DNA of 64,000 bases, from assembly GCA_004143945.1 (NCBI GenBank), contig SEHB01000007.1, positions 1 to 64,000 of the forward strand. The letters are read 5' to 3'. The notes under the pieces were generated by a model that was not told where the DNA came from, did not search any database, and worked only from the letters and a program-made list of their open reading frames with translations. Positions 1 to 64,000 of this stretch are shown one piece after another; position 1 is the stretch's first letter, and each line of letters starts with the position of its first letter. Source of the stretch: Lysobacteraceae bacterium. Its GTDB lineage: Bacteria > Pseudomonadota > Gammaproteobacteria > Xanthomonadales > Rhodanobacteraceae. A program made the translations under genes and the position numbers.

Positions 1-119
1 TCGGCTATATCCCGCCCGCCGAAGCCGAGGCAAACTACTACCGGCAACTCGCTGAGTCGCGGGTTGCGGAGACGGCGTGACTTAAACCAAACAGCCTCCA
101 CGAAAGCCGGGGCGGTTCA
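1..119 (+). mobile_element. Right end of an IS3-family insertion sequence
   Basis: The stretch holds the transposase tail (stop at 80) and a terminal segment at about 94-119 that ends in GGGGCGGTTCA. Read inward this is TGAACCGCCCCGGC..., the standard start of IS3-group terminal inverted repeats. The base after 119 begins a different reading frame context, a DinB-like gene remnant, so 119/120 is the likely IS/host junction. Bases 120-122 may be one copy of the short target duplication, but the left end is outside the window, so this cannot be confirmed. Confidence 0.75.
3..80 (+). CDS. IS3-family transposase (OrfB), C-terminal end only
   Basis: Frame 3 is open from the window edge and ends in TGA. 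It reads YIPPAEAEANYYRQLAES, which matches the last residues of the integrase-core (DDE) transposase of IS3-family elements, where a PPAEAEANYY-type segment follows the catalytic domain. The catalytic residues and start lie upstream of the window, so only about 25 residues are visible. A typical IS3 terminal inverted repeat follows 14 bases after the stop, which supports the call. The ORF track missed it because no start codon is in view. Whether the element is intact cannot be judged from this window. Confidence 0.75.
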   Translation, partial: GYIPPAEAEANYYRQLAESRVAETA

Positions 120-446
120 GTTCTCGGCTACCACGAGCGCTTCCGCAGAACGCTCGACGAGCTCCATCCCTTGCTCGAATCCCTGGACACGGACGCACTG
201 GCGCGGGATCGCTCGTATGCCACCCAAAGCGCAGAAGCAGCGTTTGCCGAGTTCCGTGAAGCTCGGTCGCAAACGCTGGCCCTTGTCTCCGGCCTCTCGC
301 CCGAACAGCTTCGCCGAACAGCAGAATTCGAAGGCTACGGGCAGTTATCACTGCAAAGCCTGGTGCACTATCTCTGCAGCCACGATCAACAGCACTTGGC
401 TGGCCTGCAGTGGCTTCTCGGCAAGATTGAGGCCACTCGTGCGTAG
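120..446 (+). pseudogene. DinB-family protein, 5'-truncated by the IS element
   Basis: Frame 3 is open directly from the IS junction and reads GYHERFRRTLDEL, then a C-terminal part with SLQSLVHYLCSHDQQHLAGL. The H..HD.QHL pattern in the last helix is typical of the DinB/DfsB four-helix-bundle superfamily (metal-binding hydrolases and thiol transferases). Only about 108 residues remain against a usual 150-180, and the N-terminal helix with its metal-binding histidine is missing. The ORF track starts at a TTG (171), but homology-like sequence continues back to 120, so this is a truncated gene rather than a short one. Insertion of the IS3 element is the likely cause. Expression from an outward IS promoter is possible but not shown. 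Confidence 0.65.
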
Positions 447-862
447 GTGCCGGCCCGGCCCTTCCATCGAGAGGACGCACCGGAAAGCCGGGTCGAGCCT
501 TTCATGTCAAACGTTGAGGCCGTAGTTCGCCATCGTCGCTGTCGATGCGTTCGCGCATGCGCTGCGTGTGGGTGACGATGGCTCCGCGCGTGAGCATCGC
601 GACCTGACGCAGGGGCGTGGTGCCGGGTCTGCAATGGCATCGGGTTCGCAGCGTGCAGTCGGTGCGTGCAGAAGTCATCGCGAGGAACGGTCGGTTGCAG
701 GCGAGTGTCCGCGGCACGGGCAGGGATGGCGGTCCGTTCTGTGCGTCGGTTCCGCTGCTGTCGGACGGGACGGTCGCGACGGCTGCCTGAAGTGGGTGGA
801 GGACGCGGCTGCAGCGCGCGCCACGCCGTCCCGCCGCCATGCGCATGCACTATGCTGGGCGG
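447..862 (+). other. Intergenic region upstream of mpl, no gene seen
   Basis: No ORF here has a recognisable product or a convincing ribosome binding site. The tracked ORFs (for example 502..846 minus) are rich in Arg, Pro and Ser and look like GC-driven shadows. The 3' end carries TATGCT at 851-856, a plausible -10 hexamer only 6 bases before the preferred mpl start. I saw no good -35 at the standard spacing. Confidence 0.5.
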
Positions 863-2302
<1,440 letters not shown>

Positions 2303-2716
2303 CCGCGCCTCGGCCTCGCGCGAACGCGTGGAACACCGAGCACGCCGGGCACGCGAAGGAGGGCGTTCCATGCCTGACACGAAGGCCACGAAAAAAGAAG
2401 CCGCAATGCAAGGGATCCCCGCCCTCGCGGGAGAGCGCGAAGGCGCGATGCTTCTCGCTTCGGGTGCCCAAAGGTGTCGCATCTTCCGGGTTCCCACGAA
2501 GCATGCGACGGAGAGACTTCGGTTCCGATGCGCGTGCGCGATCGGGTGCAATTGAAGGTGAAAATCATCGGGACTGAAGTCCCTCCCACAAGGACTTCTC
2601 CTGGCTGTTCCTCCGCGTGCTCCGTGTTTCAGTCCTCCATCTTTTCTTCGTGTCCTTCGTGCTTCAAGCTTGCGCGGTTCGGACCGCGTCCCCTCGGACC
2701 CTGACGGAATCCCTCG
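2303..2716. other. Repeat-dense intergenic island between mpl and the membrane-protein gene
   Basis: I see no credible gene in these 414 bases. The stretch is a patchwork of dispersed repeats: an ACACGAAGGCCACGAA unit near 2377-2391, a GGATCCCCGCcctCGCGGGAG hairpin near 2414, an inverted pair of GTGGGAGGG-type hairpins (2507-2590), and TTCGTGTCCTTCGTG near 2647-2661, which is the reverse complement of the first unit type and also occurs near 5367. The region probably works as a transcription-termination and spacer zone after mpl. Confidence 0.6.
2507..2590. repeat. Inverted pair of GTGGGAGGG-type hairpin repeats
   Basis: On the minus strand 2561-2590 reads TGTGGGAGGG then ACTTCAGTCCCGATGATTTT, with a perfect GGGACT-tc-AGTCCC stem followed by a T-rich end. 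A degenerate plus-strand copy, GGAGAGACTTCGGTTCCGATG, lies at about 2510-2531. The same family occurs once more at 22959-22987 behind rlpA. The stem plus T-run could terminate transcription on the minus strand. Confidence 0.6.
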
Positions 2717-4693
2717 ATGCGTGATCGGTATGTGGCGGTAGCGGACGGCTTGCTCGGTTGCGCAGTCGTGGTGGTCGCATGCGTGGCGTACCTGTCGGGC
2801 GTCGGCGGCGCGTTCGCGCTGAATTCGGACATCGTGATGCCGTACGTCGTGTACGCCGACGCGATCGCGGGCGAGCACGCGCTGTCGGGATGGATGCTGC
2901 CCGAATCGCCCTACTGGTTCCCCGACCTGCTCGTGACGTGGGCGCTGCGCTCCATGATGCCGTTGCTGGCGGCGGTGAATGCGTTCGCGATGCTGCAGAT
3001 CGGCGCATGGCTGCTGCTAGCGCGCTGGGTGCTCGGGCAGGTCGCGCCGCGTGCGGCACGCCTCGCGTGGCTGCTGTTCGTGCTGGCTTGGCTCACGCTG
3101 GTGCTGCTGGCGCTGCAGCAACCGGACTCGTGGCTTGACCGGCTCGCGCAGTACCTGTTCGTGCCGTCGACGCACGCGGCCGCGTTGCTCGCGACGCTCG
3201 CGAGCCTCGGCCTCGTGCTGCGCATGCAGCGCGCGCCGCGCGACCGCGGCCCGGCCGTGCTGCTGATCGCCCTCGCGCTGGCGATGGTGGTGTCCGATCG
3301 GCTCTACGCGATCAGCGCACTGCTGCCGATGATCGGCCTCGCCGTGCTGCCCGTGCTCGACCGTCGCGTGCGCGCGCGCACCGCGCTGATCGCGCTCGGC
3401 GTGCTGGGCGGCTCGGAAGCCTGGCGCTGGTTCGCGGGCAAGTCCGACGTCGTCTCGCGCTATGGGCCGGTCAAGTCTGCGCCGGAATCGGCGGTGCAGA
3501 TGGCGTCGGACTTCGCGACGTTGTTCGGCTCGCATGCGCTGGCCAGCGCGATCATGGTGGCGGCCCTGTGCGCGCTCGGCGCCGCGCTCGTGCGGGCATT
3601 GCGCGTCCACCGCGCGGGAGCCGATCCCGATTCGACCGATACCGCGCGCGCGGCGGGGGCCGTGTTCATCGGAGGCGCCGTGCTGCTGCCGCTCGCGGCG
3701 AGCATCGCGCTCGGGCGCCACACGGGACTCGACAGCTTTCGCTATGCGCAGACCTTGCTGCTGCCGTTGCTGCCGCTCGCGTGGTGGCTCGCCGATGTGC
3801 TCGCGCGTCGCGCCGGCGCCCGCCCGGTCTGGGCCGCGTACGCGGCGCTCGCGCTCGTGACCGCACTCGCCGCGCTGCGACTGGACACCAGCGAACGCGC
3901 GTTGCGCACCGAGTGGCGCGGCCAGGCCGACTGCATCGACCGCCTGCAGGCCGAACACGGCCTGCACCATGGCCTCTCGCGCTACTGGCACGCGAACGCA
4001 CTGACCGCGATGCTCGCGTCAGGCGCGCCGGTGTTCTCGGTGTCGGCCGACCTCGTTTCGGTGCCGATCAACAAGAACATCGACTGGATCGGTGCGCGCG
4101 CACGCGAAGCCGCGGCGATGCCGGTCATCGACTTCATCGACGAGTACCAGTTCGATCCGGCGCTGCTCGACCGCGCGTTCGGTACGCCGCGCGCGCGGGT
4201 GCAGTGCCCGCTGTCGACGGTGCGCGTGTACGCGCCGGACGATGGCGTGCTCGGCGCGCTGTTTCGCGCGAACGACTGGCTGCCGCAGGACACGCTGCAG
4301 CGCCATGGCCGCGCCGCGCTGCCGGGTGCACTCTGGGCGCGGGCGCCCGCACGCGTCGAGGGCAATGCCTTGCGCGTCGATGGGACCTTCGCACGACCGC
4401 AACCGGTCCTGCTCGGCGCCGTCGAATCGCGGCGCGCCGTCACGCGGCTGTGGTTCGACTACCGCTTGTCCGGCGCGCCCGCGAATGCGCGCTGGGAAGT
4501 CGTCGCGCTCGACGCGCAAGGCCGCACGCTCGACGTCCTCGCCACCGGCGTGCTGCCGCCGGCCGACTCGCATTCGCACCACGTAGTCGGCATCCCGCTT
4601 CCGAAAGCCGCGCCGCACGGCATCGGTATCTCGCTCGCCGTTCGCGGCGACGTCGCGCTCGAGGTGCGCGCGCTGGGCATGTCGGCCGACTGA
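2717..4693 (+). CDS. Large multi-pass membrane protein of unknown function
   Basis: I do not recognise a family. The 658-residue product has about ten hydrophobic segments in its first 400 residues, beginning with LLGCAVVVVACVAYLSGV and including AWLLFVLAWLTLVLLAL and AVLLIALALAMVVSDRLYA. A soluble C-terminal domain of about 250 residues follows. An acidic extracytoplasmic-type loop sits after the first helix (NSDIVMPY). This layout resembles polytopic glycosyltransferase or O-antigen ligase-like proteins of the GT-C kind, but I see no definite catalytic signature. It stands alone between the repeat island and a promoter-like site for the next gene. The ATG at 2717 is the first in frame; no strong Shine-Dalgarno is visible. 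Confidence 0.6.
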   Translation: MRDRYVAVADGLLGCAVVVVACVAYLSGVGGAFALNSDIVMPYVVYADAIAGEHALSGWMLPESPYWFPDLLVTWALRSMMPLLAAVNAFAMLQIGAWLLLARWVLGQVAPRAARLAWLLFVLAWLTLVLLALQQPDSWLDRLAQYLFVPSTHAAALLATLASLGLVLRMQRAPRDRGPAVLLIALALAMVVSDRLYAISALLPMIGLAVLPVLDRRVRARTALIALGVLGGSEAWRWFAGKSDVVSRYGPVKSAPESAVQMASDFATLFGSHALASAIMVAALCALGAALVRALRVHRAGADPDSTDTARAAGAVFIGGAVLLPLAASIALGRHTGLDSFRYAQTLLLPLLPLAWWLADVLARRAGARPVWAAYAALALVTALAALRLDTSERALRTEWRGQADCIDRLQAEHGLHHGLSRYWHANALTAMLASGAPVFSVSADLVSVPINKNIDWIGARAREAAAMPVIDFIDEYQFDPALLDRAFGTPRARVQCPLSTVRVYAPDDGVLGALFRANDWLPQDTLQRHGRAALPGALWARAPARVEGNALRVDGTFARPQPVLLGAVESRRAVTRLWFDYRLSGAPANARWEVVALDAQGRTLDVLATGVLPPADSHSHHVVGIPLPKAAPHGIGISLAVRGDVALEVRALGMSAD

Positions 4694-4726
4694 GGACGGA
4701 ACGCGATCGCCGATGCTCCGGGCCGG

Positions 4727-4755
4727 TTCCTTGTGGCGCGGCCAGCGCCTAGACT
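4727..4755 (+). promoter_or_regulatory. Candidate promoter of the LON-domain gene, close to the start codon
   Basis: TTCCTT (4727-4732), a 17-base spacer and TAGACT (4750-4755). The -10 ends only 7 bases before the preferred ATG at 4763, so the transcript would start at or next to the start codon and be leaderless. The -35 is weak. Confidence 0.4.
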
Positions 4756-4762
4756 GCACGCG

Positions 4763-5350
4763 ATGCTGACGGACCTGCCGCTGTTCCCGCTCAACGCCGT
4801 GCTGTTCCCGGGCAGCCCGCTGAGCCTGCGCATCTTCGAGCCGCGCTACCTCGACCTCGTGCGCGATTGTTCGCGCACCGGCTCGGGTTTCGGCGTGTGC
4901 CTGATCCTCGAAGGGCGCGAGGCCGGCGAGCCGGCCGTCCCGGCCGCGATCGGCACGGTCGCGCGCATCAACGACTTCTACACCTTGCCGGACGGCCTGC
5001 TCGGCATCGGCGCGATCGGTGGCGAGCGCTTCCAGGTCGCGACGACGCGCGTGCGCGACAACGGGCTCGTGCATGGCGAGGTGCGGATGTGGCCCGACGA
5101 ACCCGCGATCGAGGTGCCGCCCGAGCACGGCCTGCTCGCGACGATCCTCGAGCGCCTGCTCGAACAACTCGGCGGAGCGCATGCGCAGGCCGAGCGCTGC
5201 CGCCTCGATGATGCGAGCTGGGTCGGCTTCCGCCTCGCCGAACTGCTGCCGCTCGGACAGTCCGAGAAGCAGCACCTGCTGCAGATGACCGACCCGCTGC
5301 GCCGCCTCGCGCAACTGCAACACTACATGCCGCGCTTCCTGCGCGGCTGA
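4763..5350 (+). CDS. LON peptidase substrate-binding (N-terminal) domain protein
   Basis: The 195-residue product begins [35 protein letters not shown], the hallmark of the Lon N-terminal (LAN/PUA-like) domain. It ends without the AAA+ and protease domains of Lon. Stand-alone proteins of this type are widespread in gammaproteobacteria and are thought to bind unfolded or specific protein substrates; their exact role is unsettled. The track starts at a GTG (4733), but that would put the promoter-like TAGACT inside the gene, and the family starts at [10 protein letters not shown], so I prefer 4763. A repeat and gloA follow. Confidence 0.85.
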
Positions 5351-5364
5351 GCAGCGGCGAAGGG

Positions 5365-5423
5365 CAACACGAAGGACACGAAGCAGCAGATCCCGAATCC
5401 TCCCCATTCCCCATTCCCGGCCC
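5365..5423. repeat. ACGAAGGACACGAAG unit plus GGGAAT-type array before gloA
   Basis: AACACGAAGGACACGAAG (about 5366-5383) matches the reverse complement of the unit near 2647. It is followed by CCCGAATCCTCCCCATTCCCCATTCCC (about 5393-5420), the complement of the GGGAAT array seen between mreB and mreC and inside aceE. The array ends within about 7 bases of the gloA ATG and takes the place of a normal ribosome binding site. Confidence 0.6.
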
Positions 5424-5427
5424 CAAG

Positions 5428-5850
5428 ATGAAATACCTCCATACGATGATCCGCGTCCGCGACCTCGATGCATCGCTCGCGTTCTTCCGCGATGGCCTCG
5501 GCCTGCGCGAAGTGCGGCGGATGGACCACGAGGCCGGGCGCTTCACGCTCGTGTTCCTCGCGGCGCCCGAGTCGCCCGAGGCGGAGATCGAGCTCACGTA
5601 CAACTGGGGCTCGGACGAGGACTACGGCTCGGCGCGCAACTTCGGTCATCTCGCGTTCCGCGTCGACGACATCTACGCTGCCTGCGCGCACCTCGCATCG
5701 ATGGGCGTGACGATCAATCGCCCGCCGCGCGACGGACACATGGCGTTCGTGCGCTCGCCCGACCTCGTGTCGATCGAGCTGCTGCAGAAGGGCGAGCCGC
5801 TGCCGCCTGCCGAGCCCTGGAAGTCGATGCCGAACACCGGGGTGTGGTGA
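5428..5850 (+). CDS. gloA: Lactoylglutathione lyase (glyoxalase I)
   Basis: GloA isomerises the hemithioacetal of methylglyoxal and glutathione to S-lactoylglutathione, the first step of methylglyoxal detoxification. The 140-residue product begins [20 protein letters not shown] and contains [15 protein letters not shown] and SIELL. These supply the expected four metal ligands (His5, Glu in IELTYNW, His in GHLAF, Glu in IELL) of the Ni/Co-type VOC-fold enzyme. It is slightly divergent after the last ligand ([11 protein letters not shown]). It converges on the HTH regulator gene with only about 10 bases between stops. Confidence 0.9.
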
Positions 5851-5860
5851 GCGGCGGGCT

Positions 5861-6502
5861 TCACTTCGGCGCCAGCCTGAAGCGGCACGCGTGGCCGCCG
5901 CGCAGCAGGCATTCCATGTGCTGCACCGGATGGCCGGTCGCGGCTTCCATGAACGCGAGGTCGAAGCGGCACACGTCAGGGTGCGCGCGCGCGAGCGCGT
6001 GGAACACGCAATTCCAGGCTTCGATCTGCGTTTCGCCGTCGCGCTGCACGGCTTGCGCTTCGTAACCGAGTGCGTCCATTTGCCCCGCCAGCGCCTGCGC
6101 GGTGTCGGATGGGTCGGCCGCGCGGATGCGCTCGGCGGCCGCTGCGCCGAGGCTGCGCCCGATCTCGCCGAGCATCGCCTGCACGCCGGCCTTGCCGGTG
6201 TTCGCGTACAGGTGTTCGAGCACGCCGGTCGCGATCAGCGCGTAATTGCGCGGGAACAGCTCGCGTCCGGCCGCGCGCAGCACGTAGCGCGCCTGCGGGC
6301 GCCCGCCGGAAGGCAGCGCGGTGCCGCGTTCGACGTAGCCCGCGGTGATCAACGCGGTCAGGTGTTGCCTGACCGCGTTGTGGCTCACGCGCAGCGCGTC
6401 GCAGAGGTTCTCGACGGTGGCGCCCTGCGGCGCCGCGAGCAGCACGCGCATCAGCTTGTGCCGGGTGGGCCCGAGTTCGCGCAGCGCCGTCACCGGTTTC
6501 AT
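5861..6502 (-). CDS. Cys-rich winged-helix transcriptional regulator (SufR-like architecture)
   Basis: The 213-residue product begins MKPVTALRELGPTRHKLMRVLL and has a clear N-terminal winged HTH (ENLCDALRVSHNAVRQHLTALITAGYVERG, with a beta-wing GGRPQARYVL). A C-terminal sensor region carries four cysteines in the order NC-VFH..DVC..HMEC..HAC. Regulators with this layout, such as SufR and related HTH proteins, bind an Fe-S cluster or metal through such cysteines. The spacing here (C-x12-C-x19-C-x7-C) is not the classical SufR spacing, so the ligand is uncertain. The ATG overlaps the stop of the upstream secreted-protein gene by four bases (ATGA), so the two are co-transcribed and probably translationally coupled. 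Confidence 0.75.
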   Translation of the reverse strand: MKPVTALRELGPTRHKLMRVLLAAPQGATVENLCDALRVSHNAVRQHLTALITAGYVERGTALPSGGRPQARYVLRAAGRELFPRNYALIATGVLEHLYANTGKAGVQAMLGEIGRSLGAAAAERIRAADPSDTAQALAGQMDALGYEAQAVQRDGETQIEAWNCVFHALARAHPDVCRFDLAFMEAATGHPVQHMECLLRGGHACRFRLAPK

Positions 6503-7146
6503 GTCGCCTTGTCCGCGAACTGCTTCGCGATGCCATCGCTGAGTGCGTCGGCGAGCGTGTCCATGTGCGCCTTCATCGCCGACCAGGTCTGCGCTTCCGC
6601 GGCCATGTCGCCGCGCATGATCTCGTCGACCTGCGCCCGGTGGTGCGCGACGTGCGCGGTGAGCAGGCCGAAGACCGCGTCCTCGGGCAGGTTCGGATTG
6701 GCGCCGGCGAGGAACTTCGCGATCGCGGTCCCGTTCGCGGTGAGTGCCTGCATCGCCTGGGTGCCGCCGGCCGTGTCGCCGGATTTCGCGGCATCGGTCA
6801 GGGCCTTCACGCCGCTCCAGTGGCCCGCGAGCAGGTCCAGCATCGCGACGCCGGCCTCCTTGCCGTAGAAACCCGCGACCGCATCGGCGATCTGCTTCGC
6901 GTTCGCGACGACGCCCTCTGCGGCGGTGCCCGCCGCGGCTGCATCGCCGGCCTCGACGGCCAGCGCATACGCGCGCGTCCGTTCGACGTGTCCTTGCCAG
7001 AGTGCGCGCATCGCCGCATGCAATTTCGGTGCAGCCGGCGTGGCCGCGGCCGGCGCGGTCGTCGCCGGAGCGCCAGCCTGGAGCGTCGGGGCGTAGCCGC
7101 CGGCAACAGCGAGCGCAAGCGCGCCCGCGAACAGGATCGGTTTCAT
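6499..7146 (-). CDS. Secreted alpha-helical protein of unknown function
   Basis: The 215-residue product has a signal peptide (MKPILFAGALALAVAGG, cleavage near LQAGA), then an Ala/Pro linker and four to five amphipathic helices. Histidines recur at helix-like positions (LWQGHVERTRAY, LAGHWSGV, TAHVAHHRAQV, MKAHMDTL). This resembles periplasmic helical bundles that may bind metal or a cofactor, but I do not recognise a named family. The start is well supported by AAGGAGAT seven bases upstream. It heads a two-gene operon with the Cys-rich regulator, overlapping it by ATGA, so it may be either a target or a sensor partner of that regulator. Confidence 0.65.
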   Translation of the reverse strand: MKPILFAGALALAVAGGYAPTLQAGAPATTAPAAATPAAPKLHAAMRALWQGHVERTRAYALAVEAGDAAAAGTAAEGVVANAKQIADAVAGFYGKEAGVAMLDLLAGHWSGVKALTDAAKSGDTAGGTQAMQALTANGTAIAKFLAGANPNLPEDAVFGLLTAHVAHHRAQVDEIMRGDMAAEAQTWSAMKAHMDTLADALSDGIAKQFADKAT

Positions 7147-7199
7147 GAGGATCTCCTTGCAGTCCGTCGGATGACGGCGCACGCATCCTGCGCGCTCCT

Positions 7200-7228
7200 G
7201 GCAGATAGTAAACCCTTCCATGTGTAAA
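7200..7228 (-). promoter_or_regulatory. Possible promoter/operator of the secreted helical protein operon
   Basis: On the minus strand TTTAC occurs twice, 16 bases apart (7228-7224 and 7212-7208), directly before the operon. TTTACA could be a -35, with TATCTG as a -10 at a short 15-base spacing. The direct repeat may instead be a regulator site. This is weak and rests on sequence only. Confidence 0.25.
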
Positions 7229-7229
7229 G

Positions 7230-8516
7230 CTAGGGCGACGCGGCCTCCGCGAAAGCGATGCGGGCCGCGGCGAGCGTATCGGCGATCACCTGCTCGGTGT
7301 GCGCGATCGACACGAAGCCGGCCTCGAACGCGGAAGGCGCGAGGTAGACGCCCTGGCGCAGCATCGAATGGAAGAAGCGATTGAACATCGCGGTGTCGCA
7401 CGCGGTGGCCTGGGCGAACGTCTCGACCTTCTGCGAGGTGAAGAACAGGCCGAACATGCCGCAGACCCGGTTCACATGGAACGGCACGCCGGCTTCTGCC
7501 GCGGCCGCGATCAGCGTGTCGGTCAGCAGCCGCGTGCGGCGGTCGAGTTCGGCGTGGAACTCCGGCGTCCTGATCAACTCGAGCATCGCGAGGCCCGCGG
7601 CCATCGCGACCGGATTGCCCGACAAGGTGCCGGCCTGGTAGACCGGTCCCGCCGGTGCGACCTGTTGCATGAGGTCGCGCCGGCCGCCATAGGCGCCGAC
7701 CGGCATGCCGCCGCCGATGATCTTGCCGAACGTCGTGAGGTCGGGGGTGATGCCGAACAGCTCCTGCGCGCCGCCGAGCGCGACGCGAAAACCCGTCATC
7801 ACCTCGTCGAAGATCAGCAGCGCACCGTGTCGGGTGCAGAGTTCCCGCAGGCCCGCGAGGTAGCCCTCGCGCGGGAGGATGCAGTTCATGTTGCCCGCGA
7901 CCGGCTCGATGATCAGCGCGGCGATCTCGCCGCCGACTTCGTCGAACAGGCGCGTGGCCGCGTCGAGGTCGTTGTAGGGCAGGGTCAGCGTGAGATCGGC
8001 GAGTCCCTTCGGCACGCCGGGCGACGTCGGCGTGCCGAACGTCAGCGCGCCGGAACCCGCCTTGACCAGGAACGCATCGGCGTGGCCGTGGTAGCAGCCT
8101 TCGAACTTCACGATGCGCGAGCGACCGGTCGCGCCGCGCGCGAGCCGGATCGCCGACATCGTCGCCTCGGTGCCGGAATTGACCATGCGCACGACCTCGA
8201 TCGACGGCACCAGCGCGCAGATCGCCTCGGCCATCGTGACCTCGGCCGGGCAGGGCGTGCCGAACGACAGGCCATCCTGGATCGCGCGCGCGACCGCCTC
8301 GCGCACATGCGGATGGTTGTGGCCGACGACCATCGGCCCCCACGATCCGACGTAGTCGATGTAGCGCGTGCCTTCGACGTCCCAGAGGTACGCGCCGTCC
8401 GCGCGCGCGGTGAAGAACGGCTCGCCACCGACCGACTTGAATGCGCGCACCGGCGAGTTCACGCCGCCCGGGATGCGCGCGAGCGCGCGCTGGAAGAGTT
8501 CGTGGTTGCTGGTCAT
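7230..8516 (-). CDS. hemL: Glutamate-1-semialdehyde 2,1-aminomutase
   Basis: HemL converts glutamate-1-semialdehyde to 5-aminolevulinate with pyridoxal or pyridoxamine phosphate, completing the C5 route into haem synthesis. The 428-residue product matches family length. It shows [21 protein letters not shown] near the start, [37 protein letters not shown] and [18 protein letters not shown], where the Lys forms the PLP Schiff base. The track starts at 8552, but the ATG at 8516 ([11 protein letters not shown]) fits the family. thiE lies upstream on the same strand with a repeat hairpin between them, a pairing common in Xanthomonas relatives. Confidence 0.95.
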
Positions 8517-8574
8517 CGGCGGTCCATGGGCAGTGGCGCAGGCGCACCGCAACCGCTGCGGCGAGGCGCGAAGC

Positions 8575-8610
8575 GCTGGATCCCGGCGCAGGCCGGGACG
8601 AGGAAACGCC
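8575..8610. repeat. Palindromic intergenic repeat between thiE and hemL
   Basis: GCTGGATCCCGGC-gcag-GCCGGGACGAGG contains a perfect 7-base stem (8581-8587 with 8592-8598). It is of the widespread proteobacterial GGATnCCCGC...GCGGGnATGACG kind. It follows the thiE stop on the minus strand and could attenuate read-through into hemL. Confidence 0.6.
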
Positions 8611-8617
8611 TATTGTG

Positions 8618-9256
8618 TTACGAACCGCGCGGCTCGAACAGCGAGGCGATCCGCCGCGCCGCCGCGCGCACGTCGCGCGCGCCGAACAGCGCGGACACCA
8701 CCGCGAGCGCGTCGGCGCCGGCGTCGACGAGCTCGCGCGCGTTGCCCGCGTCGATGCCGCCGATCGCGACCAGCGGCAGGCCGAACGCGCGTGCCTCCTG
8801 CAGCAGCGCGGGCGTCGCGCGCCGCGCGGCCGGCTTGGTCGGCGAGGCGAAGAACGCGCCGAACGCGAGGTAGTCGACGCGCGCGGGATCGGCCGCGAAC
8901 GCGCGCGCGCGTTCGATCGAGTCGTAGCAGGACACGCCGATCAACGCGTGCTCGCCGAGCCGCGCTCGCGCTCGCGCGGGGCTCGCGTCGTGCTCGCCGA
9001 GGTGCACGCCGGCCGCACCGACGCGCCGGGCGAGTTCGATGTCGTCGTTGACGATCAGCGGCACGCCGTGGTCCACGCACAGCGTCTGCAACGCCCGCGC
9101 TTCGCGCAGCCGGCGCACGTCGTCGCCGGCCTTGTCGCGGTACTGCAGCAGCGCCGCGCCGCCTTCGATCGCCGCGGCGCATGCGTCGACGAGGTCGACG
9201 CGGGGGCCATCGGTGACCGCGTAGAGGCCGCGGATCGCGGGATGCGGTTGTGCCAT
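8618..9256 (-). CDS. thiE: Thiamine-phosphate synthase
   Basis: ThiE joins HMP pyrophosphate and the thiazole phosphate to make thiamine monophosphate. The product shows RGLYAVTDG at the N-terminus, GGAALLQYRDK, LIVNDDIELA, GVHLGEHD, GVSCYDSIERA, YLAFGAFF.SPTK and VAIGGIDAGNA, the ordered TIM-barrel phosphate- and substrate-binding motifs of the family. It is a single-domain enzyme of about 212 residues. I prefer the ATG at 9256 (MAQPHPAIRGLYAVT). The track start at 9286 is separated by one base from TAGGAT, a likely -10, which would put it upstream of the transcription start. No TPP riboswitch could be recognised upstream. Confidence 0.92.
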   Translation of the reverse strand: MAQPHPAIRGLYAVTDGPRVDLVDACAAAIEGGAALLQYRDKAGDDVRRLREARALQTLCVDHGVPLIVNDDIELARRVGAAGVHLGEHDASPARARARLGEHALIGVSCYDSIERARAFAADPARVDYLAFGAFFASPTKPAARRATPALLQEARAFGLPLVAIGGIDAGNARELVDAGADALAVVSALFGARDVRAAARRIASLFEPRGS

Positions 9257-9349
9257 GCGCGGGAAGCGTCCGTGGAACGTGCGCATGATCCTAACGCCGG
9301 CTTTGCGGCAGGACTATAGTGCGGCCGGGAACGTCGAAGGCGCGCTGCG

Positions 9350-10954
9350 ATGAAATGGATCGTCCCTTGCGTTGCGATCGCGCTCGCGTGCGTCGCGAAG
9401 CCGCTTCCGGCGCAGGTCGCCGCGCCGGTGCCGAAGTGGGCGCACGGCGGCTGTTTCGCGAGCTGGTGCCAGACCGGCTGGTACAGCTCGCCCGCGGTCG
9501 TCGACGTCGACGGCGACGGATCGCGCGAGGTGGTTGCAGGCAGCTATGACGTGGTCGCGCTCGATGGCGCGAGCGGCGCGCTCGAATGGCGCGCCGAGAG
9601 CGGCGGGCGCGTCTGGCCCGGCGTCGCGGTCGGCGACCTCGACGGCGACGGACTGCTCGAGATCGTCGCGGGCCGCAGCGGCGGCGAGGTCAGCGTGTAC
9701 CGCCTCGACGGCAGCCTGCGACCGGGATGGCCGGTCGCCGCGTTCGCGAGCGGCGAGGTGCGTTCGCTCGCGCTCGGCGACCTCGATCGCGACGGCCGCC
9801 TCGCGGTGGTCGCCGGTGTCGCGGCGAGCACCTCGGTCAACCAGGTGACCGTGCGCGCGGCGAATGGATCGCTGCGCGCGGGCTGGCCCGCGCGGCATGC
9901 GGGGGAGCCCGGGTACGGCGCCGGCATGTACAACCAGAACCTCGCGGTGGCCGACCTCGACGCGGACGGATTCGTCGACGTGCTCGCGCCGACCGACACC
10001 CACTACGTGACGGCGCTCGACCGCAACGGCGTGCAGTTGCGCGCGCATCCGATGTATGGCCAGAGCAGCGACGGCAGCAATCGCAAGACCTGGGCCGAGG
10101 TCGGCGTGCACGTCGACCAGGCGGCCGACCTTCGCGGTTATGCCGAATGCGGGATCGAGCATCGCCCGAACTTCGCGAGCGCCTCGCCCGCGATCGCCGA
10201 CGTGGACGGCGACGGCACGCGCGAGTTCGTGCTGCCCGGCAACGTCTACGACTGCGATGCGAGTCCGTACCAGAGCCTGTATTACGATGTCTGGCTGCTG
10301 CGAGCGGACCGCACGCGCTGGGCCGCGGCTGCATGGGACTGGACCGTGGTGCCGCCGCAGGGCGCGAGCGGCGCGCCGTTGTCGGAAGACTACGGCGTGA
10401 TCCAGAACATCGCCGCGAACGTCGTCGTGGCCGACCTCGACCGCGACGGTCGCGGCGAAATCCTGCTGCCGAGCTACGACGGCAAGCTGCATGCATGGTG
10501 GCTCGATCGCAGCGAGCATCACGCGTGGCCGTACGTGATCCCCGGCGCGGGATTCCACTTCGCGTCCGAGCCCGTGGTAGCCGACCTCGACAACGACGGT
10601 TTCGCCGAGGTGCTGTTCACGAGCTGGGGCCAGAACGGCAACGGCGAGTCCGGCCGGCTGCACGTGCTCAACCACCGCGGCGAGGCGCTGCACGTGCTCG
10701 CGTTGCCGGCCGCGCGCGGCGGCTCCTGGAGCGGCGGCCTCGCCGCGCCGACGCTGGATGACATCGATGGCGATGGCGAACTCGAACTCGTCGCGTTGAC
10801 GAGCGGCGCGGGCGTCGTCGCGTTCGACCTGCCCGGCACGCGCCATGCGCGCGTGCTCTGGGCGACCGGTCGCGGCAGCTACCTGCGCGCGGGCTTCGCC
10901 TCGAACGACCGCATCTTCATCGACGGCTTCGGCGCGCACGGCGCGGCGGAGTGA
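9350..10954 (+). CDS. Secreted FG-GAP/VCBS repeat protein
   Basis: The 534-residue product has a signal peptide (MKWIVPCVAIALACVAKPLPAQ) and about eight repeats carrying calcium-loop motifs: VDVDGDGSREVVAG, GDLDGDGLLEIVAG, GDLDRDGRLAVVAG, ADLDADGFVDVLAP, ADVDGDGTREFVLP, ADLDRDGRGEILLP, ADLDNDGFAEVLF and DDIDGDGELELVAL. This predicts a seven- or eight-bladed integrin-alpha-like beta-propeller outside the cytoplasm, of unknown ligand. The extreme C-terminus DRIFIDGFGAHGAAE carries the [IL]F-x-DGF motif shared with other secreted proteins in this window. TATAGT at 9315-9320 is a possible -10. The gene sits between thiE and rubredoxin, which are close neighbours in Xanthomonas relatives, so it may be an insertion. 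Confidence 0.85.
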   Translation: MKWIVPCVAIALACVAKPLPAQVAAPVPKWAHGGCFASWCQTGWYSSPAVVDVDGDGSREVVAGSYDVVALDGASGALEWRAESGGRVWPGVAVGDLDGDGLLEIVAGRSGGEVSVYRLDGSLRPGWPVAAFASGEVRSLALGDLDRDGRLAVVAGVAASTSVNQVTVRAANGSLRAGWPARHAGEPGYGAGMYNQNLAVADLDADGFVDVLAPTDTHYVTALDRNGVQLRAHPMYGQSSDGSNRKTWAEVGVHVDQAADLRGYAECGIEHRPNFASASPAIADVDGDGTREFVLPGNVYDCDASPYQSLYYDVWLLRADRTRWAAAAWDWTVVPPQGASGAPLSEDYGVIQNIAANVVVADLDRDGRGEILLPSYDGKLHAWWLDRSEHHAWPYVIPGAGFHFASEPVVADLDNDGFAEVLFTSWGQNGNGESGRLHVLNHRGEALHVLALPAARGGSWSGGLAAPTLDDIDGDGELELVALTSGAGVVAFDLPGTRHARVLWATGRGSYLRAGFASNDRIFIDGFGAHGAAE

Positions 10955-11022
10955 CGCGACTTGGATCGGACCGCGCCTGCTGCGAGAATGCGGGTCCTGC
11001 ACGACTGACCGACTGGAACCGA

Positions 11023-11226
11023 ATGCCCCCCGCCACCGCTCCCGCGCAGGACGACGTCCCGTTCCGCTCCTTCATGTGCGTCGTCTGCGGCTTCATCTAC
11101 AACGAGGCCGACGGCTGGCCCGACGAGGGCATCGCGCCGGGCACGCGCTGGGAAGACGTGCCCGAGACCTGGACCTGCCCCGACTGCGGCGTGACCAAGT
11201 CGGACTTTGAAATGACGGAGATGTGA
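11023..11226 (+). CDS. Rubredoxin
   Basis: A small one-electron carrier with a single Fe(Cys)4 centre. The product shows MCVVCGFIYNEADG and WTCPDCGVTKSDFE, giving the two CxxCG-type knuckles, with the usual G.APGT.WEDVPETW between them. The ATG at 11023 gives 67 residues with a short Pro/Ala leader. The track start (10951) overlaps the end of the FG-GAP gene and adds sequence unlike the family. Its redox partner is not identifiable here. Confidence 0.93.
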   Translation: MPPATAPAQDDVPFRSFMCVVCGFIYNEADGWPDEGIAPGTRWEDVPETWTCPDCGVTKSDFEMTEM

Positions 11227-11377
11227 GCAAGTGGCAGGGTCTTGGGCCAAATGGCCGAAGGCGCGCACCGGCCACGCTTGTTCCGCCCCCCATCCTCCGC
11301 AAAACGCCACCAAACCGCCTCACTCCCTGCACACACGCCTGCTTGACTGCGCGCATCGGTCAACGGAGGCGTTCCAC

Positions 11378-11587
11378 ATGCAGGTATTCGTTCCGCTCGA
11401 AGATGCGAACCTCGATGCCCGCGCGGGCGTGCTCGTCCCCTATCGCTGCGGGCTCGCGTGCGCGCATGAACTGCGTGCGCAACGGCAGCTGCCCGACGGC
11501 AGTTGGCAGGTGGTGACGCCGCTCAGCGATGGATCGTCAGCTCGTCGCCCGGATGCACGCCGAGCTTCGACGCCTGGCCCGCATTGA
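11378..11587 (+). CDS. Small protein of unknown function overlapping the end of the DUF192 gene
   Basis: The 69-residue product begins MQVFVPLEDANLDARAGVLVPYRCGLACAHEL. No family is recognised. The start is supported by a strong GGAGG eight bases upstream (CGGAGGCGTTCCACATG), much better than the longer track start at 11231. The last 65 bases overlap the 3' end of the convergent DUF192 gene. The coding feel (acidic N-terminus, balanced composition) is good up to about residue 52 and becomes Arg/Pro-rich in the overlap, so the real gene may have been extended by loss of an earlier stop. Confidence 0.5.
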   Translation: MQVFVPLEDANLDARAGVLVPYRCGLACAHELRAQRQLPDGSWQVVTPLSDGSSARRPDARRASTPGPH

Positions 11588-11963
11588 GCTCGAGCACGTA
11601 GCGCGCGGGTGCGCCGCTGGAGTAGCCGCGGCAGGGATCGGCGATGCACGGCGGCACGTCGCGCTGCACGCTGACCAGGCGTCGTTCGGCATCGAAGAAC
11701 AGCATGTCCAGCGGGATCTTCGTGTTCTTCATCCAGAACGCGCGCGGTGCGTCGTCGGGGAAAACGAACAGCATGCCGTGGTCGACTGGCATCTCGGTTC
11801 GGTTCATGAGGCCCTGCGCGCGCGCCGCGTCGTCTTCGGCGATCTCGATCGAATAGCGCTGCCCCGCGAGTTCGACGTGCGGCCCCTCGGCCGCGCAGGC
11901 GCCGACGCCCGCGACGAGCGCGAGAGACGCGAGCAGGCGCGGAAGGACGGATCGGATCGGCAT
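11523..11963 (-). CDS. DUF192 family secreted protein
   Basis: The 146-residue product has an N-terminal signal (LLASLALVAGVGAC, possibly a lipoprotein signal ending at the Cys). The DUF192 domain follows: RYSIEIAEDDAARAQGLMNRTEMPVDHGMLFVF, FWMKNTKIPLDMLFFD, then VPPC and YVLELNAG. DUF192 proteins are small beta-barrel domains of unknown biochemical role, found widely in proteobacteria. The ATG at 11963 is preferred over 12038 because AGGAGG lies 6-7 bases upstream and the signal peptide starts there. It lies 22 bases downstream of the PfkB kinase gene on the same strand, so the two probably share a transcript. Confidence 0.85.
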   Translation of the reverse strand: MPIRSVLPRLLASLALVAGVGACAAEGPHVELAGQRYSIEIAEDDAARAQGLMNRTEMPVDHGMLFVFPDDAPRAFWMKNTKIPLDMLFFDAERRLVSVQRDVPPCIADPCRGYSSGAPARYVLELNAGQASKLGVHPGDELTIHR

Positions 11964-11985
11964 CGTGGAGCCTCCTGTGCAGGCC

Positions 11986-12921
11986 TCAGCCCAGCGCGTG
12001 GCCAAACTGCTGGCGATATTGTTCCGCGAATTCCGCATAGTCGAAACGCTGGTTCTGGGTGCCCGGATGCTCGACTTTGAGCGCGCCCATCAAGGAGGCC
12101 ATGCGCCCGCAGACCTCGAGCCCGTAGCCGCGCATGAGCCCGAAGATCAGGCCCGCGCGATACGCATCGCCGCAGCCGGTCGGATCGGTGATGCGGCGCT
12201 CGTGCGCAGGCGGGATCTGCGTGATCGCGCCGTCCGCGCGGATTACCGAGCCGCGCGGACCCTGCGTGATGATGTAGGCACGCGCCTTCGAGGCGATCGT
12301 CGCGGCGTCCCAGCCGGTGCGTTCCTGCAGCAGGTTCGATTCGTAGTCGTTGACGACGACGTAGTCCGCGATCTCGATGAAATGGCGGAACTCCTCGCCG
12401 TTGAACAACGGCATCGCCTGGCCCGGATCGAAGATGAAAGGGATGCCGAGTTCGGCGAACTCGGCCGCGTTCTGCAGCATCGCATCGCGGCCGTCCGGCG
12501 CGACGATGCCGAACGTCGCGCCGTCGACGTCGCGCACGTGGTTCTCGTGGCTGCGCAGCATCGCGCCCGGATGGAACGCGGTGATCTGGTTGTTGTCGAG
12601 GTCGGTGGTCATGAACGCCTGCGCGGTGAACATCTCCGGCAGCTCGCGCACGTGGTCGAGGCGGATGCCCTGGCTCGTGAACCACTCGCGATACGGGCCG
12701 AAATCCTGTCCGACGGTGGCCATCGGGATCGGATCGGCGCCGAGCAACTTGAGGTTGTAGGCGATGTTGCCGGCGCAGCCGCCGAACTCGCGCCGCATGC
12801 GCGGCACCAGGAACGACACGTTCAGGATGTGCACCTTGTCGGGCAGGATGTGGTTCTTGAACTGGTCCTGGAACACCATGATGGTGTCGTAGGCGAGCGA
12901 GCCGCAGATCAGTGCTGACAT
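11986..12921 (-). CDS. PfkB-family carbohydrate/nucleoside kinase (adenosine-kinase-like)
   Basis: A sugar or nucleoside kinase of the ribokinase superfamily. The 311-residue product begins MSALICGSLAYDTIMVF, has the GG motif REFGGCAGNIAYNLKLLG, and near the C-terminus DPTGCGDAYRAGLIFGL, where the Asp is the catalytic base of PfkB signature 2 and GCGD forms the anion hole. Xanthomonad homologues are usually labelled adenosine kinase or carbohydrate kinase; the substrate cannot be fixed from sequence. It lies upstream of DUF192 and divergent from mreB. A GC-rich hairpin sits in its 5' leader. Confidence 0.88.
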   Translation of the reverse strand: MSALICGSLAYDTIMVFQDQFKNHILPDKVHILNVSFLVPRMRREFGGCAGNIAYNLKLLGADPIPMATVGQDFGPYREWFTSQGIRLDHVRELPEMFTAQAFMTTDLDNNQITAFHPGAMLRSHENHVRDVDGATFGIVAPDGRDAMLQNAAEFAELGIPFIFDPGQAMPLFNGEEFRHFIEIADYVVVNDYESNLLQERTGWDAATIASKARAYIITQGPRGSVIRADGAITQIPPAHERRITDPTGCGDAYRAGLIFGLMRGYGLEVCGRMASLMGALKVEHPGTQNQRFDYAEFAEQYRQQFGHALG

Positions 12922-12939
12922 TCGGGAATCCGCATCCTG

Positions 12940-12960
12940 GGCCCGGCGGTGGGCCGGGCC
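12940..12960 (-). other. Strong hairpin in the leader of the PfkB kinase gene
   Basis: GGCCCGGC-ggtgg-GCCGGGCC is a perfect 8-base stem about 19 bases upstream of the minus-strand start codon at 12921. It could affect translation or stop opposing transcription. No T-run follows on either strand. Confidence 0.45.
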
Positions 12961-13120
12961 AAACCGCTCGATCTTACCCGACACGGCGGGAGCGGCGGAA
13001 GGCGAGTACCCGAAACGGAGGCGCAGGCAGTCGGGCAGCCTGCGCTCGACCAGCGCCATCGCCGTGCCGTCGAGCGCGCGGAAACCAGCGTCGCGCAAGG
13101 CATTTTTAACCTCGGCGTCC

Positions 13121-14238
<1,118 letters not shown>

Positions 14239-14240
14239 CC

Positions 14241-14327
14241 GGGAATGGGGAATCGGGAATGGTAAGTAGCGCCATGCGCGCGCCGAACCTGCCGTCACCA
14301 TTCCCTATTCGCCATTCCCCATTCCCC
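14241..14327. repeat. GGGAAT-type inverted repeat between mreB and mreC
   Basis: GGGAATGGGGAATCGGGAATGG (14241-14262) faces CCATTCCCTATTCGCCATTCCCC (14298-14327), giving a long imperfect stem around a loop of about 35 bases. The right arm runs to within five bases of the mreC ATG and leaves no Shine-Dalgarno. The same unit precedes gloA and lies inside aceE. Confidence 0.7.
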
Positions 14328-14331
14328 GCCC

Positions 14332-15237
14332 ATGCGCACCGACACCGCCACCCTGTTCGCCGAGGGCTCGGCCAGCACGCTGAGGCTCATCGTCTATCTC
14401 GCGATCGCGGTCGCGCTGATGGTGCTCGACCACCGCGGCGGCTGGCTGCAGTCGCTGCGCCGCCATGTGGGCCAGACCCTGGTTGAGCCGGCCTGGCGCG
14501 TGGCCGCGCTGCCGTCCGAAGTCGCGCGCGCCGCGCGCATGGCGGTCGTCACGCAGGACAGCCTCGCGAGCGAGAACCGACTCTTGCGCGAGCAGTTGCT
14601 GCTGGCGCAGACGCGCCTCAACCGCCTCGACGTGCTGGTCGCGCAGAACGAGCGCCTGAAGGAGCTGCTCGATGCGCAGCAGGACCTCGGCCTGTCGGTG
14701 CAGTTCGCACGCATCGTCGACGTCGACCTCGATCCGTTCCGCCATCGCATCGTGCTCGATGTCGGGAGCAACCAGGGCGTCGCGATCGGCCAGCCCGTCA
14801 TCGACGCACACGGCGTGATGGGACAGGTGGTCGAAGTCCTCGCGGACTCCGCGATCGTGATGCTCGTCACCGACCCGACGCACGCGGTACCGGTGGTGGT
14901 CGAGCGCACAGGCCTGCGCACGGTCGCGTACGGCAGCGGCGCGATCGACCGGCTCGAACTGCCCAACATCCCGATCAGCGCCGACGTCGCGGTCGGCGAC
15001 CGCCTGATGACCTCGGGCCTCGGCGGACGCTTCCCCGCGGGATTCCCGCTCGGCGAAATCCTCTCGGTCAACAACTCCGAGGACGGCATGTTCGCCGCCG
15101 CGGTCGCGCGGCCCGCAGCCGCGCTCGATCGCAGCGGAGAGGTGTTGCTGCTCGGCGACCAGCCGCAGCCTTACGGCCCACCTTCGCCGGAGCCCGCGGG
15201 TCCGCCCGTTCCCGAAACGCGGAAGCCCGGCGCATGA
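14332..15237 (+). CDS. mreC: Cell-shape protein MreC
   Basis: MreC is the periplasmic scaffold that links MreB, MreD and PBP2/RodA and activates PBP2. The 301-residue product has a short cytoplasmic start, one membrane helix (LRLIVYLAIAVALMVL), a coiled coil (SENRLLREQLLLAQTRLNRLDVLVAQNERLKELL), and the paired beta domain with VDVDLDPFRHRIVLDVGSNQGV, GVMGQVVEV, VLLVTDP-like VMLVTDPTHAVPV and GDRLMTSGLGGRFPAGFPLG. A Pro-rich tail ends the protein. Its stop overlaps the mreD start (ATGA), indicating coupling. Confidence 0.95.
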   Translation: MRTDTATLFAEGSASTLRLIVYLAIAVALMVLDHRGGWLQSLRRHVGQTLVEPAWRVAALPSEVARAARMAVVTQDSLASENRLLREQLLLAQTRLNRLDVLVAQNERLKELLDAQQDLGLSVQFARIVDVDLDPFRHRIVLDVGSNQGVAIGQPVIDAHGVMGQVVEVLADSAIVMLVTDPTHAVPVVVERTGLRTVAYGSGAIDRLELPNIPISADVAVGDRLMTSGLGGRFPAGFPLGEILSVNNSEDGMFAAAVARPAAALDRSGEVLLLGDQPQPYGPPSPEPAGPPVPETRKPGA

Positions 15238-15722
15238 ACCGCTGGCGCGCGCAGGGATGGTTGATGCTCGCGAGCCTCGTGCTCGCGTTCCTGCTGCAGT
15301 TGCTGCCGTTGCCGGTCGCGATGCTGCCGTTCAAGCCGTGGTGGATCGGACTCGTGCTGGTCTACTGGACGATCGAGGTGCCCGAACGCGCCGGGCTCGG
15401 CCTTGCGTTCGCGTTCGGCCTCGCAGGCGATATCGTGACCGGCGAGTTGCTCGGCGAGCAGGCGCTGCGGCTGGTCGTGCTCGCCTTCATCGTGCTGCGC
15501 TTCCGCGCACGCCTGCGCTTCTTCCCGATCTGGCAGCAGACGCTCGCGGTGTTCGCGTTGCTGCTCAATGACCGCGTCGTCACGCTGATGGTGCGTGGTT
15601 TCGCGGGCGAGCCGATGCCGCCGGCCACGTTCTGGATGTCGCCGCTGACCGGCATGCTCGCGTGGCCGTTCGTGTACCTGCTCTTCGACGACGTGCGCAC
15701 GCGCCTGCGCGCGAAGGACTAG
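15234..15722 (+). CDS. mreD: Rod-shape-determining membrane protein MreD
   Basis: MreD is an integral membrane member of the elongasome. The 162-residue product has five hydrophobic helices (WLMLASLVLAFLLQLLPLP, PWWIGLVLVYWTI, LGLAFAFGLAGDIVTGELLG, ALRLVVLAFIVLRFRARLRFF, TFWMSPLTGMLAWPFVYLLFD). The family pattern GLGLAFAFGLAGDIVTGELLGEQAL in the middle is typical. It overlaps the end of mreC by four bases. A 73-base gap separates it from mrdA. Confidence 0.93.
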   Translation: MNRWRAQGWLMLASLVLAFLLQLLPLPVAMLPFKPWWIGLVLVYWTIEVPERAGLGLAFAFGLAGDIVTGELLGEQALRLVVLAFIVLRFRARLRFFPIWQQTLAVFALLLNDRVVTLMVRGFAGEPMPPATFWMSPLTGMLAWPFVYLLFDDVRTRLRAKD

Positions 15723-15795
15723 GCGTGCGTCGCGACGGCGAACGCGTGCCTGCCCGCGTGCTCGCCGCGCGTGCCGCACGGGTACGCGCGAGGGC

Positions 15796-17709
15796 ATGCC
15801 CGTGGTGATGCGCGGCACGCTCAAACCGCTGAAGGAAGGTCGCCACGAAGCGGCGCTGTTCCGACGCCGCGCGGTGGTCGGCATGCTCGCGATCGTCGCG
15901 TTCCTCGTCGCGCTCGGCTTGCGTTTCGCCTATCTGCAGGTCGATCGCCATCACGAGCTGAGCCTGCGTTCCGACGCGAACCGCGTCGTCACGCGCCCGC
16001 TGGCGCCGACGCGCGGCCTGATCTACGACCGCAACGGCGTGCTGCTGGCCGAGAATGTCGCGGCCTTCAGGCTCGAAGTCACACCCGAGCAGGTCAAGGA
16101 CATCGACGCGATGCTGGACGCGCTCGCACGCGTGGTGCCGCTCAGCGAGGACGACCTGACGCGCTTCCACGCGACGCGCAAGGGCAAGCGCTCCTACGAG
16201 GGCGTGCCGCTGCGGCTCAAGCTGTCGGAAGAGGAGATCGCGCGCTTCTCGGTCAGCCGCTGGGCGTTTCCCGGCGTCGACGTGGTGCCCTACCTCACGC
16301 GCTCGTATCCGCTCGGCGCAGAGTTCGCGCACACGGTCGGCTATGTCGGTCGCATCGACGAGGACGATCTCGCGCGGCTCGATCGCGGCGACTATGCCGG
16401 TACCAGCCACGTCGGCAAGACCGGGATCGAGCGACGTTATGAAGACCGGCTGCACGGCGAGCCCGGCTACGAACAGGTGGAGGTCAATGCCGACCACCGC
16501 CCGCTGCGCGTGCTCGAACGCGTGCCGCCCAAGCCCGGGCAGAACCTCTACCTCACGATCGACGCGCGCATCCAGGAGGCGGCCGAAGTCGCATTCGCGG
16601 GCCGCGCGGGTGCGGCCGTCGCGATCGACCCGCGCAACGGCGAAGTGCTCGCGATGGTCAGCGTGCCGAGCTTCGATCCGAACCTGTTCGTCAACGGCAT
16701 CTCGCGCGCCGATTACGCCGCGCTGCTGGCCGACCCGGGCAAGCCGCTGCTGAACCGCCTGCTGCGCGGCAACTACGTGCCCGGCTCGACGATGAAGCCA
16801 TTCGTCGGCCTCGCCGGGCTCGAGTACGGCATCCGCAAGCCCTCCGACACCATCCTCTCGACCGGCGAGTTCCACATCCCGGGCCAGTCGCGCGGCTACC
16901 GCGACGACAAGCGCGGCGGCCACGGCCGCGTCGACCTCGTGCAGGCGATCGCGCAATCGGCGAACACCTATTTCTATTCGGTCGCGCTCGATCTCGGCAT
17001 CGACCGCTTCAGCGAATTCATGCGCCGCTTCGGTTTCGGCCAGCCGACCGGCATCGATCTCGATGGCGAAGGCAGCGGCGTGCTGCCGTCGCGCGAATGG
17101 AAGCGCGGGCGCATGAACCAGCCCTGGTATCCGGGCGAGACGGTGATCGCGGGCATCGGCCAGGGATACTGGGTGGTGACCCCGCTGCAGCTCGCGCATG
17201 CGGTCGCGATCCTCGCCGCGCGCGGAGAGCCGCACGTGCCGCACCTGCTGTCGGCGGCGCAGCAGGGTTTCGACGTGGCGCCGGTGCCGGTCCCGCCATC
17301 GCCCCCACGGCCCAACGTCATGCGCAACCAGGCCGACTGGGAGGCGATCGAACTCGGCATGATCGAAGTGCTGCGCAGTGGCACCGCGCGCGGCATCGAT
17401 CGGGATTTCCCGTACGTGATCGCGGGCAAGACCGGCACCGCGGAGCGCTTCTCGCGCACCGACGAAACCTGGACCAGCATCAGCACCAGCCCGATCGAGC
17501 GCCACCAGGTGCTGTTCGAGGCGTTCACGCCGGCCGAGGACGCGCGCATCGCGGTGATCGTCGCGCTCGAAGCCGGCCGCAGCGGCGCGCACGATGCCGC
17601 GCCGATCGTGCGCAAGATCCTCGATGCCTGGCTGCCGGGCGATCTCGCGCGCAATGGCGGGACGCCGGCGATCGGCGGCGGCACGGCGTCGGGGGGGAGC
17701 CGCGGATGA
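15796..17709 (+). CDS. mrdA: Penicillin-binding protein 2, elongasome DD-transpeptidase
   Basis: PBP2 crosslinks new peptidoglycan during side-wall growth, working with RodA. The 637-residue product has one N-terminal membrane anchor (VVGMLAIVAFLVALGLRFAYLQ), the pedestal domain (PTRGLIYDRNGVLLAENVAAFRLEV), GKTGIERRYEDRLHG, and the transpeptidase motifs PGSTMKPFVGLAG (catalytic Ser in STMK), QSANTYF (SxN) and AGKTGTAERFS (KTG). The ATG at 15796 follows GAGGGC weakly; an in-frame ATG at 15808 (MRGTLKPLK) is the alternative and closer to relatives. Its stop overlaps the rodA start (ATGA). Confidence 0.96.
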   Translation: MPVVMRGTLKPLKEGRHEAALFRRRAVVGMLAIVAFLVALGLRFAYLQVDRHHELSLRSDANRVVTRPLAPTRGLIYDRNGVLLAENVAAFRLEVTPEQVKDIDAMLDALARVVPLSEDDLTRFHATRKGKRSYEGVPLRLKLSEEEIARFSVSRWAFPGVDVVPYLTRSYPLGAEFAHTVGYVGRIDEDDLARLDRGDYAGTSHVGKTGIERRYEDRLHGEPGYEQVEVNADHRPLRVLERVPPKPGQNLYLTIDARIQEAAEVAFAGRAGAAVAIDPRNGEVLAMVSVPSFDPNLFVNGISRADYAALLADPGKPLLNRLLRGNYVPGSTMKPFVGLAGLEYGIRKPSDTILSTGEFHIPGQSRGYRDDKRGGHGRVDLVQAIAQSANTYFYSVALDLGIDRFSEFMRRFGFGQPTGIDLDGEGSGVLPSREWKRGRMNQPWYPGETVIAGIGQGYWVVTPLQLAHAVAILAARGEPHVPHLLSAAQQGFDVAPVPVPPSPPRPNVMRNQADWEAIELGMIEVLRSGTARGIDRDFPYVIAGKTGTAERFSRTDETWTSISTSPIERHQVLFEAFTPAEDARIAVIVALEAGRSGAHDAAPIVRKILDAWLPGDLARNGGTPAIGGGTASGGSRG

Positions 17710-18830
17710 TCGACGAAGCGCTCGCGCGACTGCGCCATCGACTCGCGACGCTGTGGCGCAAGCCTCGGTTGGACCTGCCCTTGTTCGGCGCGTTGCTGCT
17801 GCTGATGGGCATCGGGCTCGTCACGCTCTACAGCGCGAGCGACCTCGACCGCAGCCAGGTGATCGCGCAGGGACTGCGCTTCGCGCTCGGGCTCGCATTG
17901 CTGCTGCTGATCGCGCGGATCCCTCCGCAGACGCTGCGCGCGTGGACGCCGTGGCTCTATGCCGGCAGCGTCGTGTTGCTCGCGCTGGTCGCCCTGCTCG
18001 GCGAAGGACGCGGCGCGCACCGCTGGCTCGACCTCGGCGTCGTGCGCTTCCAGCCGTCCGAGTTGCTCAAGCTGACGATGCCGATGATGGTCGCCTGGTA
18101 CCTCAATGGCCGGCCGTTGCCGCCGGGCTGGGGCACGCTCGGCGTGGTCGCGGTACTGATCGCGATCCCGGCCGGGTTCGTGGCCGAACAGCCCGACCTC
18201 GGCACCGCCCTGCTGATCGCCGCGAGCGGCGCATTCGGCGTGTTCCTGTCGGGCGTCGCGTGGTGGCGCATCGGCCTGATCGTCGGCGTCTGCGTCGCGC
18301 TGGTGCCGATCGGCTGGCCGTTCCTGCACGACTACCAGCGCAACCGCGTGCTGACGATGCTCGACCCGGAAGCCGATCCGCTCGGCAAGGGTTGGCACAT
18401 CATCCAGTCCAAGATCGCGGTCGGCTCCGGTGGCATCTGGGGCAAGGGCTGGCACAACGGCACGCAGTCGCGACTCGAATTCCTGCCCGAGCACACGACC
18501 GACTTCATCTTTTCGGTCTATGCCGAGGAATGGGGCCTGGTCGGCGTGCTGCTGCTGCTCGCGCTGTACGTGTTCATCATCGGTCGCTGCCTGTGGATCG
18601 CGGCCGAGGCGAAGGACACCTACGCACGCCTGCTCGCGGGCGCGATCGGCATGTCGCTGTTCGTCTACGTCGTCGTCAACGGCGGCATGATCACCGGCGT
18701 GTTGCCCGTGGTCGGCGTGCCGCTGCCGCTGATGAGCTACGGCGGCACTTCGGCGGTGTCGATGCTGACCGGCTTCGGCGTGCTGATGTCGATCCATGCG
18801 CACCGCAAGGTCCTCGGCTCGTCGCTGTGA
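17706..18830 (+). CDS. rodA: Peptidoglycan glycosyltransferase RodA (SEDS family)
   Basis: RodA polymerises lipid II into glycan strands for side-wall growth, in complex with PBP2. The 374-residue product has about ten membrane helices and the SEDS signatures GRGAHRWLDLGVVRFQPSELLKL, AEQPDLGTALLI, the large periplasmic loop QRNRVLTMLDPEADPLGKGWHIIQSKIAVGSGG and LPEHTTDFIFSVYAEEWG, and VPLPLMSYGGTS near the end. The start is fixed by the 4-base overlap with mrdA. In Xanthomonas relatives mltB follows directly; here two unknown secreted genes intervene. Confidence 0.96.
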   Translation: MIDEALARLRHRLATLWRKPRLDLPLFGALLLLMGIGLVTLYSASDLDRSQVIAQGLRFALGLALLLLIARIPPQTLRAWTPWLYAGSVVLLALVALLGEGRGAHRWLDLGVVRFQPSELLKLTMPMMVAWYLNGRPLPPGWGTLGVVAVLIAIPAGFVAEQPDLGTALLIAASGAFGVFLSGVAWWRIGLIVGVCVALVPIGWPFLHDYQRNRVLTMLDPEADPLGKGWHIIQSKIAVGSGGIWGKGWHNGTQSRLEFLPEHTTDFIFSVYAEEWGLVGVLLLLALYVFIIGRCLWIAAEAKDTYARLLAGAIGMSLFVYVVVNGGMITGVLPVVGVPLPLMSYGGTSAVSMLTGFGVLMSIHAHRKVLGSSL

Positions 18831-18870
18831 TAGCGTACGGGCGTCCGCGCGCCGGATCGCGAGGTTTCGC

Positions 18871-20274
18871 ATGAAAGGGCATCTGCAGGCACTGGCGTTG
18901 GCGCTCGCTGCGCACGCACCAGCCGCGGTCGCCGTGTCGCTCGCCCACGACGGCAGCGGGCAGGTGCTGCTGTTCCCGTACTACACGGCGAACGGCAGCC
19001 AGGACACCCTGCTCACCATCGGCAATCGCATGGATGAGCCGCAAGTGGCAAGGGTGCGCTTCCTCGAGGGCTACAACGGGCGCCCGGTGCTCGAGTTCGA
19101 CCTGTACCTCGATCGCAATGACATCTGGACCGCGGCGGTCACGCTGGGCGAAGGAGGCCACGCGCTGCTGCGCACGGCCGATCCGTCCTGCACCGTACCG
19201 GCGATCCCGGCGGCCGGCGCGACGTTCTCCACGGCGGAGTTCGACGGCAGCGGCAGCCTGTCCGCCGATCCCGGGCCGCACGACGCCGCGCGTACACGCG
19301 AAGGCTTGATCGAAGTGATCGCGGGCGCGACGCTCGGCATTGGCACGCCGACCCACCTGCACATCACCCAGCTGGCGCCAGCCTGCGGCGAACTGCCAGG
19401 TTCGATGTTCGAGGACATCACGGATCGCGGCGGCGCGCTGTACGGGACCGCCGCGATCATCAGCGTCGGCGAGGGGCTCTACTACGCGTATGACGCCGTC
19501 GCGCTGCGCGACTTCTCGGCCGATCCGCTCTATGGGCCCGCGATGGATGCTTCGGGACCGTCGCTCGCGGACGCCGGAGGATCCGCCGCGGGCGCCGATG
19601 CATGGATCGACGGCTACGGTCCGTTGCACTTCGATCGCAAGATCGATGCCGTCAGCGCCGTGCTCGCCAGGTATGGTTTGCACAACCAGTACATCGCGGC
19701 ACCCGCGCTTGGTGCGCGCACCGACTGGATCGTCACGTTTCCGACCCAGCGCTACTACACCGACCCCGCCGTGTCGGGGAGTGCAATCGCGCTTCCTCCG
19801 TTCGTCGTGCCGTTCCAGGCGCCCGGCGTCGCGCGGGTGGAGTTCGCCGAACCGCGGATCTACGACCGCCAGGGCGCGACCTGCCTCGGAACCTATTGCC
19901 TGTACGAAGCCCCGTTCCACCTCGACCACGCGGTGAACGCGATCACGTTCGCGCAGCCGGAGGACGTCGGTGATCCATCCGGCGTGTTCGGCTCCCGGCT
20001 CGTCGCCTACCTGTACCCGTACGCCGACGCGGGCCACGTGCTGCTGCCGGATGCGCTGACACGCACGCTCGAGGGCGAAGACGGCGGCCCGCTGCAGCGC
20101 GGCCGCGTGTGCGTGAAAGGTCTGCCCGAGATCGGCTTCCTCGCCTACAACCTCGTCAACGCGAACGCGCAGCCCGGTCGCCTCGCGAACTATGGCGGCG
20201 TGTATCGCGACCACTGGTATCCAGCCGAGGTCTACGCGCGGGACACGCCGTTCGGTACCCACGAATGCCTCTAG
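18871..20274 (+). CDS. Secreted protein of unknown function
   Basis: The 467-residue product has a signal peptide (MKGHLQALALALAAHAPAAVA) and a beta-rich, acidic, Gly/Tyr-containing body beginning VSLAHDGSGQVLLFPYYT, then LLTIGNR and VRFLEGYNGRPVLEFDLYL. Similar openings (GxGQVLLFPYYT..., then N..VRFLEGYNSxxVLDFN) recur in secreted proteins of gammaproteobacteria, but I know no assigned function. Six cysteines suggest disulfides. The track start (18796) overlaps the end of rodA; 18871 begins the signal peptide. It sits 40 bases behind rodA on the same strand and may be read from the mre transcript. Confidence 0.7.
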   Translation: MKGHLQALALALAAHAPAAVAVSLAHDGSGQVLLFPYYTANGSQDTLLTIGNRMDEPQVARVRFLEGYNGRPVLEFDLYLDRNDIWTAAVTLGEGGHALLRTADPSCTVPAIPAAGATFSTAEFDGSGSLSADPGPHDAARTREGLIEVIAGATLGIGTPTHLHITQLAPACGELPGSMFEDITDRGGALYGTAAIISVGEGLYYAYDAVALRDFSADPLYGPAMDASGPSLADAGGSAAGADAWIDGYGPLHFDRKIDAVSAVLARYGLHNQYIAAPALGARTDWIVTFPTQRYYTDPAVSGSAIALPPFVVPFQAPGVARVEFAEPRIYDRQGATCLGTYCLYEAPFHLDHAVNAITFAQPEDVGDPSGVFGSRLVAYLYPYADAGHVLLPDALTRTLEGEDGGPLQRGRVCVKGLPEIGFLAYNLVNANAQPGRLANYGGVYRDHWYPAEVYARDTPFGTHECL

Positions 20275-20317
20275 TCGCGCGCCGCGCGGACGCGCGGCGC
20301 GGCCTCCGGCGACCGCC

Positions 20318-20806
20318 TCAGAGGCAATCGACCAGATGGTCGTAAATCGAGTCCGTTCCGCCCGGAAGCGGCATGAACAGCGGTTGCTCGCCCGCGAGCG
20401 CGACCAGCAGTTGCGCCATCGTCACGTCCGGCGCGAGCGTGATCGGGCAGTTCCACGCGGGGACGTCCACCGAGAGCCCGCCCGTGCCTGCATCGATGCC
20501 CTCGTTGCTCGCCGCGAAGCTCCACGTGCAGGCTCCGATGCGGCCACTTCGCAGTTGCACCGAGCACTGGAAGCGCAGCGGCGCGATGTTGGAGTAGTCG
20601 CCCTCGCAGAAGGTGTCGCCGCAGATGTCCTCGAAGCCGAGCTCGAGCCCCGCGCGCAGCGCGTACCAGGCCTCGTACTGCGCCTCTTCGGTGAAATACG
20701 AGTACGGATCGACGAATGGCGGCCGCCACGCGTCGGCGTGCGAGGGTACTGCCTGTGCGCCGAACGTGGCGAGGGTGATTGCAGCAAGCAATGGATGTAA
20801 GCGCAT
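20318..20806 (-). CDS. Small secreted Cys-containing protein of unknown function
   Basis: The 162-residue product has a signal peptide (MRLHPLLAAITLATFGAQAVPSHA) and an aromatic-rich mature region (WRPPFVDPYSYFTEEAQYEAWYALRAG) with about six cysteines (DICGDTFCEGD, FQCSV, ACTW, WNCP, DCL), suggesting a disulfide-stabilised fold. I recognise no family. A GGGAGG lies seven bases before the ATG at 20806, which decides against the longer track start. It converges with the 18871 gene (44 bases between stops) and is divergent from mltB. Together these two genes interrupt the usual rodA-mltB order. Confidence 0.65.
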   Translation of the reverse strand: MRLHPLLAAITLATFGAQAVPSHADAWRPPFVDPYSYFTEEAQYEAWYALRAGLELGFEDICGDTFCEGDYSNIAPLRFQCSVQLRSGRIGACTWSFAASNEGIDAGTGGLSVDVPAWNCPITLAPDVTMAQLLVALAGEQPLFMPLPGGTDSIYDHLVDCL

Positions 20807-20991
20807 GGTGGTCCTCCCTGGACTGGCGTGTTGCTCCGCGCGGTCCACCGCGGACCGCGCGCAACACGAAGCATCCTGCCGCTACGACGCGCGTCGCGCG
20901 ATCCGCGTTCGCCGTCTCGGCGCGTAGGAGAACTGCGTGGCGTGCATGCGGTGCGGGCGGTTCCGCCCGTCCGCGGTGGTACATTAGGCCG

Positions 20992-21990
20992 ATGCGAACC
21001 CTTTTCCGCGCCTGGTGCGCATGCGTCCTCCTCCTGATCGCCGTGGGCGGCGGCAGCGCGTCCGCGGGCGAAACGTCCGACGCGCAGCGCGCGTTCGCGG
21101 CCGAAGTCGCGCGCGAAGGCGGGCCTTCCGAAGCCGACGTACTGGCCACGCTCGCGGGCGCGAAGGTGCAGTCCTCGATCCTCGAGGCGATCGCGCGCCC
21201 GGCCGAGAAGACGCGCGAGTGGAAGGACTACCGTCCGATCTTCCTGACCGATGGCCGCATCGACGATGGCGTCGATTTCTACCTCGCGCACCGGGAGTTG
21301 CTCGATCGCATCGGCGCCGAGTACGGCGTGCCGCCCGAGGTCATCGTCGCGATCATCGGCGTCGAGACCAGTTACGGGCGCATCACCGGCAAGTACCGCG
21401 TTCTTGATGCGCTCTACACGCTCGCCTTCCACTATCCGCCGCGCGCGACCTTCTTCCGCGGCGAGCTGAAACGCCTGTTCCTGCTTGGCGACCAGCACCT
21501 CGCGTTTCCGATCGACGAGCTCCGCGGCTCCTACGCGGGTGCGATGGGCTGGGGCCAGTTCATGCCGACCAGCGTCGCGAACTGGGCCCGGGACGAGGAC
21601 GCGGACGGTCGCATCGACCTGTGGTCGTCGATGCCCGACATCACCGCGAGCATCGCGAACTACTTCGTCGAGCACGGCTGGAAGGCCGGCGAGCCTGTCG
21701 CGGTGCGCGCGCAGCCAGCCGACGATGCGCGCGTGCTGCCCGACCCCGGCCTCGATCCGGTCTACCCGCTGCAGCAGATGGAGGCCTGGGGCTACGCGCC
21801 GCTCGCGCATGTCGACGCCGACACGCCGTCGACGCTGCTGAAACTGGAAGGCGAACGCGGTCCCGAGTACTGGCTTGTGTTCGGCAACTTCCGGACGATC
21901 ACGCGCTACAACAAGAGTCCGATGTACGCGCTCGCGGTGTGGCAGCTCGCGCAGGCGATCGCCGACGGCAGCAGGGCCGCGACGCGATGA
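20992..21990 (+). CDS. mltB: Lytic murein transglycosylase B
   Basis: MltB cleaves glycan strands between MurNAc and GlcNAc with formation of 1,6-anhydroMurNAc. The 332-residue product has a signal peptide (FRAWCACVLLLIAVGGGSASA) and the GH103-like SLT_2 fold with VPPEVIVAIIGVETSYGRITGKYRVLDAL (catalytic Glu in VETSYG), YAGAMGWGQFMPTSVANWA, DLWSSMPDITASIANYF and NFRTITRYNKSPMYALAVWQLAQAI. TACATT ends six bases before the ATG, so the transcript may be leaderless. The stop overlaps the rlpA start (ATGA), so glycan cleavage and the septal RlpA function are coupled. Confidence 0.95.
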   Translation: MRTLFRAWCACVLLLIAVGGGSASAGETSDAQRAFAAEVAREGGPSEADVLATLAGAKVQSSILEAIARPAEKTREWKDYRPIFLTDGRIDDGVDFYLAHRELLDRIGAEYGVPPEVIVAIIGVETSYGRITGKYRVLDALYTLAFHYPPRATFFRGELKRLFLLGDQHLAFPIDELRGSYAGAMGWGQFMPTSVANWARDEDADGRIDLWSSMPDITASIANYFVEHGWKAGEPVAVRAQPADDARVLPDPGLDPVYPLQQMEAWGYAPLAHVDADTPSTLLKLEGERGPEYWLVFGNFRTITRYNKSPMYALAVWQLAQAIADGSRAATR

Positions 21991-22955
21991 ATCGGTGCAC
22001 GCTCGCCTGCATGATGCTCGCCGCGCTGCTGCTCGGCGGCTGCGCGGGCAACAAGGCGAAGCGTGGCGACGGCGCGCGGCCGGTCGCGAGCGCGGACAGG
22101 CGCATCGACGACGACACGCGCAAGTCGCAGTCCGATCGCTACCGCCACCGCCAGGACCATGGTCCGGACGCACCGCCGATCGATGTCTCGAAGATCCCCG
22201 AGCCCGTGCCGAAGGCCGAGCCACGCTCGCGCTACGGCAACAAGCCGACCTACAGCGTGCTCGGCCGCAGCTACCGCGTGCTGCCGAGCGCAAGGGGGTA
22301 TGTCGAGCGCGGACTCGCGTCCTGGTACGGCAGCAAGTTCCACGGCTACATGACGTCCTCGTTCGAGCCTTACGACATGTACGGGTTCAGCGCCGCCCAC
22401 AAGACGCTGCCGCTGCCAAGCTACGCGCGCGTGACCAACCTCGAGAACGGCAAGAGCGTGGTCGTGCGCGTCAATGATCGCGGTCCGTTCCACGAAGGGC
22501 GCGTGATCGATCTCTCGTACGCGGCAGCGGTGAAGATCGGCGTCTGGCCGAACGGCACCGCGCGGGTCGAGGTGCGCGCGATCGATCCGGATCATCCCGA
22601 TGACAGCGGCGCGACGTCGCGCGTCGCCTCCGCCGCTTCACCGCGGCCCTCGGCCCTCGATGCGCGCCCCGCGCAGGTCACCGAGCGTCCGCGCGCCTCG
22701 ACCGGCCACGGCGGCGCGCCGGGCCTCTACCTGCAGATCGGCGCGTTCGGCGAACGCGCGAACGCCGAACGCGCGCTCGAGACTGCGCGCCGCTCGGGGA
22801 TCACGGGCGTCGGCATCGATTCGATCGCGGTCGCGGGTCGCACCGTCCATCGCGTGCGCATCGGTCCGCTCGCCGATGCGAGGGAGGCGGACGCGCTGAC
22901 CGACCGCATCCGCGCGCTCGGCCTCGGCGAACCGCGCGTCGCGCTCGAACGCTGA
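21987..22955 (+). CDS. rlpA: Septal ring lytic transglycosylase RlpA
   Basis: RlpA is an outer-membrane lipoprotein that acts on stem-peptide-free glycan at septa. The 322-residue product has a lipobox (LLLGGCAG), a double-psi beta-barrel with GLASWYGSKFHGYMTSSFEPYDMYGFSAAHKTLPLPS and VVRVNDRGPFHEGRVIDLSYAAA, and a C-terminal SPOR domain (LYLQIGAFGERANAERALE...VHRVRIGPLADAREADAL) that binds denuded glycan. The E and D in FEPYDM match the catalytic region. The canonical TASGE is changed to MTSSFE, as in some Lysobacterales. It overlaps mltB by four bases and is followed by a terminator-like repeat. Confidence 0.95.
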   Translation: MNRCTLACMMLAALLLGGCAGNKAKRGDGARPVASADRRIDDDTRKSQSDRYRHRQDHGPDAPPIDVSKIPEPVPKAEPRSRYGNKPTYSVLGRSYRVLPSARGYVERGLASWYGSKFHGYMTSSFEPYDMYGFSAAHKTLPLPSYARVTNLENGKSVVVRVNDRGPFHEGRVIDLSYAAAVKIGVWPNGTARVEVRAIDPDHPDDSGATSRVASAASPRPSALDARPAQVTERPRASTGHGGAPGLYLQIGAFGERANAERALETARRSGITGVGIDSIAVAGRTVHRVRIGPLADAREADALTDRIRALGLGEPRVALER

Positions 22956-22958
22956 GCC

Positions 22959-22987
22959 GTGGGAGGGGCTTCGGCCCCGAGCTTTTC
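22959..22987 (+). terminator. Repeat-derived Rho-independent terminator after rlpA
   Basis: GTGGGAGGGGC-ttcg-GCCCCGAGCTTTT: a GGGGC/GCCCC stem with a UUCG tetraloop, then a short T-run, starting three bases after the rlpA stop. It is the same repeat family as 2507-2590. Confidence 0.6.
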
Positions 22988-23112
22988 CGGCGCACGCGTT
23001 TCGCCCTGCATCGCCTGAACCCCGGATGGCCCCGCGTCCCGCACAGCGTGCCTGAGCAGGCACGGTCTGCCACAATCCGGCCCTTGTTCGCCCTGCAGGA
23101 CCCTGTTTTCGA

Positions 23113-24423
23113 ATGAAACTGCCGTACCTGATCGCATCCGCCCTCGTTTTCGCCTGCGCCGCCGCGCCGCTCCCGGCGCATGCGCAGACGCCGCCTGCCG
23201 CCGAGGCGCCTGCCGCGACGACCGCTGCACCCGCGTTGCCGACGCCGCAGCCGGTCGCCAAGCCCGCGCTGCCCGTTCCCGGCGCCGGCGCGGGACCCAC
23301 GCCGCCGCCACCGACGATCGCGGCGAAAAGCTGGGTGCTCATGGATTTCGCGAGCGGCCAGGTCCTCGCCGAGAGCAACAAGGACGCGCGCGTCGCGCCT
23401 GCGTCGATCACCAAGGTGATGACCTCGTACGTGGTCTCGGCCGAACTCAAGCGCGGCAAGATCCATCTCGACGACCAGGTCTTCATCAGCGAGCACGCGT
23501 GGCGCGCGGGCGGCGCCGGCACCGACGGATCGACGAGCTTCCTGCAGCTCAACAGCAAGGTCGCGCTGAAGGACCTGTTGTACGGCATGATCATCCAGTC
23601 CGGCAACGACGCGGCGATCGCGCTCGCCGAGCACGTCGGCGGTTCGGAGGAAACGTTCGCGAACCTCATGAACCAGTACGCGCAGCGGCTTGGAATGACC
23701 GCCACGCACTACGTCGACGCGAGCGGCCTGCCGCATCCGGAGCACTACACCACCGCCTACGACATCGCGCTGCTCTCGCGCGCGCTGATCCGCGACTATC
23801 CCGAGGACTACTCGATCTACGCGATCAAGGATTTCGAGTGGAACGGGATCAAGCAGCACAACCGCAACACGCTGCTCTGGCGCGACGACAGCGTGGACGG
23901 CATCAAGACCGGCCACACCTCCGAAGCGGGCTACTGCCTCGCGACCTCGGCCAAACGCGGCGAGCAGCGCCTCATCGCGGTCGTGATGGGTGCCGCGAGC
24001 GAGAAGCAGCGCGCCGATGACAATCAGGCGCTGCTGAACTACGGTTTCCGCTTCTTCGAGACGCGCAAGCTGTACGCCGCGAACGCGCCGCTCGCGACGC
24101 CCGAGCTGTGGAAGGGCGCGGCGGAGACGCTGCCGCTCGGCGTCGACGGCGACGTGCTCGTGACGTTCCCGCGCGGCCGCTACGAAGACCTCAAGGCGAG
24201 CCTCGAACTGCCCGCGCGACTGGTCGCGCCGATCGCGAAGGGTGGCGAGGTGGGCAAGCTCAAGGTCGAACTCGATGGCAAACCCCTCGTCGAACGCCCG
24301 CTGGTCGCGCTCGCGCCGGGCGAATCGGGTGGCTTCTTCACGCGCGTCGTCGACGAGGTCTGGATGTGGTTCAAGGGCGACGCCGCGGCGAACGTGTCCT
24401 CGACCGCGCCGCAGGCCGAGTAG
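23113..24423 (+). CDS. dacC: D-alanyl-D-alanine carboxypeptidase (PBP5/6 type)
   Basis: This class removes the terminal D-Ala from pentapeptides and so limits crosslinking in the periplasm. The 436-residue product has a signal peptide (YLIASALVFACAAAPLPAHA), an unusually long Ala/Pro-rich linker of about 45 residues, then SWVLMDFASGQVLAE, PASITKVMTSYV (catalytic Ser in SITK), IIQSGNDAAIALAEHV (SGN), GIKTGHTSEAGYCLATSA (KTG), the PBP5 C-terminal beta domain, and an amphipathic tail (GGFFTRVVDEVWMWFKG) for membrane attachment. The symbol follows Xanthomonas use; dacA is equally defensible. DUF493 follows 16 bases later. Confidence 0.93.
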   Translation: MKLPYLIASALVFACAAAPLPAHAQTPPAAEAPAATTAAPALPTPQPVAKPALPVPGAGAGPTPPPPTIAAKSWVLMDFASGQVLAESNKDARVAPASITKVMTSYVVSAELKRGKIHLDDQVFISEHAWRAGGAGTDGSTSFLQLNSKVALKDLLYGMIIQSGNDAAIALAEHVGGSEETFANLMNQYAQRLGMTATHYVDASGLPHPEHYTTAYDIALLSRALIRDYPEDYSIYAIKDFEWNGIKQHNRNTLLWRDDSVDGIKTGHTSEAGYCLATSAKRGEQRLIAVVMGAASEKQRADDNQALLNYGFRFFETRKLYAANAPLATPELWKGAAETLPLGVDGDVLVTFPRGRYEDLKASLELPARLVAPIAKGGEVGKLKVELDGKPLVERPLVALAPGESGGFFTRVVDEVWMWFKGDAAANVSSTAPQAE

Positions 24424-24439
24424 CAGGCCGGTACGCACG

Positions 24440-24730
24440 ATGCAGAACCTCGACGACATCAAGCCGCAGGAACCCGGCCAGGGCTTCCAGTTCCCCGGCG
24501 TGTTCGAGATCACCGCGATGGGCAGCGCAAGCGCGGACCTCGAGCAGAAGCTCGTGCGCATCCTCGCCGACCTCGGCCTCTCGGTGCTCGCGGGCACGCT
24601 GCGCGTGCGACCCTCGCGCGAAGGCAATTACGTGTCGGTCACGACGAGCTTCACCTGCCCCACGCGCGAGAAGTACGACGCCGCGCACGCGGCGCTGCGC
24701 GCGGACCCCGCGATCCGCTGGACCCTGTAG
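24440..24730 (+). CDS. DUF493 (YbeD-like) protein
   Basis: The 96-residue product reads GFQFPGVFEITAMGSASADLEQKLVRILADLG near its start and VSVTTSFTCPTREKYDAAHAALRADP near its end, matching YbeD, a small ACT-like alpha/beta protein encoded between dacA and lipB in E. coli. Its function is uncertain; the conserved dac-ybeD-lipB-lipA order suggests a link to lipoate or wall metabolism. The stop codon TAG is supplied by the GTAGGAG end of a repeat that begins at the last base of the Leu codon. Confidence 0.9.
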   Translation: MQNLDDIKPQEPGQGFQFPGVFEITAMGSASADLEQKLVRILADLGLSVLAGTLRVRPSREGNYVSVTTSFTCPTREKYDAAHAALRADPAIRWTL

Positions 24731-24819
24731 GAGCCCACCCTGTGGGCGATCCGCGCAGGAAACCGGTTGGTCGCAAGTTCCCGGATTCGCGCGAAGTCGC
24801 GCACAGGGTGCGCTCCTAC
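24727..24819. repeat. Paired REP-like element, GTAGGAGC family
   Basis: Arm 1 GTAGGAGCCCACCCTGTGGGC (24727-) faces arm 2, whose complement is GTAGGAGCGCACCCTGTGCGC (to 24819). Each arm holds its own small hairpin (GCCCAC-cct-GTGGGC and GCGCAC-cct-GTGCGC). The two differences between the arms are compensating within each small stem. The layout is that of REP doublets. The TAG at each outer end is the stop codon of the flanking gene on its strand. Confidence 0.8.
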
Positions 24820-26795
24820 AATGGCGCTTCCGGCACGCGCGCGTTCGTCGAGGGATGCCAATCCGCGGGAGGTTCGGCCTTGTCGGCGCGCGTCGCGGCG
24901 AGGCGCAGCGCTTCGACTTCGCTGCCGGTCGACTGCCAGTCCTCGAAATAAGCCTCCAGCGCATCGCCGGACTGCATCGCGGGCGACTGCGCCTGCTGCC
25001 ACCAGGCGAGCAGCCTCGCGCGTTCCGCATCCGCATCGGAGAGCGCGTCGAGCTTTCGCAACAGGGCTTCGCCAAACCGCGCCGCGAGCACCGTGCGCCC
25101 CTGATGCAGGATCACGCGCGCGGCGCCGGTGCACGCTTCACGTCGTTCGGTGCCTGGCATCGCACGATCGGGCCCGCAAGCGCGCGAGAGATTCACAAGC
25201 CCATTGCCCATGTGCAGATGGGACATCGACCCCATCGCCGCGACCTTGGACATGTTCGCGCCGTCGAAATCGGGGACCATCGCCTCGTAGGCAGCCGCGA
25301 GGTCTTGCGGCAACGGGACCCGCGCGAATGCGCCTTCCCAGATGCCGACGAACCCGGTCAGGTAGTCGTCGTGGTGGCGGCTCGCCGCCATCCGCTTCAG
25401 CATCGGCGCGGGATCCGCCGCATCGTCGGCCGACGGCAATGACAGCGCCCAGGTCGCCGCGTTGTCGGGATCGAGTCGCTGCAGCCGCGCGAGCGCTGCG
25501 GCTCGGGCGTCGGCATCGCCATGCTGCGCCACGGCGGCCTGCACGAGCAGTTCGTCCGGTCGCGTCGTCGCGATCGCGGCAATGGTGCGGTTCGCGGTTT
25601 TTTCATCGGCGCCCTTTTCATCCGCCGTGGGCGACGCCTGCAATTCAAGCGCACGGCTCGCGATCACGGCGAGAACCTGCTCGCGTGCATCGCCGCTCGC
25701 GCGCATCGCGTCGAATACCGTGCGCAGGTATGTGAGCCAGGCATCGGCCGTTGCTTCGGCTTCGGCTGCGTCATAGGCCTCTTCCGCGACCCAGCCTTCG
25801 GGCGGCGTCGCGGGCTTGCCGAGCCGCGCGAGACGCCGCTGCGCGGCGACGACGGAGCCTTCCGCATCCATCCAGTCTCGCTCGCGGTCTTCGGGAGCGT
25901 CGGAGTAGGCCGACATGCTGAGCGCGGGATTCGACGCATTCGCCTCCAGCCAGTCGTACTCGCGCTGCAGGTCCGCGTGTCCATCGCGCTTGTCGAGCAA
26001 CGACAGGCCGAGTTCGCGCAACGCGAAGCTTTCGCCTTCGCTCGCGAGCACTTGACCCGCGCGCTCGCACCAGTCGAGGCGCCGCCAGTCCTGTTCGGTC
26101 GAGCCATCGGGTTGGCACGCGCGCTTGAACGCCGCATCGGCACCGGAGTAGCGCCACGTCACGCGCTCGAGCGCGGCGGCGAGCGCAGTCCGCGGCGGGC
26201 CTGCATCCGGTTCGTCATCGACCGGCGTCGACAGGGTTGCGGGATGTTGGCGGAAGACCCGTGTCCAGATCGCGACTTCCTCGCCTTCGTGGTCATCTGC
26301 GCGCGCAGCCGTCGCCATGCGTTCGAGCGCGGCGTCGATGCCGGCCTGGTCGCCCTTCGCGGCCGCGAGTGCGACCGCGTAGCGCCACGCCGCCGCGTTG
26401 TCCGGTTCCAGCCGCACGAGGTTCGCGACCTCGGCCTCGGGCCAGCGCACCGGACCGCACTGGCTGGCGAAGTAGTGGCCTTCGGATGCCGCGACCGCCT
26501 GCACGAACGCGTCGTCCGGCGCGAGGTTCGCTGCGCGTGCGACGATGTCGTCGCCTTTCGGTTGAAGCGGGTTCTTCGCATCTTCATCCGACAGGACGAT
26601 GCGCCCGGCCAGCACCTGCACGCGCGGCGAGCCATCGACGCGCAGCAGGTCGAACAGTTCGCGCTCGCTGCGTGCGTGGCGCGCCTCCCAGGCATCCGCA
26701 TCGAATGCGCCGTCGGCCACGGGCGGCGAATCGGCGAGACCGATAACCGACGCCAAGGCGGCGGCGAACGCGAGACAGAGCCGGGTCGTGCGCAT
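24816..26795 (-). CDS. Secreted TPR-like protein of unknown function
   Basis: The 659-residue product has a signal peptide (TTRLCLAFAAALASVIGLADS) and a helical, Ala/Asp/Glu-rich body with repeat-like segments such as LEPDNAAAWRYAVALAAAKGDQAGIDAALERM and LDPDNAATWALSL, which resemble degenerate tetratricopeptide repeats. Scattered cysteines (SQCGPVRW, KRACQPDG, DWCERAG, RACGPDR) could form disulfides. I recognise no family. It lies opposite to and between DUF493 and lipB, splitting the usual order. TAGACT at 26826-26831 (minus) and GAGGAT before the ATG are plausible expression signals. Its stop lies inside the REP-like element. Confidence 0.65.
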   Translation of the reverse strand: MRTTRLCLAFAAALASVIGLADSPPVADGAFDADAWEARHARSERELFDLLRVDGSPRVQVLAGRIVLSDEDAKNPLQPKGDDIVARAANLAPDDAFVQAVAASEGHYFASQCGPVRWPEAEVANLVRLEPDNAAAWRYAVALAAAKGDQAGIDAALERMATAARADDHEGEEVAIWTRVFRQHPATLSTPVDDEPDAGPPRTALAAALERVTWRYSGADAAFKRACQPDGSTEQDWRRLDWCERAGQVLASEGESFALRELGLSLLDKRDGHADLQREYDWLEANASNPALSMSAYSDAPEDRERDWMDAEGSVVAAQRRLARLGKPATPPEGWVAEEAYDAAEAEATADAWLTYLRTVFDAMRASGDAREQVLAVIASRALELQASPTADEKGADEKTANRTIAAIATTRPDELLVQAAVAQHGDADARAAALARLQRLDPDNAATWALSLPSADDAADPAPMLKRMAASRHHDDYLTGFVGIWEGAFARVPLPQDLAAAYEAMVPDFDGANMSKVAAMGSMSHLHMGNGLVNLSRACGPDRAMPGTERREACTGAARVILHQGRTVLAARFGEALLRKLDALSDADAERARLLAWWQQAQSPAMQSGDALEAYFEDWQSTGSEVEALRLAATRADKAEPPADWHPSTNARVPEAPL

Positions 26796-26910
26796 GGTCC
26801 GATCCTCGTACGGGCGGGCGAGCCCAGTCTAGCAATGAAAAAATGGCAACACGCGGCGCGTTTCATGATGCAATCGTGCTTGTGAACTCGCATCCGGCAC
26901 CCATTTCGCG

Positions 26911-27597
26911 ATGATGTCCCGCCCCGTCCTCGTCCGCTGCCTCGGCCGCCAGCCCTATGAGCCCGTCTGGCGCGCGATGCAGGCGTTCACCGATGCGCGT
27001 GGGCCGGAAACGCCCGACGAACTCTGGGTGCTCGAGCACGACCCGGTGTTCACGCTCGGCCAGGTGGGGCGCATGGAGCACGTGCTCGCGCCCGGCGACA
27101 TTCCGCTCGTTCCCGTCGACCGCGGTGGCCAGGTGACGTATCACGGCCCCGGGCAGATCGTCGCGTACCCGCTGTTCGACCTGCGCCGGCTCGGAATCGG
27201 CGTGCGCGAACTCGTCACGCGGATCGAGCAGGCGATCATCGACACGCTCGAAACCTGGAACATCGTCGCGCTGCGGCGCGAGGGCGCGCCGGGCGTCTAT
27301 GTCGCGGACGCGAAGATCGCCGCGCTCGGGCTGCGCGTCCGGCGTGGCTGCTCGTTCCATGGGCTCGCGTTCAACGTCGCGATGGACCTCGAGCCATTTC
27401 GGCGCATCAATCCCTGCGGCTACGAGGGTCTCGCGGTCACCCAGGTGCTAGACTTGGGCGGACCCGGATCGCTGGGCGCGGTCGAGGCGGTCCTGGTCGG
27501 CGAACTCGCGCGCCAGTTCGGGCTTTCGCCGCAACCTGCCGATCCGCACCTGCCTGCCGCCGAGGACGACGCTGCGCGCGTCGCGCGTTCCGCATGA
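26911..27597 (+). CDS. lipB: Octanoyl-[acyl-carrier-protein]:protein N-octanoyltransferase
   Basis: LipB moves octanoate from ACP to the lipoyl domains of 2-oxoacid dehydrogenases and the glycine cleavage system. The 228-residue product shows [61 protein letters not shown] (catalytic Lys in AKIAALG) and [13 protein letters not shown] (catalytic Cys in PCGYEG). The aceE product encoded at 59.6 kb belongs to a complex whose E2 subunit needs this modification. The stop overlaps the lipA start (ATGA). Confidence 0.96.
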
Positions 27598-28580
27598 CCA
27601 TCAAGACCATCCCGCTCGCCGTCGTCGACGGCGTCGAACGACAACTCGGCGAAGACAAGATCGCGCGCAACCGCGCGACGTTCGCCGACGCCCCGGCGCT
27701 GCGCAAGCCGAGCTGGATCCGCGTGCGCATCCCGCCCGGCAACGGCGTCGCGAAACTCAAGGCGAAGCTGCGCGAGAACCGCCTCGTCACGGTCTGCGAG
27801 GAAGCGTCCTGCCCGAACATCCACGAATGCTTCGGCAAGGGCACCGCGACCTTCATGATCCTCGGCGAGGTCTGCACGCGGCGCTGCTCGTTCTGCGACG
27901 TCGCGCACGGCCGCCCGAAGGCGCCCGATCCGCTCGAGCCCGCGAACCTCGCGGGCACGATCCGCGACATGGGCCTGCGCTACGTCGTGATCACCTCGGT
28001 CGACCGCGACGACCTGCGCGACGGCGGCGCGGCGCATTTCGCGGCCTGCATCAAGGCCGTGCGCTTCGAGAATCCCGACATCCGCATCGAGATCCTGACG
28101 CCGGATTTCCGCGGCAAGGGCCGCATGGAGCGCGCGCTCGAGGTACTCGCGGGCGATCCGCCCGACGTGTTCAACCACAACCTCGAGACGCCGCGCGCGC
28201 TCTACCGCGAGGTGCGCCCGGGCGCCGACTACGACTGGTCGCTCGAGTTGCTCCGGCGCTTCAAGGCGCAGCACCCGGCGGTGCCGACGAAGTCCGGCAT
28301 CATGCTCGGACTCGGCGAAACGTTCGAGCAGGTCGAGGAAACGTTGAACGACCTGCGCCGCCACGATGTCGATATGGTTACGATCGGCCAGTACCTGCAG
28401 CCGAGCCCCCACCACCACCCGGTGCTCCGCTACTGGACCCCGGAAGAATTCAAGGCGATCGAAGAACTTGGTTACCGCATCGGATTCCAGCATGTCGCGT
28501 CGGGCCCGATGGTGCGCTCCTCGTACCATGCCGACGAGATGGCGCATGCGGCTGGCTACGTTCAGGTCGCCCACGCTTGA
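27594..28580 (+). CDS. lipA: Lipoyl synthase (radical SAM)
   Basis: LipA inserts two sulfur atoms into protein-bound octanoyl groups. The 328-residue product shows [13 protein letters not shown], the three-Cys motif for the auxiliary sacrificial 4Fe-4S cluster, and [10 protein letters not shown], the radical SAM CxxxCxxC motif. [38 protein letters not shown] and SSYHADEMA at the end follow, with the RSSY Ser that ligates the auxiliary cluster. It is fused to lipB by a four-base overlap and followed 52 bases later by prc. Confidence 0.97.
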
Positions 28581-28632
28581 ATGCCCGCAGGCGGCACGCG
28601 CCGCCGAAGCCGGTTTCCCTGGAGATTCCCCG

Positions 28633-30891
28633 ATGCGGAAGTTGCTGATCACCGCGGCCCTGGTCGCACTCGCCGGCCCGGTGTTCGCGAAGCCGACCCC
28701 GGAAACGGGCGGCCCGTTGCTGCAGCCGACACCCGAGCAGGGCGAGGCCGCGGTCTGGGCCACGCGCTTCCTGACGCGCTTCCACTACAAGCCGACCCCG
28801 CTCGACGACGCGATGAGCGGGCGGATCCTCGACGCCTACTTCGAGGCGCTCGACGGCGACCGGCTGTTCTTCGTGCAAGCCGACGTCAATCGCTTCGAGC
28901 CGTACCGCGACCGCCTCGACGACGCGATCTACGACCAGGACCTGTCGCCGGCCTACTCGATCTTCAACATCTACCAGCAGCGTGTGTCCGAGCGCGTCGC
29001 GCATGCGCGCGCGCTGCTCGCCAAGGGCTTCGACTTCAGCGGCGACGAGACCTACGACTACGATCGCGAGCACGCGGCCTGGCCGAAGGACACCGCCGAG
29101 GTCGACGACCTCTGGCGCAAGCGCATCAAGAACGACTGGCTGCGCCTCAAGCTCGCGGGCAAGGCCGACAAGGACATCCGCGAGACGCTCGACAAGCGCT
29201 ACGCGAACTACCTCGACCGCGTGCGCCAGCTCAACAGCGAGGACGTGTTCCAGACGTTCATGAACGCGTACGCGTCCTCGATCGAGCCGCACACGAACTA
29301 CCTCGGCCCGCGCGCGTCGGAAAACTTCGACATCGCGATGAAGCTTTCGCTCGAGGGCATCGGCGCGGTGCTCCAGCGCGACGACGAATACACCGCGATC
29401 CGCGAGATCGTGCCGGGTGGCCCGGCCGCGCTGTCGGGCAAGCTCAAGGTCGGCGATCGCATCGTGGGCGTCGGCCAGGGCGATTCCGGCCCGCTCATCG
29501 ACGTCGTCGGCTGGCGCCTCGACGACGTGGTCGAGAAGATCCGCGGTGCGAAGGACACGGTCGTGCGCCTCGAGGTGCTGCCGGCCGATGCGAGCCCCGA
29601 CGGCAAGCACGAGCTGCTCTCGCTCGTGCGCAAGAAGGTCAGCATCGAGGAACAGGCTGCGAAGAAATCGGTGATCGAAGTCGGCACGGGCGAGCGCGCG
29701 CGCCGCATCGGCGTGATCTCGCTGCCGACCTTCTACCAGGACTTCGACGCGCGCCGGCGCGGCGACGAGAACTACAAGAGCGCCACGCGCGATGCCGCCC
29801 GGCTGCTGCGCGAACTCAAGGCCGACGGCGTCGACGGCGTGATCGTCGACCTGCGCAACAACGGCGGCGGTTCGCTCGCCGAAGCCACCGATCTCACCGG
29901 GCTGTTCATCGATCGCGGCCCGGTGGTGCAGGTGCGCAACGCGGCCGGCCAGGTCGAGGCGGAAGAGGACAAGGAACCCGGCATGGCCTGGGACGGACCG
30001 CTCGCGGTGCTGGTCAACCGCAGTTCCGCCTCGGCATCGGAGATCTTCGCGGCCGCGATGCAGGACTACGGACGCGGCATCGTCGTCGGCGAGCCGACCT
30101 ACGGCAAGGGCACGGTGCAGAACCTCATCGACCTCGACGACGTCGCGCGGAACGAGAAGCCGGTCTACGGCGAGGTCAAGATGACGATCGCGCAGTTCTT
30201 CCGCATCGACGGCGGCTCGACCCAGCTGCGCGGCGTCACGCCGGACATCAGCTTCCCGCTGACGGTCGATGCCGACGAATACGGCGAGTCGAGCTACGAG
30301 AATGCGCTGCCGTGGACCTCGATCGCCCCCGCGCGCTACCAGCCGGTCGCGGACCTCAAGCCGATCATCCCGATGCTGGCCGAACGCCATGCCGAGCGCA
30401 CGCGCGAGAACGCCGAGTGGAAGAACCTCGAAGCGGACCTCGCGGAACTGCGCAAGCTGCGCGCGCAGACGACGGTGTCGCTCAACGAGGACGCGCGCCG
30501 CAAGGAACGCGATGCGCAGGAAGCGAAGCGCAAGGCGCGCGACTTCGCGGCCGGGCATGCAACGCCGGCCGCCGATCCCGCGCAGAAGACGCGCGCGAAG
30601 ATCCAGGAAGGCGTCGATACGCCCGCCGGCAAGGGCACCGAATCGCTCGTAGCGGAACCCGGTGCGGCTGGCGTCGTCGAGGAAGCCTTGCGTGACGACG
30701 GTCTGCAGCCCGACGAACGCGGGATCCGCAACGACATCGCGCGCGAGGAAAAGGCGAAGGAACGACGCGACGTCGTGCTCGACGAAACCGCGAACATCCT
30801 CGCCGACGAAATCGGCCTGATTCGTGCGGACACCAAGCTGGCCGCGCAGGTATTGCCGCATGGCACGGCGGTGCCGGCCGAAGTCGACTGA
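28633..30891 (+). CDS. prc: Carboxy-terminal processing (tail-specific) protease
   Basis: Prc degrades or trims periplasmic proteins, including murein hydrolases and PBP3 in E. coli. The 752-residue product has a signal peptide (MRKLLITAALVALAGPVFAK), an N-terminal helical domain, a PDZ domain (about 230-320; EGIGAVLQRDDEYTAIREIVPGGPA), the S41 protease core with IVDLRNNGGGSLAEA, NRSSASASEIFAAAMQDYGR (catalytic Ser near 468) and GEPTYGKGTVQ (catalytic Lys near 492), and a DUF3340-like C-terminal region rich in charged residues. It is longer than E. coli Prc (682), with the excess in the tail. GGAGA precedes the ATG at 28633; the track start lies within lipA. Confidence 0.94.
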   Translation: MRKLLITAALVALAGPVFAKPTPETGGPLLQPTPEQGEAAVWATRFLTRFHYKPTPLDDAMSGRILDAYFEALDGDRLFFVQADVNRFEPYRDRLDDAIYDQDLSPAYSIFNIYQQRVSERVAHARALLAKGFDFSGDETYDYDREHAAWPKDTAEVDDLWRKRIKNDWLRLKLAGKADKDIRETLDKRYANYLDRVRQLNSEDVFQTFMNAYASSIEPHTNYLGPRASENFDIAMKLSLEGIGAVLQRDDEYTAIREIVPGGPAALSGKLKVGDRIVGVGQGDSGPLIDVVGWRLDDVVEKIRGAKDTVVRLEVLPADASPDGKHELLSLVRKKVSIEEQAAKKSVIEVGTGERARRIGVISLPTFYQDFDARRRGDENYKSATRDAARLLRELKADGVDGVIVDLRNNGGGSLAEATDLTGLFIDRGPVVQVRNAAGQVEAEEDKEPGMAWDGPLAVLVNRSSASASEIFAAAMQDYGRGIVVGEPTYGKGTVQNLIDLDDVARNEKPVYGEVKMTIAQFFRIDGGSTQLRGVTPDISFPLTVDADEYGESSYENALPWTSIAPARYQPVADLKPIIPMLAERHAERTRENAEWKNLEADLAELRKLRAQTTVSLNEDARRKERDAQEAKRKARDFAAGHATPAADPAQKTRAKIQEGVDTPAGKGTESLVAEPGAAGVVEEALRDDGLQPDERGIRNDIAREEKAKERRDVVLDETANILADEIGLIRADTKLAAQVLPHGTAVPAEVD

Positions 30892-30913
30892 CGCGCACGA
30901 TCGCGGACTCCCA

Positions 30914-31010
30914 CGCAGGAGCGGCGCAGCCGCGACCGTGATCTCCCACGCTCGCGCCGTCATCGGGTTTCGACGCTCCGCCTATCGCGCCTGCGGCGCT
31001 CATACAGGTA
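30914..31010. repeat. Paired REP-like element, GTAGGAGC family, after prc
   Basis: Arm 1 GCAGGAGCGGCGCAGCCGCGACC (30915-30937, stem GCGGC-gca-GCCGC) faces a degenerate arm 2, ATCGCGCCTGCGGCGCTCATAC (30984-31005, stem GCGCC-gca-GGCGC read on the minus strand). It has the same architecture as 24727-24819 and 62331-62428. It lies in the 288-base gap between prc and the amidohydrolase, which has no other visible feature. Confidence 0.6.
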
Positions 31011-31179
31011 GCCTTGGCGACCATCGGCTCGATCTTGCGCGTCGTCTCGGGTTCCTACGCTTCGCCGATCTCATCACCAGTGGTCCTGCGCACTCACGCG
31101 AGGGCTCGAAGCACGCCCCGCTGGACGCGCGCCGCGAGTGCGGCGACCATCGGCGCTCCACCAGATCGGGGAACGCCAC

Positions 31180-32493
31180 ATGCGCATCGAGCTCATCGCC
31201 GCGACGGCCGCACTCGCGGTCGTGCTTCCGATTCGCGCGCAAGCCCAATCGGCCGAACAGCGCATGCAGCCGCTGTTGCCGCAGGTCGTCGCGTGGCGGC
31301 GCGACATCCACGAGCACCCCGAACTCGGCAACCGCGAAGTACGCACCGCGCGCCTCGTCGCCGACCAGCTCGAGCGGCTCGGCCTCGAAGTCCGCACCGG
31401 CATCGCGCATACCGGCGTCGTCGGCGTGCTCAAGGGCAGCAAGCCCGGTCGGCGGCTCGTGATTCGCGCGGACATGGATGCGCTCCCGGTGACCGAGGAA
31501 GTCGACCTGCCGTTCGCATCGAAGGCGACCGGCATCTACCAGGGCAAGCAGGTCGGCGTGATGCACGCCTGCGGCCACGACGCGCACACCGCGATGGTGC
31601 TCGGCATCGCGAGCGCGATGGCGCCGATGCGTGGCGAACTTGCGGGGGAGGTGATGTTCGTGTTCCAGCCGGCCGAGGAAGGCTCGCCGCCGGGAGAGCA
31701 GGGCGGCGCACCGCTGATGGTCGCCGAAGGCGTGTTCAAGGACTTTCGCCCGGATGCGCTGCTCGGCATGCACGTCGTGAGCACGCTGCCGGTCGGCAGC
31801 GTCGCGCTGCGCGCGGGTGGCGCGATGGCAAGTTCGGACACGTTCCGCATCACCGTGCACGGGCGCCAGAGCCATGGCGCCACGCCATGGCTCGGCATCG
31901 ATCCGATCGTGGCGGCCGCGCAGATCGTCACCAACGCGCAGGTCATCGTGAGCCGCCAGCTCGACATCAACTCCAATCCAGCGGTCGTGACGTTCGGGGT
32001 GTTCGACGGCGGTCAGCGTTTCAATATCGTGCCCGATTCCGCGCGCCTCGAAGGCACCGTGCGCGCATTCGACGAGGACATGCGCGTGCAGGCGCTCGCG
32101 AGCCTGCGCAACATCGCCGAGCACGTCGCCGCGGCGAACGGCGCGACCATCGAGGCCGAGATCCCGGTGACGCCGGGCAGCAATCCGGTCAACTACAACG
32201 ACCCGGACCTCACCGCCCGCGTGCGCGCGAGCCTCGAAACCGCGCTCGGCAAGGACAAGGTGCAGGAAGCCCCTCGCTGGACCGCAGCCGAGGATTTCCC
32301 GCACCTCGGTCGTTCGGTGTCGGCGCCGAGCGTGTACTTCTTCGTCGGCGCGACGCCGGCCGGCCGCGATCCGGCCAGCGTGCCGGGCAACCACTCGCCC
32401 CGCTTCTTCGTCGACGAAGGCGCGCTCGCCGCCGGCAGTGCGGGCATGCTGCAGGCCGCGCTCGACTTCCTCGGCGCCGCTGCGAACGACTGA
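31180..32493 (+). CDS. Secreted M20-family amidohydrolase
   Basis: An M20 metallo-aminoacylase or carboxypeptidase-like enzyme that hydrolyses N-acyl amino acids or small peptides, here predicted to be exported (signal MRIELIAATAALAVVLPIRAQAQ). The metal-binding motifs are RRDIHEHPELG, RADMDALPV, GVMHACGHDAHTAM, QPAEEGSPPGEQGGA, LGMHV and the final GNHSPRFFVDE, all in the order of the hippurate/IAA-amino-acid hydrolase subfamily. The dimerisation lid (DTFRITVHGRQSHGATPWLGIDPI) is present. The substrate is unknown. The ATG at 31180 starts the signal peptide; the track start adds 14 residues of poor coding character. Confidence 0.9.
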   Translation: MRIELIAATAALAVVLPIRAQAQSAEQRMQPLLPQVVAWRRDIHEHPELGNREVRTARLVADQLERLGLEVRTGIAHTGVVGVLKGSKPGRRLVIRADMDALPVTEEVDLPFASKATGIYQGKQVGVMHACGHDAHTAMVLGIASAMAPMRGELAGEVMFVFQPAEEGSPPGEQGGAPLMVAEGVFKDFRPDALLGMHVVSTLPVGSVALRAGGAMASSDTFRITVHGRQSHGATPWLGIDPIVAAAQIVTNAQVIVSRQLDINSNPAVVTFGVFDGGQRFNIVPDSARLEGTVRAFDEDMRVQALASLRNIAEHVAAANGATIEAEIPVTPGSNPVNYNDPDLTARVRASLETALGKDKVQEAPRWTAAEDFPHLGRSVSAPSVYFFVGATPAGRDPASVPGNHSPRFFVDEGALAAGSAGMLQAALDFLGAAAND

Positions 32494-32533
32494 CCCGGCG
32501 CGAGGCATGCGCGGCGCACGCGCGCAGGCTTCG

Positions 32534-35344
32534 TCAGGACTTCGGCAGCAGCGCGCGGAACGCGGACGGCGCGGGATAGGCGCGTTCGACGATTGCAGTC
32601 GCGTCGCGCTCGAGCATCGCAGCCTGCGCAGCATCGCCGGCCGCGCGCAGTGAACGCGCATACGCGAGCGCGAGGCGCGCGGTGCGCGGATGTGCGTCGC
32701 CGACGTCCGCGCGCGTGAGCTCGAACGCACGGCGGTCCGCGTCGAGCGCGGCTTGTGCGTCGACCGCGCGCAGGATGTCCGCGCGCGTGCTCGCGACGCG
32801 CGCATGCATCTCCGGCTCGACGCGCGTGCCGACCGCCTCGACCTTTCGCAGCAGTTCCAGCGCGTCGGCATCGCGGTGGTTGGCGGCCAGCCAGCGAGCG
32901 AGCGGCAGCCACGCGTACGCGAGCTCCTCGCTGTCGGCCTGCGCGGCGCTGCGCGACGCCACCACCGCGTCGATCAGCGTGCGCGCCTCGGCGCCGGCCT
33001 GCCCCGCATCGATGAGCGCATTCGCAAGGTCCACGCGCATCACCGGCAGGCGGCTGTTGTCCGCATCGCCGACCACCGATTCGAGTATCGCGAGCGCCTG
33101 GCGCAGCAGCGGCACCGCGCGCTCGAAGTCGCCGCGCAGGTAGTGCAGGCGCCCGGCCGAGAACAGCGCATGCGCGTACTGCGTGCTGCGCGCGCCGTCG
33201 CGCGCGAGCGTCGCCGGCGTAGCGCGTGCGATCAGCGCCTCGGCCTCGTCGAAGCGCCCCTGCTCGGCCAGCATGCGCCCGAGCTGCAGGCGCTCGCGCG
33301 CGAGGGGTGAGCTGTCCTCGCCGAACAGCACGCGCGTCAGCTCGAGGCGCCTGCGCGCGGCGTCGAGCGCGCGCGCGTAGTCTCCGGCGTAGGACAGTGC
33401 ATTCTCGTGGATGTCGAGCGCGCGCCGGTACGCGAGGGTGCGCGTCGTGCCGGCGGCTTCCATGGAGGAGCGCGCGCGCTCGCAGTACGCCAGGGCTTCG
33501 CGCGGCCGGCCCGAATCGGCACCGATCGCGCAGAGGTCGAGCAGGCTCTCGACGATCGCCTGCGACGGTGCGCCGACGCGTTCGCGCAGCGCCAGCGCCT
33601 CGCGCGCGGCAGCGTCCGCCTCGCGCGTCTTCGCGCCGCGCATGAGCGTTCGCGCGAGCGCGCTCCAGGCGTCGGCCTGCAGCGCCTCGTCATCGGGGGC
33701 GTGCGTGCGCATCAGTTCGAGCGCGGCGCGCGCCGCGCGTTCGGCGTCGGCCGACGAGCCGTTCGATTCGACCATTGCGAGCGCCTGCGCGCGCAGGCTG
33801 CGTGCCGCCGCGAGCGGATCGTCCACCACGGGATCTCGCTGCAGGCGCGCGGCCTCGGCCAGCAGCGAGGCGCCCGCCTCGCCCTCGTTGATGCCGCGGT
33901 AGGCATTGCCGAGTGCCTCTAGCAGGCGCGCGCGCACGTGCGGCTGGTCCGCGAGTTCGGTCGCGATGCGCTCGCGGCCGCGGTCGAGCACCGCGCGCGC
34001 GCTGAAGTCGTGGCGGCCCGAGGCGGTCGGATCCGCGAGTGCGAACGCCGACACGAGGAAATCGGTGGTGCGACCCGCGACTTCGGCCTCCACGCGCGCG
34101 GCGCGCTCGGCCAGCAGCGTGCGCCAGGTGAAGCCCGCGGCGACCGCGACGACGAGTGCCGCGGCCGCGATCGCCCAGCGGTTTCGCCGCATGAAGCGCT
34201 GTGCGCGATATCCGAACTGGTCCTTTCGCGCGAGCACCGGCTGCGCCGCGAGGTGGCGACGCAGGTCGTCGGCGAACTCGGCGACCGACGCGTACCGCTG
34301 CGCGGGCTCGCGCCGCAGCGCCTTCAACGCGATCGCGTCGATGTCCGGCGATATCCGGCGCGACGTGCGGCGAGTGCGCGCCGACGACGCCTCCGCGCGC
34401 GCCTGGGCGCGCCGGCTCGGCGGCGCCACCTCGCCGGACACGATTGCGCTGCTGCGCGCGTGGTCGTTCGGCAGGTGCGCGAACGGCCGCGCGCCCGTGA
34501 GCAACTCGTACAGGACGACGCCGAGCGCATAGATGTCGCTCGCGGTGCCGAGCGGCTGCCCCTCGATCTGTTCCGGACTCGCGTACGCGAGCGTCATCGC
34601 GTGGACCAGGGTGGTCGCGCCCGCGGATCCGTCCTCGCGATCGAGCAGGCGCGCGATGCCGAAGTCGAGCAGCTTGGGTTCGCCCGCCGCGTCGACGAGG
34701 ATGTTCGCGGGTTTAAGGTCGCGATGGATCACGAGCCGCGCATGCGCGTACGCGACCGCGGCGCAGACCTTGAGGAACAGCGCGATGCGATCGTGCAGCG
34801 CGAGCCCGCGCGCATCGCACCAGCGGTCGATGTGCTCGCCTTCGACGTATTCCATCGCGAGGAACGGGCGGTCGTCGAGCCCGGCGCCCGCATCGAGCAG
34901 CTGCGCGATGTTCGGATGCTGCAGCGACGCGAGGATGCGACCCTCGGCGAGGAAGCGCGCGCGCTCGCGCGTGCCCGGCAGGTCGGTGCCGCGCAGCATC
35001 TTCAGCGCCACGCGCCGGCGGATGCCGCCATCCTCGCGTTCGGCCAGCCAGACCTGGCCCATGCCGCCCTCGCCGAGGCGTTCGAGCAGGCGGTACTCGC
35101 GCGGCGCCTGCACCTCGACCCGCACGTCACCGAGCAGCTCGCGCGCGTGCGCATCGGCGCCCGCATCGAGCGCGGACGGCGCGCTGTCCTCGGCCGACGC
35201 GACGAGCCAGTCGACTTCGCGCCGCAGGCCGTCGTCGGCCGCGCAGGCGCGTCCGAGGAAGTCCGCGCGCGCGTCGCCGGCGAGGTCGAGCGCGGCGTGC
35301 GCGATGCCGAGCGCACGCTGGTAACGCGCATCGCCGCCGTTCAT
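32534..35344 (-). CDS. Transmembrane Ser/Thr protein kinase with TPR-like extracytoplasmic domain
   Basis: The 936-residue product begins with a short helical region, then a Hanks-type kinase domain (about 90-370): LGEGGMGQVWLAE (P-loop), RRVALKML (Lys), VIHRDLKPANIL, LLDFGIARLL (DFG), ASPEQIEG and GVVLYELLTGARPF. A single membrane helix (AIAAAALVVAVAAGFTW) follows, then about 500 helical residues with TPR-like repeats (ARLLEALGNAYRGINEGEAG...). It overlaps the upstream ECF sigma gene by ATGA. ECF sigma/Ser-Thr kinase pairs of the ECF43 type, such as EcfK/PknS in Xanthomonas citri, work by phosphorylating the sigma factor; the same is inferred here. Confidence 0.92.
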   Translation of the reverse strand: MNGGDARYQRALGIAHAALDLAGDARADFLGRACAADDGLRREVDWLVASAEDSAPSALDAGADAHARELLGDVRVEVQAPREYRLLERLGEGGMGQVWLAEREDGGIRRRVALKMLRGTDLPGTRERARFLAEGRILASLQHPNIAQLLDAGAGLDDRPFLAMEYVEGEHIDRWCDARGLALHDRIALFLKVCAAVAYAHARLVIHRDLKPANILVDAAGEPKLLDFGIARLLDREDGSAGATTLVHAMTLAYASPEQIEGQPLGTASDIYALGVVLYELLTGARPFAHLPNDHARSSAIVSGEVAPPSRRAQARAEASSARTRRTSRRISPDIDAIALKALRREPAQRYASVAEFADDLRRHLAAQPVLARKDQFGYRAQRFMRRNRWAIAAAALVVAVAAGFTWRTLLAERAARVEAEVAGRTTDFLVSAFALADPTASGRHDFSARAVLDRGRERIATELADQPHVRARLLEALGNAYRGINEGEAGASLLAEAARLQRDPVVDDPLAAARSLRAQALAMVESNGSSADAERAARAALELMRTHAPDDEALQADAWSALARTLMRGAKTREADAAAREALALRERVGAPSQAIVESLLDLCAIGADSGRPREALAYCERARSSMEAAGTTRTLAYRRALDIHENALSYAGDYARALDAARRRLELTRVLFGEDSSPLARERLQLGRMLAEQGRFDEAEALIARATPATLARDGARSTQYAHALFSAGRLHYLRGDFERAVPLLRQALAILESVVGDADNSRLPVMRVDLANALIDAGQAGAEARTLIDAVVASRSAAQADSEELAYAWLPLARWLAANHRDADALELLRKVEAVGTRVEPEMHARVASTRADILRAVDAQAALDADRRAFELTRADVGDAHPRTARLALAYARSLRAAGDAAQAAMLERDATAIVERAYPAPSAFRALLPKS

Positions 35345-35901
35345 GCGAGTTCGCGCTGCAGCCACGCGCGCGCCATGCGCCAGTCGCGCACCACGGTCGG
35401 GCGCGCGACGTCGAGCACGTCGGCGATCTGCTCGAGTTCGAGCCCGGCGAAGAACTTGAGATCGACCACGCGTGCCTGGCGCGGACTGATCGACGCGAGG
35501 CGTCCGAGCACCGCGTCGAGTTGCACGAGGTCCACGCCCTCGCCAGCGGGCAGGTCGACTTCGTCGATGCCGATGCGCTCGTCCGAGCCCGGGCGCTTGA
35601 GCGCGCGGCGCCGTCGCGCGTGATCGACGAGCACGCGTCGCATCGCCTGCGCGGCGATCGCGATGAAGTGAGCGCGATCGGACGGCGCCTTCTGCTGCGC
35701 GGCGAGGCGCAGGAACGCCTCGTTCACGAGTGCGGTGGTCTGCAGCGTGTGGTCGCCGCGCTCGCGCGCGAGCGCGCGCGAGGCGAGCGACTTGAGGTCC
35801 GCGTACACGATCGGCGCGAGGCGGTCGAGCGCCGTGCCGTCGCCCTGTTGCCAGCATGACAGCAGGCGCGCCACTTCGTTTTCATCATCGTCGGCGGCCA
35901 T
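35341..35901 (-). CDS. ECF-type sigma factor (kinase-linked, ECF43-like)
   Basis: The 186-residue product shows region 2 (VYADLKSLASRALARERGDHTLQTTALVNEAFLRL, then FIAIAAQAMRRVLVDHARRRRALKR) and region 4 (LASISPRQARVVDLKFFAGLELEQIADVLDVARPTVVRDWRMARAWLQREL). The DHTLQTTALVNEAFLRL and AMRRVLVDHARRR stretches mark the subgroup found next to Ser/Thr kinases. There is no anti-sigma gene beside it; the kinase directly downstream, overlapping by four bases, is the likely activator. Phosphorylatable Thr residues lie in the region 2 motif (TLQTTAL). It is divergent from maeB. GGAG lies just before the ATG. Confidence 0.9.
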   Translation of the reverse strand: MAADDDENEVARLLSCWQQGDGTALDRLAPIVYADLKSLASRALARERGDHTLQTTALVNEAFLRLAAQQKAPSDRAHFIAIAAQAMRRVLVDHARRRRALKRPGSDERIGIDEVDLPAGEGVDLVQLDAVLGRLASISPRQARVVDLKFFAGLELEQIADVLDVARPTVVRDWRMARAWLQRELA

Positions 35902-36090
35902 CGCGCTCCTGCGCGGGGTCGTGCACGGCTCGAGCCCGAGGATAGCAAGGGATCGACGCGGCCGCCGACGCCGGACGAGCGAGCGATGGCGCTTCGCGCA
36001 GCGGACGGCCGGGGCTGGCGACGGCGATGCTATAGTTCCGCGGTGTAGTCCCCGGCCGTGCGGGATGCGCGGCGCCTCGACCCGGCGACC

Positions 36091-38403
<2,313 letters not shown>

Positions 38404-38492
38404 TCGCGCCCGCTCATCCCGGATCGCATGCTGGCCCCTGAGACCGCGTTCCTGCGTGGACCTGATCGACGCAACGACAGCGGCGGTGGGCG

Positions 38493-40880
38493 ATGGGCGG
38501 GAGATCGAATTCATGGCGCGCGAACGCAGCATGCGTGCGCGCGGCGCTGCGCTTCGCCGGCCTCGCGTTCGCTTTCGCATTCGCGGCGGCCAGTGGTGCG
38601 CAGGCGCAGGACTACATGGCGCGGCAGGTAATCACGGCGGTCGCCAGCGGCGAAGGCGCGCAGCATGGGCTGTTCGGCTGGGATGTCGCAATCGATGGCG
38701 ACCTGGCGGTCGCCTGTGATGCGCGGCTGGATGGATCGCCCGCGCGCGTGCGCACCTGGCGACGTTCGGGGCAGGCCTGGCAACGCCTGCCTGCGCATGA
38801 CGTCGTGCTCTACGGCGACAGCGGATGCCGGATCGCACTCGCCGATGGCACGCTCGCGATCACCCAGTACGGCTCCACCGCACCCTCGCGCGGGTACATC
38901 AACGTGTTCGCGTGGACGGACGAGGGGTGGGACCAGGAATACGGCGTATCGACGACCGCCGACTTCTACGATGCGATCGCGACCAGCGGCAGCATCGTGG
39001 CCGTCGGCGCGCCGTTGCACGACGGTGCAGCCGGTGACAACACCGGTCGCGTGCGCGTCCTGCGACGCTCCGGCAGCGGCAGCTGGACGTCGTCGTTCAT
39101 CAACCCGCCGACGGCGCAGGAAGACGCGTACTTCGGTCAGTCGGTCGCGATCGTGGCCGGCGCGATCGCGGTCGGCGCCCCGGCCATGGATGTCGACGAT
39201 GGCGGCACGCTGCGCGCTGACGCAGGCGCGGCCTATGTGTTCGAACTCACGATCGACACCTGGAACCTCGCGGCATCGCTGACCGAGCCCGGCGGCGATA
39301 TCGGGGCGGGGCACCGCTTCGGCAGTGCGGTCGCGATCAGCGGCCTCGATCCGAGCACGCCGGATCGCCTGCTGGTGAGCGCCCCGTCGAACGCGGACGT
39401 CGCGCATGCGGGCATCGTGCGCGCGTATGCACGCGCCGCCGGCAGCTGGACCGAGGCGTTCTCGTTCGGCCAGTCCGGTTCGCCCGTCGACGACCAGTTC
39501 GGCTGCTCGCTCGCGATGGACGGCGCGTGGGCGGTGATCGGCGCCTGCTCGAACAGCAGCGTCGCCGCGAACGCCGGCGCGCTGCGCGTCGCGCGCTTCA
39601 ACGACGACTTCGAGGGCGTCGCGTCCTGGTCGCAACGCACCGATCCGGGTGGCGTCGCGAACGACTACTTCGGCGGCCGCGTCGGCATCGATCGGGACGG
39701 CCCTGCCGTGATCGCCGGCAACCCGGCCGCCAACCTGCATGGCAACGCGTCCCAGGGCGTCGTGCTGACGAGCGTGGGCACGACCGGCGACGTGCCCCCG
39801 CTCGCGCGCAGCTTCGAACTCGGCCAGGGCCTCACCGGCGCGCGCGCATCGCAGTTCGCCGTCGACGGCGACGCGATCGCGATCGGCGCATCGGGCGAGG
39901 ATGTCGGCCTGCAGCAGCAGCGTGGCGCGGCCTACGTCTACCGTCGTGGCACCGGCGGTTACCTGTTCGAAGCTCGCGTGCTCGCCCCCGACGGCATGGC
40001 GGGGGACCAGTTCGGCGCGACGATCGCGCTGCAGGGCGACCGCTTGCTCGTCGGCGCACCCGGGCGTGCGAGCCAGGGCGAGCCGCAGGCCGGCGCGGTC
40101 TACGCGTTCCGGCGCGTTTCGGGGACCTGGACGCTCGAGGCGCAATGGGTGCCGGCCGATCCGGGTTACGAGACCACGTTCGGCTTCACGCTCGCGCTCG
40201 ACGGGTCGACCGCGATGGTCGGCGAATTCGGCGAGAACACCAGCGTCTTCGAACGCTCGACCGAGGGCACGTGGAGCCTCGTGCAGGCGCTGCCCTATCG
40301 CGCGTGGTCGCTCGCGATGCGCGGCGACCGCGCGTTCCTCGGCGACCCCAATGCCGCGGACGGCGTCGGCAGTGTCGCGTTCTATCGCCGTGAGAACGGA
40401 TGGTGGGAGCCGCAGGGCACGCTTGCGGGGACCACGGCGGACCAGGGCTTCGGCCGCGGCGTCGATGCGGATGGCGACGTCATCGCCGTCGCGAGTTCCG
40501 TCGCAGCGGTGCCGGTGCTGCTGTACCAGCGCTCCGGCGAGACCTGGTTGCCGTCGGCGAGCCTGCTGCCCGAGGACGTCACCGCCGACACGATCTGCTC
40601 GCGTGTCGCGCTGCGCGCGTCCACCTTGCTGCTCGGCTGCAACGAGCCCGGATACGAGGGCGCGGTCTACGTGCTCGAGAAGGCGTCCGGCGCCTGGAGC
40701 CAGGTGCAGAAGCTGACCCTGCCAAGCCCGGTCGAACTCGACGTGTTCGGCAACCCCCTCGCGATCGCACCGGGCGGCTGGCTGTTCGCGGGTTCGTTCG
40801 GTCGCGACCTGGACTTCATCGACCAGGGCGCGGTCTACGCCTTCGCGGGCGATCGGCTGTTCCGCGACGGTTTCGACTAG
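38493..40880 (+). CDS. Secreted FG-GAP (integrin-alpha-like) propeller protein with C-terminal LFRDGFD
   Basis: The 795-residue product has a hydrophobic export signal (FAGLAFAFAFAAASGAQAQ) and about ten FG-GAP-like repeats, each with a GxxFGxxxAxxGxxxxVGAP pattern, for example GLFGWDVAIDGDLAVAC, YFGQSVAIVAGAIAVGAP, HRFGSAVAIS, DQFGCSLAMDGAWAVIG, DQFGATIALQGDRLLVGAP and TFGFTLALDGSTAMVG. This predicts one or more extracellular beta-propellers. It ends YAFAGDRLFRDGFD, the same [IL]F-x-DGF tail as other secreted proteins in this window. The start is uncertain: ATG 38493, or GTG 38535, which would give a tidier signal peptide. Confidence 0.85.
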   Translation: MGGRSNSWRANAACVRAALRFAGLAFAFAFAAASGAQAQDYMARQVITAVASGEGAQHGLFGWDVAIDGDLAVACDARLDGSPARVRTWRRSGQAWQRLPAHDVVLYGDSGCRIALADGTLAITQYGSTAPSRGYINVFAWTDEGWDQEYGVSTTADFYDAIATSGSIVAVGAPLHDGAAGDNTGRVRVLRRSGSGSWTSSFINPPTAQEDAYFGQSVAIVAGAIAVGAPAMDVDDGGTLRADAGAAYVFELTIDTWNLAASLTEPGGDIGAGHRFGSAVAISGLDPSTPDRLLVSAPSNADVAHAGIVRAYARAAGSWTEAFSFGQSGSPVDDQFGCSLAMDGAWAVIGACSNSSVAANAGALRVARFNDDFEGVASWSQRTDPGGVANDYFGGRVGIDRDGPAVIAGNPAANLHGNASQGVVLTSVGTTGDVPPLARSFELGQGLTGARASQFAVDGDAIAIGASGEDVGLQQQRGAAYVYRRGTGGYLFEARVLAPDGMAGDQFGATIALQGDRLLVGAPGRASQGEPQAGAVYAFRRVSGTWTLEAQWVPADPGYETTFGFTLALDGSTAMVGEFGENTSVFERSTEGTWSLVQALPYRAWSLAMRGDRAFLGDPNAADGVGSVAFYRRENGWWEPQGTLAGTTADQGFGRGVDADGDVIAVASSVAAVPVLLYQRSGETWLPSASLLPEDVTADTICSRVALRASTLLLGCNEPGYEGAVYVLEKASGAWSQVQKLTLPSPVELDVFGNPLAIAPGGWLFAGSFGRDLDFIDQGAVYAFAGDRLFRDGFD

Positions 40881-41079
40881 CCGGCGGCGCCTTCGCGGGC
40901 TCCCGCCGAGCTTGCGCGCGCCGGCGGTGCGCGACGCAGGCCGTGCGGGTCGTGGTCGCGCCGTCGCGCCGCGGGTTACGCAGAACACGGTATTCGGGTT
41001 ATCGTCGGCGCTCCGGGGTGGCAGGCTTCGATTGCGGCGGTAAGCCGCATCCGCGTGCGACCGTTGCTGCGCATCGCCG

Positions 41080-42477
41080 ATGACCGAACCTGTCGATTCA
41101 CACCCATCCTCCGATGCGAGGGCGCCGGCACCTCGACCGGGCTGGCTCTGGCGCGCCCCGGTAGCCGATCCGGTCGACCGGCGAAATGCGCCGATGCTGC
41201 AGGTCGTCCTGCTCCTGCTCGGCACGTTGCCGCCCCTGATGTGGGCCTATCGCGCGCTCGCGGCCGACATCCCGTGGCGCCCGGGCGAACTCGAGAGCCT
41301 CGCGATGAGCCTGCTCGTCAGTGCCACCGCGCTGGCCGGTGTCCTGTTGATCCGACGCGGTCGCCTGCAGTGGGCGATCCGGCAGATGCTCGTCGTCATC
41401 GCCGTCACCGTGATCGCCGGATACGCGCTGCACGGTTTCGATGCGGGCCGCTACGAGCAGCCTCTGCTGGTGGTGTGGATCGTCCTCGCCGGGTTGATGG
41501 TCGGGCGGCGCGCGTTGTGGTTGATGTTCGGCGCCATCGTGGTCGCGTTCACCGTCGGCACGTTCTCCGATGCGCGCACGAGCACCGATCCGATCGATAC
41601 CGGGTTCAACCTCGCGATGAACGGCGTCATCCACGCGGTGATGTTCCTGCTGATCGCGGTGGTGGTCGACCGCAGCGTGACCGCGCTGCGCGAGACCCTC
41701 GCCGACGCCACGCTGCGCGGGGACGAGCTCGCGCTCGCGAACCGGCGTCTGGAAGCCGAAATGGCCGAGCGCGAGCGCGTGCAGGAACAGTTGATCCACG
41801 CACGGAAGGTCGAAGCGGTCGGTCGTCTAGCGGGCGGCATCGCGCACGATTTCAACCACCTGCTCGCGCTGATACTGGGCTACGCGGAGAAGGGCAGGGC
41901 ATCGTCGGCACCCGCGGACCTTCGCGAGGCGCTGACCGGCATCGAGGCGGCGGGTCGACGCGCGAGCGCCGTGACGCGCAAGCTGCTGAACTTCAGCCGC
42001 CAGGACGAGACGCGCGCGCAGCATTTCGACGCCGGCGACGCGCTGCGCGATCTTGGTCCGATGCTGCGCCAGGCGATGCATCCCGGCGTGCGGATCGGTT
42101 TCGACATCGCCGACGAGCCGTTGCCGATCGTGTTCGATCGCGCGCAGTTCGACCTCGTCGCGCTCAATCTCGCATCGAACGCGAACCACGCGATGCCGGA
42201 GGGCGGGCGTTTTGACCTGGCCGCGCGGCGCGATGGCGATGATATCTCGCTCGCGTTCGCGGATGATGGCGTCGGCATGAGCGACGAAGTCCGCGCGCGC
42301 GTGTTCGAACCCTTCTTCTCGACCAAGCCCGCCGGGCAAGGGGTGGGCCTCGGGCTGTCGGTCACGCATGACCTGGTCGTCGCGGCAGGTGGCTGCATCG
42401 AGGTCCACACCGCGCCGGGCCGCACCACGTTCCGCATTCGCCTGCCGCTCGCGCAGGGTGCGATGGCCGATGCTTGA
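41080..42477 (+). CDS. Membrane sensor histidine kinase
   Basis: The 465-residue product has six N-terminal membrane helices (from MLQVVLLLLGTLPPLMWAY to IHAVMFLLIAVVVDRS) with almost no periplasmic loops, so it probably senses a membrane or intramembrane signal. A coiled coil (RGDELALANRRLEAEMAERERVQEQLIHAR), the phosphoacceptor box VGRLAGGIAHDFNHLLALILG (His in AHDFNH) and a HATPase domain (NLASNANHAMPEGG, FADDGVGMSDEV, FFSTKPAGQGVGLGLS) follow. The HDFNHLL type belongs to the HisKA class often seen with hybrid kinases, but no receiver is fused here. The response regulator start overlaps its last codons, so they form a pair. Confidence 0.92.
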   Translation: MTEPVDSHPSSDARAPAPRPGWLWRAPVADPVDRRNAPMLQVVLLLLGTLPPLMWAYRALAADIPWRPGELESLAMSLLVSATALAGVLLIRRGRLQWAIRQMLVVIAVTVIAGYALHGFDAGRYEQPLLVVWIVLAGLMVGRRALWLMFGAIVVAFTVGTFSDARTSTDPIDTGFNLAMNGVIHAVMFLLIAVVVDRSVTALRETLADATLRGDELALANRRLEAEMAERERVQEQLIHARKVEAVGRLAGGIAHDFNHLLALILGYAEKGRASSAPADLREALTGIEAAGRRASAVTRKLLNFSRQDETRAQHFDAGDALRDLGPMLRQAMHPGVRIGFDIADEPLPIVFDRAQFDLVALNLASNANHAMPEGGRFDLAARRDGDDISLAFADDGVGMSDEVRARVFEPFFSTKPAGQGVGLGLSVTHDLVVAAGGCIEVHTAPGRTTFRIRLPLAQGAMADA

Positions 42478-43222
42478 TCGGCGAGCCGCAGGGCGAGATG
42501 TTCGCGATCCGCTGGGCGAGGCGCCGCGCATCGCGGTGCTCGAGGACGACGACGCGCTGCGCGACGACATCCTGTTGCCCGCGTTCGCTGCACGCGGCTT
42601 CGCCGCCGAGGGCTTCGCGCGGGCCGCCGACCTGTACCGGCGCATGGTCTCCGCGTCGTTCGACGTGGCCGTCGTCGACATCGGTCTCCCCGACGAGGAC
42701 GGGCTGTCGGTCGCGCGCAACCTGCGCGCCGGGTCGGCGCTCGGCATCGTGGTGTTGACGGGAACCGGCGGGACGGCCGAACGCATGCGCGCATTGGACG
42801 AAGTCGCGGATGCCTGGCTGTCCAAGCCGATCGAGACCGGCGTCGTCGTGGCCACCGTCGGTAGCGTGCTCCGGCGCGTACGCATGCCGCCCGCGGCCGC
42901 CGGAGCCGAGTTCGAGCGACCCTGCTGGCGGCTCGCGGCGGGCCAATGGCGACTGCTCGCGCCATCCGGGCGCTCGGTCGACCTCAACCGTGCGGAACGC
43001 TGCGTGCTGGCCTTCCTGTTCGCTGCGAATGGCGAGCCGGTCGCGCGCGAGCGACTGATCGAGGAACTGGGCGAGCCGCTGCACGAATTCGACCCGCACC
43101 GCCTCGACATGCTCGTCCACCGCCTGCGACGCAAGGTCGCGGAAGAAGCGGCAGAGGAGCTCCCGCTGCGCGCCGTGCGCGGCCTCGGCTACGTGTTCGT
43201 CGCGGACGACGCCGGCGCCTGA
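42470..43222 (+). CDS. Response regulator with winged-helix DNA-binding domain (OmpR/PhoB type)
   Basis: The 250-residue product has a receiver domain (PRIAVLEDDDALRDDILL, phospho-acceptor Asp in VAVVDIGLPDEDG, IVVLTGTGG, Lys in DAWLSKPIE) and a C-terminal winged helix (CWRLAAGQWRLLAPSGRSVDLNRAERCVLAFLFAANGEPVARERLIEELG, then LDMLVHRLRRKV and LRAVRGLGYVFV). The Glu-rich loop and RGLGYVF end are typical of the PhoB-like class. It starts within the last codons of the kinase gene, with an eight-base overlap. A hairpin 77 bases downstream may end the operon. The neighbouring DUF11 giant gene is a candidate target. Confidence 0.92.
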   Translation: MLDRRAAGRDVRDPLGEAPRIAVLEDDDALRDDILLPAFAARGFAAEGFARAADLYRRMVSASFDVAVVDIGLPDEDGLSVARNLRAGSALGIVVLTGTGGTAERMRALDEVADAWLSKPIETGVVVATVGSVLRRVRMPPAAAGAEFERPCWRLAAGQWRLLAPSGRSVDLNRAERCVLAFLFAANGEPVARERLIEELGEPLHEFDPHRLDMLVHRLRRKVAEEAAEELPLRAVRGLGYVFVADDAGA

Positions 43223-43298
43223 CCACGCGCTCGCGTGCGGCGACGCTGCGGCGCGATCGCCTGCAAATCGATCTCCCCTCGCGCCCATAGCGGGCGGG

Positions 43299-43321
43299 CG
43301 ATGACTTTCGGTGAGTCATCG
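43299..43321 (+). terminator. Terminator-like hairpin after the two-component operon
   Basis: CGATGACT-ttcggtg-AGTCATCG has perfect 8-base arms. No T-run follows, so it may instead be a protein-binding palindrome or part of a Rho-dependent end. Confidence 0.4.
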
Positions 43322-43479
43322 CAAGTCGCCGTGCGTGCTCGAGCGCATCGCGTTTCCTGCCCTCGCCGCCGGTGGATGCATCGATCCACGAGCTGGATGG
43401 CCAAGAGGAGACGTCAGTCGCATGGGAGTGCCGGCCTCCCCGAGGCGGGCCGCAGGGATGCACCAGGTCTGCATCGTGG

Positions 43480-43779
43480 ATGACTGATGCGCTCCTGCTC
43501 GAGCTGGCCAGCGGCTCCGCGCTCGCGGAAGGCACGCGCACGCTGCATCCGGCCGGCGCCACCGGCGAACGCGGCGTGATGGACGTGAGCGACTCGTCCT
43601 CGAACCACTCGCTGAGTGAGGGTGGGGTCCTCACGGTTGCGAGGGAGTTTCCCTCAGCGCGTCCACGCAGCAACGACGGGCCCCTGACGCATTCAATCGC
43701 AAGAACAGCGAGATGGAGCGATGGACAGCTCGGTGCGGGGGGACAAGGCGTGAGCATTCGTGAAGTTTGCAATAGGTAG
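43480..43779 (+). pseudogene. Truncated copy of the DUF11 protein N-terminus
   Basis: The frame from ATG 43480 reads MTDALLLELASGSALAEGTRTLHPAG and continues with the same 25 residues as the start of the mature DUF11 giant (AEGTRTLHPAGATGERGVMD..., to SDSS). It then diverges into unrelated sequence and stops at 43779. The matching DNA is about 74 bases (about 43527-43600 against 44129-44202) with four differences, all silent in this frame. Similarity stops sharply on both sides. This looks like the remains of a second DUF11-type gene or a recombination scar; a functional small peptide cannot be excluded. Confidence 0.6.
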
Positions 43780-44017
43780 CGTGATCTTTTTTTGTCACCG
43801 GCCTGAGTAGACTCGCGGCCCCAAAGATTGCCGTGGCTCCCATCGGGATCGCCGCATGCACGACAAGGCTTTGGCCGCGATATCGGGATTCGGGATATCT
43901 GCGCCGATCGGCGCGCGTGCCGCCTCTCGTGCCATCCATACGAATTCACGCATCGGAATGCGGACGGCGTTCGCGCCGTGGTCGGGACGAACTGAAGATT
44001 TCTCCGGGGAGGCTGCA

Positions 44018-47000
44018 ATGCCGTTGAACACGATCGCCGTACACGACTCGGCAAACCGCTGGCTCGCCCGCTGGCAGCGCCGCAGCCTGCTCATGCTTGC
44101 CCTGCTCATGTGCGGGCATGCCACCGCGGAAGGCACGCGCACGTTGCATCCGGCCGGCGCGACCGGCGAACGTGGCGTGATGGACGTCAGCGACTCGTCG
44201 TTCTTCGCGAACGTCGCGCGCGGCCGGCAGTTCCTGTACGTGTATGCGCGGGCGGGCGAATACATCCTGCTCGGCTCGCGCAACCGCAGCAACGGCGGCG
44301 ACGCTTTCGTGTACGACCCGCAGTCGTTCGGCACGCCCGGCGACGAGACCGTCCCCGGCACCGCCGACTTCACCTGCAGTTCGCAAGCCGGCCGCGGCAC
44401 GATCGCCGGACGCGCGGCCGAACTCGCGGGGCCCAACAGCGCCGACGGCACGGCCACCGTCACCGATGGCTTCACGCCGTGTTCGTACCTTGCGCCCGTG
44501 ACCGGCCTCTACGGCGTTCGCTTCACCGGCGCGACCAGCGGCGGCCAGACCAACACCGCGTCGATCGCGACGCCGCCGATCCTGTCCGGCAGCCTGGTGT
44601 CCGCCTGGGACGTGACGATCCGCGCGGGCGCGGATTCGCTCACCGACATCAACGGTCGCCTCTTCACCTACGCGTGGACGGTGTATCTGCAGAGCAACGG
44701 ACGCCGGCTCGACAACGACCTCTACTACGTGTCCAGCGACGGCTATCGCTATCGCCAGTCGCTGCGCGGCATCGACCCGAACCGCGCCGCGTTCTACGCC
44801 AATTCCAGCGGCTTCATCGACACCGACGGCGGTCCGCTGTATCGCGATATCCGGGGCAACAACGCCGCCGTGACCGCGGGACCGTCCATCGCCGCGGGCA
44901 TTACCGCACAACGCCCGCAGTACCCGATCTTCTTCAGCGACGTGTCGCCGTCAGGCGCCAACGCGAGCGAAGTCGACCGCGTGCTCACCGCCCTCGCGAT
45001 CCCGCTCGCGCCGTTGCCGCCGCAACTGGGCAGCCCGAGCTTCGTCGGCAACATCGGCGGCAACACCTCGACCGTCTCGAGCGGCGGCGTGTTCACGTTC
45101 ACGACGCTCAATACGCTCACCTACGAGATCGTCATCAGCCGTGACGGCATCGATTTCGATCCGGCGAACGTGCTCAACCGCGTGCTCACCGGCATCGCGC
45201 TGAGCGGCAGCCACACGGTCCTCTGGGACGGCCTCGACAACGATGGAAACGCGTTTCCCGTCGGCGACTACGAGTTCCGCATCGTCGGTCGCAACGGCGA
45301 GATCCATTTCCCGATGATCGACATCGAAGCCAACACGCGCGGTGGCCCGACCCTGACCAAGCTCAACGGCACGCTGCAGGAGGCGACGACCGTCTACTTC
45401 GATGATCGCGGCTACGCCGCTGCGAACGGAACCCTGATCGGGCAGCTCAACGGCCACCTCTGCGGCGCCGGCAGCCTGATCGCGCAGCCGGTGCCGAACC
45501 ACTCGCTGGTGGGCGTGGATTCGGCGGACGCCAACCTCGGCGGCAGCGGCAACTACTATCGTTCGTGGGGTGGGTCGGCGGACAACAACAACGACTGCAC
45601 CAACAACGCGACGCAATACTTCGCGACCGCGAAAGGACTCGACCTCTGGGCGCTGGAGAAGTCGGCCGTCACGGAACTGCCGATCGAGATCGTCGAGCCG
45701 ACCGTCGGCGTCGACGTGGGCACGATGGTCAGCGTCACGCCGGCCGTGCTGCCCGGCGACACCGCGTACGGCAGCTTCGTGTTCACCAACGCGGGCGACC
45801 AGATCGCCACCGGCGTCACCTACGGCGTGGCGCTCGGCAATTCGGCGCAGCCGGTTACCTGCCCGACCGCAGTGAATTTCACCCTCGTTCCCGCCGGCGT
45901 CGTCGCGACGTACAACCCGGCGCCCGCGTGCACGATCACCTTCACCGGCATGCCGGCCACGCTCGCGCCGGGTGAATCGCTGGCCTTCAACTTCGACTAC
46001 GTCGTGCTGCCCGCGAACCCGGGTCCGATTCCCGTCGCCACGACCATCACGGCGGCGAACGAGAACAACGATGTCGCGCCGAACACGGCCAACGCCGAGA
46101 CCGTGGTCGCGCGGCCGGTCATCAACGTCGCCAAGAGCGCGTCCCCGGCGCCGGGTACCGAAGTCGACGTCGGCGACACGATCACCTACACGCTGAGCGC
46201 GACCATCGGGAACGCTCCGTTGACCGCCACGCTGACGCTGACCGATACGCTCGGTGCCGGATTGGCCTTCGGAAGCGTGAGCAGCAGCCATCCCGCCTTC
46301 ACCTGCGGCGGAAACCTCACCTGCACGCTTCCGGCCGGCACCGCGACCGGGACCTACACGGTGGTCTACACCGCGACGGTCGAGCCGTCCGCGGTCGGCA
46401 GCGTCGCCAATAGCGTGGTGCCGAGCGGTGGAGGCAGCGACGACCCGCCGGGCTGCGCGCCCTGCAGCGTGGAGCATCCGCTCGTGCCGCCGCCGGCATT
46501 CCCGTTCTGCCCCGCTGCCGGTGATCCGGCGCAGGTGTTCAATGTCGTCAACGGCGTCCAGATCTACGGTTACACGCCGCCCGGCACGGCGCCCGATGTG
46601 CTGCTGCCGCTGGTGCCGGAGACGATCTCCGGCAACCTCAATGCGCTGATGCTCGACCCGGTGCGCAACCGCCTGCTGCTGATCCAGCGGTCGAGCGGCT
46701 CGGAATCCACGCTGTGGGCCTACGACGCCGCCAACGGCGGCTGGTACGTGGCATTCGGTCCGTTCGCGTCGCCGGACTTCCCGCGCGGCGGATTCAACGC
46801 GGCGGGCACTGGCTATCTGATCGGCGGCGGCACGAGTCCCGAAGTGTGGGAAGTCGTGTCCTCCTCGACGTTCGGTTACACCGTGGCCCAGATCGGCACG
46901 ATGAATTACGACAACGCGCCGACCGACACGGGCTCGGGCGACATCGCGTTCGACGGCAACGGCAGGGCATGGCTGGCAGTCGGCCAGGACATCTACCACC

Positions 47001-50000
47001 TCGACCTTGGTGGCAGCTCGCCGTTCACGGCCGTGCGCCAGACGCGGCCGCTGCTCGGTGGTTCGCCGAGCGCGATCGGCTGGGCCGGCATCGCGTTCGC
47101 GGCGGACGGCACGTTGATCCTTGCCAACAATGCACCGTCGCCGAGTGCCTACTACCAGTACGATCCGGCGACGGGCGTCATCGTGCATCGTGTCGACACC
47201 ACGGCCAATGCCGCGCGCGACCTCGCGTCCTGCGCGTTCCCGGTCCAGCTCGAGCCCGAGCTCTCGATCGTGAAGGTGCTGAGCACGGTGAACGGCGCCC
47301 CGTACCCGCCGCTGGCCGCCGTTTCACCCGGCGACGTCCTGACATATGCCATCACGATCACCAATTCGGGTGGCGCGGTTGCGACGCTGTTCGCCGGTGA
47401 CGTGGTCGAAACGGTTCCCGCCGACACCACGCACGTCGGCGGCGACAGCTTCACCTGCGCGGCCGCGACCGCCGGATCGTCGTGCGGCAACACCTCGGCG
47501 TTCAACCTCGCGGCCGGTGCCAGCAGCGAATTGACCTTCACGGTGCAAGTGAACCCGACGGTCGGTGGTGCGTCGATCGCGAATGCCGTGGCGATCCCGG
47601 GTGATGTCGACTGCGCCGTCGCGCCGAACGACTGCGGGGAAGTGACGCCGGTCGATCCATCGGTGACGCTGTCGAAGACGCTGCAATCGGGAGGACCGAC
47701 CGCCGAGCCCGGCGAGACGCTCACCTATGCGATCACGCTGAGCAATGGCACCGGTACGCCGGCGAGCAACTACGGCGTCACCGACGTGCTCGATCCGAAC
47801 GTGGCGTTCGTGTCGGCCTCCGACGGCGGCAATCATGCCGGCGGGACGGTGAGCTGGAGTGGCCTGACCGTGCCTGCGAACGGCAGCCTCGTGCTCACGG
47901 TGCAGGTGGTGGTCGCCGATCCGTTGCCCGAGGGCGTTTCGCAGATTGTGAACCTCGCCTACGAAACCGGCACGACGCCGCCGGGCTGTCCGCCCGCCGG
48001 CGCCCAGTGCGTCGTCACGCCGACCGCACCCGAGGTCGCACTCGTGAAGGCGCTCGCCGGCGAGAGCGGCAGCGTGGCGGGCGTCGCCGAGCCGGGCGAG
48101 CAGCTCAGCTACACGATCACGCTGAGCAACAGCGGCGGCAGCGATGCGATCGGCTACGGCGTCACCGACGTGCTCGACCCGAACGTCGCATTCGTCAGCG
48201 CCGACAACGGCGGTGCGCTCGTCGCCGGCAACGTCGAGTGGAGCGGCCTGGGCATTCCTTCGGGCGGCAACCTCGTGTTGACCGTCGTCGTCACGGTGGC
48301 CGATCCGCTGCCGAGTGGCGTCGCGCGGATCGCGAACCTCGCCTACGAAACCGGCACGACGCCCCCGGCGTGCCCGCCGATCGGGCCGCAGTGCGTGGTC
48401 GTGCCGACCGAGGCGGCAGTCACGATCACCAAGGCGCTTGCAGGCGAGAGCGGCGCGCGACCCGGCCAGGCCGAGGCAGGTGAACAACTGACCTGGACGA
48501 TCACGCTCGCGAACTCGGGTGGCACGGACGCGACGAACGTCGGCGTCACCGATGCGCTCGACTCGAACACGAGCTTCGTCTCCGCGAGCAACGGCGGAGC
48601 GCATGCAGCAAGCGTCGTGACCTGGAGCGGCCTGGGCGTGCCCGCGGGCGGCAGTCTCGTGCTGACCGTGGTCGCGACGGTGGACGATCCGATTCCCGAC
48701 GGGGTCACGCAGGTCGCGAACCTCGCCTACGAGACCGGCACCACGCCGCCCGCCTGCCCGCCGAGCGGCTCGCAGTGCGTCGTCGTGCCGACCGCGCCGG
48801 ACGTCACGATCGCGAAGGCGGCGAGCGCGCCGGTGCCGACCGGCAATCCAGACGAGTACGCGATCACGTATGTCGTCACCGTCGACAACCGCGGTGGCAG
48901 CACCGGCAACTACGATCTCGCCGACACGCTGAGCTTCAACGGCGCGACGGTCACCGCGATCAGCGCACCGGTGCATGCGACGACGACGGGAGACATCCAG
49001 GACGGTGCGTTGGGCAGCTTCAACCCGCCCGCCGGCGGATCGATCGTCACCAACGAGTCGATCGGCAGCGGCGGCAGCGAGCGCTGGACCTACACCGTGA
49101 CCTATGCGGTCGCCGACGGCGACCTTGCCTCCGACTGTTCGATTCCGAATGGCGGCCTGCGCAACCGTGCCGAGCTCGGCGGCGACTCGGCCGGCGCGCC
49201 GCCCGCGGAAACCTGCAGCGGCGCGCCGAGCGTCGCCATCGTGAAGACCGCGACGGCGCCGGCGCCGACCGGCAACCCGAACGAGTTCACGCTGACCTAC
49301 ACGATCGACATCGCGAACACGGGCTCGCTCGCGGGCGTCTACGACCTCGCCGACACGTTCGTATTCAACGGCGCCAATGTCACCGCAGTCAGCACGCCGA
49401 TGTACAACTCGACCAGCGACGTGCAAGACGGCACGCCCGGCGCGTTCGCGCCACCGAGTGGCGGCACGATCGTGACGGGCGAGGGCATCAGCGCAGGTGG
49501 CGCGGAGAGCTGGAGCTACACCGTGACCTACACGGTGACCGATGCCGGCACCGCGCAGGACTGCGCGGACCCCGCCGGAGGCTTGCGCAACTCCGCGCAA
49601 CTCGGCGGCTCGCTCGCCGGCGAATCGAACACCTGCACCGGCGCGCCTGCCGTGGTGATCGGCAAGAGCGTCAGTGGCCCGGGTGCGACCGGCAATCCGG
49701 GCGAGTACACGCTCGACTACCTCGTCACGGTGCAGAACGACGGCAGCCTCGTCGGCAACTACGACCTCGTCGACACGTTCGCGTTCAGTGGCGTCACGGT
49801 GACATCGGTGAGCGCGATCATCCACGGCGGCGCCGATCCGCTCGCGGGCGTGCTCGGAACGCTGGGCGCGAACGGCGGCGCGATCGTCGGCGACGAGACG
49901 ATCGCCGCAGGCGCGAGCGAAACGTATGCGTACACGGTCACGTTCACGCTGGACGATCTCGCGGCCGTCGGCACCTGCGCCGATGGCGGCGGACTCGTGA

Positions 50001-51763
50001 ACGCGGCCGCGCTCGGCGGCAGCTCGACCGGCCAGGTCGGTACCTGCAGTGACATGCCCGATCTCGTCATCACCAAGAGCGCCGGCACGCCGGCGCCGAC
50101 CGGTGTGCCGAACCAGTACACGCTCGCCTACAGCGTGCGCGTGGACAATGCGGGTGCAGCCGCAGGCAGCTACGACCTCGCGGATGCGTTCGACTTCGCG
50201 GGTGCGACCATCGACGCGGTCAGCGCGGTTGCGCATGTCGGTCCCGATCCGCTCGGCGGCACGCTCGGCACGCTGACGCCGACGGGCGGCACGATCGTCA
50301 GCGGCGAGACGCTCGCGGCAGGCAGCGGCGAGAGCTTCGTCTACGCCGTGACCTTCACCCTCACCGATCCCGTCGCCGCGGCCGATTGCGCGAATCCGAA
50401 CGGCGGCCTGCGCAATGCGGCCACGCTCGGCGGCAGCGCGGTCGGAGACTCGCAGACCTGCACGTCGATGCCGGCCGTCTCGATCCTGAAGGCGCTCGCG
50501 GGCGAGAACGGAGCGCATCCCGGGGTCGCCGAACCCGGCGAGCAGTTGACCTACACGATCACGCTGAGCAATACGGGCGACAGCGACGCGACCGGCTACG
50601 GCGTCACCGACCAGCTCGACCCGAATACCGCGTTCGTGTCGGCCGACAATGGTGGCGCGCACGCCGCAGGATTCGTCGAGTGGGACGGACTCACGGTTCC
50701 CGCGAACGGCACGTTGACCTTGACCGTCGTCGTCGTGGTCATCGATCCATTGCCGGTCGGAGTCACCCAGGTCGCCAACGTTGCCTACGAGACCGGCACG
50801 ACACCGCCCGCGTGTCCGCCGAGCGGGCCACAGTGCGTGGTGATTCCCGTCGAAGCAGCGGTCACGCTCTCGAAGTCGGTCGTCGATGCGGGTGGCAACG
50901 GCGAGGCCGAAGCAGGCGAACTGCTGACCTACACGATCACTCTGGTCAATGCGGGTGGCAGCGACGCGACCGGCATCGGCGTGACCGACCCGCTGGACCC
51001 GAACACGACATTCGTGTCGGCCGACCATGGCGGCCTCCACGCTGCGGGGACGGTGAGCTGGAGCGATCTCCTCGTTCCGGCGGGGGGCACCCTGCAGCTG
51101 ACGGTCGTCGTCGCAGTCGCCGATCCGTTGCCGGCCGGCGTGACGCATATCGGCAACATGGCCTACGAAACCGGCACGTCGCCACCCGATTGCGACGCGC
51201 AGCCGCGTCCGGCGAACTGCACCGATATCCCGGTGGCCGGGCTGCCGCACCTGATGATCACCAAGACGGCCGACAGCGCGACGCTCTCGCCCGGCGGCCT
51301 CGTGGTCTACACGATCAGCGTCGGCAACGATGGCGATGCGGCCGCGACCGGCGTGGTGATCAGTGATCCACTGCCCGAAGGCATCGTCGCGTTTGCGTGG
51401 AGCTGCTCGGCGAGCGGCGGCGTGAGCTGCCCGAATGCGGCCGGCACCGGCGCGATCGACGAGACGGTCGCGGCGTTCCCGGCCGGCGGCCTGCTCGTCT
51501 ACAGCGTGACCGCGACCTTGTCGGATGATCCGCCCGGAAGCGTGGTGAACACCGCCACGGTCACGCCCGGAGGCGATGCGACCTGCGGGCCGGACAATAC
51601 GGCACCCCCGTGCCCGGCCACCGTGATCGGCACGGTCGTTCCGGTGGGCGGCGGCGAAGTGCAACCGGTGCCGACCACGAGCGAATGGGCACTGCTGCTG
51701 ATGGCACTGATGATCGGCGGCTGGGCAGGCGTCGCAGCGCACCGTCGGGAACACCGGCGCTGA
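44018..51763 (+). CDS. Giant secreted DUF11-repeat surface protein with IPTL-CTERM-like tail
   Basis: The 2581-residue product has a signal peptide (RRSLLMLALLMCGHATA), a mature start EGTRTLHPAG, a FlgD-like Ig segment near 360-425 (LWDGLDNDGNAFPVGDYEFRI), a DUF11-like domain near 703-825, a propeller-like region near 825-1075 (LLLIQRSSGSESTLWAYD...), and then tandem DUF11 repeats. Repeats of type A (GEQLxYTITLSNxGGxDAxGYGVTD, ending AYETGTTPPACPP) and type B (PTGNPxEYxxxYxVxVxNxGS...YDLADTF) run A-A-A-B-B-B-B-A-A, plus one last domain. The tail VPTTSEWALLLMALMIGG followed by HRREHRR is an IPTL-CTERM-type sorting signal, with VPTT in place of IPTL. GGGGAGG six bases before ATG 44018 decides the start. 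Adhesin or surface-layer function is inferred. Confidence 0.88.
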   Translation: MPLNTIAVHDSANRWLARWQRRSLLMLALLMCGHATAEGTRTLHPAGATGERGVMDVSDSSFFANVARGRQFLYVYARAGEYILLGSRNRSNGGDAFVYDPQSFGTPGDETVPGTADFTCSSQAGRGTIAGRAAELAGPNSADGTATVTDGFTPCSYLAPVTGLYGVRFTGATSGGQTNTASIATPPILSGSLVSAWDVTIRAGADSLTDINGRLFTYAWTVYLQSNGRRLDNDLYYVSSDGYRYRQSLRGIDPNRAAFYANSSGFIDTDGGPLYRDIRGNNAAVTAGPSIAAGITAQRPQYPIFFSDVSPSGANASEVDRVLTALAIPLAPLPPQLGSPSFVGNIGGNTSTVSSGGVFTFTTLNTLTYEIVISRDGIDFDPANVLNRVLTGIALSGSHTVLWDGLDNDGNAFPVGDYEFRIVGRNGEIHFPMIDIEANTRGGPTLTKLNGTLQEATTVYFDDRGYAAANGTLIGQLNGHLCGAGSLIAQPVPNHSLVGVDSADANLGGSGNYYRSWGGSADNNNDCTNNATQYFATAKGLDLWALEKSAVTELPIEIVEPTVGVDVGTMVSVTPAVLPGDTAYGSFVFTNAGDQIATGVTYGVALGNSAQPVTCPTAVNFTLVPAGVVATYNPAPACTITFTGMPATLAPGESLAFNFDYVVLPANPGPIPVATTITAANENNDVAPNTANAETVVARPVINVAKSASPAPGTEVDVGDTITYTLSATIGNAPLTATLTLTDTLGAGLAFGSVSSSHPAFTCGGNLTCTLPAGTATGTYTVVYTATVEPSAVGSVANSVVPSGGGSDDPPGCAPCSVEHPLVPPPAFPFCPAAGDPAQVFNVVNGVQIYGYTPPGTAPDVLLPLVPETISGNLNALMLDPVRNRLLLIQRSSGSESTLWAYDAANGGWYVAFGPFASPDFPRGGFNAAGTGYLIGGGTSPEVWEVVSSSTFGYTVAQIGTMNYDNAPTDTGSGDIAFDGNGRAWLAVGQDIYHLDLGGSSPFTAVRQTRPLLGGSPSAIGWAGIAFAADGTLILANNAPSPSAYYQYDPATGVIVHRVDTTANAARDLASCAFPVQLEPELSIVKVLSTVNGAPYPPLAAVSPGDVLTYAITITNSGGAVATLFAGDVVETVPADTTHVGGDSFTCAAATAGSSCGNTSAFNLAAGASSELTFTVQVNPTVGGASIANAVAIPGDVDCAVAPNDCGEVTPVDPSVTLSKTLQSGGPTAEPGETLTYAITLSNGTGTPASNYGVTDVLDPNVAFVSASDGGNHAGGTVSWSGLTVPANGSLVLTVQVVVADPLPEGVSQIVNLAYETGTTPPGCPPAGAQCVVTPTAPEVALVKALAGESGSVAGVAEPGEQLSYTITLSNSGGSDAIGYGVTDVLDPNVAFVSADNGGALVAGNVEWSGLGIPSGGNLVLTVVVTVADPLPSGVARIANLAYETGTTPPACPPIGPQCVVVPTEAAVTITKALAGESGARPGQAEAGEQLTWTITLANSGGTDATNVGVTDALDSNTSFVSASNGGAHAASVVTWSGLGVPAGGSLVLTVVATVDDPIPDGVTQVANLAYETGTTPPACPPSGSQCVVVPTAPDVTIAKAASAPVPTGNPDEYAITYVVTVDNRGGSTGNYDLADTLSFNGATVTAISAPVHATTTGDIQDGALGSFNPPAGGSIVTNESIGSGGSERWTYTVTYAVADGDLASDCSIPNGGLRNRAELGGDSAGAPPAETCSGAPSVAIVKTATAPAPTGNPNEFTLTYTIDIANTGSLAGVYDLADTFVFNGANVTAVSTPMYNSTSDVQDGTPGAFAPPSGGTIVTGEGISAGGAESWSYTVTYTVTDAGTAQDCADPAGGLRNSAQLGGSLAGESNTCTGAPAVVIGKSVSGPGATGNPGEYTLDYLVTVQNDGSLVGNYDLVDTFAFSGVTVTSVSAIIHGGADPLAGVLGTLGANGGAIVGDETIAAGASETYAYTVTFTLDDLAAVGTCADGGGLVNAAALGGSSTGQVGTCSDMPDLVITKSAGTPAPTGVPNQYTLAYSVRVDNAGAAAGSYDLADAFDFAGATIDAVSAVAHVGPDPLGGTLGTLTPTGGTIVSGETLAAGSGESFVYAVTFTLTDPVAAADCANPNGGLRNAATLGGSAVGDSQTCTSMPAVSILKALAGENGAHPGVAEPGEQLTYTITLSNTGDSDATGYGVTDQLDPNTAFVSADNGGAHAAGFVEWDGLTVPANGTLTLTVVVVVIDPLPVGVTQVANVAYETGTTPPACPPSGPQCVVIPVEAAVTLSKSVVDAGGNGEAEAGELLTYTITLVNAGGSDATGIGVTDPLDPNTTFVSADHGGLHAAGTVSWSDLLVPAGGTLQLTVVVAVADPLPAGVTHIGNMAYETGTSPPDCDAQPRPANCTDIPVAGLPHLMITKTADSATLSPGGLVVYTISVGNDGDAAATGVVISDPLPEGIVAFAWSCSASGGVSCPNAAGTGAIDETVAAFPAGGLLVYSVTATLSDDPPGSVVNTATVTPGGDATCGPDNTAPPCPATVIGTVVPVGGGEVQPVPTTSEWALLLMALMIGGWAGVAAHRREHRR

Positions 51764-51841
51764 CATGGGGGCGCGAGGCGCCCCCATGTGCGACATGCGT
51801 GCACGCTCGGCGGCTTCGAAGCCGCCTCCGTGCGCGCGGGC

Positions 51842-53887
51842 CTACGGCTGGATCTCGATGCGGTTCACGGCGCCCGCGAGGTCGCGATTCAACGTGATCC
51901 ACAATTCGCCGGCGGCCGCACGCGGCGACGGGAAGTAGTCGACATCCTGCACGAGCGTCGCGCCGCCGAGCTTCAGCGTCGCCGGCAGGCCCGCGCTCCA
52001 TCCGCGCACGACCAGCAACGGGTGTCGCAGCGTTCCGGTGCCGATCGCGATGTTCGCGTCGAGGCGGTTCGTCGATGCATCGAAGGTCAATGCGCCGCGC
52101 ACGCGATCCCAGCCGGCGGGTGCGTAGGTGTACGGCGTTGCATCGGCGACGCCTGCCGGACCCTGTGTCGCAACGGCGCCGATCGTCGCCGTGAGCGCGA
52201 GCGACTGCAGCGCGTCGACCTCGGCGACGCGCGCGCCGACCGGATCGGACGAGTGCGTGCCGAGCACGATCCAGAGTGAATAGCTCTTCTTCGGCCAGCC
52301 GGGTGCGACCGGATCGCCGGGCAGCGCGAACGCACCGCCGCCGTACCAGGCGTTGCCGCGCACGCGGTATTGCTGCTGGCCGAGGAAACCGAAGTTCGTG
52401 CCCCAGGCAAGGCGTGCGTCCTGCGTCGCACCGCCGTACAGGTTGTAGTTGATCGACTGGTAGGGCCAGTTGTAGTCGCAGGGCATCAGGTAGTTGCCGG
52501 GACAGCCGCTCGTCGTCGCGCTGCTCGTCATCCACAGATCCTGGCCCCAGTAACCGCCCGCATCCTGCTGCGCGATCGTCTGCGTCTGCACGAGGCCCAT
52601 CGTCGCGTCGACGCTGCCGGTCCAGAGTTTCACGAACGGGATCGTGTTGGCCTGGTTCCAGTTCCATGCGCTGCCGAGCGTGACCGGGCTCGTCGTGCTC
52701 GCGAAGCGGTAATAGTCGCCCCAGGCGACCCCTGCGATCTGCGCGCGCGTCGCGTCGCTGGCGGCGCCGTCGATGCGCAACTGGCCGTAGGGCGCGCGTG
52801 AATCGTCGGCCAGGCGGTCGACCGGAACGCCGGAGAGGTCGTAGGTGATCGACCACAGCGGATCATCGCGCCCGCTCGAGACGACCCAGTCGATCGTGAC
52901 CGGCAGGTTGTACTGCTGCGCGGGCGCCGCCGTCGTGCAATAGCGTGGATAGGCCTGCGTGAAGCGCAGGATCGCGTGATGGCGGCCTTCGAACACGCGC
53001 TCGAAACTGCCGCCGGTGAAATGGCCGAGGCTGGAACTGTCGCCGCCGCCGGTGCAGTGGCTCTCGTCGCCCGCGTGCGAAACGACGTAGCCGAAGCCGC
53101 CGAAGCCATCGGTTGTCGCGCGCACCACGCGCGTCGCGCCGCCCGCCTCGTAGCGGAACTCGCGCAACTCGCCGCCGCGGCTGCCGCCGTTGCCGGCGCC
53201 GCCGTCGTTGTGCGCGAGCACGGCGACGCGCGGCCTGCCGGTTGCATCGCGCCAGCCGAAGCGATCGCCGGTCAGGCCGTCGATCGCGACGTCGCGTTCG
53301 ATCACGAGCCCTCCGGGCGGCGGCGGCCCATCGCCCTCGAAGCCGTCCGCGAAGATCGCATCACCACCCGCGCCGAACAGCGCGATGTCGTCGAGATAGA
53401 CGGTCGGCTGCGTCGCCGCGGCATCACTCTGGATGTCGATGCGGTCGAATGCGCCCGACCACGAAAGGGGTGGCTGCGCGAGCATGACGGTCGCTTCGCG
53501 CCAGGTCGCTGCGCTCGGACCTCCGGCGAGATATGCGGACAGCGCTGCCTGCGCGACCACTTCGCCCTCATTCTGCAGGATGAGCTGCAGCTGCTGGCCG
53601 CCGCCGCTGCCGCCGTGCACCCAGAGCTTGAGGGTCGGCCATGTGGTAGCGGACAGGCCGCCAGATGCGTGATGGAAGGACACCGCGTTGTACGCGTTGC
53701 CGGACAACGCGATCGAATAGGTCCCCGCATGCACCGGCGTCGTGTTGGCGAAGTCGCTGCCGCCGCCGTAGGACCAGTCCTCGAAGCCCGGGCCGAGCGC
53801 ATCCTCATAGACGACCTGCTGGGCCGGCGCCGCCGCGGCCTGCGCGAGGAAGAAGAGCGCGCACGCGGCGCGTGGGATGCGACTCAT
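51842..53887 (-). CDS. Secreted two-domain protein with internal IFADGFE motif
   Basis: The 681-residue product has a signal peptide (ALFFLAQAAAAPAQ) and an N-terminal beta-sandwich-like domain (about 20-175; VYEDALGPGFEDWSYGG and VYLDDIALFG) resembling carbohydrate-binding modules of secreted hydrolases. IFADGFE follows at about 178-184, then a proline linker (GDGPPPPGG) and a large C-terminal region of about 490 residues rich in Trp and Tyr (LWSITYDLSG, WGDYYRFAS, YNWPYQSINYNLYGG). I do not recognise the C-terminal domain; it could be glycan-active. The tag-like motif is normally at the C-terminus elsewhere in the window, which suggests a fusion. GGAGTGATCCG precedes the ATG. Confidence 0.7.
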   Translation of the reverse strand: MSRIPRAACALFFLAQAAAAPAQQVVYEDALGPGFEDWSYGGGSDFANTTPVHAGTYSIALSGNAYNAVSFHHASGGLSATTWPTLKLWVHGGSGGGQQLQLILQNEGEVVAQAALSAYLAGGPSAATWREATVMLAQPPLSWSGAFDRIDIQSDAAATQPTVYLDDIALFGAGGDAIFADGFEGDGPPPPGGLVIERDVAIDGLTGDRFGWRDATGRPRVAVLAHNDGGAGNGGSRGGELREFRYEAGGATRVVRATTDGFGGFGYVVSHAGDESHCTGGGDSSSLGHFTGGSFERVFEGRHHAILRFTQAYPRYCTTAAPAQQYNLPVTIDWVVSSGRDDPLWSITYDLSGVPVDRLADDSRAPYGQLRIDGAASDATRAQIAGVAWGDYYRFASTTSPVTLGSAWNWNQANTIPFVKLWTGSVDATMGLVQTQTIAQQDAGGYWGQDLWMTSSATTSGCPGNYLMPCDYNWPYQSINYNLYGGATQDARLAWGTNFGFLGQQQYRVRGNAWYGGGAFALPGDPVAPGWPKKSYSLWIVLGTHSSDPVGARVAEVDALQSLALTATIGAVATQGPAGVADATPYTYAPAGWDRVRGALTFDASTNRLDANIAIGTGTLRHPLLVVRGWSAGLPATLKLGGATLVQDVDYFPSPRAAAGELWITLNRDLAGAVNRIEIQP

Positions 53888-54046
53888 CGGATCACTCCAT
53901 CAATGCATTCGGTCATTCATACGTCAGGCGAAGGGCATTCCGGACATCCGCACGCGTGCGACCGCATGGCGGGAGCCGGTATGCCCTCCACGTCGCGCCA
54001 TCACGCGCCATGGAGGACTGCGCTGTTCGCGGGCGCGAACCGGCGG

Positions 54047-54358
54047 TCATTCGAAGCCGTCGGCGAAGATCACGTCGCTCGCGCTGCAACTGCTCCCTGC
54101 CGGCGTCGCGACGGCATCGATGGCATATCCGCCGCCCTCGGCGGATTTTCTCGATGGCGTCAGCCTCGCCTGCAGCTCGAATCCGCCGTTCGCCTGCACG
54201 GCTGCAGCTGCGTGCGCCCGGCCCTGCAATTCGAACCGGACCGGTGCGTCGTCGGCCTGCACGACGGGGCAGGCGAACAGGAACAGCAGTGTCGCCATGG
54301 TGGAACTCGACGCGCGCCGCGGACGAATCAGCGGCCGTCGTGGGATCGGCGCATCCAT
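54047..54358 (-). CDS. Small secreted protein ending in IFADGFE
   Basis: The 103-residue product ends SCSASDVIFADGFE. It has a hydrophobic stretch (MATLLFLFACPVVQA) that works as a signal peptide from Met21, or as a longer signal with the basic N-terminus. GGAGGCGAGTGAG before ATG 54358 supports the long start. The mature part is only about 65 residues and beta-like (VRFELQGRAHAAAAVQANGGFELQARL). Its ATG lies one base past the TGA of the S74 gene, so the two form an operon. The last 20 coding bases are nearly identical to the DNA encoding the motif in the neighbouring 681-residue protein. The function is unknown; it is almost a carrier for the tag. Confidence 0.65.
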   Translation of the reverse strand: MDAPIPRRPLIRPRRASSSTMATLLFLFACPVVQADDAPVRFELQGRAHAAAAVQANGGFELQARLTPSRKSAEGGGYAIDAVATPAGSSCSASDVIFADGFE

Positions 54359-54359
54359 C

Positions 54360-55709
54360 TCACTCGCCTCCGTCCGCTTCGAGCCGTGCGATGCGCGCGG
54401 TCAGCCGCTGCACCATGGCTTCGAGCTTCGCGTTCTTCTGCGCGAGTTCCTGCACCGCGGCGATCGTGACGATCTGCGCGGGATAGGTGTCCACCTGCAG
54501 GATCTCGTTCTCGGCGCTCCTCGCCTCCCCCGGCAGGTACTCGCCGGACCGCGTCACCGCATCCGGGAACACGTCGGCGAACTGCTGCGCGATCACATTG
54601 TAGTAACGCTGGTCGGGCACTTCGGGGTGTTGTTCGCGATACGCATCGGTATAGCGGAAGGTGACCGGCTGGACGCGCGCCAGCGTGTCGAGTGCGGCCT
54701 CGACCCGCGCCACGTCCTGCTTGATGCGTCCATCCGAATTGGCCTGCCAGGCGCCGGCGGTCGACTTCGTCGCGGTCCCTTCGACCTTGAGGCCCTCCTC
54801 GATGCTCACCGGATTGCTGACGTGCACGCCACCGGTCGCGCTGATCTGCATGATCCCGTTGCCGTTGCTCACGTAGATCCGACCGTTGTTGACGCCGCCG
54901 CGCGTGACGAAGCGCAGGTCGGGATCGGAATCGCCCCCCGCGCGCGGCGCGATGACGAAGTCGTCGGTGCCGACCGGCAGCGTCGAGGTGTTGTTGAGGA
55001 AGCCACCGTCCGAGTACACGACGAACTGGTTCGCGCCCCCGGTATGGACGCGACTGGCGTCGTCGACGAACGGCCTGCCGCCCCAGATGAAGCTGCCGCT
55101 GTGCGCGGCGTCCACGGTCGCGCTGCTGCCGCCGGCGAAGCTGTCCACGGCGTTGGCGAGGCCCTTGTTGAACGCGGCGGCGCGAGCTGCGTAGGCGCCC
55201 GCGTTGCCCACTTCGAACGACACGCCATCGGTGAAGTGCTTGATCCCCGCGCCGAAGCGGTCACCCACCCGCATGATCAGGTTCTGGTTGTCCAGCGGGC
55301 CGATGAAGTTGCCGGGGCCGACGTCGGCGTTGCCCGTCGTCGACCAGCATGCGCCGGCGCCGTTGATTTCCGAGCGGCCCGCCAGTTCGACGAAGTCATC
55401 GCCGCCGGCCTTGCGCACGGCGACGCCGATCCAGCCATCCTGCGTTGCCGCGTTCGACGCGAAATCCACCTCCACGCTGAAGAGGCCTTCGCGGACCTCG
55501 ACGCCGTACAACGTGACTGCATCGCCGAGTGATGCCGCCGCGTGCTCGCCCGCGTAGGGCGTCACGCGGAGGTCGTAGAGTCCATTGGCCGGCGCACCTG
55601 CGTCGTTCAGGCTGCCGTGGTAGGTGAACGAGGCGGCGTGTGCGCTGGCGCCGGCCAGGGCGAATGCGAGGCCGGTCGTCAGCGCGGCCCTGCGAATGCA
55701 TGCGTTCAT
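54360..55709 (-). CDS. Secreted protein with C-terminal S74 (tail-fibre chaperone) domain
   Basis: The 449-residue product has a signal peptide (ALTTGLAFALAGASAHA), a beta-rich body (FTYHGSLNDAGAPANGLYDLRVTPYAG, typical of secreted proteins that display such fibres), and the S74 intramolecular chaperone near 320-449: NSDGRIKQDVARVEAALDTLARVQPVTFRYT, then YNVIAQQFADVFPDAV and a coiled-coil end (QELAQKNAKLEAMVQRLTARIARLEAD). The S-D-x-R-x-K segment is the autocleavage site region in phage tailspike chaperones. This implies a trimeric fibre whose C-terminus is released after folding. GGGAG lies seven bases before ATG 55709. It is divergent from an ECF sigma gene across 142 bases. Confidence 0.82.
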   Translation of the reverse strand: MNACIRRAALTTGLAFALAGASAHAASFTYHGSLNDAGAPANGLYDLRVTPYAGEHAAASLGDAVTLYGVEVREGLFSVEVDFASNAATQDGWIGVAVRKAGGDDFVELAGRSEINGAGACWSTTGNADVGPGNFIGPLDNQNLIMRVGDRFGAGIKHFTDGVSFEVGNAGAYAARAAAFNKGLANAVDSFAGGSSATVDAAHSGSFIWGGRPFVDDASRVHTGGANQFVVYSDGGFLNNTSTLPVGTDDFVIAPRAGGDSDPDLRFVTRGGVNNGRIYVSNGNGIMQISATGGVHVSNPVSIEEGLKVEGTATKSTAGAWQANSDGRIKQDVARVEAALDTLARVQPVTFRYTDAYREQHPEVPDQRYYNVIAQQFADVFPDAVTRSGEYLPGEARSAENEILQVDTYPAQIVTIAAVQELAQKNAKLEAMVQRLTARIARLEADGGE

Positions 55710-55851
55710 GAATGCTCCCGTGCGGTGGTTGGGCGGCCGCGGACCGGAGTCCGGTGCGTGCAGCCGTCGCCAGTTACGCCGATCGGTCGGCAAACCCGCC
55801 ATTGCGCGTCCGGGCATGTCCGTGCACTGCGTTTGCTGCACAATCGACCGC

Positions 55852-56382
55852 ATGACGGAGTCCGCCGCGCTGCCGAGGGAACAGGCCATCCAGCTGCTGG
55901 CGGAGACCTTCTACGCGGACCTGCAGCGCCTTGCGCGCCACGAGCGCCACCGCGTCATCGCGCCATCGCAGACGCTGGGCACGACTGCGCTCGTCCACGA
56001 GGCCTACCTGAAGCTCGCGCGCCAGGGCTCGTTCGAGAACCGCGCGCATTTCCTCAATACGGCCGCGCTCGCGATGCGCCAGGCGCTGGTCTCGCACGCG
56101 CGCATGCGCCTGCGCGCGAAGCGCGGCGGTGGCCAGTCGGCGCTCGACCTCGATGCAATCGAGATCCTCGCCGAGAGCGACGAGCGCATCGCCGCGCTCG
56201 ACGATGCGCTGAATGCACTCGAACAGGCTTCGCCGCGGCTCGCGCGCGTGGTGGAGTGTCGCTACTTCGCGGGCTACTCCGAGAAGGAAACCGCACTCGC
56301 GCTCGGGATCGGCGAACGGACCGTGCAAAGGGACTGGAACATCGCGAAGGCGCTGCTGTACGAAGCACTGGACGCGATCTAG
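55852..56382 (+). CDS. Second ECF-type sigma factor (kinase-linked, ECF43-like)
   Basis: The 176-residue product shows ETFYADLQRLARHERHRV, then APSQTLGTTALVHEAYLKLA and LAMRQALVSHARMRLRAKRGGG (region 2), and ASPRLARVVECRYFAGYSEKETALALGIGERTVQRDWNIAKALLYEAL (region 4). It is the same subgroup as the sigma at 35341, with the same TLxTTALVxEAxLxLA motif, but with a shorter N-terminus. The ATG at 55852 follows CACAAT by seven bases, so the mRNA may be leaderless. Its likely partner kinase is the convergent gene at 56422. It is divergent from the S74 gene, which is a plausible target. Confidence 0.88.
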   Translation: MTESAALPREQAIQLLAETFYADLQRLARHERHRVIAPSQTLGTTALVHEAYLKLARQGSFENRAHFLNTAALAMRQALVSHARMRLRAKRGGGQSALDLDAIEILAESDERIAALDDALNALEQASPRLARVVECRYFAGYSEKETALALGIGERTVQRDWNIAKALLYEALDAI

Positions 56383-56421
56383 CGGCCCGCCAGGCAGGCG
56401 TGGCGAGGCGCGCTCGTCTTG

Positions 56422-59352
<2,931 letters not shown>

Positions 59353-59579
59353 GGCCAGCCTTCTTTTCCTGCGTCAGGGTAGCGCCGCGCGATGCGTCTT
59401 GCGACGGTGCTTGCACGTCGTACGCCGAATTGCGGCCAAGTCCGCCAGCGTCCATCGGCGCGGGGTGCGGCGTCCGCGGTGTGCGGATGCGGCGCCAGCC
59501 GATTAGACTTGCCGTTCCCGCGGCGCCGCCGCGTGTCCCGGACCGCCGCGCCTGCGCGTGCCGCCATCGAGAGAACCGA

Positions 59580-62300
<2,721 letters not shown>

Positions 62301-62330
62301 GTTCCCGCCGCGCCGGTCGCGGCACGCGCC

Positions 62331-62428
62331 CCTGCAGGAGCGGCGCAGCCGCGACCGTCCTGTTGCACGTTCGCGTGCGATGCGCGGTTTCGCGGCGTCG
62401 TCGATCGCGCCTTCGGCGCTCCTGCGGG
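62331..62428. repeat. Paired REP-like element, GTAGGAGC family, after aceE
   Basis: Arm 1 TGCAGGAGCGGCGCAGCCGCGACC (stem GCGGC-gca-GCCGC) faces arm 2, whose complement is CCGCAGGAGCGCCGAAGGCGCGATC (stem GCGCC-gaa-GGCGC). The small stem is kept in both arms although its bases differ. It begins 31 bases after the aceE stop. Confidence 0.7.
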
Positions 62429-62536
62429 TAGGTGCCGCGTGGGCGGGCGATCGCGTGGGTGCGCACCGTCGCGTTCGGTATCGTCGGGTGCGGCGATCCG
62501 CGGCGGGATCGCGTGATGTGTCCCGGTGGAGCGGAA

Positions 62537-62561
62537 CACCGCCGGCGCGTGGCCGGCGGTG
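62537..62561 (-). terminator. Strong hairpin after the HU gene
   Basis: CACCGCCGGC-gcgtg-GCCGGCGGTG, perfect 10-base arms, begins eight bases beyond the HU stop codon on the minus strand. The following sequence (TTCCGC) has only a minimal T content, so it may be a weak intrinsic terminator or an mRNA 3' stabiliser. Confidence 0.5.
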
Positions 62562-62569
62562 CGGGGCGA

Positions 62570-62929
62570 TCAGAGCGCCGCGTCCTTGAGCTTCTTCAGC
62601 GCGCGGACCTTGAGCTTGACGGTCGCCGGCTTCGCGGCGAACCAGCGCTCTTCCTTCGTGAAGGGGTCGATGCCTTTGCGCTTCGGCTTGGCCGCGACCG
62701 CGACCGCGCTGATCTTCAGCAGGCCCGGCAGCGTGAACGTGCCGGCGCCCTTCTTGTTGACCGAATTCGCGACAGCCTGCTCGAGCGATGCGAGCACGGC
62801 GCGCACGCCCTTGGGCTCGACGCCGCTGTGTTCGGAGAGGTACGCGACGAGGCCGGACTTGCCGAGCGCTTCGGTGATCGGCTTGGACGCGCTCTTCTTG
62901 CCGGCGGCCGGCTTCTTGGATGTAGCCAT
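62570..62929 (-). CDS. HU-family DNA-binding protein with Lys/Ala-rich N-terminal extension
   Basis: A nucleoid-associated protein of the HU/IHF superfamily that bends and compacts DNA. The 119-residue product has an extension of about 20 residues (ATSKKPAAGKKSASK), then KSGLVAYLSEHSGVEPKGVRAVLASLEQAV, GAGTFTLPGLLKISAVAV and a C-terminal DNA-arm-like region KPKRKGIDPFTKEERWFAAKPATVKLKVRALKKLKDAA. It resembles the Xanthomonas-type HU paralogue rather than canonical 90-residue HU. The start at 62929 (MATSKKPA) is preceded by AAGGGAG at a long spacing; the longer track start adds Arg-rich non-coding sequence. Confidence 0.9.
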   Translation of the reverse strand: MATSKKPAAGKKSASKPITEALGKSGLVAYLSEHSGVEPKGVRAVLASLEQAVANSVNKKGAGTFTLPGLLKISAVAVAAKPKRKGIDPFTKEERWFAAKPATVKLKVRALKKLKDAAL

Positions 62930-63274
62930 GGTGTTTTGTTCTCCCTTGGGGGTAGCGCGGCGATCCTGTAGCCGCCGCGTCGCCAAGCGTATCCGTTTTT
63001 TGGCGCTTGCGCGCAAGGGGGAGGCGCAAAAAACCCTGAAAATCGCACCTCCCGCAGCTGCTCGACGCGGCGAACGCCATTTCCGCCGCATCTGCGCCAC
63101 GCCGACCCTGCGTGCGCTGTCATGATCCGGTCGCTTCGGCACGCCAACCTGCGCGCCGGCGTCGACGCCCGGCGGTCCTCCCGATGCGGGAATCGCCCGC
63201 GAAAATGCCGATCGTTGACGGTAGACTGCGCGCGCCGCGTCCGTCGAAGTGGCCACCACCAGGGGATTTCCGCG
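62930..63274. other. Divergent intergenic region between the HU gene and the last secreted gene
   Basis: These 345 bases hold no gene. Near 62995-63040 the sequence has TTTTTTGGCGC and GCGCAAAAAACC facing each other around about 20 bases, unusual AT-tracts in this GC-rich DNA and a likely bent or protein-binding site in the HU promoter region. No clear -35/-10 pair is visible for the plus-strand gene. Confidence 0.45.
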
Positions 63275-64000
63275 ATGTCGTTCCAGATCCGTCGTCCGGC
63301 CGCCGGACGGTTTGCCGCATCACGTCCGTCGCGCCGCGCGCGCCTCCACGCATGCGCCTCGCTGCTGCTGCTCGGCCTGTCCGCGCCGGCGTTGGCGCAG
63401 GTGTTCCTGGACGTGCTCGACAACCCGTACCAGCAGAATTTCGACGGCCTGCCGGCGAGCGGGTCCGCGACCTGGACCAACAACGCGACGATCACGGGCT
63501 GGTACCACGCGCGCACGGGCACGGGCCTCACGGTCGTCGCGAACGACGGCAGCAGCAACGGTGGCAACCTCTACAGCTACGGTGTCGGTACCACGGCCGA
63601 GCGCGCACTCGGATCGCTCGGCTCGAGCAATGCGGCGGTGGGTCATCTGTTCTGGGGTGCGCGGCTGCACAACAACACCGGAGCCACGATCACGTCGCTC
63701 GAGGTGTCCTACGTCGGCGAGCAGTGGCGCAACAGCGCGGCGGCGGCGCAGACGATTTCGTTCTCGTACCTGCTCGGCACGCCCTCGGTCACGGGTTCGC
63801 TCGCCGACTTCCAGGCCGCCGGAACGGCGGTACCTGCGCTCGATTTCACCGGCCCCGTCACGGGCGGCACCGCCGGGGCGCTGAGCGGCAATCTGGTCGC
63901 CAACCGCGTCGCACGCAGCTTCACGATCGACGGACTGTCGATACCCGTGGGTTCGGAAATCCTGCTGCGCTGGTCCGATCCCGACCATACGGGCGCCGAC
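63275..64000 (+). CDS. Secreted protein, N-terminal part only (runs off the window)
   Basis: The frame from ATG 63275 is open to the window end (242 codons) and is missing from the ORF track because it has no stop. It has a long basic signal peptide ending LLLLGLSAPALAQ, then VFLDVLDNPYQQNFDGLP, WTNNATITGWYHAR, VANDGSSNGGNLYSYGVG and AERALGSLGSSNAAVGHLFWGARLHNNTG. This N-terminal beta-sandwich type is found in large secreted proteins such as ExeM/NucH-like extracellular nucleases and lamin-tail-domain proteins. The catalytic part, if any, lies beyond the window, so the function cannot be stated. Whether it ends in the [IL]F-x-DGF tag cannot be seen. Confidence 0.75.
   Translation, partial: MSFQIRRPAAGRFAASRPSRRARLHACASLLLLGLSAPALAQVFLDVLDNPYQQNFDGLPASGSATWTNNATITGWYHARTGTGLTVVANDGSSNGGNLYSYGVGTTAERALGSLGSSNAAVGHLFWGARLHNNTGATITSLEVSYVGEQWRNSAAAAQTISFSYLLGTPSVTGSLADFQAAGTAVPALDFTGPVTGGTAGALSGNLVANRVARSFTIDGLSIPVGSEILLRWSDPDHTGAD

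Follow-up and report, generated by a model that had tools for sequence, protein, structure and literature searches.

Four genes for exported proteins in the window (the whole 64-kb stretch of DNA that was analysed) carry copies of one short motif. The first encodes an FG-GAP repeat or beta-propeller protein (PF13517 and PF01839; 9350..10954, + strand) with the tag DRIFIDGFG six residues before its end (10907..10933, core IFIDGFG at 10913-10933). The second is an FG-GAP_2 repeat protein (PF14312; 38493..40880, + strand), of which DRLFRDGFD forms the last residues ahead of the stop codon (40851..40877, core 40857-40877). On the minus strand, a small protein of 103 amino acids from an unknown family (54047..54358) likewise has DVIFADGFE as its last residues ahead of the stop codon (54050..54076, core 54050-54070), and a two-domain protein without a Pfam match (51842..53887) holds an internal copy, DAIFADGFE, at a domain boundary and followed by a GDGPPPPGG linker (53336..53362, core 53336-53356). 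A preliminary description of the window had reported an [IL]F-x-DGF motif in these four proteins, and translation and a motif scan recovered every copy where it had been placed. A fifth tagged gene, also for an exported protein, begins at the end of the window (G000:C29:63401-68182), and its VFRDGFD lies outside, 17 residues from the C-terminus. The window also encodes a large DUF11-repeat protein with a terminal IPTL-CTERM domain (43856-51763, + strand), yet the exosortase family PF09721 has no match in the genome.

Six-frame pattern counts in the genome of origin (3.67 Mb), with the reversed pattern as control, gave 132 matches for [ILVMF]F.[DN]GF[DEG] against 1 for the control, and 29 against 0 when a stop codon followed directly after the seventh residue. 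These numbers exclude a chance origin of the motif. Each of the 29 stop-abutting matches lies at the end of an open frame, and the encoded proteins are unrelated and mostly export-like. The form first described for the motif captured a real core but is too short, as an Asp precedes [ILV]F by two residues in 40 of the 45 C-terminal copies. The full motif has nine residues, D-x-[IVL]-F-x-[DN]-G-F-[DE], with the consensus D-[R/A/V/L]-[I/V/L]-F-[A/R/x]-[D/N]-G-F-[D/E] by position. An alignment of 52 unrelated carriers has the D, F, G and F of the tag as its near-invariant end columns and, consistent with the earlier statement that the carriers are otherwise unrelated, these different folds have only the terminal D..F..GF in common. 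None of the Pfam or NCBIfam hits listed for tagged proteins matches the tag tail, and a literature search for the motif strings matched only author names or similar letter runs, so that the earlier remark that no signal of this form is known by name held for Pfam, NCBIfam and the literature searched. That the tag is real and previously undescribed is a solid result.

Per-gene statistics were taken from an 864-kb sample of the same genome with 681 called genes, while pattern counts are genome-wide. The motif was detected in 58 of these genes. It had been proposed that the tag idea would fail if the motif were no commoner at the C-termini of exported proteins than in cytoplasmic proteins or at internal positions; a Sec or Tat signal peptide is visible in at least 55 of the 58 carriers, including a Tat-type DUF1501 protein. 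A simple rule caught 41 of these signal peptides and the remaining 17 genes were read by eye, most of them being positive and one Tat. The three genes without confirmation are a chance match in a membrane glycosyltransferase, a gene call in which the N-terminus is missing, and one unclear case. A tagged delta-60-like gene (L132:7849-8238 on G000:C1) lacks the N-terminal part and the signal peptide in the gene call, and is possibly a broken gene or an assembly error.

The carriers match the GSDH, FG-GAP, subtilase, P-proprotein, Kelch, LVIVD, delta-60 and PHB depolymerase families, as well as M14, DUF1501, DUF1800 and choice-of-anchor Q, J and B; the last three belong to a group named after the swapping of surface anchors between taxa. 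For exported proteins that lack the tag, the matches are to M23 peptidases, cytochromes c, TonB receptors, HlyD, DsbA, SLT and LysM. The tagged set is one of surface or extracellular families, and the untagged exported set one of periplasmic or outer-membrane families.

Forty-five of the 58 copies end 0-18 residues from the C-terminus, and the residues after the tag (0-18, mostly polar) contain neither a hydrophobic (transmembrane) helix nor a basic tail. Apart from the glycosyltransferase match, the remaining copies are internal at domain or linker boundaries, and two lie directly behind the signal peptide (L119:15416-17164 and L128:8753-11059, a DUF1800 protein and another). A free C-terminus is therefore not required. 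The C-terminal placement given in the preliminary description holds for most copies but not for these internal and post-signal-peptide ones, and because of them “recognition tag” is a better name than “C-terminal tail”. Three proteins (L116, L117 and L118 on G000:C17, with ends near 658.3, 675.6 and 690.4 kb) differ in their N-terminal parts and have the same C-terminal domain of about 200 residues (..LAESFLGTS...GIGGVFPDGSTF...) right behind the tag.

Comparison of homologous proteins showed that the tag is added as a module. DUF1501 homologues in tag-positive genomes carry a linker and the tag at their end (DAIFANGFDAA, DAIFKSGFESS, DRIFANGFQ, DAIFRSGFEPA and DHLFDNGFEAA), whereas tag-negative relatives stop directly after the conserved core; untagged paralogues are present in tag-positive genomes too. 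In the structure model of the DUF1501 protein from the genome of origin, the pLDDT is about 90 in the core, which extends to residue 450, and falls below 50 in residues 454-463, which correspond to the tag. The tag is predicted to be disordered or flexible in this one model.

Across the class (274 genomes), the genome of origin was the only one with DGF tag counts above background. Within the order, the counts are strongly bimodal (200 genomes, mostly with 0-4 or about 15-130 matches), and the tag is confined to the order Lysobacterales/Xanthomonadales. Of the sampled genera in the same family, four are tag-positive and all others negative; in a second family (f2), one of many genera is positive. 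In a public collection, the named carriers are species of Dokdonella and metagenome-assembled genomes of Lysobacterales or Rhodanobacteraceae.

A co-distributed gene family, for which the preliminary description had suggested a search, was found in the form of a second type II secretion system (T2SS-A). Searches for the secretin GspD detected two kinds, type A and type B, of which type B is near-universal. Type A GspD is present in all 21 tag-positive genomes first sampled and in none of the 13 tag-negative genomes sampled in the same family. It forms one fully supported clade apart from type B in the GspD tree, with a long branch at its base formed by a distant Xcs-like copy from a genome of the Xanthomonadaceae. 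With tag-positive genomes defined by at least 8 matches, and with the R/S variant (see below) counted as tag, 90 of the 200 genomes have both tag and type A GspD, 86 neither, 16 the tag only and 8 type A GspD only. The corresponding numbers are 55, 77, 4 and 4 for the genomes that are at least 95% complete, and 32, 31, 3 and 3 by genus (Fisher p = 5e-30 by genome and 8e-13 by genus, without correction for relatedness).

Type A GspD was thus identified in 90 of 106 tag-positive genomes, with fragments, mostly cut at a contig edge, in 3 of the 16 tag-only genomes (G438, G389 and G394). Most other tag-only genomes are incomplete. The discordant cases include three f178 genomes (G334, G348 and G368) that lack type A GspD in spite of 9-23 matches, and four A-positive genomes (G335, G353, G360 and G454) with only 2-7 matches. 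Unlike its sister genera, a nearly closed genome of 4.7 Mb (G290; f179, g249) has no tag and no GspD match. The presence of a T2SS in general was rejected as the determinant, since type B is nearly universal whatever the tag status. The link to T2SS-A is a strong correlation only: the genomes are not phylogenetically independent, and another co-distributed family has not been excluded genome-wide.

GspC-A consists of a T2SSC (HR) domain and a C-terminal PDZ domain related in sequence to those of OutC, PulC and EpsC, and a homologue is encoded at every type A locus examined. The gspC gene of T2SS-A in the genome of origin lies at C3:88317-89195, and the PDZ domain of its product covers about residues 200-293. 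At the T2SS-A locus of the genome of origin only gspC, D, E and F were found, and pseudopilin genes were not located. One tagged gene of this genome is encoded divergent from gspC (C3:89360-91024). Over the 21 tag-positive loci, the number of tagged genes near T2SS-A is at background, with no clustering, and adjacency was therefore not used as evidence. A literature search on two T2SSs in this order found only papers on Xps and Xcs of Xanthomonas.

Genus g244 has type A GspD and lacks the DGF tag. If T2SS-A reads a tag, these genomes should have some tag. The choice-of-anchor Q proteins of g244 end in DSIFNDRFEQP, DEVFQDRFEQP, DLIFTDRFEGS, TIFSDRFESGNAW and similar, which corresponds to a variant tag D-x-[IVL]-F-x-D-R-F-E. 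Counts of F.[DN][R/S]F[DE] are high in most of g244 and in the neighbouring g282, reaching 92 per genome; genomes that lack T2SS-A have low counts. As the DRF variant was first found by inspection and counted afterwards, the count confirms the variant genome-wide. Only a few near-unique columns of the g244 GspC PDZ domain accompany the change from G to R; they are confounded by phylogeny, and we do not claim a compensatory change. Three genomes of f174 and f175 (G275, G276 and G287) have about 35 R/S-pattern matches beside the DGF tag, and in the matches listed for G275 the Gly is replaced by Ser ([DN]SF), which makes a second natural variant.

The suggestion that the motif is a sorting or recognition tag is supported by the export signals, the surface-type carriers and the co-distributed T2SS-A. 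The tag marks proteins of extracellular type in part of the Lysobacterales and is probably tied to the second T2SS, with the localisation being inferred. We consider it rather probable, with clear room for doubt, that T2SS-A reads the tag as a short linear sorting signal, with the GspC PDZ domain as the likeliest reader. The D-x-[IVL]-F-x-[DN]-[G/R/S]-F-[DE] signal would lie in a flexible terminus or linker; tagged proteins would first cross the inner membrane by Sec or Tat, would then fold in the periplasm, and would be bound in the folded state by T2SS-A, a canonical system, for passage through the outer membrane. The tag is found on carriers of both the Sec and the Tat route, so it acts after inner-membrane export. 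Transport of tagged proteins by T2SS-A is inferred, without experimental data on export itself or on its loss in a gsp mutant. A role of the C-terminal PDZ domain of GspC-A as tag receptor, although the likeliest, is speculative, as direct binding has not been shown. Vibrio and Dickeya provide examples of T2SS substrates that depend on the PDZ domain (PMC12369372). Secretion of VesB in Vibrio cholerae needs the PDZ domain of EpsC, although the authors note that there is no linear universal signal (PMC12369372), and disordered substrate segments act as composite secretion signals in Dickeya and Pectobacterium (PMC7949064). These precedents make it plausible that a flexible, position-tolerant motif is bound by the GspC PDZ domain. 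The published view that T2SS substrates have no common linear signal (PMC7949064, PMC12369372) counts against reading the tag as a T2SS signal. The most far-reaching version, a first shared linear T2SS signal that has nine residues, tolerates different positions, occurs at more than 100 sites per genome, is read by the GspC PDZ domain and drifted from DGF to DRF together with its machine in one genus, remains tentative, and we would not quite give it even chances.

The tag could instead dock proteins to the surface (or to a matrix or vesicles) after secretion, by way of an outer-surface receptor, so far unidentified, that was inherited along with T2SS-A. Many carriers belong to choice-of-anchor families, which are surface-anchored in other taxa, and the motif is found at both termini as well as between domains, as expected of a docking motif. 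However, no receptor family was identified, and T2SS-A explains the co-distribution without any receptor; we regard docking as unlikely, though it deserves to be kept in mind. Much less support remains for a cleavable signal of a sortase-like enzyme, such as an exosortase, a rhombosortase or a clan CD peptidase that would cut at [DN]|GF. The strict [DN]-G-F core, the variable leaving tails of 0-18 residues and a C-terminal signal on many unrelated proteins, as in CTERM systems, would fit cleavage, whereas the lack of a transmembrane helix or basic tail does not, and cleavage at a C-terminus would be meaningless for the copies that follow the signal peptide or stand between domains. As a partner, exosortase (PF09721) was rejected, being found in 14 of 27 tag-bearing and 3 of 27 tag-negative genomes and absent from the other 13 tag-bearing ones, among them the genome of origin (G000), G284 and G416. 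Rhombosortase was rejected too: it passes the curated cut-off in only 2 of 41 genomes (G165 and G324), both of them tag-negative. We therefore consider cleavage very improbable. A functionless or purely structural element, such as a small hairpin cap at the terminus that spread through gene duplication or recombination, is the least credible explanation, because, even if [DN]G favours a beta-turn and three proteins have a further repeated domain in common behind the tag, the carrier folds are unrelated with the motif alone common to them, the tag is predicted to be disordered, and its near absence outside exported proteins, its bimodal distribution and the parallel variant in one genus need selection.

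How T2SSs choose their cargo is an open question, and recent papers deny a common linear signal. A sorting signal read by T2SS-A would be a candidate linear signal with a named machine, in an order of mostly harmless soil and water bacteria, and perhaps a simple “send me out” label, a kind of signal that the T2SS was thought not to use. It makes the cargo question directly testable, with a natural variant of the motif, tag-plus and tag-minus homologues, and a second T2SS without tag as internal control providing built-in comparisons. The tag also offers an easy means of annotating the extracellular proteome across the order.

Among known systems, the tag resembles the CTERM signals (PEP-CTERM with exosortase, GlyGly-CTERM with rhombosortase, MYXO-CTERM with myxosortase, and IPTL-CTERM) in being short, C-terminal and shared by unrelated exported proteins, from dozens to more than 100 in a genome, in being lineage-specific, and in its many-to-one relation with a co-distributed machine. 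Unlike these, it has no transmembrane helix or basic tail and no cleavage enzyme was found for it, it also occurs at the N-terminus or between domains, and its distribution follows a secretion machine, not a protease. The C-terminal domains of T9SS cargo are similar in being a C-terminal signal for the outer-membrane passage of unrelated proteins; in Bacteroidota these are complete folded domains with a length of about 80 residues, whereas the tag has 9 residues and is found in Gammaproteobacteria. Another parallel is substrate recognition by the T2SS itself (the EpsC PDZ domain with VesB, and the OutC PDZ domain with loop 3 of PelI), where the substrates, like the tag carriers, are exported, folded and extracellular, have varied folds and arrive by both Sec and Tat, where flexible segments are implicated, and where the GspC PDZ domain is needed by some substrates (PMC12369372, PMC7949064). 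The T2SS determinants known so far are structural, multisite and protein-specific without a common linear sequence, whereas the tag is one linear motif at more than 100 sites in a single genome.
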